Assembly (NCBI GenBank): GCA_000711775.1
Contig: ARYC01017612.1
Coordinates: 1-64,000, forward strand
Direction: 5' to 3'
Source of the DNA: Oxytricha trifallax
Taxonomy: Eukaryota; Ciliophora; Spirotrichea; Sporadotrichida; Oxytrichidae
Length of the DNA stretch: 64,000 nt
In this document: positions 1 to 64,000 of the stretch, one piece after another
Layout of the letters: the number at the start of each line of letters is the position of its first letter
Numbering within the stretch: position 1 is the first letter of the stretch
Notes under the pieces: generated by a model
Databases searched by the model: none
Told to the model about the DNA's origin: nothing
The model's input: only the letters and a program-made list of their open reading frames with translations
Translations under genes and position numbers: made by a program

Positions 1-839
1 CTTCTCTCTGAGCTTATGTAGGAACTCTATATACTACTCTCGCTTAATAGAGCGAGGGTGAATCACATAACTCTCTAAGCCTGAAATCTTCACTTATACC
101 AGCTAAAATTGCATGAGTGACTACCTTTACTTTTTAGTCATAAACTTCTATGTTATCATAATTCTTGTACCATGACTTATTAATAAAAGTGTTGAACGTA
201 AACACAGCTTCATCTGCATGTACTAACTTGATGTTATTATCAATAGCTCTCTGCATTTAATCATATATATAGTTTAAATTATTGCTATAAAATGGCACTG
301 TAAAATCAATCACTCTCTTTCTCTGTTGACAGTCTTGAAAGTAATACCATTTCGTCTATAAATACTAGCTATAGTCTATGGAGAGATACGTATGTCAGGA
401 AACTTGCGATGAAACATCACAGCTCGCTAGTCTAATGGAAAGTGTGCCCAATACTTTAATGTCTTAGAGTCACAGAGATAGTCAATATGGACCTGTGAGA
501 ACTTTTATCTTCTTGCGGGATGTTTTCAAGAGCCTGAGTTATAATGTTAAACAGCTAACAAGCAATGATACCTAACAGTTGGGGCACTCTTGTGTAGCAG
601 TCTTGCTATGGCTGTATAATTCAACACTGGTTTGACTTAGTCTATATTAAAACTTGTACCATACCGAAGCTTAAGCAGTAAATCTAAATTTACTCATCAT
701 AAATAGACCCTAAATTTCGCTAATTTCTATTTCTCATTTTGAAAATTGGCCTAATTTCTCTACTAACCCCAATAAGACCCCAACTATACCCTACAAATCA
801 AAGCACTTATAAACCTCACAAAGGGGTTTTGGGGTTTTG
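1..839 (-). mobile_element. TBE transposon, transposase end, running off the left edge
   Basis: Right-hand end of a telomere-bearing element. It stops at 839 with GGGGTTTTGGGGTTTTG (823-839), followed by AAT (840-842), which fits the ANT target duplication of the family. The minus strand carries a diverged 42-kDa TBE transposase from about 690 to 1. The N-terminal part includes [12 protein letters not shown], close to [12 protein letters not shown] in the intact TBE at 41512-45663. Further on are DQRAVMFHRKFPD and [18 protein letters not shown], the region of the first catalytic aspartate. An in-frame TGA follows the N-terminal block and there are further frame breaks, so this copy looks dead. 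The other end is outside the window. Confidence 0.9.
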
Positions 840-1610
840 AATCACAGTGAATTTCCACTTAAAACTTTTGCTTACTGCCGAAGTAAGTTTATTTTACTTA
901 ATATTTAGAAATATGGCTCATGAATGCTTATAATGTTTTATTTTTAAACTATTTCATGATTTTAATTACTCACTTCTATTTCAGGTAATGAAATATATTG
1001 ATAATTATATTAATGCACTTTTTGATTATTTAATTATATATACTAATATACGTGGATGCATCTTCAACAAGTTACTAATATATTTATAAGATTAATTTAT
1101 TATTATTATGAAAAACTATGAATTAGGAACAATCTAGTTTCCTTATAAATCTTTGCAACAGGCCTTAATTGAGATGTACAATTATTTTAATCCACTTAGG
1201 GATTAAACTGAACAATTTCAAATCCTGTTGAGGTCAAAAACTAAATTTAAATATATTTAATAAAATTAAGATTATTTCAAAAACAGTAGATAAGATTCAA
1301 AATTCTAACAGATATCAGATAATAAATAGCACATACAACCTATCCATTATGTATAATATATACTATATAAATTATTATATATTTAAATAAGGACTATTTC
1401 AATTACTATTATAATAATAATAATTTAATATAGTAAACATCAAATATTGCTATATTTACTATTTTAAAAATAATTTTTAAAAATAATAATATATCAATAT
1501 TACAAAAATAACAAACTTGGAAATTATCTTATCAGTTTAATAATAATAAATTTTTAATTTAGGTCTTACGATAAATATGATAATGGAAATTAGGAATAAA
1601 ATCAACAAGA
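840..1610. other. AT-rich stretch between two TBEs
   Basis: About 770 bases, very AT-rich. A short less AT-rich piece (843-890) is followed by an intron-like GTAAGT...TTTAG at 886-912, so a small 5' exon of the large membrane-protein gene may lie here. I could not fix its frame. Nothing else is recognisable. Confidence 0.35.
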
Positions 1611-4600
1611 TTCAATTATAGACCCAAATAAAAGCACTCGGATTCTTTAGATTTTAGAACCAGAAAAGGCCACTATATAATTTGTGAGGGGCACCAATTG
1701 CACATATCATAAAAAGAAATCAACGAGATTTTCAATAATCTAAAATGAGGATTATGATATTTCAAAAATTACTCAGAACAGCACAGAACCTGATGGTAAA
1801 ATCTTTTCAAATTTAAACTATTAGTATAAAACATAATTTTAGATGATGATGAAATAGTCCTTGCAGGTCAAACAGATATTCAAGATTTACTCATAGTGAA
1901 TAGTTCAGTCACATTCAAAACCCAAAACCCCTTAATTAGATATTTTAGTGATTTGATTTGTAGGGTATAGTTGGGGTCTTATTGGGGGTAGGAAGAGTTA
2001 AAAAATTCGGCAAATTTTACAGAATGAGGAATATTAATTAGTGAAATTTTCGAAATATTTATAATGAGAAATATTTAGATTTACTTCGTGCGCTTATGTA
2101 TGGTGAGAGTATTAGTAAAGACTTAGTCAAACAAATTCTGGATGAAGCTACAATGCTCCTATGCATGAGTAGGTAAGACTTTTTAGCATGATTTCTAGAA
2201 AAAGCTTAAAATATACCTGCATAAAATTTAATTGATATTAGCAGATTTAATGATAACTATTTGCATTTCAACTTCCTTGCAAACCAAAACTCATTTTGAT
2301 TGATAGGTTTTTATAAAAGGTGCATCCTTTCAACTATCTACTTAAGAATGAGCATTACTTAAATAAGTTTGCTAACGAATATATTATTGTTAAAGAGAAA
2401 TAGAAAAAAGATTGCAATAACTATGGTTTTATCGCATTATGCATACGAAATATGAAATGGCTCTGAGAAATTATCCAGATTTATAACAGATACCCAAATA
2501 ATTTTAATGAAATAATCTAAGATATAATATAGGATATTAATAAGTTGCACGAAATGGGATATGTTCATTGATATTTGAAGCCTAAAATTATATAATAAAT
2601 TTTGCCCTTTAGAAGTATTATTATTTATTTTAGAGCTTTAAGATAACAGATAGTAGTCTTAGCAAAGGTTCTTGGAACACCTGGATACTTCCCAATTAGA
2701 AAAAAATGGACTAATTGCTCTGTTTAGTGCGATATGTGGCAATTGGAGTAAATATATTAGAAAGTGATATGGAAAGTATGGCTAACTCTTTGGTAGAAAG
2801 TTTGAAAAATTTTTAATCATTTGAGTATAGAAGCATATCAAGCAAGAAAATTTATACAAGCAAATCTAAAAGATTGTAGATTTGATAAATATCAGTGCTC
2901 CCTACAATACTAGGTAAACATTAGATGACATACTTAAGCCATTTGAGAGAGAGCAAGATTACAAAAGTATACCAAAGACAAGCAGATATTTTACAGGAAT
3001 ACATTCAATTATAAAAAATGAAATAAAAGTAAAATTAATTAATTATTAATTACCTTCAGTTATGTTTTTTTGAAAATGTCTCTAAACCCTAACAATATTA
3101 TGCTCTATACAGCGCATAAAAAATAAGACTGTAGTTGTAATTGCTATAGTGAATTTATCACATTGCCCAAGCGAGAAAAATTCATTATACTTTTTTTGGG
3201 AGTTAGCTCAAAATCAATTTCTCGCTTTCCTGGAACGATTCAGGAATATTACCAAAAATAAAGTCCAGCATAAATTACGGGACCTACCGTAGAATCCATT
3301 TATTTTTGAATTTTTAGTCACTTTAGATTTGATATCTGCCAAGATTATAATATTTAGTTAACTTAATTTCAATTCATTTTTTCAAATCTAATGTATTCCT
3401 ACAATTATACTCGATTTATTTAAAACAACGAATATTCATTTAAATTTATTATATTCACATAAAACCTGCATTTCTCTTCAAACCCCAATTTAACTTCAAA
3501 TATATCATATAAATCAAAATACTTCAACCTCAAAAAGAGATTTGGGATTTTGATTTAGAAATCTTATTTTTAAAAGTAATTGAATCAGTAACCTCTAAAT
3601 TTTTATAATAGGTAGCTACGTATCTACAACTTAAAGTTTCAAAGTGATAGAAATAGTGAATATAAATATTTTAATAATTTATATAAATAAACATAAATAT
3701 CACTGGAATGATTGTTTTCAATGTAAGAAATTAAATTATTTGAAGTACTAAAAATAATCATATAGAATGTTGAGTTTTACACTTCAAACACTCTAATAGC
3801 GTCTGAGACTCTGTTAAATCTTTATATATCTAATAGTCTTATTCAAAGTAATTTATTATAAATTATAAATTACATTTATTTAATAATTATATAAATTCAA
3901 ACAGACTTAATGACAGAAGGTAAAAAATTCTTACCTCTTAATTATTTTTATAGTTTTCCTAATTGAAACGGATTGTTCTCTTCTTGAAAATAATTAAGAA
4001 ATCAGGGGAAATATCGACTTAAAAAATGTGACTATACAAGGAAACAAATTATACACTTCCACTCATAATCTGTTTGATTAAAAAAAAAACTTATATAATT
4101 ATGATTTTGAAACACCATTTAATATCAGTATCGACAATCAATATTAATAAAAAAATTATAAACCATATATTTATGGCAAATTAACATATTTATAGCATAA
4201 TATAATGTGACTTTCAATACTTTCAACTTAGTTTATTTGTGAAAAAAATTATAATTGTTTAAAAAAACAGTGAAAGCTAATTTTTTAAGGCAAGTAATTT
4301 TGAAGCTAAAAAAATAAAATTTGATTTTAAATTTTTTTGTTAAAATTTTACTAACTAACAAACTTTGTTTAAGGAAATGAAGATGGCATTCTTCACATAA
4401 GAAGCTCAGAAGAATGCTGGAATGCGATTGACAGCGAGTCAAAACTAATTGTAAGTCTATTTCTCTCTATGACTTTCATATATCTATAACATATGTGGGG
4501 GGGGGAAGTTTTCCGCCTCTATCAAGTCACTGATCTTTTAATTTAATATGAGTAATTTTTACAAATCTTGCATAAAATTATTAGTAAAATATTTTCTCAC

Positions 4601-7600
4601 AAGATAATTATTGAAGATATACTGCTCATTGTTGTTTTAAGATTATGATAAATAATAAATCTTGATAAAATTTAAATATAATTGAACTAAATATCATAAT
4701 AATAAACACGAATGTATTGACAAAAAACATAAATTATTTGTAGAAAAGAATAATTTTTATAAAAAAATTAAGTTGTAATGCTTATTTCATTTCAAATTTT
4801 AGAAATAAAAATATGTAGAGAAATAAATTTATAATCCAGGAAAACTTTTTAAAATTAATTTTATCAAAACATAGGCCATGAAACAACCTCCCTCACATAT
4901 TTTCATATAGCTTAAAAGCAACAGAAAAATTCAGTTTACCAACATTCTTATTAAGAATGACTACAGCAATTAAAACTAGGCTTCGTAAAGTCTTTAATTC
5001 TATTTTGATATTTAAAAAGAAATATTGAGATTTGAAGAAGTTGAATAGGGAAGAACGAATGATCATGAAGATTTAAGATCATTAAATAATAATGAAAATA
5101 ATCAAGATTTTTTGATAGTTTATTAAGAACTAGAGTTTCTGATTGCTAATATCACTATTAAGCGAGTATAATCAAAATGAGGAGATCGTTATAAAGAAAT
5201 CAAAAATGCAATGAATTAAAATTATGATCATTTCAGAGTATACTAATGTTTTTCCAACTGTCGAGATTATGAATTAAGATTAACGATTTTAATTAGCAAC
5301 TTTAAATTATTAATCAAACATGGAGAATTCTAATTCTTTATTTTTTCCACTTTTCCTGATTAGTTTGTATTTTAGCGCAGTCTCGGCAATGTATCTGTAG
5401 TAGTCACCAACTTTTTTCTTAAATTTTTCTTAGATATCTTCACTATATCTTCATTATATCTTCAGGGTATCTTCCTCAAAAAATAAAAAAGTCAAAAATA
5501 TTAAAATTAGCAATAAATACAGCAACAATAACAGCAGTAGTAACAATAACAGCAGTAATTTAACTAAAACCAATAAAAATTAGAGTCTGGGTGAAATTCT
5601 AAAGGAATTTCAAATTTTCTAAAATTCTTGGTTTAAAGACAGAGTGATGAAGATGACAATAAAGAATATGATGATATATATGAAAAAAATCAGTGATTTT
5701 TAATATTTTAAAATTCCTTTAGAATTTCACCCAGACTCTAATTTTTATTGGTTTTAGTTAAATTACTGCTGTTATTGTTACTACTGCTGTTATTGTTGCT
5801 GTATTTATTGCTAATTTTAATATTTTTGACTTTTTAATTTTTTGAGGAAGATACCCTGAAGATATAATGAAGATATAGTGAAGATATCTAAGAAAAATTT
5901 AAGAAAAAAGTTGGTGACTACTACAGATACATTGCCGAGACTGCGCTAAAATACAAACTAATCAGGAAAAGTGGAAAAAATAAAGAATTAAAATTCTCCA
6001 TGTATGATTAATAATTTAAAGTTGCTAATTAAAATCGTTAATCTTAATTCATAATCTCGACAGTTGGAAAAACATTAGTATACTCTGAAATGATCATAAT
6101 TTTAATTCATTGCATTTTTGATTTCTTTATAACGATCTCCTCATTTTGATTATACTCGCTTAATATTAGAAATTTAATTATTTATTATTTTTTAAAACGT
6201 AGTGTCTGCTATAATAAAAGTTTAAAATTCGTAGATTTTATGTTTTAATAGAAATAAAATTAATAAAACGATTATAGGTCAACTCTATTCATAACTACAG
6301 ACATAGAAAATTTAAAACTAAATTCTATAGAATTTTTTAACTCTTCTATATCAGTCTAATAATAAAGTCTAATTTTTACTAATTCAACAGGAAGGCTAGA
6401 TATTAATAACCTATCTTTATCTAATTCTTCGATTGATATAAGAAATCTATATTTAACAAAAATTATTTTTCGCTTTAATTAAATATAATAAAAGCTTATT
6501 AATTTGAATCCATTTGACTTTTATAATCATAAACATGTTTCCATTAACAATATGTCTATCAAAAATGTTGCAAGTAAGAAAAGATTTTATTAATTTAACT
6601 TTTTAGTGAATCCCATTAGAAGCTTCTAAAGTTTCTTTAAAAATAGAATTAAGTTTTATTTTAGAAAATTAAATTCTTGTCCACAACAAATCTTCCAAGC
6701 TATGCGGTATTCGAACTTAAAAATCTATATTTCAACAACACCAATATTTATTAAAATCATGGAATTTTAAATGATGGAGAAATCTCAACTTTCATTTTAG
6801 AAAACAGCACATTCAGATATTAGAGTAATATATAAACTTTCTTTAGTTAAAATATTTCATAGATTTATATGACAACACAGCATTTATAGAGTGTTCAAAT
6901 ACAAACCAAATAATTATGAGAAACTTGCAATTTAGCAATATTAAATATGTGAATTCAACCGAAAAAGGCACATTCCTCATTAAAATTGATAAAATTGTTT
7001 TGGAAGATGAAATATATAAAAACTCAATTATACAAAACATTAGTATGAGGTCTTCAAATATTAATTTCTTAAGTTTTAATGGTTTCAATGATAAGGAACT
7101 ATCGATAAAAAAACTATAAATTTTATTTTATATTTGCTTACTATCTTAGAATCAATCTGCTACTCACAAGCTTTCTATGAAGGAATTTATTTTATTTTTG
7201 AACTAGTTTTGACAAGAATTAATTTAAATAATAAAACTAAAGTGAAGAGAGTTTGAAGTTTGATTTATTAATAAATTAAATATTGACAAACAATGTGTAT
7301 AAAGGAGTATCAGCAATTCTATATTTTGATGAATACTTTCAAGAAAGCAATTCGCAAGTAGAAATCACAGACTCAATATTTATTAAATACTCTATTATTG
7401 TAGGAATACATTCGATTACGGAAGTTAAATTATTTTAAATATTAAATAATAAATTTATTGGAAGGACCTCTCTTGAAGCGAAGAAAATATGGAATTTGCT
7501 CGATATTTAATTCTAAAATAACTATCGGATAAGTACCAATTTTTCAAGGTCCAAGAAATTTACTTGCCAATAAATTTATTATTTAATATTATTTACAAAT

Positions 7601-10600
7601 TTTTCCACAAATCAAATACATTTCTATAAGATTTAAAGAATTTTGTGGGGAAATTTATAAAATACATGAATTATTTTGTAATTAATTTGCTAATTTATAC
7701 TTTTTATTTTAAAATTAAAGCTGTTATAGCTAAAGAACAGCTTATTTAATAATATTAATTAAAATCTACAGCATAAATTTAAACAATTTTTGTTTTTTAA
7801 GAATTTAAATAATAGGAATAAATTATAGAGTGTAATTTTTTTAAGTATAAATATAATTTTTGTTAAGGTTTTGTATCAGAGTAGATAAACAAACCTCTCA
7901 CAATAAAGTAGATTTCATTCGTTTTTATGATACGATATTACTCGCGGAAGAGTAAATTTAATTATAAAATTCATTTTTTTTCACTAAAAATAATTTCTAT
8001 CTCAAAAATATCATTTGATCTTGGCTTTCCCCCCCCAATTTATTTACTATTATTTAATGGTCTTTATTTATTTAATATTCAGTCAGACTAATTATTCTAC
8101 GATTGGAGTAGGAATGATAAACTTATTTTAATGATATAATTTTATTATATTTATGTTATATTAAAGTTAATGCATGTAAAATGCAACATGTTGAACCCAA
8201 TAGTTGTGAAAGATAGCATATTTCAAGATTTTTACTTTGGCATTTTCGTGTTTGAAGCAAGTGAGAAATTTAGAGTGGATGTACCTCTAACAGTAATTTT
8301 CCAAAATGTAACTTTAAATTCCACTATTTCATACTTCAATTCAATTGTCACTGTGAGAACCAACACAAAATTTATGATATATGATAGTTTTATAAGAAAC
8401 TCTCTTAATACAAAAAGAGGTGGTTTTATATATGTTTATGATAGAATATTTTTATTTCAAAATATAATGGTTTTGTCATTGCTGATTACAGAGAAGCATA
8501 TGTGTTGATAAAGAATTGTGTATTTTAGATTATCGTTCAAAATTATATTGATAAAAAGAATGCATTTTTAATAAATCTTTTGTTTTGATTGGGTTTAATG
8601 GAGGATTACTTATTTAAAATTTAAGAGATGGATCGTGTCAATTAATAGGACTAAAGTACATCTAAATATCATAAAGCTTTTTTTAATAGGGCAACTTGAT
8701 TTTGAAGGAAGGGTTTGTCATATTATTGCAATAAATAACTATCGGCTGAGTTTGACCTGTTTACTTCTACACTCCACGATTACTCTCCATAGATAATCTT
8801 CTTGTCATATGTTGAGTCTCATGATGAGCTCACCATTCAATAGTGATATGATAAGGACAAAATAAAGCAACAGTAAGATATATTTCCCATAACATTTTAG
8901 ATGCTAATGAAACTATAAAAGCGAAAAAGATAGAGACTAATTATCAACTTAAGAAGTGTTTTTAACTGGTAAGGACATTTCTTCTCTCCACATTAAATTG
9001 AAATTATAAAGCTCTGTGTCTTCATTTCCCTTGGTTGTGACTCTCTGTGAGTAATAAATCATGATTTAGTTTAAGGGTTGGGGAAACGATGTACGTTTTC
9101 TAAGTTATTTTTATTACATTTGAATAAGAATTACCAGATAACTTATTCTACTTAGCCACGACTAAGTTGCTGGTTAAATCTATTATTAGAATATGATATG
9201 TTTAAAAAAAATTTATTATGCATTAATCTCAATGGAGGAGTATTCTTTGCTCATTATGGATCAGTCGTGGAAATAGATAATTGTACTTTTAGTGAATGTG
9301 CTGGTGTATAAAACGGTCTTGCTTCTGTTGAAAACAGTGGGTACTTCATTATAATTTTAAATATACATAAAATAAATTTTATTATCAAGAACAGCTTGTT
9401 TAATTCAGTATATGCTTTGAAGAACTCTCTCCTTGGTATCACTGATTCATTTAATGTAGTATCATCCATTTTTAATAGCACTTTCATATTTAATTATAAT
9501 TTTATTGAAAAATTAATGTTTTACTTTCATTAAGAATGAAATCATTGATCTAAAAACTTTTTAAGCAAAATTTGTCCCATCTTACTATCTTCCAATATTC
9601 TTAAATGATGTCGCTGATATCTATATGAGAGTTTAAGTTGGCGAGAGATATTATATTTAAATATTTTTAGTATTTATAAAAAAAATTCTTATCAATTTTA
9701 TTGATCTAGATGATAGAATATTATTGAAATTAATTAATTATTCTAAAAAATTTACAATAAAGAGATTGTTAAATCACTTAAACATGTCTTCTTTTTTGAA
9801 TCTATTTAAATAATAATATTATGAAAATACTTAATTTTAAAATTTTGATCTATAATCAATTAACATCAAAAAGTAACTGATCAAAATTATATTAATGATC
9901 GTAATTATTTAAACTGTTGACTGAATATAAATTAGTTTTCAATAATAAAAAATGAATAATAATATATCTTTTAAATATTGGTCAAGCAGTAAAATCTATG
10001 AAAGATATTAAATAATGAAGATTTCTTTCTTGTTTCTCTTCAACTAAATCAAATAATCTTGTAAATTAATGAATTTTATAAACATCAATTTTTAGAATAT
10101 TATATTAAATAATAACTGGACTCTACTATAGGTGGTACTTTTAAGTTATCCTTTAAATATAATTAATTTAATTTTACATGTCATCTATTTAAAAACTAGC
10201 TAATTCGATGTTAATTTAAAAAAATTACTTTGCAATATGTAGATATCAACTAATTTTTTGTATATTATAGAAAAACATTCGAAAATGGAAAATTAATTTA
10301 AATTTAATTATCAACTAGCAGTTTGCCAATTTAAATGATTTTGTTCTCATTCATTAGAAATTTTTAAATAAGCTGGATTTTAATATTGCTGTATTATTTT
10401 ATCACCTCCATTTAGCGATATAAATCGAATTATATTGGAAGAAGTATTTAATTGAAATCAGAGGCTCCTAATTTAAGTCAAGCAATCTAGTAGAAGTGAT
10501 AAAATTGTTCAGACAATTTAAAAGTCCATTCAATTATATTTTCTTTTTCAATTAAGTTCAAAATCGATTAATTTCACAAAATTTAGTACCTTTTAATTTA

Positions 10601-13600
10601 ATTAATTTCTTAATTTGAATATATTCTTACAATAGTATTACTTACAAAAATAACTTTTCATATTTTAATATATACTGCAATTTTTTTAAATATATATAAG
10701 TATATATTTATTGAAGTTTCCCATTATCTTTTGTAATCAGGTAATACTTATTTTGTATATAAATTAGATATGTTTCAAAGATAATGAGATCAAACCTCGT
10801 GATTGACAACTGTACTTTTATCTAGGAGAGAAGATTCATGGATATTTATCTCTCGAACGTAACAATTTAAAACTCAGTAATTCGAGACATTTCTATCAAC
10901 TCGACTGAACCTTCTTACATATCTACAACTTCTTCTATCTTTAATTTAAGAAATATGAGTTTTATTAATGGGAGCTTTAGTTTCTTAACTAGTCAAAGTA
11001 GATCTTAGTTTTTGTTCTCCTTCAGATAAGACTCTATTATAACTATGGACGGTTACGACCTCATAGTAAGTTGGGAATATAGGCTCGACCATTTCCGGTA
11101 CCCCCGAATTCGAAACCGTGAAAGCATTCGGCTATTACGAGATAATTCCTGGATCTGAGAACCTCCTAAGAATACGTTAGGCAAGGTATTGGGGAACCAC
11201 GCCAACAAAATCATCGACCATTGATCTTATAAGTCGTGTAAAAACTGAATGATACACCTATCTTTGCAACTTGGGGTTGAGTGCAACGGATAGGGTAGGA
11301 ATTAAGATACAGACTGCTCTGATCCCAAACTGGATTCTATTTGTTGAAGAATAACAAGGAAAAACCCTGCATAAGACAACTTCAGCAGAGAGAGTATCGT
11401 ATCACTCGGGGTTTCCCCCTAAGCAAGCCAAACTTTAGTCTTTGCTGAGAAGGGGTTTTACCTGAACATAAGCACTTACTAGATAAAGCAGCCAGAGAAA
11501 GTGACCAGAGAAACATACGAAGTAGCGAAAGATCACATGAGACCTAGCCAAGGCAATCGATTGAACGTGCGTGGTGTGAAGTTAGTCAACTCAGTATATG
11601 AGTGTAGTTTCCCGTAAACAGATGAGATTAGATCGCCAAAAGCTAAAATATAAAAATCTGATTACCTCTTTATCTGTCTGAAGCTTCAGTATTAATTTCC
11701 GTACAGCATTAAAAAATAATAATAATAATAATAGTTACTATGGATGATATCAGATTTTATAATGTCAACATGCAGGTTTTCTTTATTAAGGATAGTATAA
11801 TATTAATAAATAAGACTTATGTTATCAACAATACTCTCGCGGGTATTAATTAGTTAAATATTGAAATCATTATAAATATTCTATAATAAAATATGTTTTT
11901 AAGCAATAGCAAAGACTAGTTGCTTAGATTGGATTCGTCCTCAATGACTTTATAAAATTCTAGATTTTTAAATATTACTAAGAGAAGCACTGATGTTATT
12001 ATAAATATTCTGAGGTGCAACAACGTTAAATTGAGTCATGTTAAATTTGAAAACATTTCTGCAAATTAAATGAATCTCTACTAATCTAGTTTAAACCTAA
12101 ACAATGTAACCCATTAAATATTTCTATCATATATTAATATCTAATATTGTAGGAATACATTTGATTGCGAAAAATAAATAGTAAATTAATAATTATTAAT
12201 TAAAACTCGTGGCAGTTAACTTTCTGGAAACCTGAACAATATGGTACTTGTTCGATAGAGAATTCAAAATTAGCTGGACTTTACTATTGGCGGTACCCCT
12301 CTATCGCATCCCTAAAGCGAGATAACTTGACTTTAATTTTAGCATTAAAATCAATTAAACAAATCACCCAAAATTAAAGTCAAGTTATCTCGCTTCAGGG
12401 ATGCGATAGAGGGGTACCGCCAATAGTAAAGTCCAGCTAATTTTGAATTCTCTATCGAACAAGTACCATATTGTTCAGGTTTCCAGAAAGTTAACTGCCA
12501 CGAGTTTTAATTAATAATTATTAATTTACTATTTATTTTTCGCAATCAAATGTATTCCTACAATAATGCTAATTTGAACTCCATTAAAATGAGTACTAAT
12601 AAAATCTTAGGAATAAATTTTATCATTTACTATAATATAAAATATTTAGGATAAGCCATAAAAAAAATCATAAAACTATATATTTATGAGATGAGATTAT
12701 TTTTATTAAGTCGAATTCTTTTGTGTCTGTCTTGTTTAATATCAATCAATACTTAATTTTACTTAAAATAATATTTTAAGTAAAATGATTGAGTTTTTGA
12801 TTTTAAATTTATTGAGAAATCATTATTTACTAAGTTTATCAGATAAGGATTAAAATAATAAAGCATTTGAATATAAAATTTTGATCAATAAAATCTTTTT
12901 GTTAAATTATATCCATCCAATATATCTAATTCAATAGAGTTGTATGCTTTAATAAAGTAGAGCATAGTAAAAAATATTTTTGTATTATAGCCTTAAAAGA
13001 TATTGTAGGAATACATTTGATTTGGGAAAAATAAAATAAATTAAGATTAATAAAAGTATAATTCGTGGCAGTTAACTTTCTGGAAACCCTGACAATATGG
13101 CACTTGTTTGATAGAGAATTTAAAATTAGCTGGACTTTACTATTGGCGGAACACCTTAATCGCATCCCTGGAGCTAGATAACTCGACTTTAATTTTTGGT
13201 GATTTGTTTAGTTGATTTTGTTGCCAAAATTAAAGTCGAGTTATCTCGCTCCAGGGATGCGATAGAGGTGTACCGCCAATAGTAAAGTCCAGCTAATTTT
13301 AAATTCTCTATCGAAAGAGTACCATATTGTCAGGGTTTCCAGAAAGTTAACTGCCACGAATTATACTTTTATTAATTTTAATTTATTTTATTTTTCCCAA
13401 ATCAAATGTATTCCTACAATACTTGCTCAGCAAATCTCCTAAAATTTACAAAAATGGTATTATTTGTCTCAAGATATATCTATTACAATTATTTTGATTT
13501 ATCTACCTTATACTATTAGATTATTCTTAAAATTCTGATTTTCTTATTATTTCTTTGTAATTGTAATCTTCCTATTTAACAATTTATTCAGATATACACA

Positions 13601-16600
13601 ATAAAAGTTTGAATATTAAATTTAGGATTTAATGTTACATTTAAAAGTAAGATTACTATACTTTATACCCACATTATTTTATAGATCCCTATTCTTCTTA
13701 CACTGGAATATTCTCAAGATTCCAACTACTTAACTACAGAGCAATATTGGCTGAGGACAGCGTTTTTAACATACAAAACTCAAGTTTCTATAACATGCAA
13801 ACGTTGTCTGATGGGGGAGTTATGAGACTCTAGAATTCAAATTTAACAATTAACAATTCCTTCGTTGTTAATAATAAAGCCTACAGAGGAGGTGCATTTT
13901 TTATGAGATGCTCAAAATGTAAAAAAATATTCTATTTATATTTCCTTATAGCTAAATCTTGCAAATATGATATTTCGAATACATTCTTTGATTATAACTT
14001 TGCTCTTTTATAAGGTGGAAGTTTTTATTTTACGAATTAGGCGCCATTAAAATCCTCAATTTCTAAAAAAAAAATATTCTAATTTTAGCATTAATGTTCC
14101 TAATCTATAAATGGTAAATCTGATAAATTTAAATAGTTTAAAAACAATTAGATTTTCTAAGGAATTTTTTTTAAGATTGTACTTTGACATAAATTGACTA
14201 TAATTGTCATTGTTAAAAAATATTTATAAAATTTAATTTACTTTTTACTTAACAACTCAAAATATTTAATTAAGAAATTAATATATAATATTTTTGTCTT
14301 TGCCTTTCTTCAATTATTAATTGTTAACTGATAAATTATATTATTTTGAATAAAAAGACAAAATAAAAATAATTAATGGAAATATTATTTGTGTTTTTAT
14401 TATTTGATAACTTCACTTAATCATTTGGAATGTATAATTATGCTCCTTATGGAAGTAATAAGTAAATTTATTTCTCTTTATAAATTCAATTATTTATGAA
14501 GCAACAATTATTTTTTAAAAACTTACTTTTATTGTAAATAATTATCTAAAAATTATTAAAAAACTTTTTCATCGCAAAAATTTGCATTAAGGAAATCTTA
14601 GATTGGAAATGAATTTATAAATTATGTTTTAATTCACTAATTTATTTAAGTTGATTCATTTACTAATAAATTAAAACAAACAACCTTAATATCTATCATT
14701 TTGAAGATATTTAATGTGTTTCATCGTATAAAATTAAAAAATTATATTATCAATTTCAATTAATTATTAAATTATCTAATAATTATAGAAATAACTAAAT
14801 GTTGCAAGTTACCCAGTAGGAGTGAGGCTAATTGATATTGATCAGACAGATCATATTGCAAGTGGATAACTTTACATGGGTACAATTATGGTAGAGTTAA
14901 TTGATGTTAATGGCAACAGGCTTAATACTGATTCACTATCGTAAGTTTAATTTGTGATTAAATTATACCTATAGAAACATCCAAATAAAATCATTTGATG
15001 GTGTTGGTATAATTATGGGAAAGAGATAAGTATAAGTAGTCAATGGAGTTGCTACTTTTTCAAATCTTTATTTTTCAGCAGTGCCTGGATCTCAGCAAGT
15101 AACCTATCAATTCTTTTCTCCAAACATTAACACAGCACAACTTTATTAAATTTTACCTTAAATACCAAGAGATCAAATAAACAACGAGACTATTCAGTTG
15201 AATTTCAGAGAATGCCTAGAAGGTGAAATTATCATAGACGACTAGTAAGCAAATAAAATAGTATGAAACTTATTTTTTTTAGATGTTTTGAGTGTGAAGG
15301 TGGCTCTTATTCTTTATACCTTGGTGCTACTAAGTGTAATGAATGCTTGGATAATGCTGATTGCCTAGGAGGATCCCAACTGAGTGTTAAACCAGGCTTT
15401 TGGAAGTCCTCATACGACTCAACTTAAATTATTGAGTGTTTGAATCCTGGGGCTTGCCTTGGAGGAGTTATCTTAAATTAGAATTCTAGCCCAGATTAAT
15501 AAAATATTATATATTAATTATGATACTCTTTGCAAACCGGGATATGGAGGAAATCTTTGCGAGATATGCGTCGTTTATAATGGATTGAAATATAACAAGA
15601 TTTCTACAAATGAATGCGGCCAGTGTCCCCAAATGATTTTATATAATTAATGTATCAATGAATTTAGCAATATTGACTATGGCTGGATTAGTATTAGCTC
15701 TTATTGCTGTCTTATCAGTATTGATATACCTTAATCTCAGATCAACAAAATAATTAAAATAATATAAATGAATAGATATTAAATTTAATGTTAGTAATAT
15801 AATTCTTGATTTAGTTTATATAAAAAATTATAGTTTAGTATATTTTCTAGAATACCTGAACATTATAAAAATTTTTCTTTAAAATTTAAAGAGTATAGAT
15901 AGGTTAATTATTATATATATTTAAAATGAAGATTTTGATAATTAATATCATAATTAACTCATACATTATTCAGATAATACCTCATTTATTTTTAAAACTA
16001 ATTTTTTTAATTTTATATTTTCTTACTTTTAATACATAATTTTTATATGAAACAAAAGAGAGTGAATTAAATGTGCTTTTGAGAATAATGACAAACTATC
16101 TTTAAATCATGACCACAGCAGCTGCTTTTAACTTAGATTGGCCCTCTGCTTTTAAAGATTATCTGAATTTTTTCACTATTTTTGGGGAAACCTTCGAGGG
16201 TTTTACTAATTTCGATTGTTTCATAGAGTATCTAGGAGTTTATTTTTACAGTAAATTAGATTAATTAATTAATTTTTATAAGTTGACAATATAAGCTCAG
16301 ATAGCAGTAACTACTACTATAAAGCTTTGTTTATATCTTTTCTGCCTATTTTGATAATATCAGTTTATGCTGTTGTGCTTGTGATCGTGAACAAATTTAG
16401 AAAAGCTGGCAAGAAAAATCTCAAAAACTAGATCATTGTCTCATGTGTCGTAGTGCTCTTTACAATCCATCCCACACTCACCAAGTTCTTATTTGGTTTA
16501 TATAAACTAAATTTAATCGAAGATATTGTCTCTATTCTTCCTAAAGTTTAAATTCATTTCGTCATAATTTTCCATAAGTTTAATTGCATAGAGATAAATA

Positions 16601-19570
16601 AGGATGAGTACTATTTAAAGAACGATCTCTAATTGAGATGCTGGAGTGGCCCACATTTACGGTGGACTTTAACGATTGGTTTACCTGCCATTGGAGTCTG
16701 GGTAGTGGGTGCTCCCTTGTTTCTACTGGTAATATTGTATAAAAATAGGAAACTACTTAACAAACAAATCATTCTGAGGAGGTATAAGATGATTTATCAG
16801 GGATTGAGGAGAGAAAAGTTCTATTGGGAATATATCAATATTACAAGAAAAGTTTAATATAAATAATAATTTAATAATTTGAAATATATCAATTGATTTT
16901 ATAATATTACTGATGAAAGTAAGATTATGAAAATTTAATTATGTTATTTTATTTTCTGCTAATTAATTAATTGATTAAAATACATGTCATTATTTAATTA
17001 AATTTTAAAGATAGAAATTATATTTTAAGCCAATTTAATAACAAAATTTAATTATTAAAAATAAATAAGTGTTGATCCATTAATTTAAAATTGTTTTTTC
17101 TTTAATTCTATTTCAATAGAATTAAGTCACTTTAAATGCTAATTTTTCTTTTTATCTATTAATTATGAAATTATCTCTTAACTATTTGATTTTTTCTTAT
17201 TTTTTAAAATTAAAAGAAAAGTGCTTTTGATTGTAGTGAATGTCTTTTTCTCGATGTACAACGAGACTTTCAAAGTGCTTCTATCTATGATTATTCTGAC
17301 ATTCCTCCTATAAAAGCAAAAATCTATAAAACCTTATCAAAATCCAATGATAAACATAATTGAACAGAGAGAATATATGGCCACTTGCTCAGTATTTAAA
17401 TCAGTTATTATTAATAAATTTATAGTAAAATAATTTATAAAGTATTTTTCGCATCACTGTTCTTTGTTAATGATGAGATATCAGATACTATTAAATTCAT
17501 TGCAATCGCCATTATAATCATGTTTAACGTTAATTTCTATGCTCTGTGGATACTTGGGATTACTGATTGTAGCAAACACAGATACATCGTTTTCATTAAT
17601 CAACTCCTTATAATTAAAACAATCAGTTTTTAAACTAATTAATATTCTTAATGCAATTTTAGGATTATATTTTATATAATTATTTTACAAAAACTATAAA
17701 TAATGTAATGTAAAAATATGAGATCTCTACTTTTTTCCTGTTAAAGATATACAATTACCATTGCTCAATGTTTCGAATACTTTTAAGTGAAATTAATATA
17801 CAAATTAAGTTATAATAAGGAGTAATTCTATAATTTTATTCATTTATTTACTGCTTTATAATAAGTAATACAGCAATCACTTAAAATAATTAAGAAATAG
17901 CGTCTTTCAATTTGAGTTAATTCCACTATATAGAATTCATTAATTGCATAAAATATATGAATTCTCTCTATATTTATTATAGACGAGTTCTTAGACCTCT
18001 GTACAAATACGATCTACCACAATTACTATAAAGTTCCTAAGGTTTAGGCAACAGCAATAAAACCATACAATTTCTAAAAGCTCATGATAAACAGCTCAGT
18101 TCATAGGTAAAAAATGAAAACAGCATTAAGCATACTTCAGTACTTAAACATAACAACGATATGTCAAAAACACTTGATTTATCAAATAATAATGATTATC
18201 AGATTCAGCCTGGAAATTCAAGTCAAATTGATCCTACTAATTTGATTATTTTTACATAGATAATATTATGATATGTAGTAGTTATAACGTAAATTTACTT
18301 TTATATTGAATCTGGATTAACCTCCCACATTTAATGATGCAGAAACTAAAAAATTCCTGATCTAAAGCAAAAATATCAAGCATGTAAAATCAAGCTCTAA
18401 AAAGACAAAAATTTACTCAAACATTTAAAATCTAGATCAAATACTGGATTAGAACAAAAAACCCAACAGGTATAGTTCTAATAATAATGATGATAGGAAA
18501 ATGGTACAGAAAACCCTAAGTAATATAAGTGCAATTACCGATAACAATTTATTGATGCCACAGCAAACTAGAATAGATTTCACTTCCAATTTTAATGATT
18601 AGGGTTCTTTTATAAACACTAACTTCGATCAAGCTATTATCAAATATAATAAATACCACATTCATAGAGATAGTAGTTTAATTTTTGTTTGCATAGTAGT
18701 CACTAAATAGCTTTTAAATCGTCTGAAAACAGACTGCCAAGCAGCAATGAAATCTAGCAGCATAAGCTATTTAAAGAAGTATTTATGGACTCAGAGAAAA
18801 GAAAGAATGAAAAGGATTTATATGAAGGAAGAAAAGGAGCTAAGCGACCTATTGACAAGAGTAAATCAAGAGTATTTTATAAAGTTTATTTATCTGAGAT
18901 ATTATCACTTATTTTGTGAAGTATATTTAGGAGCTGGAATGAATGATGATTTGACTAAGGATTAATTGCAGCCCAGCTCAATGATATATAATAATAATTT
19001 AATGCTTAATAGAATTTTATGATGCAACAATCAGGGAATGATTACTTCGAGTTTTTAGGTAAATAGAGAGACGTAGTAAAAAAAGAAAGCCAAATTATTT
19101 ACTTGAATTAACCCTATGATAATGCAAATAACAGAAAAGAATCAGACAGGTACATGATGATTAACATATCCAAAGTGGAGAGCGTATCTCCAGTGCAGTC
19201 AAATAAGGGTTAGATAAGCCATAAAACACCTAAATTTAGAAAGAATAAGCACAATTCTGCTATTGATGCTGATAATGTAGAAGACTATAGTAAAATGATA
19301 AGGAGTAAAAATAGTATGTTTGATGATACTCAACACAGAAGAAGAATTAAAACCAAGAAGATCAAATCTAATATTCATAAAAAATTTCACACGATTTCAA
19401 TAATTTTGATGAATCACCATCTATATTTGAGTTTTGAAATTGTTTTTGTTTATTAACGTGAGGTCTTACTAGAACGATAATCCCTCCATAACAAAAAGTC
19501 TGAGTTAAAATTACAATTATCCAGTAGAAATTATTTCAAGAGCCTTCAATCATTAATCCTCAAAAATTGA
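1611..19570 (+). CDS. Large parallel beta-helix multi-pass membrane protein, many MDSs
   Basis: Not a named family that I recognise; architecture typical of giant ciliate surface proteins. The ectodomain is repeated Asn/Ser/Ile/Phe-rich beta-helix strands seen at 1611-1915, 3965-4150, 6260-7130, 8170-8510, 9225-9500, 10789-11049, 11745-11880 and 13685-14070. At 14805-15245 lies a beta-rich domain, then after an intron a Cys-rich GCC/EGF-like block (15284-15640; CNECLDNADC, CKPGYGGNLCEIC). Membrane helices follow at 15665-15745, 16325-16400, 16435-16500, 16660-16740 and 17230-17320. A Q/N/K-rich cytosolic tail occupies about 18100-19570. Intron 1796-1842 joins ...NSTEP to DDDDEIVLAGQTD in frame. 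Removal of the TBE at 1916-3552 with one ATT, and of the insert at 11050-11736 with one ACTATGGA, each restores the frame. The start codon and many MDS borders are unresolved, and the stop is approximate. N-terminal segments may lie further left. Confidence 0.7.
1916..3552 (+). mobile_element. Internally deleted TBE carrying a kinase ORF, inserted in a gene
   Basis: The left end CAAAACCCAAAACCCC starts at 1916. The degenerate right end GATTTGGGATTTTG stops at 3552. ATT is duplicated at 1913-1915 and 3553-3555. The terminal sequence matches that of the element at 1-839. Only 1637 bp long against about 4.1 kb for a full TBE. After some 35 codons resembling the transposase N terminus (LDLLRALMYGES), the sequence jumps to the kinase part of the 57-kDa TBE protein (LHEMGYVH, then VLGTPGYFP and DMW, about 2550-2780). 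A foldback element lies inside at 2991-3404. Removing the element plus one ATT joins NSSVT to FRNLIFKSN of the host gene in frame. Confidence 0.85.
2991..3404. mobile_element. Degenerate foldback (MITE-like) element inside a TBE
   Basis: Ends TTACAGGAATACATTCAATT and (inverted) TTGTAGGAATACATTAGATT match the terminal 20 bp of the 417-bp foldbacks at 12147 and 13003. The internal segment still shows TAAAGTCCAGC and ATTACGGGACC, diverged relatives of their arms. The terminal TA duplication is no longer clear. An old copy nested in the TBE at 1916-3552. Confidence 0.7.
4372..4450 (+). other. Short coding-like segment, frame undecided
   Basis: A segment with clearly less A+T than its surroundings, followed by an intron-donor-like GTAAGT at 4451. 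Two forward frames stay open. One gives EDGILHIRSSEECWNAIDS; the other starts ATG and reads MAFFTQEAQKNAGMRL. It may be an MDS of the surrounding membrane-protein gene or of another gene. A run of nine G (4497-4505) lies just downstream. Confidence 0.35.
5158..6163. mobile_element. 1006-bp foldback element with 453-bp arms
   Basis: Two nearly identical inverted arms (5158-5610 and 5711-6163) surround a spacer of about 100 bp. The ends are TTAAGCGAGTATAATC, flanked on both sides by TA, the target expected for a Tc1/mariner-type MITE. The arms contain a (GTTATT/ACTGCT)-like simple stretch and no transposase. The spacer holds a short open frame (QSDEDDNKEYDDIYEKNQ then TGA). It sits inside the membrane-protein locus and must be removed from it. 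Near-identity of the arms suggests recent origin or gene conversion. Confidence 0.85.
7398..7629. repeat. Degenerate short copy of the TTGTAGGAATACATT foldback family
   Basis: Begins TTGTAGGAATACATTCGATT after TA (7396-7397) and ends near 7629 with the inverted, decayed ATCAAATACATTTCTATAA. The internal palindrome is only partly kept (AATAAATTTATTATTTAATA matches AATATTAAATAATAAATTTATT). Shorter than the 417-bp copies, so internally deleted and old. Confidence 0.6.
10110..10150. repeat. Remnant of the foldback family core
   Basis: CTGGACTCTACTATAGGTGG resembles CTGGACTTTACTATTGGCGG in the arms of the 417-bp foldbacks. The terminal repeats could not be found around it, so only a fragment is claimed. 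Confidence 0.35.
11050..11736 (+). mobile_element. SINE-like insert with (AAT)n tail, flanked by an 8-bp repeat
   Basis: A 687-bp block with visibly higher G+C than its surroundings and no long reading frame. ACTATGGA occurs just before it (11042-11049) and just after it (11737-11744). There are no terminal inverted repeats. The 3' end is a run of AAT triplets (11715-11732), as expected for a non-LTR retroposon tail. Near the 5' end TAGTAAGTTGGG (about 11065) and AATTCGAAACC (about 11107) loosely resemble Pol III A and B boxes at tRNA-like spacing. That resemblance is weak. Removing it with one ACTATGGA makes RQDSIITM continue into DDIRFYNVNMQ of the beta-helix protein, so the host deletes it precisely. 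It could instead be an ordinary IES of unusual composition. Confidence 0.6.
12147..12563. mobile_element. 417-bp palindromic foldback (MITE), copy 1
   Basis: Almost the whole length is one inverted repeat with a loop of about 30 bp around 12335-12365. The ends are TTGTAGGAATACATTTGATT, flanked by TA on both sides (12145-12146, 12564-12565), the hallmark of Tc1/mariner-type MITEs. There is no coding capacity. It lies between beta-helix segments of the membrane-protein gene. Confidence 0.9.
13003..13419. mobile_element. 417-bp palindromic foldback (MITE), copy 2
   Basis: Same length, ends and arm sequence as the copy at 12147, with TA at 13001-13002 and 13420-13421. The loop (about 13195-13235) is in the opposite orientation relative to copy 1. 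It sits only 440 bp from copy 1. Confidence 0.9.
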
Positions 19571-19948
19571 ACAAAATCAATGATATAAAGTACATTACAA
19601 AGATTAAAACCAATAAAGTATAAATAAAATTATGCTAAGTATAGTTATTTCATAAGATAATTTAATTTAATCATTTCTAACTCAAGATTTCATTAAATCA
19701 TTATATAATTATAAAATCTAAAGCATTTTTGGAAAATTTAACTGATAAATTAATGATATCAATTTTAAAATTATTTGAGATATTATAATAGTTTTACTTC
19801 CCAAAATTATTTTGGTATATTGTTGGAAAGTAAAAATAAGTAGCACAATAGACCATGATTTATTTGAATATTTGCGAATAATGGCATGCGAATAAGGTGT
19901 AATTTATAAAATAGTATAATAATTATAATCTTTGATAATAATTGAAAA
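19571..19948. other. AT-rich gap between two plus-strand genes
   Basis: Nothing recognisable apart from simple AT-rich sequence. It may contain the 3' end of the membrane-protein gene if its true stop is later than 19570. Confidence 0.5.
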
Positions 19949-21496
19949 ATGAATATGCCCCAATCGTAGTAGCAGCAGCATGTTAGCACTCATGCCAGTC
20001 TCACGCAGAGACCTATTCCTGGCATGCCTCTACCCAATCAGCAATTCATGATGCAACCACCACCACAGTAGCATAGTATGTAACAATCATAAACAGGTAT
20101 TAATCATACTGGGTAATATAACATACTTATTAAACTCAAATACTTATAGTAATGTTTATTAAATATCTTAATATAAGTTTACCTCTTTTTTAGATAAATG
20201 ATGAACAATTTGTAGATGCAAAATTAGACGCAATAGTAGTAGAATTTCCCTCAACATGCCATTAACTAAGATGTAACATAAAAATCAATGTATACTATCT
20301 TAAATTAGTAGTAAATAAAGCAATAGCAATAGATGGTGAATGTAGTGCCCACACTTTATGTGAGAAATCTCAATGATAAAATCAAAACAGATGGTAAGAA
20401 ATATGCTTTTTCTTCATGAATTTTTAAAATGGTTGCTACTCAATAAATTGAATTCATTTCCTAATGGACAAAGAATCCAAAATCTTTTTATTCAATTATA
20501 TTTATACAATGCTTTTATAGAGATGAAGATAACGCTGTTTCACTTGTTCTCACAGGTGGGTGAAGTGATTGAAATAAACATGAGAAATACAAATAATTCA
20601 CAAAAACTCAGAGGTCAGGCTTTCATAGTATTTAGAGAGCAAGATATGGCTGATCGTGGGCTTCAAGAACTTAAGGGTTTCAACCTATTCGGAAAGAGTA
20701 TTGTAAGTGAAGCATAATATAAATTCGAATGACTCTATAAACTAACAAAATCATTTAAATTCATGAACTATTCCGTAAATATCTTATTTATTAATTATAG
20801 GACATTCAATATGCAAAACAAAACAGCGATGTGACGTTGAAGAACAAGGGAGTTTTCGATGACAGCATTCGATTAAACCGCAGATAAAAAAGAAAACAAA
20901 AAGACGGTAATAAATCATATTTATATATTAATTATATGAAATAGAATTAAAAAGGAAAGAAAAGAAGGAGAAGCTTGTAATTGCAGAGTAGCAATTGAAG
21001 CAGCAGCTCAATTATAAAGAAATGGCGCTTAAACAGTCAAATGCAATTGCAATCGATAATCTTAAATTATTATCATGAATATGACTATTAATCACTGTAT
21101 TAATAATATTTTAATTTAATCTTCCAGGAAATTACAACTAGTTATTGCTTCAGGAATTATTGAGAAACTATCCAGGAGTTGCAGACTACAACCTAGACGT
21201 TGAAAAGCACGTTGCTATAATAAATTAAATATTAGATAAATTATGTTATTACCGAATATGTAAAATTTTATACCGTACACTTCCACACTTCTAATGATGC
21301 CAAAGTTGCACTTGCAGGTAAAATAATCATCAATGTTAAATTCAATATAACCGTAGGTTTGAATTAATATTGCTGAATTAAATTAAACAATGAGATTTAT
21401 TATGAGTCCCTTAATTTATTGCTAATTTATTTCTTTTTGTAATATCAAATTGACAGCGAAGGCACCCAATTAAGAGTGACATTTGTAACAAACTGA
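19949..21496 (+). CDS. U1A/U2B''-type spliceosomal protein with two RRMs
   Basis: The start MNMPQSQQQQ begins a Q-rich leader. RRM1 begins VVPTLYVRNLNDKIK (RNP2) and continues after an intron with FHLFSQVGEVIEI and LRGQAFIVFRE (RNP1), then DIQYAKQNSDV. The order and wording match the U1A/U2B''/SNF family, which binds U1 or U2 snRNA stem-loops in the spliceosome. A basic coiled linker (KRKEKKEKLVIAEQQLKQQ) leads to a short RRM2 (LLLQELLRNYPGV, DAKVALAG, EGTQLRVTFVTN, TGA stop). In-frame introns with GT/AG ends lie at 20394-20520, 20703-20800 and 20907-20944. Further inserts near 20098-20192, 21060-21127 and in RRM2 were not fully resolved. Whether it serves U1, U2 or both cannot be told. Confidence 0.85.
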
Positions 21497-21669
21497 GAAA
21501 ATCCCAATAAAGAGATAAGATTGTAGTATTGTTGTATAATCTGCTATAATTAAATTAATTTAAAACTTTGCAAAGTGCTAATACAATTACTGTCAAAGCT
21601 TATAATTAATACTCTAACTAACATTTCATCTATACTATCGATTTTAAATTTATTTTTATTTCATATATT

Positions 21670-22997
21670 TCAAGGTTGCTCATCCATCCACCTGACTCTC
21701 TTGCCGCCATTCCATTCGCCGTCTCTTTACTGACCATTTATTGCAACGAAAGTACCTCTACCATGCTGTTTACCATTATACCATTCTCCTATGTATTGAC
21801 GACCATCAGGCCAGTGAAACACTCCATGACCTTACTTTTTATCTTCCATATATTCTCCCTCGTATCGTCTCCCATCTGACCATGTGAATATTCCTTTCCC
21901 ATGCATCTTGTTCAGTCTCCACTATCTGAGTAATATTATATGAAGTATTATATTAATATGTAAAACTATCCAGTGAAAGTACGACCATCTGACCATGAAT
22001 ACTATCCATCTCCTTCGATGTTGTTATTGATAAATTAGCCTTCATACACAGACCCATCAGACCATATAAACTTGCCTCTTCCATGCTTTTTTCCATGCAC
22101 ATAGTCACCTTCATAGAGTGCTCCATCTGGCCACTGTTCTTTTCCTTTGCCATGCTATTTGTCTTCTTTCCACTAGCCCTCATACTAAGCTCCATCCATG
22201 TGCGTATATCTACCGTATCCCTCTGCTTTGTCATTCAACCAGTCTCCCTCGTAAACATCTCCGTCTGCGTGAATCAATCTTCCACGACCGTTTGCCTAAT
22301 CATTCAACCAAAATCCCTCGTAGTAAGATCCATCTGGCCATATCTGCGAGCCTCTACCCTCTCTTTTATTTTATATTGGGTTCCTAGAAATCAAAAATTA
22401 ATACATGATTGCTTTATTCAAGCCTTAAATTTACAGAATATAAGGATTTTTTAGCTAAACAAATCTTGTAATATTTTTGAGTGAAGTTCAACAGAAATAT
22501 TAACTTACCATTCACCGATATAAATAGCACCATTTTATAACTTTTAAGGTTGTCTTTATTCTTTTGCACCTTAGATTTTTGGATTTTAATTTTACTCATA
22601 GTTGAATGGACCTAAGCGCTCACTTATTTGCTATAAAAGTCGTTAATAATTCAAAATTTAAGCTTATTTAATGGTTTACTCTTATTAAAGGTAGAAGCGA
22701 TATTTAACTTTTAATATTATATTTAAATTATCTTCTTAAGAATAATCAATATAATGGTACTTATTTATTAAAACTTTCATGAATTGATTCGATGGGCATA
22801 TTGGGTGTTGGGTAAGTAGTGGAAGTACCGTATTTATCATTTTTCATCTAGGCGTATTGCTTCCTAGCTTTGAAAGCCCTGAAATTCTTCTGAATTGTTA
22901 CTACTTATTCCTCTTTGTTCTTCCTGTCAGTTGTTATGTTCTTAAATTCGTCTCTGTCTTTTTAGTCTTCATTTATACAAGTACACGCATTTCCCAT
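21670..22997 (-). CDS. IQ-motif and MORN-repeat protein, likely membrane-anchored
   Basis: The start [12 protein letters not shown] has Gly2 for N-myristoylation and Cys5/Cys7 for palmitoylation, so membrane anchoring is inferred. An IQ-like helix ([17 protein letters not shown]), a possible calmodulin site, follows. Then come nine MORN repeats (consensus DGxxYEGxW...GxG), from NGAIYIGEW near 22525 to DGRQYIGEW near 21770. The protein ends RVRWMDEQP then TGA at 21670-21672. A GT/AG intron lies at 22384-22508. A 44-bp IES at 21921-21964 is flanked by ACTATC; its removal joins GRTFTGQ to [10 protein letters not shown] in frame. The junction between the N-terminal segment (to about 22785) and the MORN part (from about 22645) is unresolved. 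MORN proteins often act as scaffolds at membranes or cilia; no specific function is assigned. Confidence 0.85.
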
Positions 22998-23224
22998 TGT
23001 TTAAAATATTAAAGAGCAGGGGTTAATGTTTATTAGATAATTTATGTGATAAGCAATTTAATTTAATTTACCCATAATTAATTTTAATAAATTATTGAGA
23101 TTTACAAGAATTAAATTTTATCTGCTAGTTTTATATGCAGATTTTTACCTCAAATTTATAATATATGTAGACAATTTAAATGATTTAATATATATGTTGA
23201 TTAATATTATATTGTGATTTTAAT

Positions 23225-25530
23225 TCACTTCTCGTACTTTTAATCAATCCATATTGGGATTTGAGTCGTTTTGATGTCTGCTTCTGTTAAGTTCTGGTCT
23301 ATAGTCTTCCACCACGACTCTATCTTGCAGTTCTTTGCCTTTAATATGCTCCAATTTCTAAGTCTTTACTATGTATTCAAGTCCTCCCTTGTCTCCTTGA
23401 GATTTAAGCTTGTCAAGCAGATGCATCTTATGAGATTCCAATTCCTCAATACGTTTGTTTAGTGCGGACACCGACTGGAACATCTCATCATGTTTGCGTT
23501 TGTAGTAGTTCACATCCTCTTCTGCTTCCTTTAATTTTTGAATGAGCATTCTAATAAAAAAGAGAGTTAATCTTAACTATTCTGTTTTGATTCTCAGATT
23601 CTTTAAGTGACTAACTGGCTTAATCCAAATGAGTTTTCATGTTTGATCTTGCAGCTATGGCTTGTAATGATAATCTCTCTTTTCTCTCGAGTTCATGCTT
23701 TAAGTCGTCTCTTTCCTTCAGGAGTGATTGATACTTCTTTACTGCATCCTTATTTATAAGTAGTTATCAGATAAACTAAGCAAAATGAAAATAGACAAAT
23801 TAAACCTTCATGGTCTCTTCAGCATCATCTTTTTCTTTCTTGCATTGATTTCTGAATACAGCTTCAGCTCTGAACATAGATGGTAGTAGCTCAGCATCTT
23901 GCTTGATTTTCTCCAATTCTGCTGCTAGGTCTTTCTGATACTTTCTTGTCTCCTTTAAACGAGGAATGTATTAATTAAATTAAAATCATATAATTCATTG
24001 TATTTATTAATTATACCAGGTTTTGAGTCTATTTCTCTCATCCTCAGAGTTTTTCTATAAAACAATACATTAAATTATTTTATTTTTATACATACCAATT
24101 GATGCTTGAGTTTAATCTATAGTCCCTCCATGTTTTTAATAGTCCTCATTTTGTCTTCATTATTCAATTGCTATATTTACAGCTCATTCTTCAACTTCTC
24201 TACTGACTAGTGTAGCTCTAATAAGTTCTTAGAGTCATTTTCTCTATTTGCAATGAGTGAAAGTTTTAAATTCTGATTTTCATCTTCTAGCAAGTTCTTC
24301 TGCTTGTACACTAGCTCTAACTCCTCTCTCAAAGTGATCTGAACTGGGTTGGAATCCGTGAACTTCATAAGTTTCTCGGAAGATAATTTGAAATTCTTCT
24401 TTATAAGATTCTCCATTTCTACGAAACCATCACATAGGGCTTCCAAATTAGGGACTGAATCGGAGGCATTCTCATTGTTTATTGAGTAGATACCTGTTGA
24501 GTTCAAGTCTACCTCGTTATAGAAGATCTTTGAGGGGATGTAGTGCAATTACTCTTTTAAGTCATTTATGGTGTTTATTGCTTCAACAACCTCTGAAATA
24601 GTTAAAATTAAAAGACTAAATGGATTTACTTGAGTGCACAAACTCATCTGATTGGATATTTCAATATAAATAATATTAACTACAAATGGATTAATAAGAT
24701 ATTTAAATCCATCCAAATGACGAGCTTCCTATAGAGAATACCCATAAATACCTGCTTCTACAAATGATCCTTCAGATTCATTAATTTGGATATCAAGGCC
24801 ATATGATCAGAGTCTATTAAGAAATTATTATTTTATATGTATATTACTTGGATCTTGAGCGAAGCCTAAGACTTTAGTGACCTCATTCTTCATGGAATCC
24901 GTTATGATTCTCCATTAATTCTCAATGTCTATATTTTGGGTATTAGTATAAGAGTAATATAAATTATGCTATGCTTACTCTCTTTTTTTTGTTTGTTGGC
25001 ATATTGCTGAGGAAGTGAGAGCACATTTTTGCAAATTGTCATCAAATCTTGAATTTCCTTTGATAGTTAAGTGACCAAGTGATCGAAAAAATCCTTCTTT
25101 AATTCCCCACCGCCTTCTGCTGTCTTTGTTCCACCGTTATCCAATTCATCCAACAGTTTTGACTATTCAAGTAAAGATTAATAAATATTATTGATAAAAG
25201 ATTGGTTGTGTAATTTAACATAAATATTAAGAGTGAAGACTCTCACTTTTAAACTTATACAGAAAGTGACAGTTAACATGAAAATAAATAATAAAATCTC
25301 ATAACTTACTTGTTTTATTAGATCATCTGTGAGGCCATGTAGGTTCTTTCTCCACACTTCCACTCTATCTTTAGTCTGCCCATCAGCTCTTGAAAGTCTA
25401 TAATATTTTAATTTTACAATGAATAAGAAATTAAGTTAATCCTTATAATAGGAAGCTAAACCTACTCGACTCTTCCTTGCTTGAATTTATTCATTAAATT
25501 CCTGGTGGTGTTCATCACATTTTAATCCAT
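23225..25530 (-). CDS. Coiled-coil protein, unrecognised
   Basis: Start MDQNVMNTTRNLMNKFKQ at 25530; stop TGA at 23225-23227 after PIWIDQKYEK. Charged, heptad-like helices dominate: LREELELVYKQKNLLEDEN, KYQKDLAAELEKIKQ, KKYQSLLKERDDLKHELERK, KLKEAEEDVNYYKRKHDEM. There are no membrane segments or catalytic motifs. Several AT-rich inserts break the frame (for example 25165-25310, 24940-24990, 24600-24760, 23975-24015 and 23755-23805); borders were not all fixed. The overall look is of a cytoskeletal, basal-body or ciliary coiled-coil protein, but this is only an impression. Its first codon is about 400 bp from the 3' end of the GST gene, which lies on the same strand. Confidence 0.75.
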
Positions 25531-25924
25531 TTTCAATTTATATAGATTAATAATACTATTTCGAATCTACTTATTTACGATGATTTCAGACAAAAATATT
25601 ATAAATTAATAATAGCCAATGAACATTTTTCTATTGAAAAATATTATTTTTATCATAGCATTTTAATGTATAAAAATTGTGTAGGTCATTAAACCAGAAA
25701 TATTTTGTCTTATAAAGTATGCTTTTATTAACTACGAAAAAATTATAGTTAAATTTTCAAATCATAAATTAGATTTTTCTGAATTAATTTGATGGCAATC
25801 AAGCTTTATGATTCTTAATGAGCAGTTTTTATGATAGTTAATAAATAAATGGTAAAGATACAAATTAATTACGTGGCTTTAATACTCAAGTTTGTATCTT
25901 ATATTAGAATTAGGGGATGTTTGA
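25531..25924. other. AT-rich gap between two minus-strand genes
   Basis: Nearly 400 bp of AT-rich sequence with no coding signal. It holds the 5' flank of the coiled-coil gene and the 3' flank of the GST gene. Confidence 0.6.
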
Positions 25925-27191
25925 TCAGAATGGTCTGACTGGTCTGGTTTGAAGGAAATCCTTGAGCTCATGATCTCTGAGGTTTTCTGTGTAGGCCTTG
26001 AGGAGTGGGAATGCATCAACGAGTGGTCTCATCAAAGCAGTGTATTCGCTTGCATCATTGTAGAAGGCAGAGAATATCAGCAAAATACATATAAATATGG
26101 GGGAAATTTAAATTTATAACAAAATTTATTGCTTATCGTCCTTATATTAACTGCCATTAACTAACCAAACTTTTAATCTAAGCAAAGTAAATTGACAGTT
26201 AGACTTAATTCAGGATTTAAATACGATGGACTTTAGTCTCCTTTGTTGATAATTTAATATTAATTTTTTAATTTTGTTTAATCTAATAAGATTAAATTAT
26301 CTATAGAATCTATATAATAAACTACAAGAAAAAAGAATGACAATCAAACACAGCGTTTTTAATATATGATCAAGTAAATCAATTTTATATTAAAAGTAAA
26401 AAGGAGGTAGCTAATAAAAATATCAGTCGGTATATATTTGTATATTATATTTCAAATTAAAATGAATTTAGATTATAATAGACCAGCTAAGGCAAAATCT
26501 ATTAATTTTATAACCTCCTACTCTCTATATATAATTTTATATCAAATCAGCAATAGAGAGATGTTCACCGACTAAGTGGTGCTTGCTGGTGTTCTCAGTG
26601 AGTCTCTTTTCAACAACTCCAAAGAATTTGGGGATATGTGAAGCGAAGCAAGCGCCAAACAACTCCTTTTGCTTGTCCGCATCCTTCTCGTTCAAAAATA
26701 TAGTTAAAATAAAGACAATATATATTATTCTTAGCACCACCAAGGTTTCTGATAAGATCAGCAAGACCATCGACAAGAGAGTCAGCTTTGTAAGCTTCTT
26801 CAGCATTTGATGGATAGTAGCCGTACTTTGATCCTAAGAATCTCAAGATGGAGTTAGTTTGAGAGTATTCATTATAATACTTAAAAGATGTTGTATTATT
26901 TTTTAATTTATGCATTAAAATTGTTTGCCTTCGAATTCAAGCATAGGGACTTGACCGAATTCCAAATTCAAAGACTATTTCAATGCGGGCCATTCTTCCA
27001 TTGGGAATTAATGCCATTATATAAACAAGATATCAATTTAATTTTGAGAATCTGTGATCTTCGAATTCAACTTTAGCATGAGTCAAGAGCATTAAATGAA
27101 TAATAACAATTAATAAAATTCTTAACAAATTATTAAGATAAATTCTAATGGGATCAGCTCTTCCGTAGACATCGAAATAGTGGAGTTTCAT
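25925..27191 (-). CDS. Glutathione S-transferase (sigma/alpha-like)
   Basis: Cytosolic GST, conjugating glutathione to electrophiles. Six MDSs read in order. The first gives MKLHYFDVYGRADPIRMLL with the family's catalytic Tyr in the first strand. Then come VEFEDHRFS, FPMEEWPALKQS, and GQVPMLEFEGKQYSQTNSIL (the VPxL and QSxxI glutathione-site motifs). The C domain ends HLVGEHLSIADLIFSAF and VRPF then TGA. The five IESs and pointers on the plus strand are 27091-27141 (ATT), 27006-27039 (AATT), 26867-26919 (ATT), 26691-26727 (TTC) and 26075-26539 (TATC). Each junction restores the frame. The assembled protein is about 205 residues, the usual GST size, so the gene looks complete and unscrambled. 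Confidence 0.93.
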
Positions 27192-27750
27192 TTTTACTTT
27201 GGATATTTGTTTTTAAAAGATATTATAATTTATAGATAATTTGACTTATTACTTCTCAATAAAATTACTAATCACATAAATTCACATTTCATATGCAAAT
27301 GAATGTTTTCTTTTTAATAAAAAATTCTTAAAAACTAAAAATAAATCTATATAATACTTTAATTCCATTTAATAATTAGGAATAATATCATTAGTTAAAG
27401 AAAATTAAAATAAATTATAAAAAGGCTATTTTTGGGTCAAAATTATTGGATTTTATTAAATGCCCTTATAAAATAATCCAGTTAGAGTACCTAATTTGTA
27501 CTAAGTCTATTCATATTTAATTAGCCAATATATTGATAAATTTCAATATTTGTTCTATTTTCTTACATTTATCTTTATTGAAATTTGTTGCTAAATTTTA
27601 ATGATTATTAAATTTATAGTTTAAGAGTAGACCTTTAATGTTGAATCTTTTCAATATAAATATGATAATTTTTGTATAAAAAGAATTAACGACAGAATAT
27701 CTATAATGATATGAATACTTTTTATATCATAATTTGCTTATGATAGATTA
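27192..27750. other. Divergent intergenic region
   Basis: 560 bp of AT-rich sequence between the 5' ends of the minus-strand GST gene and the plus-strand scrambled gene. No coding signal or repeat was seen. It probably holds both promoters and the two telomere-addition sites. Confidence 0.5.
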
Positions 27751-30700
27751 ATGAACCATGTAAATCACAGGTTCAAATCCAGAGAGATATTAGACAATAA
27801 AAACTTCAATAATCTTCAAAATTTTTAGGATGATTTAAAGACCAAATCTAAATAAACTTTCTTTAATCAAAATTAATTGCAAATAAATTCCAATTTCATT
27901 GATGAAGGAGAGTATAAAGTTAACGACAATTCTCATTTAGATCAAAACACACCACTCTCAGTGGAAGAGCTTTAGCAAAATGTAAGATATAAAAAGATTA
28001 CATATTATCACTTAATTTTTAAAGTGCTGGTCCTTGCCTATTTTTTTGTTATCTCTATTTATAGGTTCAATTAAATACAGATTACCTAAATTTTGAGTAA
28101 TTACTAAAGAAACAGCCTCATAATTAGCATTCAGTAAAAACCAGCACAAATAATTTAAACATGCTTGGAGTAAAAAACTCAGATAGCAATTCAAGCAAAA
28201 TAGCTACACATACAATACCATCTAATAAATCTAGTTAGAGATTCAATTAGGAAAGACAAAATCCTGTCACAGCTTAAAGTTATATACAATTTTATAATTA
28301 GACAATATAAATAAATTCTAAATCATGGAATATGTGAACTTAGAAAGGCATCTCTCAGATCTTACTCAAGTAAATTATAGCAATTTAGTTTATCAAATAT
28401 ATTTATAAGAATTTAAGATGAAAATTACTATAAATTAATTTATTCGAACTTACCCAATCATTTTAACATATTAGTTTGACATTAATTAAACTTACTATTT
28501 TATCAAATATAAAATGAGAACTCTAAAAAGTATGGATAAAATTTGTCTAATTTTACTTATAGATAAAATAGAATCCTAGAGCTCTGTTGATTTAAAACCA
28601 AATAAATCAAGCTTAAAATCTAATTAGCTTCATGATAGATTAATTTGTGATTAATTTAAGCAAAAGATTAATGTGATTATTTTTTTATATGGGGAATTTC
28701 TGGAGATGTTTTGTCACAGCTTAAATTATTCACAAGAAATTTGTAGGATTTCTCTTAAATAAAAAGGAATCAAGCAACAATCTAAGCTAAAATACTTCAC
28801 TTTTTCAAGGAAGTAACTATGTGAATTCTAATGCTAAGTCATTGTATAGTTTAGCACAAAATAATAGACTGAAAAGAGTTACTAAAAATATAATGAGAGT
28901 AAAAGGGGTAACTAATGATATTAGAAGTCCCAATATTTAAAATAGTCTAAAGAGGAAATTTATTACATAATTACTGTCAAATATCATATTGAAATTTTAT
29001 CATATTACTTTTATAAGAAAGATGAAATTTTGCAATACTTTTATGAAAGGATTAAAATCGTAAAATAAAGGGGATGCTTGTGAAAACATGAATATTTAGC
29101 TTAATGATAAAGATAATAACATATCCTTTGAGTTTTATGACAAGAATACAGACATCAAGCTCACTCATATTAAACGGAAGAATGTGGAATATGTGAATTT
29201 TTTTTATCTATATCTCAGATCTTAAATACTCTGATCCAATTAATTTTGTTGTTGATTATTATATTAGTCATGCTAATTTATGATCCATTCTTTGATGGGA
29301 TGCCTCCAATTTTATACAACATAGATGATCATGAGGATATTCATCATTAACACGGCAGTGAAGTTAATCACAATGCTTGGAAAATATTGAGCAGTTAAAT
29401 CATTGGAAGGTATGCTCCTAAAGCCCCATTTTATGTGTGGCACAATCAGAATACATGTCTATAATTTAAAAATCTGCTAATTTTCTTAAAAATTATGAAT
29501 GTTGTTACAAATGATGACAAAACCTTTTATAAATCGAATGTTCTCTAGAATTTTAGATAAACTAAAGAAACTTTGCCAAAAGCAGAGCTTTAACCTCAGC
29601 TAGTAAAATAAAATTCACAAAAGTATGGATTGCTTAAAATTAAGAAAACAGAATAATCTTCACATTTTAAAGAGAGTATAAATAAAAAAATTAATGAATC
29701 GAACAAAAAGAACAAAATTATCAAAAGCAATCATAGACCTGAGACTTCATATGAAATTTTTAAAATGAGATAAGATAAGAGTTCAAACGTAAAAATTAAT
29801 AGTATTAGTATGCTGCCTTAAAGCGTGGGGATAAATCAACTGTTTGACTTTTAAAATAAACTAAATAAAGTATTAATAGCAAAAGCTGGGACTATATTAA
29901 AAACGAGGAATGTGAAAAGTAAAACCTTTGAATCTATTAATTTAGATTTTTAATAAAAATATGAATTTCAATTTAAGGAAAGAAGACGATCTTGCTTCTG
30001 CAGTTGTTGCGGAAAACATAAGGATCAAATGTAAGTAGTATTCAAATACACAAATAATTTATCTGTATTTTAGTGGTCATTACATAGAACTTGAAGATGA
30101 AAGAAATAAAATAGAGGAGTATAAAGAAAATCTTATAAAGAACAGTAAACTCAAGTTTAAGATTTCACTACAGAGACACATCACTTAGAAATTCAAAAAA
30201 GAAGGGAATTTATCTTCAAGCCCTACAATGACTAAACAGTCTTCGGTCTCTAATGTTTCTCCAACTTTTGATAAGTTTAGTAAATCAAAACCAACAAGAG
30301 AAGATTTCAAATCCATAGATTATAATGAAATTTCCTCTCACAATTCAATTGACAGAATTGAGAGTTAATCTGCTTCTTCGCCAAAATTAAAATCGACTTT
30401 CTTGAAATAAGCAATATAAGCAGAGGGAGCATCTCCAATTCAGCTTAATTAGCATCGATAAGCAATTTAGAAATACAAAACTATGATGATTGAGTAAGGA
30501 GACTCTAGTGGTATGCAAGAATCTCCTTGTAGCAGTATTAGCGAGGAGAGTTAAAATGATTAGTTCAATGTTAAAATTGATAAATTTCATTTGACACTCC
30601 ACGATGCGTTTGAGAAGCAAAAGCAAATTAAAAATCATATAAGAAACAATTCTGAAGTAAATGGTATAGGCGAGAAGACAAGCCAGTTGATGAACCTTAG

Positions 30701-32366
30701 AGGAATTAATTATGAGAAGATTCTAAACAAAAGTTATTATTGGATTTTTATTAATTTAAAGGCCTTAAAGATAGAAAATAGAGATCAAAGATTATGAATG
30801 CATAAATAACAAGGCTGAAGTTTAATCAAGAAACATAAATTCTAGAGAGTCAAATAAACTTTCACTCCCAACTGCAGTCTCATCAAAATATGAAAATTAT
30901 CAATAGTCTAAATTAAGACCTTTCTCTTCCTCTCAGTAATGCAGACTTCAAAATGTGAAGGAAATATTAACTTTATATTTATTGTGTACAGCCAAAGTGT
31001 TATTAGTTTTGATAAAATTTCAAGTTACTTAATTAATAACCCAACTTCCTAAAATATCTAAAAACATGGTAATGAATAAATAAAGAATCTCAAATCACTT
31101 AAAACTCAAACTCTGAATATATGCACGACAACAAAAAATGTTAATAAGGGATATCAAGAATTATTAAATAGTCCATTTAGTTCCGCTGCTAAATTATATA
31201 GAGTAAATTTGGATCAAAATCTCAAATAATCAGGAAAAAATGGGCCAACCATGCAAGAGGGATCAAATTACACTAGAAATGAAAGAAATTTTACTCAAAT
31301 ATCTCCCTTCAATTATTCAAAGAATTTAAATAATGTTATTTATAAATACTATCTTAGAATCAAGCACAGAGTTTCCTGTTAAGAACAGAGACAGAAAAAT
31401 CAAATTTGGTCTCTCCAGATAAAACCAGTAAAGTTTAGCTTTTAAATGACCATAAAAAATCAATAATCAGGTCTTAATCTAAGATTTAAGTTCTTATGAA
31501 AAAATAGACAAGCAAAGTTTGATTAAATTGAAGTATATATTTATCTTAATTATTAATGAATGATTATAATTAATTAATAAAATGGAAATACTTTATAAAA
31601 GATCATTAATGAGTTCCTTATCTCGATTATAATCTATGCCAATATCTCCAAAACATATCAATAATTTCTTATTGATGAGGAACAATACTAGAGATTTTTC
31701 ATTTCTTGATAAGATTACCAGTAAAGTTAACCTGAGTTTCCCTTAGAGTAAAGACGATGACATTAACATACAAATTAGAGATTTAGATTCAAAGAAATTA
31801 AAGCTTACATTTAATGATATATTCTAAGACTACAAGAATTTCAGATCAAATTACTATTGTTCAAATGGTTTTTAGTCATTTAATTTAATATCACGAAAAT
31901 TGGAATATTATTTAAAATAATGTATTTTTATGCAATACTTCTACTAAATGGAATCACCAAAAGATAGATTGGCTAAAATGCAAGTTGATGTTGACACAAA
32001 AAGTTTTAAGATTCAAGACTGGCTTGTGGACTTTTTCTATTTTAGACATGGATAGAGCCCACTTTTATCAGCTGAAGATATATTCACGAAATTTATTATG
32101 ATCATTTCGTTATTTTTGCTTTATAGACTGGTAAGAAAACCCTATGAATGGTAAACCAAAAATTTGTATATTAATTCCCAACAAATTAACAAACTAAGAA
32201 ACTATTTTTGTGTATTTAAATAAAACTAGTAATTTACTATCATTGGGATGATCCCCTTCAAGGCCAGTCTAATAAAAGTTTAGATGCCAATTTTGCAGAG
32301 AGACTTAAGCATAAAAAGAAGATTAGAAAGTGGTGGACTAGCGACCCCACTAATTAAGTTTAATGA
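27751..32366 (+). CDS. Scrambled gene, Q/K/S-rich protein of unknown function
   Basis: Start MNHVNHRFKSREILDN. The order that restores the frame is 27751-28278, 28712-28961, 29024-29197, then back to 28326-28364, then 29213-29238 and 29282 onward. Pointers are TGTCACAGCTTAAA, GAAATTT, TGGAATATGTGAA, TCTCAGATCTTA and GATCCA. The junction peptide reads KRKNVEYVNLERHLSDLKYS then DPFFDGMPPIL. GT/AG introns lie at 27982-28064 and 30031-30073. Features: a Cys cluster (CFCSCCGKHKDQ) near 29995-30030, long polar stretches, and towards the C terminus a DWLVDFFYFRHGQ segment plus one hydrophobic helix (IIMIISLFLLYRL, about 32095-32130). The end is YYHWDDPLQGQ...WWTSDPTNQVQ, TGA at 32364. Inserts after 30750 are only partly resolved, and the part from 31951 could be a separate small gene. 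Confidence 0.75.
28326..28364 (+). other. Displaced 39-bp MDS of the scrambled gene
   Basis: This segment starts with TGGAATATGTGAA (repeated at 29185-29197) and ends with TCTCAGATCTTA (repeated at 29213-29224). It lies 820 bp upstream of where it belongs, inside the insert between the two TGTCACAGCTTAAA pointers. Placing it between 29197 and 29213 replaces a T-rich 15-bp spacer by 14 bp and keeps the frame through to MPPILYNIDDHED. Confidence 0.8.
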
Positions 32367-32467
32367 TTAAATTAATATTTACTTAATATAATACACTTAT
32401 TTTTTACTATTTAATCTAAAATAAATCAAAGGTAAATTAGTATATCGAATCTTAATCAATATTTTAG

Positions 32468-34546
32468 CTCCATCAAGACTAATTAATGCAGAAGATTTTA
32501 TAGGAAATTCTTTGAATGTTACTCTCAAACTTTTACCATTAGATGGTTCACTTATATCAAAAGTAATCTACACTTTAAATTTAATGCTAATTTTAGGATA
32601 AAATAAATAGTTTGCCAACTTATTAAACTAACAACGCTGTTTTGAAAGAAGATGGCTTCATCTATTTCAGGGATCTTGTAAATATACTTAATATACTTAA
32701 CTTTACTTATCTAGGAGTCATTTAATATTAATTTGAAAAATGAGGCATTTCCTGGGGTGATATACACAATGAATGATCTATAAGAAAAATATGCTTTAAT
32801 GATTAAACTTCAAGATGTATAAAGTGGTAACATCATAATTTAAAGAGAATATATGAGATTTTCAGAGGAAAGCTTTTAAAAAATATAAATTCTCTAAAAT
32901 TTTTCATAATTAAAGATTGATTCCAAATTTTTTGAGTATAGATAATTAATTATCGTTTGATAAAGATACTATAAATATTATTTTTTCTTATAAAAAAGAT
33001 AAATTAGCTCTAAGCTAAAAATGGGATTAGAATTACTTAAGTTAATAATTTAATTTATACATAACCATTTACTTAAAATTTATTCATTTATTCTAAATGA
33101 TGAGATTTATAGTTTTTCAAGATTTTTAATAGCACTTATACCCAATGGTAATTAAAAGATTTATGAATAACTTTTTATTTAGCTATATATGACAATAGCT
33201 ATGATGATAGTATTTGATAATGACTATGAAAAATGTCATCTCAAAAACAAAATAGCAGATGTAGACTTTTAAAGAGATACTAGCCCTATTGACATTAAAA
33301 CTTTACTCTAAATTTACAAGTAGCTCACTGTAGATTAACTCCTGTTCCCAGAGATAGTAAAAAGGCACTAGAAGTTTGTTAATAAATTATTTCCTAAATC
33401 AAAACTTTATGACTTCCTTAAAGGAACCAAACTAGCAATTGAATTTGGAAATAAAATATTATAGGTATACTCCATGTATAATTTCATTGATTTATCTGGT
33501 GGATAGTTGCCAAACGCTAATATGATGAATGATCTAAACTAATAAATAAATTAAGGAGATAGAAAATTGCAATAAACTGTGAAGGAATATATGGAAAAGA
33601 AAACATTGGGATTTTAGAAAGATAAAGTCCAAGAAACACCCAAGAAAGTTTTGCTTTTAGTTGATGGTAGCAAATTAAGTTAGAACATAATCATTTATTC
33701 AAAATATACTTTTTAATTTAGAACATAAGAGGAGTTAATAACTCAGCAACTGTCTAATCCTTAAATTAATACTAAGATGGTCCTATGTAGAATTTAATAT
33801 CACAAGAAAATTCCTTATCAGAATGGAAGTAAATATAAATAAGCAAACCCTAATCTATGGATTTAAAGAGTAATAAACACTTGAGGAATAATGGTTCTTT
33901 AGTCGTTAATCCAAGCATTTAAAGTATAAATATGGGAAGCAATTTAAATGGTGCTTAAACTTCTCAGCAATATGAATTAGTTTAATAAGTAGGTTGGAAT
34001 TAAATGCTCAGTTGCAGTAGTGCTGAGACAGGATAACGGCAATTGAATTCTAGGGCAACATCTAAACGCACAATTTTTATCAAAGAAAGTAAAGGGATAT
34101 CCCCTGGAGAAGGATATCCACCAGATATGATGCTTAATGGAACTAAGAATATAGTTTCAGCCTTGATAAGAGAAGAAAATAAAGTAATTTCACCATTGAG
34201 ATAGTCGAATTACATGCATAGCTCACATTAACAAAACAGAATAAAAACGATAAATACGCCTTTCAGTGCTTAGTCTAAAAGATCAAGTGGTCATATGAGC
34301 TCTTGCTATTCTGTATTAGATTTCAAAATACCAACTGCTAACTTCCATCATATGATTTAGAATAAGTTTTAATTTTTAATGATTGGTAATTCGCCATCTA
34401 CTAGAGGAATGAGAATTATGGAAGGTAGTGAAATAAGAAACATAGAACAAAGTCCGCTTAAGTTCAAAATTAAAGCAGATTTAATTGCTTAACCTCACAT
34501 ATTTTCTCCAAAAATTGAAATTAAAAAGTCAGAACAGCAACTGTGA
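32468..34546 (+). CDS. Membrane protein with beta-rich N domain and long Q/N/S tail, unrecognised
   Basis: The first clear exon starts after an acceptor at 32467 (APSRLINAEDFIGNSLNVTL). GT/AG introns at 32563-32596 and 32678-32714 are both in frame, giving LPLDGSLISK-DKINSLPTYQ...FIYFRDL-ESFNINLKNE. A hydrophobic stretch (FYLAIYMTIAMMIVF, about 33175-33220) is followed by DIKTLLQIYKQLTVDQ and FVNKLFPKSKLYDFLKG. A 38-bp IES (33691-33728, pointer TAGAACATAA) joins VDGSKLSQNI to RGVNNSATVQ. A low-complexity tail ends SPKIEIKKSEQQL, TGA at 34544. The start codon was not found, and the region 32880-33170 contains an unresolved insert. No family recognised. Confidence 0.65.
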
Positions 34547-34587
34547 CTTAATTGATATATTTTTATATTCCATAATACATTTTATTA

Positions 34588-35944
34588 TCAAGAATACAGT
34601 ATGTTTATATATATATATATTTATTTACCTTTGATTTTAAAGTCAAGTTCAGATTCTTTATTCTATTCAATTTGAAAGTCTTCATTTAAATCAAATCCTG
34701 TTAAATTATCTTTTTAATTTAATCCCAATATATGTTGAGCTTAAACCTACAATACTTTATTTTTCTGATTTATTGTAAAGTCTTTGCTCAATTTATTGTA
34801 ATGTTCTTTTGCTTATTTCTATATTTTATTGTTGGATTCTCCAGAGAAGTTTTAAACAAAAAATTATATTAAGATATTATCTTATCTAAATTAAAATTGA
34901 AGATTTAATTGAGAGATAAAGATCGTAACTTGAAGCTATTTGGTTTGTGCTCATCCTTGTTATGTCATTTTTAATTTCCTATTAAAAACGATTACTCTTT
35001 TAGGGCTCCTGTTTATTTAAGCTCTCTGTAACTATTAATCACATCGATATCTCTTTATAATTGAACAAAAGTGTCATCTGTGTTCTAATCAGTTGAAGAA
35101 TGAGGTACGTTCAATTCATATTATGATATTGGCTGCTATTCATGATTATTTGACATAGAAAAAATTTGAGCTTTCTATAAGTTTGTTACAAAAAGAAATA
35201 TTTAATATACCATAGGAAGGTCAGGTAGTTGAGCAGCTGAACTAAATTTTTTCATACTCAAATTCACATTGGCATCTTTAAACATGGTTGACTTCACTTT
35301 TGATTAAACTTATGAAAAATAATTCGTGTATTCATCAAACTCTTACTTCTCATTCTTCATCTTTGATTTGATTTAATCAAGAAATTTCAGATGACCCTCA
35401 AATTATTCTTCTTTCCATTCAAACTATGATTCTTAAACTGAGGTTTCTAAAATAAAGTAATGAGTGAATTATATAAATTACCTAGCTTAGAATGCTTTAA
35501 TTGAGATAAATATTTTGAGTTTTCTGCTTAATGATTCTATGCTGTTCCTCTATCACTCAATCCTGGATATAAATTGGCTTAAAATTAATCATAAAACTTT
35601 TGAAATCGGTAATCTTAGTCATATGTCCTTTTATCCTGTATAAAAAATACTTTACATTACATCTAATTTTCATACCTCTATAAGTAGTTAAATTATATAA
35701 TGATTCTCTTACTTTTATCAAAGTGGTTATGATTTTCTTTTTTATTGCTATAAAATACCTTGTCCCATTACAAAGCTCTCAGAGCTTTCTGTTTCTCAAT
35801 TCCTGGAAGTACTTAATATGGCTCTCCATTGCTTAGTGTATGTCTCCCAAGAGTTTTCTTAATGATTTTATCTCTTAAGTCTAGGTACTTCAATTTTCTA
35901 TCAATTTCAAGGATGTTTTTAGTGGACACGGAATTCGACATTTT
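34588..35944 (-). CDS. Unrecognised polar, partly coiled-coil protein
   Basis: Starts MSNSVSTKNILEIDRKLKYL at 35944, continuing DKIIKKTLGRHTLSNGEPYQ and EKQKALRALWDKVFY. Later segments read FLDQIKSKMKNEKQEFDEY, KSTMFKDANVNLSMKKFSS, ISQYELNVPHSSTDQNTD and FVQLQRDIDVINSYRELKQ. The end is NEDFQIEQNKESELDFKIKG, with TGA at 34588-34590. Several frame changes (around 35640-35690, 35440-35500 and 35190-35215) mark IESs or introns that I did not all define. There are no membrane helices or catalytic motifs. Its 3' end faces that of the plus-strand membrane protein, 41 bp away. Confidence 0.65.
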
Positions 35945-36082
35945 ATTTAATTAATTTTTTAGTTTATAATTAAAGTTACGAATATTTAGGTATATTAACA
36001 ATCATTCCAATCTGCTCTTTAACATTTAAATCCATATAATTGAATAACATTAAGCAAGTGTAATTTTTATATGGATATCTTA

Positions 36083-36873
36083 TCAACAAATTAATAAAGT
36101 TACATATATTTTTTATACAGTTCTAGCAACTTCTGGGTGCAAGTTTTGAATTTCTCCAGCTCCATCACTCGTGATTACATCTAAATTTCGATCTAGTACT
36201 ACAACCACAGGCACACAATCAACTTAGAATTGCTCCCTAATTTTTAATATTCTTGGATCATTAAAGGGAATTGCACATCCATTAACATTTTAGCTACTTA
36301 CTCCAAAGTATGTGTCGTAAAATTTAAGGAATTCTTCTTCGTTCTCATCATTTGAAATGTAAATGCATTCGATTACTCGATTCCCATCTTCATTGAAATA
36401 GCGCAAGAGTTCTTTAATCTAAAGAGCCAAGTCATGAGATTATTGAAGAACAATGATCAAATTAGGTTTTAATAATTATTCATTTTCATGTTAATTTACA
36501 ATATTTTAATTTATACTATACATTTATAAAAGTTTAAGACAATTCAAATACTTAGATATCGCAGATTTATAATCTGTCTTTAAGGAAATATTATTATTTA
36601 AATATAATATGTAAAGGTTATAATGGAATTGAAAAGAGGCATAACTCATTAAATTTTTCATATTTAGTTTTAATAATATTAAAATTCCATTTATCCATTT
36701 CATAAATTTATAATTAAATTATTGTATTCCAAAATCAAATATAATTTGGAATATTAAGACCAAGCTGCTCCAAAGAATATAAGTAGAAATTCTCTAACAT
36801 CAGAAAGTATAGAAGAAGTCGAGGTAAGTTTAGTGTTACGTAAAATTTAATCACCTAATATCACTGCTTCCAT
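36083..36873 (-). CDS. Nucleoredoxin-like thioredoxin-fold protein lacking active-site cysteines
   Basis: Starts MEAVILGDQILRN at 36873. The fold reads VREFLLIFFGAAW (strand before the active site), then a 314-bp IES (plus strand 36443-36756, pointer ATTA). Removal gives WSQSHDLALQIKELLRYF in frame, then VIECIYISNDENEEEFLKFY, CAIPFNDPRILKIREQFQVD, CVPVVVVLDRNLDVITSDG and PEVARTV. This is the nucleoredoxin/tryparedoxin pattern, including the cis-Pro loop (VDCVPV). The usual WCPPC is WSQSH, so neither redox cysteine is present and disulphide reductase activity is not expected. The stop is TGA at 36083-36085. The 5' end touches or overlaps the 3' end of the next minus-strand gene. Confidence 0.8.
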
Positions 36874-39800
36874 TATTTATAATTTAAATTATTTATTAAT
36901 AATCAAACTTATTCATCAAATTTTGTAGCTCCTCAAAGTACCTTAAGTTTTACTTTTCAATCAATGGCATATAGATAGTTTATAGTTACATGTGTAAATC
37001 TGATTCTTTAAAATCATAGGGGTAAAATATCACTTGCTTAAACAATATCTAAAGTATCTCCAATGTTTTCTCATTTTTTTCACTTTCTTATAAAAATGTG
37101 GAGATGTATTGAAGGTTCGTAATATGATCAATCATTGCTTATCTAAAGTTTCTCTTCTTGAAGAGACTATTTAAGATTTTTACATCTTACAGTAAGCTCA
37201 AATCATTAGTTTTTAAAGCGGCTTGAAATACAAGCAATTTAGGTTAGTGGAAGTAATTCCAAAATTGATCTTCCAATATAAGAAGAATTTCAAATGTAAA
37301 AGTGAAAATATTTGGATGCGAACAAATACTTTACACTGCCTGTTCATAAATGTTACTTGAGATACATATGATCTCTTAGCATATAGTCTAAATTATAATT
37401 TTAACCAGATCTTTGGTCTCTACTTTGTTGCTATGTTATTGGTTTAAAATGTCTTCTAATGATTTTATAAATCTGGAGAATTTTTCATTGAATCCAGACC
37501 TCTGAATTACCGAACCAAATTCCATCATCTTAAATTTGCTAATTCTCTGTTTTTAACTTAGTTTTTAGTTTTACATTAGATTAATGACTTAATCTAATTC
37601 TGATTTTTCAAATTACTAGATTTGCGCACCACTTACTTAATCATTTTTTCTCGAGACATTATTAAAATCAAATTCTTCACTTTCTATGATTTGTACCTAA
37701 CCCCTCTATTTATATTGGTCTTACCCGTATTTTAACAAATTTATGTCATCTTCTCTACCATAATCATTAGCTTGTTAACTATCAGTAAAACTGTCATTCT
37801 ATTCGTGATTATCTTCATCAAAACCTTCATTAAACTGATCATTTAACCCATATAAAGCTGCAAATGGGTCATTTTGAAGCTTGTTTTAATGATTTTAATG
37901 CTTTTCTTTAGTTTAAAGCAGATTATTTACAAACTCATAAGGATTTGTGGCAAGCTGTTAGTTAAATAATACAAATTACTCTTTTATTTAAATTTTGAAT
38001 TATTCCTCATTAATTTTATCTGGTGAGTTTTTTTAATCTTTACTCGAAGATTATTTTTAATTGTCAAATGTTTAAGATGATATAATTTTAACTATTTTAT
38101 CATGGAAAGTCTAATCTCTCTAATAGAGAAGAGACAGTTATTCTTTTAAATTTTCTTTATTTATGAAATCAAGCTATTAATGTTCTTAGTTTGGATTTTA
38201 TAGTATTAGATCGCATAGAAGTAATGATAATTCTTTTTCCATTCTGAATTTAATTAATTATTTTTATTTTGTTTATTAATTTAATTGTGCTTATACTCTT
38301 AAGTTGCAATTCGTTCATTAATCATAGGATATATAAATTAATTTAATTTATCATTTCTTACTTTCTTAAATTCCATATCATATAAATAATCTTTAGTATA
38401 TATTTTACTTACATTTCATATGCTTCTCTTTAAACTATGAATGTTTGTGTCATAGCTCTGTATAAATTACTTAACTTAAGAGAGATTCTTTTTTAGTTTC
38501 TAGTCAGCCCCTGTCTCCTGGTATTGACTTTGTAAATTAAGAATAAAAATTATCATAAATATAACTGCTAAGTTCAATACTGTCCTCAATAAGACTAATT
38601 AATTAGTTATTTGCCATACTTTATTTGAAGAGTTTTGCCTTATGCATGATTCTCATTCGCATCTCTTCATCTTACTACAATCTCCGCTTTTATTCTTCTA
38701 TGTCCTAAAGTTACTGCTTTCGCTTCTACTGATCAAAGAAATTTATTTTCACATTTGAAGGAACAGTACCAATATTTATATTGATTTTAAGTTGAAAAAT
38801 ATAGGAACTATTATTGCACATATAATATTATAAAAACAGTTTTAATTTCTTCAACAGGCTGGGTGAGTATCTTTTCTTATTTTTCTTAATACTCTTTTTG
38901 ATACTTTTGATACCAAAATTTAATGCTGGGCTCTTGTCCTTAGAGCGACCTATAACTACTGCTTAGTTAAGGAATAAATTTATCTGCATCAATACTATGT
39001 GACAAATAGTCTTTTTAAATTGCTGATTGTTTTATTACAGGAAGGTTTATTGATGGTTATATATAAATATAACACAAATCATTTTACATTAAAAATGATA
39101 TAGAATTATTGATGTTTTATTTTTGGAATCAATTTTGATAGGGGAATTAGGCTGACTATACCCTAAATGCGGCAAAATATAAGATTTTTATTAAGTAAAC
39201 TCTAATTATTTATACTCATTCTCACCTAAATTGCTACCACCTATAATTCCATTATTAGTCACGATTGAATATCGATTGGTATGCTTGTTAGGATTTTAAT
39301 TATTTATATTCCTAAAAATGCTTGAATTTTGCTTGCTCAAATTTTACTTCTAATTTTCAATAGTTATAAAACCCCATAGTTCAATTAATAAGCTAGGATT
39401 GGAGTTAAGAAAAATAAGATTAAAAATTAATAATTATTGGTTAAAATTAAATATAATTTTGCTAAAATAAAAATTACGCACCCTGATTGGAATATTTTAT
39501 AAGGAGAATTAATCGAGCCAATAATTTTAATAATTAGCCCAAACACTAAAATTACATGCCAATAATAATTAATTTTTAATTTAGTTGTTCTAAACTCCAA
39601 ATTTTGTGTCTTAATTGATTTGTGGGCTTTTAGCTGAAGGTTTTTATTGAAAGCTTTTCATTATTACTTGGTTAGATACTATATCGTTGATTGGAGTGTA
39701 TTCGTTATTCAAGTCGCTCAAATCTCTATTGTGATAATTTATTGATGAAGAGGGAGATATGACCACACTTTAATGAGTAGATCTTGTGTTCTTTTTATTG

Positions 39801-40246
39801 CTTGTGCTTAGACTTTAGGTTGAATTATTCTTACTGATGGTTAATTGATACTTTTAACTCATTAATTTATTTTGATTTTAATTGCTTTAATCATACTTAT
39901 GATGTTTAGGATTTGATAGGATGCTCTCTTATTGATTTTTTGTGCGTTACTGAGGGGTAATTATCAAATTTGCTGTTTAATAATCATTTGCTACATCTTA
40001 CACTTGAGAAAATTCTTGGATCTATTCTTTAACTGGAGACTATATCATACTTGCAATGGATTTATTTACTTTTGGCTGCTAAGTTCAGACATTTTTATCT
40101 AAATTATTTCGCAATTTTATCACTACTTATTTGTGTTCACTTCGAAATTTATTTAGCTCTTGTTAAGTCTCACTCATCTAATTTTTAGTGTTTACTGTAG
40201 GAGATTAATCCAAGAGATTCTCTCTTAGCTTAAGTTGCAATTTCAT
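36850..40246 (-). CDS. Large Q-rich, helical C-terminal protein, unrecognised
   Basis: Start MKLQLKLRENLLDQSPTVNT at 40246. The N-terminal half is low-complexity and polar (QQPKVNKSIASMIQSPVKEQ, SVVISPSSSINYHNRDLSDL). The middle has QLQDIEEQKRRLQQDEEMRM. The C-terminal part (about 38240-36860) looks like a helical-repeat domain: MEKELSLLLCDLIL, KLQNDPFAALYGLNDQF, KFKMMEFGSVIQRSGFNEKF, TKDLVKIIIQTICQEIICIS, LQDVKILNSLFKKRNFRQAM, LRYFEELQNLMNKFDYQQ. The last in-frame stop overlaps the first codons of the nucleoredoxin-like gene, so the real 3' end is uncertain. Several inserts are visible (about 39430-39580, 39050-39230, 38240-38450) with unresolved borders. Confidence 0.6.
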
Positions 40247-40588
40247 TTTTTATTTCTTTGACGGGGAGAGTTTAGGAGAATTTGTAAGAGATGGCAGCAT
40301 TTTAAAGTTTCAGTATTTTCTATAAATTAAAATCAATCTAAAATATTTATAATTCAGAATGCAAAAATTGATAAAGTTATTAAATGAGTAATTTAAGTCA
40401 GGTGGGATTCACTTTTATAAATAAGTCTTAATAAATTTAATTTAAGTCACAGATATCTTAATTATTAAGCCAGCACTCACGAACGTCATTATAATATATT
40501 ATTAAAACCATGTTAAATAAGAAATATCTTTAGACCACCTTGCTCGCTTCAACCAAACGTTAAGTTGTTGGACTCTCTAATTATTTAA
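40247..40588. other. Divergent intergenic region
   Basis: AT-rich 340 bp between the start of the minus-strand Q-rich gene and the oxoglutarate dehydrogenase gene. No feature was seen beyond expected promoter space. Confidence 0.5.
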
Positions 40589-40650
40589 TGCTTTATATAA
40601 TCAGAATTATTTTCGTTTAAATTTGTGTAAATGCCTATATTAAGAATAGC

Positions 40651-43600
40651 ATGAGATTCTTCACTTAAACCCATTCTCTTTCTCAAGCCTCCCTAAATAA
40701 TGAAAGCTTTTTAAGCGGATCATCAGCAATATATGCAGAATAAATGTATGATCAGTGGAGGAAAGATCCATCTAGCGTACACGCTTCATGGAGATCTTAC
40801 TTTGAGAATGTTGAGAAAGGTGTTGAGGTACCCTTCACTCTACCCCCCACCGTTGGTTAGACAGGGCAAGATGCTTAAGTCTAAAGGATATTATCTCTAC
40901 TTTAACAAAACACTGGTTCATTAGCTGGTTCATCTCAAGGAGGTGCAAATTTTATTTCAAGTATTTTTCTATATTGAATTATCAATTATTTTGAAATTAT
41001 TGAGTAAATGCTGCCACTGCCGCTCACGAGGCTTACAAAATTATGCTACTTATCAGAGCTTTTATGACTCACGGTCACATGATCGCTGATGTAGATCCAC
41101 TTGAATTGTACCAAACCTACAAGCACTTCCCATCATTCGCTCACAAATTTAAGATCCCAGATTCACAGCTCACTAAACTTGTTGACTACAGAAGTTACGG
41201 ATTCTCTGATGCTGATCTCGAAAAGGAATTCTACGTTGATGCTCCAGAACTAGCTGGATTACTTAGAAAGAAGAAGAACTGGAAACTCAAAGAACTTATT
41301 GAGGCTTACTAGAAGGCTTAAACTTTCGTTCATATTTATTAATCATATAAAATATTTGAATGTGTATTAATGCTTACTGCGGTAAAATCGGAGTTGAGTA
41401 TATGCATATTGCAGATAGAGATAAGTGCAATTGGATTAGAGATAAATTCGAAGGTTTATAATACGAAAATGTGCCAGCAGAAAAGAAAATACTCAATCTA
41501 GATAGACTAATCAAAACCCCAAAACCCCTGAAGTTGTTTGATTGAGTTTTTGATTGATGAAAGTAGACTATTAACGCATGCTTTATTAGGGTTTTAATAG
41601 GGTTTATGTAGGGGTATATGGTTTAAATATCAGTATTTTAAGTGAGAATATGCGAGGTTTGGGATCAGTTTATGATAGTGAATATATAGATTTATTGTTT
41701 AAGTTGCGTTATGGATGTAATGATTATAGTGATCAACTCAGACCTATTCAAAATTACACATCTATTGCAAGACTGCTCCATAAATCTCCTGCTACTGTCA
41801 GATCACACTGTCTATTAGCATTGAATTTAAAGAGATAGCATCTTAATTCTAAGCCTAAAAGACCTTTAAAATTCTAGTAGCATCATATCGATTAATCTTA
41901 TTAATGATAAGACTCTAAAATACTGGGCTCATTTCTCTCTGGCCTAGAGGGCTGAGATGTTTCATCGCCAATTTCCTGAGCTACACATCTCTGCATAATC
42001 CATAGCTAATATCTATAAAAAGAATGGTATATCTTACAAGACAGTCAATCGCATTAAGAGAGTGATCGACTTTAATCTTCCATTTTATAAGGATAATTTA
42101 AATTATATATTCGATTAAATGCAGAGGGCTTAAGAGCATAATATAAAGTTCATACATGCTGATGAGGAAGTATTCACGTTTAATACCTTCATATCGAGGT
42201 CTTGGTATAAGAGGTACAGCAACATAGAAGTTTATGATCAAAAGGTTAAGGTATAAACTCATGCAATCCTTGGTGGAATCAGTGAAGATAGTGGGCTTGA
42301 GACTTATGTTATCCACCCTAGCTCTATTAAGACTGAATAATATATTAAATTTTTGCAATAGCTAAGAGATAAGTATGCTGAATAAGATATTATCCTGTTT
42401 GTTGATAACTTATCAGTTCATAAAACTAAAGACTCAAGGAGAGAATATGAAAGGCTAAACATAACACCTGTATTTAATGTTCCTTATAGCCCTCAATTCA
42501 ATGGAATTGAACTATATTGGGGCCTATTAAAAGGCCACTACAAGAAACTTCTGCTCTATCATCTGATACACGATCTGAAGATAGATACAGTAGATTTTAT
42601 TAAGAGTGCTGCTAAAAGAGTCAGCGATGATAAAGCAAAAGTATGCGCAAGAGAAGGGAGATTTTGTGTTTATAAATAAGTTTTAGATTTAAACGAATGA
42701 ATAAGTTCACATATTAAATTTGCCCGTAAAGAGATGGCTTCTCTTTCTTTTCTTCCTCTTAAGGCTTGCTTGGGCCCGTGTTTCTTCTCTTAGTGCCAGC
42801 TCCTGCATCTATGTTCATCTCTTCTGGCTTTTATAAATCTTTGAAGAGCCTCTTACTCAATTCATGTTTTACTTTGACTTTCTCTCTCTGTTTAATTTGC
42901 TGCGCTCTTTCATCAAATATATAGCAGTACCAGGTTTTTCTATAAAGTTAGAAGTCTATGCTTACATGAGATGAATGGATGCTTCTGCAGTTCCTACAGC
43001 CATGAGTCACTGATTTTGATCCCCTGCTTCTCTTTCTCTTCAGGAGAGATGCTGTAGCGTTTCTTATGAGCTTCTTAAATTACTTCACTTAAGTACTCTG
43101 GTTAAGAGTTCCAAGAACTCCAAAGAAGAAGTTTCTCTCTGGCAACTTATTAGAGAGTTGTAACTTTAATGGTAGGTACAGAGCAACATCTGGATCACTC
43201 ATCGCATCATCATAGAGATTTTTCACTGAGATTTCAGGGTAGTTAGGTATCTCAATCATCTTTATTTCATTGGTCTTAAAAGCTTTTTTCTCTTCACTTA
43301 GTAAGGCTTTTAAGAATTATATTTTGTTCCTTCCTGAGTTGGCAAGAACAATCCAACTATGGTTAATATATTAGCATTTGATAAAAGCTTACCTTGCTAT
43401 ACCAAATATCTATAGAGGTCCTCCTTACTTCGAAATTTTCCTATCAATTCTTGAGATTGTATTCTCTTTATTGCATCATTCATAGACTCCATCTTGCTTC
43501 CACTTTCTATAAATGTTTATGAAATTTAAAATTATGGATATCCATTCTAAACTTACTAAAATTTTACTACTAAATAGAGAGATCCAACTGGAGGTCATCC

Positions 43601-46600
43601 TGAATAAGATAGTAAGAGAAAGATGTAGAAACTTTCTCCAAGTTTCAAAGTTTGACTTCCATTTTTATCAAACTTTCTCCATTAAATTGCTCCTAATAAT
43701 AATTAATTTAATTAGGTGGTGCTCCTAATTTATTTAAAACTTAATTAGGTGGTTATATTAAAGTCCAAAACCGTATTAGGAGGTACATAAAAAAAATTTA
43801 TTTTTTAAACTTCCACTCCTAAATTTACGAGAACAGATTTAGGAGCACCACCTAACTTCCCAAAACACATTTAGGTGCATTTTAATGTATAAAATGGATG
43901 AAATAATACATAAATTATCAGAAAATTCTAGAAATATAAAACTAATCTCTCTCACTCTGTTCCCATTAGACCTATCTAAATCTTTGATGATGTGTTCTTA
44001 CTAGTGTTTAAAGGTAGAATTTAAACAGCTTTTATAATTATTAATAGTATTTATAAATGAGCGGTAACTTACTTAGAAAAGCGGCATTGCTTGGCATTAG
44101 CCAGCAAAAACTTTCTTTCATGAATCAAATGAAAATTGAGATTTGCGATGCCTCTACCTAGTACGAACCTGAAATTTTCTAACTTTAGGTATCAGACTTT
44201 GAATAGCAATTCAGTTTTTAAATAGAAATGCAGAGCTAAGAAATTTAATGCGAAGTTCCAATGAAAATGGTTGAAGAGGAGTAAGAGAAAAAAGAAATAA
44301 AAGCATTACATTTGTGTGAGGAGTGTGAGAAGAACTTCACTTATAAATCTGCTCTTAAGCGTCATATCTTAGAGCAGCATTCTAACAAGCCCAAGCTCTA
44401 TCTTAAGCATGATAAGATAGATGGAAAATATTTCTGCCCTTACTGCAATAAATAATACAATCATTCAAGAGATCTAAAAGTTCATCTATAATACCATCAT
44501 GGCAAGAAGTTTGAAGTAATAGATCCAGAGACTGGTGAGGTCTTCCTTTAAAAAAGAAAGCCAAGAGACCCTTTAGAAACTTTGGAACAAAGAGTAAAGA
44601 AAGAAAATAAACTTATTAAAGCAGCAAGAAACCTCCCAGCCTCAGAGATAGTGAAATCACTCTTAAGATGCATGCACTTAAACTTCCAATATTGAATATA
44701 ATTGACCTTAAAGAGTGTAAAGTAAGTTATCTTATCCTTGAGGATAAATTTGAGAAGAAAGTCATAACAGATAAGTAGTTCGCATACAAGATATATCCGT
44801 TCAACTACTTAAATGCGATGACAAGTATCAAATGGAATTCGTAAATGAATACCAAGCACTTACGAAGTCAAGAGATAGATAGTTCAGATTTATAATAAAG
44901 CTCGATGCTATTCTGCTTGCTCAAGATCATGTAGCTTTTCGTCTTCCTCATATTAAATGACATTAAGAGACTACATTTAAGATTAAAAGACACCAAAGTA
45001 GTTACCTCTTATTCTTACAAATGTTTGCAAAGGCATTGAGGAGCTGCACACTCTTGGATAAGTTCATAGAGATTTGAAGCCTGAGAATATAATGCTTGAC
45101 TTTTAACCTCTCAGAGTAGTAATAATAGAATTCAATAGATCATAGAGAGTTGAAGCTTCAGGACTTGGCAACGTGTATGGTACTCCTGGATACTTTCCAG
45201 AAAGAGAGGACTGGAGAGATGGTGATATTAAGTGGGATATATGGGCTCTAGCAGCAATTATTTGTGAATGCGATATGGCAAGAAATGATTACTAAAGCTG
45301 CAAAAGAGAGAAAGATTCAAAACAGAGAATACAGCAACATCTAGACTAGAATAAGATAAAAGGTAGAATGAAAGACATGGCTGACTAGATAATTATTAAG
45401 CCAAATCACAGAACTGACCATACAATAGACTAAATTATAAGTTGGATAGGAGAGATAAAATTTAGAAAGCTGCCTCATGATGCCAAAGTAATGTTTGAGT
45501 GAAAAATAAAAATAAAACACTTGCATTACACACTAATTAATATTACATTATAACCCTAAACCCCTACATAAACCCTATTAAAACCCTAATAAAGCATGCG
45601 TTAATAGTCTACTTTCATCAATCAAAAACTCAATCAAACAACTTCAGGGGTTTTGGGGTTTTGAATGTGGGCTGATTAATTCCAAAAGTTTATTGCTAAC
45701 AAGTTCAACACTCACAAAAGATTCGGTCTTGAGGGTTGTGAATCATTTATTCCAGGTCTTAAGTGCGCCTTTGATGTATTGGTCGAAAACGGAGTTGAGA
45801 AAGTTATTATGGGTATGCCACACAGAGGAAGACTTAACGTATTCCAAAATTAAGAATTGATAAAATAGAATTCTTGAAATGTGAAAGTATTTTAACTCTT
45901 TAATACTAGTTAACGTTGTTAGAAAGCCATTAGAGCAAATCTTCCACGAATTCTAAGGAGGTGTCCCTGACAAAGAAAACGGTAATGACTGGGGCTCTCT
46001 ATCTGGTGACGTAAAATATCACTTAGGAACTTCATACACTAAATCATACCCAGATGGAAAGAACCTTACCACAACCCTCCTTGCTAACCCCTCCCATCTT
46101 GAGCACATAATTTTATTTATACTGTTACTATAATATTGAGGCAGTGAATCCTGTGGTTATGGGAAGAGCAAGAGCTGAATCATACTTAATGGGAGATACT
46201 GAATTCCAAAAGGTTGTACCAATTATTATTCATGGTGATGCTGCCTTTGCTGGTCAAGGCATCGTTTTTGAATCTATGCAAATGCAAGACTTGATTAATT
46301 TCAGAGTTGGTGGTACCATCCACGTCGTTGTTAACAACCAAATTGGATTTACAACTACTCCAAACAAATCTAGAAGTGGTGTTTACTGCACAGATATTTT
46401 ATATAGAATATTTTCTAATCTAAATACTAGAATAATTAAAGGAATAATAATTTATAAAATTTGTATTTATTTTCAATAATTTTATCCTAATTTGGAATTG
46501 ATTCAATATCTTAATAAGTTTAATTTATTGATATTTTACCTTTTTTAAATAAATAATAATTATTTATACAAGACAACTATGATTAAAAATAATATGTGAA

Positions 46601-49208
46601 TATATTTTTTAAAATATTGCAAAGGCAATTGATGCCCCAATTTTCCACGTTAACGCAGACAGTATGGAAGATGTTGCCAAGGTATTCGCTATCGCAGCAG
46701 AATATCGTAATAAATACAAGGAAGATGTTGTCATTGATTTGATTGGATATAGAAAGATGGGACACAACGAACTTGATGCTCCTCAGTTCACTCAGCCACT
46801 TATGTACAAGAAGATTGCATAAATGATCCCAGTTGCTTAAAAGTACGAGACTGAGCTTGTTACTAATTTATCATTAATATTATATTATAAAGTTAATAAA
46901 CAGTAAATTATATAATATTAAACTAAGATTTCTAATAACTCTTTAAAAAAAAGAAAATAAATTGTTTATCTCAAATTTTTTAATTCTAAAATTTTGGCAT
47001 TTTGATTGGCTTATTTATAATTATCATTAATATATGATGTTGTCGTAATAATAGTTTATGATAAAATTAATTTTATTTTAATTTAATGAATGGAACTGTT
47101 TCTTAAGAATAAGTTAACAAGATGAAGGATAGAATCGTAAAAGAATTAAACAGAGCCTATGAAGCCAGTAAATCTCACGATTTCAACGTTGAAGACTGGA
47201 AGAGTCCTGAGTGGGAAGCCATCAAGCACTCAGATAAATTTGGAAAGATGAAGGAAACTGGAGTGCCTTCTACTGTCCTCAAGGACCTCGGTGAAAAGAT
47301 CAAAGCAAATATATATTAGATTATACTTTAGATCACTACTCTCCCAGACGATTAGGATTTCCACCCATAAGTTAAGAAGATCTATGACGCCAGAAGAAAG
47401 AGTGTAGTTGAAGGTAAAAATATCGATTGGGGTACTGGTGAGGCATTGGCATTCGCATCACTTATTCACGAAGGATTCCATGTCAGAGTTAGTGGTCAAG
47501 ATGTTGAGAGAGGTACTTTCTCACACAGACACGCTGTTGTATTTATTTATCTGACGTAGATATTAATAAAAGAACTTATAAGATAATGAATTCACTTTCT
47601 AAATAAAATAAAAGAATAAAATTAAAACTAAGAACCGTGGTATTAAAATTTTTACTTTGATTACATTGCTGATAAAACAATAAATAAGGTTTAAGATAAT
47701 TTTAAGCTGTTTTCATTGGTCTATGGAATATAAAACTGAAAAATAGTTCTTAAATAAATGAACTATATTTTAGTCTCATACCTTAATTAATTTAGAGATT
47801 TCATAGATAAATAATCATCTTTAGAAAAACAAAAACCTACCCGCATAAAAATTACCTATTTTTAGAATTGGTTTTACAAATTAATTTTTCTTTTATTTTA
47901 TAATTTTGTTGTATTCAACCAAACCAAAGATACATCTTACATCCCAATGAACTCAATCATTCCTAATGCTGAGATTAAGCGTTTCTAAATTTCAAATTCT
48001 CATCTCTCTGAATTTGGTGTACTCGGCTACGAATATGGTTACGCTTAAACTCACCCCAACACCCTTGCCATCTGGGAAGCATAATTCGGTGATTTCTCTA
48101 ACGAAGCATAAGTTATTATTGATACCATGATTGCTGCTGGTGAAGCAAAGTGGAACGTAAAGCATGGTTTAGTTATGCTATTACCTCATGGTTACGATGG
48201 CAATGGTCCAGAGCACTCATCTTGCAGAATATTAAATATGATAGTTATAGCTTTCTAAAACAACGGTAACTAAACTACAATCATTTTTTAGAATCGAAAG
48301 ATACCTATAGTTGTGCGATGATGATGAAGCTGTTCCAGCTAATGATGATCCAAACAGTCTCAGAATGCAAAGAGTTAACATGCAAGTTATCAACCCAACT
48401 ACTTCAGCTCAATACTTCCATGCCCTATAATTATTAAAATTCCAACTCCCTCTGATAAATTATTTCATTTCATTATAAGAAGACAACTGAGAAGAAACTT
48501 CAGAAAGCCACTGATTGTTGCTTCACCCAAGAAACTTTTGAAGCATCCATTTGCCAACTCAAACATTGAGGACTTCTCTGAAGGACTTAGATTCAGAAGA
48601 GTCATTCAAGACACTAACAAGAATCTTGTTGCCCCAGAGAAAGTAAAGAAGTTTCATATATATTATGATCATATTGTGATATTTATAATTAAAGAAGGTA
48701 ATCTTCTGCTCTGGTTAAGTTTATATTGATTTGGACAATGCCAGACAACAAGCTGGAAGAAACGACATTGCTAATTTAATTTTATAGCTAAGTTTAATTC
48801 CTAAATGATTTAAAGGTTTATTATCAGAGTAGAATAACTATGTCCATTCCATATTTTAGTTAAGATTTTATTTAGATTCCCCTTCAGATCAGTGACTCCA
48901 GAAATAGCTTAATTCAAGAACGCAGAGGTTATGTGGTGCCAAGAAGAACCAAAGAATCAAGGTGCTTATTAATATGCCCTCCCAAGACTGCACAACATCC
49001 AAAGATAACTCAAGAGGCCAGTTGATGTTACATATGCTTAATTTAAGTTTCATCTAATTAATAAATGAATGATTAGAACAGCAATTGAAAAATTATAATA
49101 CTTTTATAGATAAATGCTGGTAGACCAACAGCAGCAGCTACATCCACTGGATATCACAAGGTTCATGAAAAAGAGCTAAAGAAGTTCCTCCATGATGCAA
49201 TGAAATGA
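40651..49208 (+). CDS. 2-Oxoglutarate dehydrogenase E1 component, 16 MDSs in order
   Basis: Thiamine-diphosphate E1 subunit of the mitochondrial 2-oxoglutarate dehydrogenase complex (TCA cycle). Family motifs in order: [167 protein letters not shown], then TGA at 49206. Removed pieces: 40951-41009, 41326-41375, TBE 41512-45666, 45841-45916, 46104-46140, 46399-46618, 46868-47091, 47303-47335, 47544-47915, 48231-48294, 48428-48477, 48652-48697, 48782-48822, 48851-48880 and 49039-49118. Pointers include AAAT, CTT, AAT, TTAACGT, TTGAG, ATATT, AGATCA, TTGTATT, AGAAT, AAAGAAG, ATTCC and ATGCT. A second in-frame ATG at 40589 would lengthen the mitochondrial leader. Confidence 0.97.
41512..41615 (+). 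repeat. Left terminal inverted repeat of the TBE
   Basis: 104 bp identical to the inverted right end, 45560-45663. The outermost 17 bp are the telomere-like C4A4 repeat. Confidence 0.95.
41650..42700 (+). CDS. TBE 42-kDa transposase (IS630/Tc1-type DDE)
   Basis: Starts [19 protein letters not shown] with a helix-turn-helix-like N region ([19 protein letters not shown]). The catalytic core reads [14 protein letters not shown] (first Asp, about 42158), [15 protein letters not shown] (second Asp, about 42400) and [17 protein letters not shown] (Glu, about 42510): the DDxE order of the Tc1/mariner superfamily. TGA at 42698-42700. About 350 residues, the normal TBE length. The frame of the first 75 codons differs by one base from the rest; the change lies near 41872 (AAATTCTAGTAG), so this copy carries an apparent frameshift or a sequencing error. 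TBE transposases are known to take part in genome rearrangement in Oxytricha, not only in their own movement. Confidence 0.92.
42710..43493 (-). CDS. TBE 22-kDa ORF, spliced
   Basis: The minus-strand protein starts [20 protein letters not shown] near 43493. A 36-bp GT/AG intron follows RYLVQQ (about 43355-43392). It continues [40 protein letters not shown], a Cys/His-containing stretch ([16 protein letters not shown]), then [20 protein letters not shown] and [12 protein letters not shown]. Its function is unknown. The C terminus runs towards the transposase stop; no TGA occurs before the two genes overlap tail to tail, so the end given is approximate. Confidence 0.75.
44057..45502 (+). CDS. 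TBE 57-kDa protein: two C2H2 zinc fingers plus kinase-like domain
   Basis: Starts [17 protein letters not shown]. Two C2H2 fingers: [20 protein letters not shown] ending in H (about 44325-44385) and [20 protein letters not shown] ending in HH (about 44438-44500). Then a protein-kinase-like C-terminal part: [19 protein letters not shown] (catalytic loop, about 45040-45098), EFN where DFG is expected, and [11 protein letters not shown] (APE-like), [15 protein letters not shown] at 45500-45502. Between the fingers and the kinase the open frame changes at least once (about 44680-44820), so the copy may be damaged. The HRDLKPEN loop is intact but the metal-binding Asp of DFG is replaced. Confidence 0.85.
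45560..45663 (-). repeat. Right terminal inverted repeat of the TBE
   Basis: Inverted copy of 41512-41615, ending GGGGTTTTGGGGTTTTG and followed by the target duplicate AAT. Confidence 0.95.
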
Positions 49209-49614
49209 GCTGAACATACACACTTATTAGATTTGACTGGTTTAACTATTAACTAATAAATAAGTATTTACTTCTTAATCTATTACATAATAATTGTAAA
49301 TTAGTAATAATAAGAATAGGACTAGTGTTAATAGTGAAGATCTCAGGTCTTTACGAATTCACTTTCTCTCAATATATAAATTATTTAACAATTATTCATT
49401 TCACACTATCATTACCACTATGAATCCCTAAATAAGTAAATAAGATTCAATTAATATAATCAACAAGTATAAATATTTATGATAAACATTAAATCAAATT
49501 TTTAATAGTTTGAAATAATATTATAGATAAAATATATATAATTTAAAAAACATTGACTGATTAATTTTGCTTAGTTTATTTTATTAAATTTCGATAAATA
49601 TTCTAAACTTTAAA
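49209..49614. other. AT-rich gap between two plus-strand genes
   Basis: About 400 bp of AT-rich sequence with no coding signal. It is the 3' flank of the oxoglutarate dehydrogenase gene and the 5' flank of the EF-hand gene. Confidence 0.55.
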
Positions 49615-52119
49615 ATGATTATAGAACCCTCTCCAAATTCTTCCACAATCCATAACCCTACTTAACTTTAACTTGAACTTAATGAAGAAACTTTGAAGTA
49701 AGAATTGCTTATCAAGCCATTAATTAAATCTAATTTCTAAATATTTTATAGAAAAGTAGCTGCTGCATTAAATAACAATCATACTGTGTAGTGGTTGAGA
49801 AAGAGATTCACACATACTTCCAAAATATAATATTTAAACAGACCTTAGGAACTTAAGAAACAAATCGATATATAAAATGTATTCAAGAAATTCGATGAAG
49901 ATGGGAGTAGTAAGTTTTATTTTGAACTTATTCATTTGAAGTGAACCTTCACATATATATACTTATTTTATTTTATTTGTCCTCATGACCTCATGACTTT
50001 AATCAATCCTTTTTTTCTTGTTAATGTGAATAATTTGAAATTAAAATTCATTTGCAGACTCACTGGATGTTAACGAAGTTCACGAAATGTTTTAATAAAA
50101 CGGTATAAACATAGACGAGGAAACCTTAAAAAAACTTTTCTCAATTGTTGATAAGTAAAACAAGGGATCCCTCGATTTAGATAAGTTTCAGCAATTTGTT
50201 ATGAGTAATGAAGCCAATTCAAGTAAGTCAATAGTATTTAGGAAAAAGATATTCTAAAATTCTAAAATTGAGAGGATCCTAATGATTACTTTATAGAGTT
50301 CAGAAAAGTTATTAAAATTCTTAGAAAATAGGAAGAGGAAAAACCATAACAAAATAAAGTAGCATTTTTGCCTTTTGATTTCAGTTCCCTCTTGAATTAT
50401 CTGTCTCAAAAAACTTAGAGAGAAAAGCTTCTTGCTTAAGTTGATCAGTTTAATTACTTATAAAAAAATAACTATATATATTTTTTATCAGCAAAAGATA
50501 AGTATTGAGGATACTGTTGAAGATATTCAATAACCTTTAATTCTAAATAATAATAGAAATAGATTAATTTTAACTAATAAAATAATGACTTTAATTTATC
50601 TATATATATCTAAGTAATTATTAATTCTAAAAAATATTTGTTTATATTAAGGCTTTTGATAACCTGTTCAAATTGAAAGCTCAGGCAGACGCAAATGACA
50701 TGGAGCTTCCAATATAAAAAGAAGTAAAAGTGCGTTGTGAGATAGAAAAAATGCGCCCTGGGATTTACTCTCATAGAAATAAGTACAGCAACATGAGGGG
50801 TGACTAAATTGAGGATAAATAAGTCCTATAAAAGTTGTCTTAAAATGAATCAATAAGTGAAAGATAAAATAATTCTTCTTTTCAAATAGATGCATAAGAT
50901 TTCGAATAAGACAAATACAGTGAGTAAAAATTGAGGGTGAAAGCTCTCACTAATATTTACAAAGATAAGAATCTTCTGGTAAATGGTGGCTCTCAAAGTA
51001 TCACTCCGAATCCTAATTTCAAGCAACTCAACTTACTTAATTAACGGGATCAGCAAAAACTCCCTGAATCTGTTAAGATTAAGAATATTATAGACAATTA
51101 TACCTAGAAATCTCTTTTGAATAATGGTTAAAACGAGAGTGAGCATATAGAAGTTTTTGACGAAAAGAGCATGGACTAAAGTTCTATAAATATTAGAATT
51201 GAAAAGAAAGATATGATTTAGTAACTTGATTAAATGATAATTATGGGTAAGTCACATAGAGCGTTCAACAACAATACTAACTTAAAGTCAAGCAACTTAA
51301 AGCAAGAGCTGGATACTATCTTGGAAAATAATGAAGTTAAACTTAGAAGCTAAACTCAAAGTTAAAAGGTTTTTGGAACTCACAGAAAAAGTTTATCTAT
51401 GGATTAGAAACCTTAAATAAATATTAATGAGCTTGAGTTTACTCAAACTAAAGATGCCTAATATAAGCTAGATATAACAATCTAAAAATTTATCATATTT
51501 TACCAGTTTGATTTATTTTATTAATAGCCTCATATAGTAGAGTCAGAGGACATAGTCAAGATTTAATTAAACTTAAACGTTGAACAAAATGCCAAAATCT
51601 TTCCTCTAATACAACAGTAAAAAGCATCCACCTAAGGAGCAAGAACTTTTAACTCAAGCCAAAAGATATTTTAAATTAAGTCCTACTATGATTTTTAAAT
51701 AAGAGTCCCAATCTCCTTCAAATTAATTAAAGTAATAAGACTTTGAACTTCATTAATAATATACTAAAATGTAATTGAATAATAGACTTGACGCTATAAG
51801 TTAGCAAAGATTCAAGCGAAAGGATTTCATTGCTTTGAAAGAGCAAAAACTGTAAAATTAAGTAATGTATGATTAAATGAGAAGGCTAAGAATGAGGCTT
51901 AGTGTTAATGACAATCATAGTAACTAAGGAGAGGAGATAGATCTTCATTTTAGTTAGAAGTAAGATCAAAGAGGACTGACTGGGTTGGATATATTAAATT
52001 AAGGGAGTCCATCAAGAAATAGAAGCAATCAACATGGAAATCATAAAACAATTGACTGCACCAAAAATACTCCACCTAAATTGCGCATATCTTTCAAAAA
52101 TGACATAAATTTATATTGA
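49615..52119 (+). CDS. EF-hand calcium-binding protein with long Q-rich tail
   Basis: Starts MIIEPSPNSSTIHNPTQLQL. The first EF-hand loop is DEDGSNSLDVNE (all ligand positions correct), interrupted in DNA by a GT/AG intron (about 49911-50055). The second loop DKQNKGSLDLDK has Lys at position 12 and is probably weak or dead. After an insert follow DPNDYFIEFRKVIKILRKQE and FDFSSLLNYLSQKTQREKLL. From 50650 comes a long polar region (FDNLFKLKAQADANDMELPI, ELEFTQTKDAQYKLDI). After another insert (about 51485-51540) it reads DFIALKEQKLQNQVMYDQMR and ends LRISFKNDINLY, TGA 52117. A calcium-regulated role is inferred from the single good EF-hand only. Confidence 0.75.
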
Positions 52120-52176
52120 AACTAGCTTTTAATAATTAAATTTTTATAAGCCAAGCTAAAAATCATATTATTTATT

Positions 52177-52951
52177 TAAGGTTTACGAGCATTTACGTAC
52201 ACATAAGAACCAAAACAGCTGTCTCATCCTGATGTAATATTCCAAAATTAATCTCAAAAATATCCTAGACACCAATTTTTATAATCTTTCAGAGAGCAAG
52301 TTAACAATCCAACAAACTTAAAGTCAATAATGAATGATAGAGTGACCAAAACTTTCATTGGAAACTATTTTTATTATTTTAAACTAAAATAGCAATATAA
52401 AGGAGAATGATGTATAGCTTTTGCGCACTTATAGAAAAGTACATAATAATTTCAACAAGATCGAAAATTACTAAATGCAATAGACTTGGTCTTAAGTGGC
52501 TGAAGTCAAAAATTTAATGACAAACTCTGCTGTTGCCTATTATATATATGTTAATATTCTTGTATTTTAACATAAAATCTGGATCATTATTTATTGGCAA
52601 TACGACTTGAAGAACAATCATTCTAGCTTAGAGAAATTGCATAAATTTAAGTATTAGGAACCTTTCTAACAAGTATTTAAGCGCAACTAGGAAATAATTC
52701 ATAATTAGCTTTAAAATATATTTCAACTATAAATTTTGTTAAGTATGTGATTAAATTATTGTAAGAAATAGTTTAGCAGAAATAAAAATCAGAGCGAAGG
52801 AAGTTTATAAAAGAAATTATATAAAAAAGGTAAAACAATTTGATGGTTAGTGAGGCTTAAAGTGTTATTAAAACAATAGAATAAATTACAAATACAAATC
52901 AGCCCAGAGAAGAAACAAAACTTAAAACTTAGAGAAGATTGAATTTATTGT
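52177..52951 (+). CDS. Further coding block after the EF-hand gene, owner uncertain
   Basis: Readable segments: GLRAFTYTQEPKQLSHPDVI, RHQFLQSFREQVNNPTNLKS, ENDVQLLRTYRKVHNNFNKI, QTWSQVAEVKNLMTNSAV and, at the end, SVIKTIEQITNTNQPREETK then RRLNLL and TGA near 52949. There is no convincing start codon. A TTATA repeat (52111-52115 and about 52147) could join this block in frame to the EF-hand gene across an IES that contains its apparent stop. Then the two would be one gene. Several inserts (about 52545-52680) are unresolved. Confidence 0.5.
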
Positions 52952-53168
52952 GAGATTTTTATTATTAAACAGAGAATCAAAAGCCATTTTTAAATAAAAT
53001 TAATGATTTTAAATTTTTTATTGATATAAATCTACTCAAAATATCTAATGATATATAAATTAACATTCTTATTAATTATGTATTCACTAATTTTTATACA
53101 GTTTTATCTTATAAAATTAACATATAAAGTTCATTCACTATTTATAATTTAATATTTTGTTTAAAACA

Positions 53169-56100
53169 ATGGAAAAACAAATATATTTCACAACGAGTGC
53201 TACAACAATTAGAACTTCAAATATGCTATCTAGCACTTAAACCTCAGATATCAAGAATAAATATATTTAAAATAAAAAATTAAGGAAATCTCAGAGTAAT
53301 TTCATTAAAGAATTATTGAAGCCAATAGAAAATGTTCAAATAATGAGTGCAAGAAATAAATTAGTTAATCCTGCTTTACTGCTCGATATATAATATAACA
53401 TTTTTAATAGACTTTTTATTAGAATTTTGTAGAATCATTTTTTCGGCATTTTATTTATAAACAAGGAGTTCAAAGCAGAGTTAGATTCATAGACATATTT
53501 TAACACTCACGATGTAAATCAGTTGCTGTCTTAAAAACGATAAATCTTTGAAGAGGTAGATTACATCACGAACAGGCTTTAACCTATTTCATCATTGCTT
53601 TCACCAATATCTTCATCTAGGTTTAATTATCAAACTTAATAGATATTAACGAAGAATAATTAAATTTAAAGCCCATAATTAGAATTAAAATCTTAAAAAG
53701 CTGATTAACCTAAATAACTCTAGATATCAAAGCAAAAAGTGGAAAAACCACTAGATATACAAAAGCAAATTTTAGAGATTGAAATTGATATTGAGTACAA
53801 TTTACGAAAATTCCCTGATTAACTGCTAAAAACTAAAGAATGCCTTAACAACTTCATAATTTGCTCACAGACCAAGCAGTTGTTAGGAATATTAAAGCAA
53901 AATAGCGAAAAAAGTTTGATTAAAAGCATTTAACAATCGAAATTGTAGTAAACACATTAAATCAACTTAAATGCTGCAAATAAAGTCTAAGATTAAGGAA
54001 TAAAGAATATTATACTGAGTATAGAAAATACCAAAACACAACTAAAGGGATTAACACCTTAAAGTGCAGTGAATTCAAGCAATAAATAATTTTAGAACAA
54101 TATTATATCCAATAATTTAATGTTTTCATTCGTAAGTATCGACAAATAAATGCCACTAACTAGTAGAAATTAGTCTGGAGGAAATAATCTTTCATTTTAT
54201 TATGCTAGAATCGAATAATTATTATTTAATTAAATAATCAGGAAACACCAGGTAGATTAAACTACGAATCCAATCCATATTAAACTCGATAGTTTACCGC
54301 TTATAATACTAGAAATGAAAGTACTAAATCTATCTCTACTTTAAAAAATTGATTAAGTGATAAGTCGAATGAAAGAAAATATTCTAATTTGATGCTAAGC
54401 ATATGCTTTAATTATTATTCTCATTTTACAAAGAATAAAATTTTTAAAGCAACTACACAACAAGGGATTTACAACAAGATTAAGAACAGAATAGTGTAGC
54501 AAACATTCTACACTCAAATAAAAATTAATTAGACGAGCTATGCATCCACGTTTCTAATGTTTTAAGAGATATAATAAGTTAATAAGTTTAAATTGCTATG
54601 AGTCAGCCTATTGCTCCTTTTGATAGATACAAACTCAATAACTTCAGGGAATATGTATTTTTCATTTTATTTAAAATATTTAAATTTTTATGAATCAGCA
54701 ATCAACTATGAAATTAGTCTAGAGTTAAAGCTTGTACGAGTCTAAGAAATGAAAGATTCAATAAAGAGAAAATTAATAAAACTGAGAAAATAAAATCACT
54801 AGGAGTTAAATGATATCAGACAAAATGAAGAGTCTTTAACTTAAGTACTACAATAAATAGAAGCATTAAATAATAGGAAACTATAGCATCATAATAAGCA
54901 TCACAATTAAGATGGTCACTATCTTGGGCAAAATAAAATGTAGACTCCAAATTTTCTTGCCATACCTTCACACTATGGCTAGAGAAGTCCTTAAACTTTA
55001 TAAAACAATTCTTACATTCTTTAACATTCAGAACCTCAAACACCTTTCGATCGATAACATAAAAGATAGGCTCTACAGAACGAAAAAGAAAAACTGAAAC
55101 TTGAAATATAAGAGTAATACGAGAAGTTTCAATCTACTCATTGTGACATTTAAGTGTTTGAAGAATAAAATTCTTAGCTCAAGGAAATTTTAAAGTTGAC
55201 TAGGCAAGCTTAGATCAATCACTATGAAGCTATACTGGAAGCTGGCTTGGATTTCAGGTTAGAAGGGATAACTTGGATTATTAAATCACTTTGGCACTTT
55301 AACCAGGATGTTAATCTACAGAAATTGCCAAGTTTCTTGGATGTATAAGCTTAGCAGTATCTATTTGACACTGCAAAATTAGTAATATTTTGTTATTTTA
55401 TCACATTATTTATAATTTAAAATTAGAATTGAAAGTATGGGTAATGGCCCCCTGGGGGGGCCGCTAAAAACTTTATTCTTATTTTATTTAAATGCTCTAA
55501 AAATCATTATAACATCAAAGTAGCGTGTTAAAACTCACTAAATAGGTCTCTAATGATCTTTACAAGGAATTAGTAACAACCTATATCATAGCAACCTATC
55601 CCATTTACATCATAAAATACATTAGATTTTGAATAAAAATTAATAATTTTGTCTTTAATTTAAGTTTATTTTATTTTTAATTTCACTTATTTATTTAATG
55701 ATTTCATGATTTATGCTGTTGCAATAGTGGGAAATACAATTATTGAGTAAACTTATCTTGATGATAGCATTCAATAAAGCTCTTCATGTAGATGCAACAG
55801 CATAAATCATGAAATCATTAAATAAATAAGTGAAATTAAAAATAAAATAAATTAAAAATATATAAACAAAATTAGTAATATTTATTCAAAATCTAATGTA
55901 TTTTATGATGTATATAGGATAGTTTACTATGATTTGGGTTGTTACAGATTCCTTGTAAAGATCATTAGAGACCTATCTAATGAGTTATAGTATGTTACTT
56001 TGATGTTATAATGATTTTTAGAGCATTTAAATAAAATAAGAATAAAGTTTTTAGCGGCCCCCCCAGGGGGCCATTACCCGAAAGTATGGACATACTGTAA

Positions 56101-57013
56101 GGATCTAAAACAGCTTATTCATTAAGAAATAGCTTTTAAAAACTAACGTAAACAACCAATTCTTTCTGGCAATGAACAAACTATGAAGAAGGTGTTTAGC
56201 ATGCAAAATTTAAGAATGGACAGATAAGAGAAAAATATCAATGTATAAAATTTAAAATCAAAACTCAAAGACAAAGATTTATTTCGTCGATTGATTTGTT
56301 GTGTTGTTAGGAATTAATTTTTACTATACATCCTTTAGATTTTATATTATAAATAAAGGTCAAATCATGGAGAAGATTCAAGAAAAAATAAAGTAAAGCA
56401 AACAGACTAGACAGCAATACATAAAATCCACAATTGATCCAAGTAATGAATTCTAAAGCCGACATATTAACGAATTTTTCTTTTCTCTGTTAGATAACCA
56501 TGATGGTGGCAAATGGGTCTCTTCTAAAGATTTTTTGCTCTAAGGTGAGACCAGTTCAATTGATCAATTCAATAATCACTAATTGAGTTAATAGAAATAA
56601 GGGTCAAGTGTGAATGTTAACAAAATAAATGATCAAACATCATAAAAACCAAACATAATATTGTAAACTATACTAAATTACGCCAAAAGAAACATTGCCA
56701 GATAAAAGGCAAAACAAGATATAGAAAATAAAATCAAAAGTGTAAAGATTGAGATTAAATAACTGAGAATCAAAGAATTTATAATTACACTTATTTAATC
56801 GAACAATTTTATTTATGATTTTATTATAACAGGATATTTAAGGAGTTTTATTGTAAAGCACAAACCAATTAGAGTTATGAAAAGAAATATAACACTACCT
56901 TTGAAAACATGCTTTTGGCATTATTTGGAGAGAAAAGATTTAGGAAATTCTAGTAGATGGCTTTTCAAGAGAAATTGAATAGATAAAACTAACAATCATT
57001 AATATAATTATGA
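53169..57013 (+). CDS. Coiled-coil protein with a conserved-looking helical core
   Basis: Starts MEKQIYFTTSATTIRTSNML at 53169 and ends QEKLNRQNQQSLIQL with TGA 57011. Long Q-rich reading segments: DVNQLLSQKRQIFEEVDYIT, QILEIEIDIEYNLRKFPDQL, NILHSNKNQLDELCIHVSNV, MSQPIAPFDRYKLNNFREY, ELKLVRVQEMKDSIKRKLIK, HYEAILEAGLDFRLEGITWI, IKSLWHFNQDVNLQKLPSFL, LLALFGEKRFRKFQQMAFQE. A small IES with pointer AAAATTAG (about 55384-55426) and the foldback at 55439-56079 both interrupt it. Removing both joins FDTAKLELKVW to TYCKDLKQLIHQ in frame. I believe the ...GLDFRxEGxxWIIK... core recurs in protist coiled-coil proteins but cannot name the family. Confidence 0.72.
55439..56079. mobile_element. 641-bp foldback element with GC-rich tips
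   Basis: Near-complete inverted repeat, arms about 290 bp each with a loop of about 60 bp near 55730-55790. The tips are GGGTAATGGCCCCC followed by TGGGGGGGCC, extreme for this AT-rich DNA. It is flanked by GAAAGTAT (55431-55438 and 56080-56087; the match extends to GAAAGTATGG if the tip is drawn shorter). An 8-10 bp duplication separates it from the TA-target foldbacks and suggests a hAT- or Mutator-like origin. It lies inside the coiled-coil gene and must be removed precisely. Confidence 0.85.
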
Positions 57014-57120
57014 GTAATATATTATTATTAATAATACTAATATACTAAACGAAAAAATATGTTAATTAATTGAAATTATATAGATAAAACATAATATCTC
57101 AGATTAAATTTATTGGATTA

Positions 57121-59460
57121 TCATTTATTACTTTTCAAAAGCTCAGCAGTCAAATCTTTGTCCTTTTTATTTAGTAAAGTCATTACTGAATCTAAATTTT
57201 TATTGATACTTCCCAATAACTGTTAAGTATTGATTAAATATTATTTTTCATAAATTTATTATAAAATAAGTAAGCGATAAGTTGAGTAATTCTAAATAAA
57301 ATAAAAGTCTTAAATTTTCTCAACTTTAATCTTTTTCTTTTTCATATTAAACATATTAAGATAGAGATAGATAGATAATAACTTGAAAGGTAAATTAAAA
57401 TTAGAGATCAAATTTTTATTAGAGATCTCTATTATATAATCAGTATTATTTATTACTAATATATGTGTATTAAATAGGGGCCATAATTTTTTAAAGATGG
57501 CATTAGGATTTTTAGAAATATTTACCTACCCTACTTTTTTTTCGTGGAACTGTTGAGATTGACGGAGTGAACATTAAAGAAGTTGTACCAGAAGCTGTTT
57601 TTTCTTAAACGACTGAATGAGAGTTCTCAATATGTGTTTTTGAAATTTTTCATGTTTTTTCCATCTCCACAAATTTCTTAGCATTAGTATTTTTTGTCGT
57701 TCTTGCCGCTCACAACATATATTAGTAATAAATAATACTTACATATTAAGATAGATTGAATTATTTATGAATTACTCTTTATCATTCAAATTAGATTACT
57801 TTAACGATTTACTATTTGCCTAAAATTTAATCTCTTAATATTATATTAATTTCCTTATAATCAACTATATTTTAACATTATTGTTGAATTTCTCTTTTTG
57901 CTGTTCCTCCTCAAAGCCCCCATTGATAAATGATTTATCATTATTTCCTCTGACTATACTTTGTATTTCCTCTGACTTTAAAATAGTGCCCATTCTACTG
58001 CTTAAACTTTCACACTGCTATATTTTGACTTACTAATCTCTATAGTATCTCTTAATCTTCATTTGTTTAAGAATTTGCTTTGCTTATCGACCAATTTCAC
58101 CCTACTATAAACTTTTTCTGAATAAATCGATGGTTTTGGCTTTAAACCCATAGTTTAATAAGTTCTCAGTTTGCTACTCTCTATCCGTTTTTACCTAGAC
58201 TTATTTGTATTATTAATTAATATCCATAAGTATGAGTTCTCTTGCTGATCTCAAATCTGAGTAGTTCTTGTTCAACCACTCTATGTTAATATTTTAAAGC
58301 TGAGTATTATTTAAAGTTATGTTCTATGAATTTAAACGATCTTGAGATTGATTAGCTAGAAGTGAAGGTTGAGATTTAAGTTGATTATAGTTTTGTTTTG
58401 TTAATTCTATTATCTTTTGAACTGCTGAATTTCTACGTTTTTTTAGATGAGCTTTTGGAGGATAAGCTAATTGCTATAAAGGGTTATTATCAATTTAGAA
58501 AGTTGATGGCCTTTTGTTGTTTAATCTTTCAGTTTGAATTATATTATCATTTTATGGAGTATATAAAGACAAAAAATATTCATTACATATTATCATTAAC
58601 ACTGAGCCTTTTCAAGAACGGATTACTTATAACTCTCTAGCTAGGTAAATTGCTCTCTTATTCTTGATTTTCCAATTTTATATTTCTATTGTCGTACTAT
58701 GAATTGAACAGATTCTCTCCTACTAATAATTTAGTAGCTTCGTCCATTTCCCCTGTTGAATTTAAAGTGTTTTTATATCGATTTTCAGGTGTTTTATTTC
58801 TTTGAAATGCATTTGCAAATTCTTAGGTGAAGTTAACTAGGCTTTAATGATCTGGTTTATCAGTCTCCTTCAAATTAGGTCTCCTTTTCCTTCTTCTACT
58901 GTTTCTTCTATCTGTGTCTGCCAAGCTAGTTATCATAACGCCATGAGAGTACGATGAATTGCCTTTTATGAAGCTTCTATTTGCTTAAAATGAAGATCTC
59001 GTTTCGTTTAAATACGATTGATCTAAATTTGAGATAATGCCAGTCTTTCCTCTCAAACTAGCATCTTCAGCTTCCATGTTCAGCGTTTAATTGAAAATTT
59101 CAGAATTCTAATTGACGTTATTTAGAGGTCTCTTCTTTTAAAACAAGTGACTCTAACTTTTCTATCTCTGAGCATTGAAATCTATAGAGAGATCAGGGTT
59201 GAATCTATTTCCATGGCCTGATCTGCTTGCTCTTCTCATACTATATCGATTTTATTAGGCTCTAGGCATATCTTCATTTAAAAAGTCAACTCCATATCTC
59301 CGATTTTAGGTCTAAGACTCGATGTCATTGATGATAAAATCCTCTCTATCTTATTGTTCAAGTTTTTCTGAAATTTTAGTGAAACAATTTTGGCAAGTTT
59401 GAAATGTTTTGTACTACCATTATAAAACTCTTATAAGTATATAGTAGGATATTTTAAGCA
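57121..59460 (-). CDS. Unrecognised Q/N/R-rich protein, C-x2-C at the N terminus
   Basis: The stop TGA is at 57121-57123 after LINTQQLLGSINKNLDSVMT and KDKDLTAELLKSNK. Upstream blocks: NIEWLNKNYSDLRSARELIL, FKAKTIDLFRKSLQQGEIGR, SIVRGNNDKSFINGGFEEEQ (57880-58390), then FIKGNSSYSHGVMITSLADT, RRNSRRRKRRPNLKETDKPD and NSTGEMDEATKLLVGENLFN (58650-59090). Nearest the start is TFQTCQNCFTKISEKLEQQD, with a CQNC pair that might bind zinc. The start codon was not identified; 59460 is approximate. Large inserts lie at about 57265-57870 and 58400-58640. The first of these contains a coding-like piece on the other strand (57545-57612). Confidence 0.6.
57545..57612 (+). other. Orphan coding-like segment within an insert
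   Basis: A short block of raised G+C that reads FRGTVEIDGVNIKEVVPEA on the plus strand, inside the insert between segments of a minus-strand gene. The wording recalls the GxVxIDGVDI stretch after the Walker A motif of ABC transporters. It may be an MDS belonging to another gene or a degraded fragment. The reverse strand is also open. Confidence 0.4.
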
Positions 59461-60129
59461 ATATTTTTATAAGAGTAGGGGCAAAGCTATTATGATCATG
59501 AATACAGTAAAACTTATAGATCTAATTTATCTAAAGATTATCAATATTTATTGAAGTTATTAATTGAAATAGACTTTATAATATTGACTTATATTGAATA
59601 ACATTTTTGAAAATTATTGAACAATATATAGAAAATTATTATTTTATATTTTGAAGATTTTTGAGAGAATATTTATTATCGTCATAATATTTATATAAAT
59701 TTTTTCGTATAAATTTCATAATTATCCCACAAATATTTCAATAGAGACAAGTTAAAATTAAGTTTAATTAGGAAGAATAGTCTGACGAGAGGAAATTATA
59801 AGTGCAATAATTAACTTAATTGAAAAAATAATAGAAAATACTTAAATTAGGAATTCTTCCCTTATCATTCAAATTACAATATGTAATCTAAAATTAAGAT
59901 AAAAATTAATGATCAATTTTAAATCTCTATAAAAATATCAAAGTAATTTTTAGTAAATCATAAAGATTTTTTTTTAATTAAATATCATAGTTTGATTTTA
60001 AATCCCAATGAACTTAATCAAATTTATTATAGTAATATATCCATAATATAAACTTTTGATTATCATTATTCATTTGATGTTAAATTGGGTATTAATTATA
60101 AATCATGTTCTTTCATTAAATATTAGTTT
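59461..60129. other. AT-rich intergenic region
   Basis: About 670 bp, extremely AT-rich, with no coding signal, repeat or RNA gene recognised. Confidence 0.55.
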
Positions 60130-61644
60130 TCATTCAATTAAGGAAATAGTATTCTTATAATTGGTGGAATTTTATGATTACTTCTTAAGCTTTTTTCTTA
60201 GATCTTTGATAACTAAGCCACGCTTTTCAGGAATTACTATTGATTCTATAATTTCATAAGATTTTTCACAGTGAACTCATAGAATCCAGTTTGCTGCTAG
60301 ATATGACTTTAACTTCTTGCCATTAAATCGTTAATATTAATTCCACTTCTAGTTTTTTCTAGTTCCCTAACACTTAATGCGAAATTTTGATTCAAATCAC
60401 TGTTTATTCTTTTAATATCTATTCTATCTTCTCTCAAGCTACTATCTTAAGCTAATTGACTATTATTATTGTATAATTGCGTCTGGCAAAAAGGACAAAT
60501 CTTCTTGGAGATATTTTAAACTGTTAAATCAAGAGCATCTGTTTACTCAATTTATATCAATTTCAAGTATTTATGTAAATCTTCCTGAGAAACGTTAACA
60601 GTGGATCTGCGATTAAATGAGTTAATTAGGTTCATATATTCGAGTGGGAAAGCCAACTAACTATCATAGTAGAGATAATTATTTGTACTCAATAGTTTTA
60701 TATGAGTTGGAAAAAGAAAGTTCAAGCTGTCATTTTAATCAAGAGTGAAGTAATAAGTACATTATTACAGTGGAATCATATGTATAATTATAATGTAAAA
60801 AACAAAAAAAACTATTATCAGTTATAATTGAAACTAGGCTTGTATCAAGTTACATGCTACGATGATATCCTGTTGAACTAAATTAGAAATTACAGGTTCA
60901 ATTTAATAGAATCTATGTCTCTCCTCTATAGTGAGGTATCTCTGGTAAATTGATAGGTATTTATTTTGTTTTTAATTGATGTTTGACACTTTCTCGAGTC
61001 TGATTGAATTTAAAGTCCAAAAGCACCTTATTATACTGTAATTAGGACCCTTACTTTGGACGAATTTTTAAATGCAGGAAATCTCGTTTTTCTTTTGAAA
61101 AGCAATATAAGTTCCTATATAAATATGAGTAATTCTTAAATGGCTTAAAATTTATGAGAGTATTTTTTAATTATTTGTACTTACTGAATTTCTAAGTAGT
61201 TATTAGATCTCTTTCAATTATTGTTTTCTTGCTTCCCTCTTGATTTTTGGCTGAGTAATTTCTGTGATCAAGCGCATCTATATATTTAAAAGCAACAGCA
61301 ACTGGGGCATCAAAATCCTTTTGTTTTAAGAAATTATCTATAAGCAATTCTTGAGACATAGAGCCTTATTTTTTCTTTAAAATATGTGCATCTGAAGAGG
61401 AGAAATACCAATTCACTGGTTTCGATAAACTATTATTGACAATTTATTTAAGGATTTAATTTAGCAAATAAACTACAAGCAACAAAATATATGGGTTGAC
61501 TGGGGGTAGTACTTACTAATATATGACAGTGTCTGGCAGAATAAAATTAAATTTAATAGGTTGAACAAGCTGCTTTGAAGTAGGTTTCTTCCAGAGATAG
61601 TGCAAGAAGTAATCAATTTCATTTATGTATGAAACGTTTTACAT
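60130..61644 (-). CDS. Unrecognised protein with C-x2-C motif
   Basis: Starts MQNVSYINEIDYFLHYLWKK at 61644. It continues VQPIKFNFILPDTVIY, then after an insert (about 61440-61530) KPVNWYFSSSDAHILKKKQG, MSQELLIDNFLKQKDFDAPV, AVAFKYIDALDHRNYSAKNQ and KKTIIERDLITTQKF. Next segments: YLTIEERHRFYQIEPVISNL, VQQDIIVACNLIQA, PLEYMNLINSFNRRSTVNVS, ISKKICPFCQTQLYN (possible half zinc site), SDLNQNFALSVRELEKTRSG. Near the C terminus two frames are open (LMKLQNQQQFLKSVAQ and YEIIESIVIPEKRGLVIKDL), so the end is uncertain; 60130 is the later TGA. No family recognised. Confidence 0.6.
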
Positions 61645-61983
61645 TTCACGATAATATTATAAATGATATATTACAATTTATTTTATAATTTTTAACACTA
61701 AAGATCAATATTAAAAACTAAAAATGCTTATAGAATTACATAAGTAAATAAGACTTTGATTTATCTTTTGTAATTATATTTATTAATTTATTGATAACCA
61801 ATAATATTGTCACGCCAAGATATTTATAAAAATAACTCCATTTAAGTATATATGATATTTTAATATTATCTATTTAGCTAAAATTCTTAAAATTTGAAAG
61901 AATGATTATTTTTAAGATCAACAATTTAACAGAATATACCATGATATATTCCCATCTTTATTATTGATATCTCTCATCAATAC
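61645..61983. other. AT-rich intergenic region
   Basis: About 340 bp of AT-rich sequence between two minus-strand genes; nothing else seen. Confidence 0.55.
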
Positions 61984-64000
61984 TTCAAGTTTTTGACATT
62001 TTTCTGTATGCGCTCTCTCCGATCAGTTGCTTTAAATCTTCAAGACTCTCAATTGCATCGTTGTCCTTTTAAGCGTCAGTAACCGCTTCTATAAGCACCT
62101 TGCTAAATCGCTTTTTGTAAATCAAAGTAACAAGTTATTCCAACTTGTCAAATCTCTCTATTGATATTTTCTTCATCCTGAGTAGTATCTGCTGCTTGGG
62201 TAAGGTAGATACTGGAAAATATTTAGACTGCAACCCACCCATGCTCCTTGAGCTCCTGCCCCTCATTTACAGATATTAGCCCTCGGAGGTGATCTTACAA
62301 GCAATAAGCACTTAAGCATCAGTTCTAAACCTAGTATTGTATCCATAGCTTTCCTCCTGAGTTAGTATCAACACCCCATTTTGCCATGATTCAATTTCCT
62401 CTAAAGTGTCTTGGGAGATACCTGTCTTCACTCTTAAATTGCAAATCTATTCAATCGTGTCTTTCACAATTTTCTTCTCATGATCATCACAAAAAATGAT
62501 GAAAGGAAGAGCCTGGCCGCATTCTTAGATTTCGTTCTTAATTCTTGAGAGCCTTTCTTCCTCACTTGAACAGACGATAACATCACCCTAATCCTACCTC
62601 AGCTCATGCAATTGTTCATACTCGCTCTTGAACTTTAGAATTTTTGGCTTAATGCATACCTGTGCAAGCACTCTCTAGATTCCGTAATCACAAGTGGCGC
62701 TAAACATGTAGGACCTTGTCAATCCTATATCCCAAATCCCTTGCAACTTACCATCATGACAATAAAATGGATGCTTCCAAGTAATTCGATCAAATTCATC
62801 CACTATCAAAATGTCAAACTACCTTTTAGTAATGTAGAAGTTTTCAATTGTTTCTATTTGGAACTAGATGCCCAATGGTTAAAGAAACTTCTAGGTTTAC
62901 ATCTTGAGAATCTTGTCAGGAATTAATATAACAACCTTTTTCCCTTGCTATATCCAAAAACAAGACAATAGCCCTTGGACCCACGTCTTGCCAGATGCAG
63001 TTGGCATCTGGATTTAAATGCTGTTTTCTATCTGATTCAAGACAATTGCTGCTATTGTTGACTAATAGGTTGAATGTTTGTAATCTAAGCAATTCTCCTC
63101 CATTTAATAGGAACATTTTAAGATTTCATCTAAAGTGATCTTGTAATCAGAGTTCTATGATTCAAAGAATTCTTACCACATTTCCTGGCTTTTGCATTCA
63201 AGTTAAGATTGGTTTTAAAAACTTTAAGTGCATGATTAGAGCTTACTAAGTTCACGCATCCACAAAGTCTCATCGCAGGTAAATATTTATTCTAGTTGGT
63301 CGAGTTCATAGTCCTTTATTGATTGAAGCACGACTACCAATCTTTCTAGTTGCAGTTTAATGTGGTCCCTCTTAGCGAGCATCGTCAATAGTATTCTCCT
63401 TTAAGAGAAGATTCCTAGCAGTTCATCTATTTGATTAGAGGGGTCCTATTTCACTTTTGTTATTGAAAGCATTTTAACAAGATCTTCTCTATAAAGTTTA
63501 TTGACCCTCCTGATAGTTGAGATGCAATCCTCAAATAGAAAATTCTCTCTACATTTTACTATCATCCCAGCTTCACTTTCACTGAATCCACTTTTTACTA
63601 GGTACTTTTGAAAGTTTAGTATGCTTTCCGGTAAAGTGATAGATTTGAGACATTAAAGAGAATTTAAATCGAGCAGGAGACTAACCAATCCAGCTGTCAT
63701 TGGCTAATTTGAATCTTTTAGATGTCGGTTTATTGATGATGCCATTACACCCAGGATTATTTTCTCAGACTTGTCAAAAGCTGAGGTATCAATATTGTGT
63801 TTTAAGTTTGGAAAAAGTGTGTGAGTGAGAGTCTAGCCTTCCAAAGATAATTCTTTTATGATCTAGCATGCTGCTAAATGGAATTTCAGGATTTATTGCT
63901 GTGAATATTTTGTGAGTTCCTACTCAATGCACTAAATCTCCCTATTTTTGAACAAATCTATAATGTGCTATTGCTATTGCTTGATTTAAGTTTCAACACT
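61984..64000 (-). CDS. DEAD-like superfamily 2 helicase, 5' end outside the window
   Basis: Open on the minus strand from the right edge to TGA at 61984-61986. The N-terminal part is helical (KIILGVMASSINRHLKDSN, LAKRDHIKLQLERLVVVLQS). Motif I reads MPTASGKTWVQGLLSCFWI, followed by GKKVVILIPDKILKMQT (Ia). Motif II is VDEFD in FDILIVDEFDRITW, motif III MFSATCDYG. The C-lobe has PFIIFCDDHEKKIVKD, NGVLILTQEESYGYNTRF and motif VI QMRGRSSRSMGG. Motif VI and the RGxxxRxG-type arginines are intact, so ATPase activity is plausible. The DEFD variant and long helical preamble recall SecA-like DEAD domains more than RNA helicases, but this is an impression. Only one or two short inserts appear in over 600 codons, far fewer than in neighbours. 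Confidence 0.75.

Follow-up and report, generated by a model that had tools for sequence, protein, structure and literature searches.

A 39-bp segment very probably used out of order in a germline gene of a stichotrich-type spirotrich

Introduction

Read in the order in which its letters stand, the gene that starts at position 27751 of the window (the whole 64-kb stretch of DNA analyzed here) halts in code 6 at a TGA at 29232-29234. A 39-bp piece upstream, within an insert of the same gene, carries at its two ends exact copies of repeats that flank the place where the frame fails. The locus thus raises the question of whether this piece belongs in the coding sequence and is used out of order, as in a scrambled gene, or whether an intron, a sequence error, an old duplicate, or chance accounts for what is seen.

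The window is AT-rich (G+C ∼28% across the 64 kb), and in its genes TAA and TAG stand for glutamine (code 6). Code 6 frames, a DDE_3 transposase, and C4A4-type ends like those of TBE elements were all found, as befits a ciliate with scrambled germline DNA; the transposase and the telomere-repeat ends identify the DNA as that of a spirotrich germline. The host of the gene is best taken as a stichotrich-type spirotrich using code 6, a relative of Oxytricha, and the sequence as the micronuclear (germline) version. Since 13-16% of the genes in Oxytricha and Tetmemena are scrambled (PMC10901763), one scrambled gene per window is unremarkable. Pfam and PDB searches with the protein in either reading returned no significant match, and searches of viral and prokaryote genome collections found neither a relative nor an identical copy of the predicted MAC junction.

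Results and Discussion

Exact Repeats at the Locus. Three repeats define the locus, each with exact copies at only two places in the whole 64 kb: TGTCACAGCTTAAA (14 bp, pointer 1) at 28265 and 28712, TGGAATATGTGAA (13 bp, pointer 2) at 28326 and 29185 with a spacing of 859 bp, and TCTCAGATCTTA (12 bp, pointer 3) at 28353 and 29213. The original prediction had listed these pointer-like repeats of 12-14 bp, and all of its coordinates proved correct. Positions 28326-28364 read TGGAATATGTGAA-CTTAGAAAGGCATC-TCTCAGATCTTA (13+14+12 = 39 bp), and positions 29185-29224 read TGGAATATGTGAA-TTTTTTTTATCTATA-TCTCAGATCTTA (13+15+12 = 40 bp); the upstream piece sits within the insert bounded by the 14-bp repeat (28265/28712). 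Together with a 7-bp repeat farther downstream, the exact repeats of 14, 13, 12, and 7 bp all stand in the required order. From frame and repeats we infer a map with MIC order M1-M3-M2-M4-M5 and pointer word 123123(44), of which the features are as follows.

27751-28278, plus strand: predicted MDS 1, from the ATG, ending in pointer 1; open in code 6 once its intron is removed
27982-28064, plus strand: likely intron in MDS 1, GTAAGA..TTATAG
28265-28278, plus strand: pointer 1, TGTCACAGCTTAAA, first copy; second copy at 28712-28725
28326-28364, plus strand: putative displaced MDS 3, 39 bp, reading (V)EYVNLERHLSDL
28712-29197, plus strand: predicted MDS 2, pointer 1 to pointer 2; open frame VTAQIIHKK...SFEFYDKNTD...NVEYVN
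29185-29197, plus strand: pointer 2, TGGAATATGTGAA, second copy, exact
29198-29212, plus strand: putative 15-bp IES, TTTTTTTTATCTATA, which would be exchanged for the 14-bp core of MDS 3
29213-29238, plus strand: candidate MDS 4, 26 bp, pointer 3 TCTCAGATCTTA + AATACTC + pointer 4 TGATCCA; moderate support
29239-29280, plus strand: candidate conventional IES (49 bp including one TGATCCA copy), or coding hydrophobic LILLLIIILVMLI
29281-30030, plus strand: predicted start of MDS 5, with the second copy of pointer 4 at 29281-29287; open frame DPFFDGMPPILYNIDDHED...
30031-30073, plus strand: intron bounding the MDS 5 stretch, GTAAGT..TTTTAG

The best two introns of the gene start GTAAGA and GTAAGT, and a further hydrophobic stretch lies near 32086-32130, in the C-terminal part. 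Should the TGATCCA join be correct, MDS 4 would measure only 26 bp, 19 of them pointer and 7 unique. A 12-bp repeat, ACCAGTAAAGTT, lies at 31424-31435 and 31717-31728, and each copy is translated as TSKV in an open frame of this gene. The repeat may be an additional pointer (SPDKTSKV to NLSFPQ, 293 bp dropped), the alternative being a 7-bp TAATCTA excision.

The Reading Frame. The continuous frame that had been proposed through the displaced 39-bp piece and a 49-bp drop was recovered. Joining 28712-29184, 28326-28364, 29225-29232, and 29282 onward gives an assembly that is open from SFEFYDKNTD to MPPILYNIDDHED, with the product ...THIKRKNVEYVN-LERHL-SDLKYSDP-FFDGMPPILYNIDDHED and no sequence error assumed. 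On the upstream side, the frame is kept when 447 bp are excised at pointer 1, so that IIHKKF follows ...NPVTAQ, and TGTCACAGCTTAAA is by far the longest frame-keeping repeat at that join. On the downstream side, TGATCCA (29232/29281, 7 bp) is the longest of 96 frame-restoring repeats and drops 49 bp; this lends moderate support to the junction predicted there, whose pointer is one base longer than the GATCCA first given. The displaced core has a coding score of +0.5 bits vs -4.4 to -5.2 bits for the 15-bp linear core in the three frames, a weak difference because the sequences are short.

The companion claim, that linear reading breaks the frame, holds only when neither an intron nor an error in the T8 run is considered. 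Removal of 29193-29218 as a 26-nt GT-AG intron also leaves the linear reading open, as does a T8 run that is really T6 or T9, and T7 works together with the 49-bp excision. Frame continuity alone is therefore no proof of scrambling. Some GT-AG rescue of the frame exists in 83% of random inserts of like size, so that its presence here is weak evidence for an intron.

The 49-bp stretch calls for separate treatment. When 29240-29278 is translated linearly in frame with the downstream ORF, it yields LILLLIIILVMLI, a run of 13 successive codons with T at position 2, which has a probability of 2e-4 in random noncoding 57-mers and an expectation of 0.13 per 64 kb (order-5 model). This segment could encode a membrane helix instead of being an IES, a reading that would need an atypical intron or a sequence error. 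The coding score of the 49-bp segment is negative in all frames, but its training set consisted of soluble, charged proteins, which makes the score unfair to a membrane helix, so we do not rely on it; the oxoglutarate dehydrogenase gene of the window is a partial yardstick only, for introns and IESs. Because the stretch might be a membrane helix, the two claims are kept apart. The 39-bp piece is very probably used out of order in the gene, and the joint claim, that it is out of order and the 49 bp are an IES, is likely.

Chance and Duplication. Coincidence of repeats in AT-rich DNA draws some plausibility from the frequency of single repeats: for 64 kb, the expectation is 30-36 of 13 bp or longer that lie within 5 kb. 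A loose scan for repeat pairs (gaps up to 300 bp, 5 kb) was dropped in favor of a tight one since chance pairs of at least 12 bp number 2-3 per 64 kb in the former. In the tight scan, which takes collinear exact repeat pairs with gaps of 3-40 bp and a spacing of up to 1.5 kb, the pair TGGAATATGTGAA/TCTCAGATCTTA carries 47.8 bits; a pair with at least as much information has an expectation of 0.0007 per 64 kb (1 in 1500 order-4 Markov windows). It is the sole pair so informative outside the repeats at 12-13 kb, with a runner-up at 36.4 bits. This rare pair coincides with a frame break, and the gene in question carries it in its own insert, bounded by the 14-bp repeat; from this we take the probability of chance to be negligible.

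A decaying duplicate is expected to show mismatches scattered over the copy. Here, both repeat ends are perfect, the match ends abruptly outside them, and the middles CTTAGAAAGGCATC and TTTTTTTTATCTATA are no more alike than shuffled letters (global alignment p ∼0.5). The probability that ∼10 random differences over 39 columns all fall in one 14-column block is ∼4e-5, in an arithmetic that allows for block position. Comparison of the insert flanks with neighboring gene parts gave no clear similarity of the kind that a larger duplication around the 39-mer would leave (best p 0.04, four tests). These observations speak against neutral local duplication: similarity is not spread over the copy and its flanks, the middles are unrelated, and the repeat ends are sharp.

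Alternative Readings. The frame can also be kept open at the level of RNA. The gene could be scrambled, with the displaced 39-bp MDS joined in, and the 49 bp coding, a 25-nt intron GTGAACTTAGAAAGGCATCTCTCAG being spliced from the RNA with its splice sites within both pointers; the product would be a transmembrane protein, ...KRKNVEY|ILNTLIQLILLLIIILVMLIYDPFFDG, and CTTAGAAAGG is the mRNA stretch that would be at odds with it. That the frame is open and that the kept segment has a strong run of T at codon position 2 speak for this reading, as do the 26-nt spirotrich intron and the departures from GTAAG..TAG on record (PMC1805493). However, the intron would begin with GTG, be 25 nt long, and have a G+C of 11/25, whereas RNA-seq-supported Oxytricha introns nearly always have A in third position, and predicted ones have a length of 28 nt or more and are AT-rich, at 23.6% G+C (PMC3558436). 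TGATCCA would also have to be a coincidence, and the rate of GT-AG rescue in random inserts (83%) deprives the intron's presence of much meaning; we regard this reading as unlikely. A broader version, in which the two scrambled pointers contain the splice sites of a 25-26 nt intron and either the displaced core or the resident IES is spliced out to yield the same transmembrane protein, appears quite improbable. Splice sites inside pointer repeats make such a rescue at the RNA level conceivable, and, if it were true, splicing would make the gene indifferent to a failure of descrambling at this join. The arrangement resembles the introns flanked by direct repeats in spirotrich DNA polymerase alpha genes (PMC1805493) in that a putative GT and AG lie inside pointer repeats; unlike that case, in which the repeats are nonscrambled and the introns proven, the intron here is putative.

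Two further readings leave the gene unscrambled. A homopolymer error, with the T8 run (∼29198-29205, after GTGAA) really T9 or T6, would let the gene run straight through as ...VEYVNFFLSISQILNTLIQLILLLIIILVMLIYDPFFDG (with T7, through SDLKYSDP plus the 49-bp IES) and reduce the upstream piece to a relic. The frame it keeps open and the transmembrane-like codon run agree with it, but an error is required at exactly this place, a neutral relic would not retain both ends intact around an unrelated middle, and the double match upstream, which we estimate at ∼1e-7 by chance at one locus, is left unexplained. We therefore hold it to be very unlikely. If 29193-29218 is a 26-nt intron (GTGAATTTTTTTTATCTATATCTCAG) and the upstream piece a dead or alternative paralogous duplicate, the frame is open without any rearrangement, the intron is AT-rich, and the product is transmembrane-like, yet the GTG donor and the length of the intron are atypical for Oxytricha (PMC3558436) and the duplicate's exact ends of 13 and 12 bp go unexplained, which makes this reading highly improbable.

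A Probable Scrambled Gene. The best explanation of the frame-break locus is thus a scrambled gene, with a 39-bp MDS within the insert between MDS 1 and MDS 2. The original prediction of a tiny MDS embedded in that insert is supported by the sharp identical ends, the unrelated middles, the in-frame result, and the canonical pointer word. Pointer 1 (14 bp), pointer 2 (13 bp), and pointer 3 (12 bp) would be the sites at which developmental recombination joins M1-M2-M3-M4; the 433 bp between the pointer-1 copies would be removed with the exception of M3, and the 15-bp IES would be swapped for the 14-bp M3 core, so that the 39-bp piece would move by ∼820 letters. A conventional 49-bp IES (pointer TGATCCA), in which ATTAATTTTGTTGTTGATTATTATATTAG is the stretch after TGATCCA, would go as M4 is joined to M5. 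RNA templates guide rearrangement in Oxytricha. We infer that such recombination takes place here, guided by RNA templates, and that the arrangement arose by local duplication and decay.

Comparison with Known Systems. The greater length of the scrambled pointers, rightly noted in the original prediction, agrees with a known rule that such pointers are longer than nonscrambled ones (PMC9797194): they measure 12-14 bp vs 4-8 bp for the candidate repeats at the same gene's other joins, which are themselves putative. The word 123123 is a canonical repeat word of odd-even scrambled loci, and together with a conventional IES (44) it makes the locus like the repeat-word loci of O. trifallax known as Russian doll genes; in contrast to those, it is one gene, with no second chromosome nested (PMC5940158). 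For MDS/IES pairs with the same pointers, Feng et al. 2022 predicted a correlation of length and found it to be strong for Euplotes woodruffi and weak for both Oxytricha and Tetmemena (PMC9797194). The present locus resembles the systems in that study: an IES and an MDS share two pointers on one contig, the pointers are long, and the lengths are near-equal, the match of a 14-bp MDS core to a 15-bp IES being as the duplication-and-decay model predicts (PMC9797194). It differs from them in being very small, the unique parts of the MDS and the IES measuring 14 and 15 bp, and in that its map is deduced.

If this reading is true, the exchange is a very compact one, 14 bp for 15 bp, in which 25 of the 39 MDS bases are pointer and 14 bp (CTTAGAAAGGCATC) are unique. 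It would be useful for testing the lower size limit of the segments placed by the RNA-guided machinery, and it would clearly exemplify the duplication-and-decay model of scrambling. We found no figure for the smallest known MDS in the literature and so make no claim to a size record. Most likely, the locus is one more instance, ordinary though very small, of a kind of gene scrambling familiar from these protists and leaves knowledge of the process unchanged.

Other Features of the Window. A TBE-like transposon at 41513-45663, which must be cleared in development, lies within the oxoglutarate dehydrogenase gene (∼40.6-48.7 kb). The element encodes a DDE_3 transposase (41825-42697, E 9e-18), also carries a C2H2 zinc-finger ORF, has the ends CAAAACCCCAAAACCCC and GGGGTTTTGGGGTTTTG, and is presumably of the telomere-bearing type of Oxytricha-type germline DNA. 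At 12144-13421, a repeat spaced ∼856 bp contains exact blocks of 22-31 bp, which also occur inverted (e.g., TCGTGGCAGTTAACTTTCTGGAAACC and its complement); it is probably a small mobile element present twice. A long inverted repeat at 5181-6140 comprises ORFs at 5181-5594 (plus strand) and 5727-6140 (minus strand) whose protein products are almost identical; polyglutamine-type tracts lie between the two. A gene for a MORN-repeat protein with five repeats (E 8e-37) occupies 21912-22484 on the minus strand.
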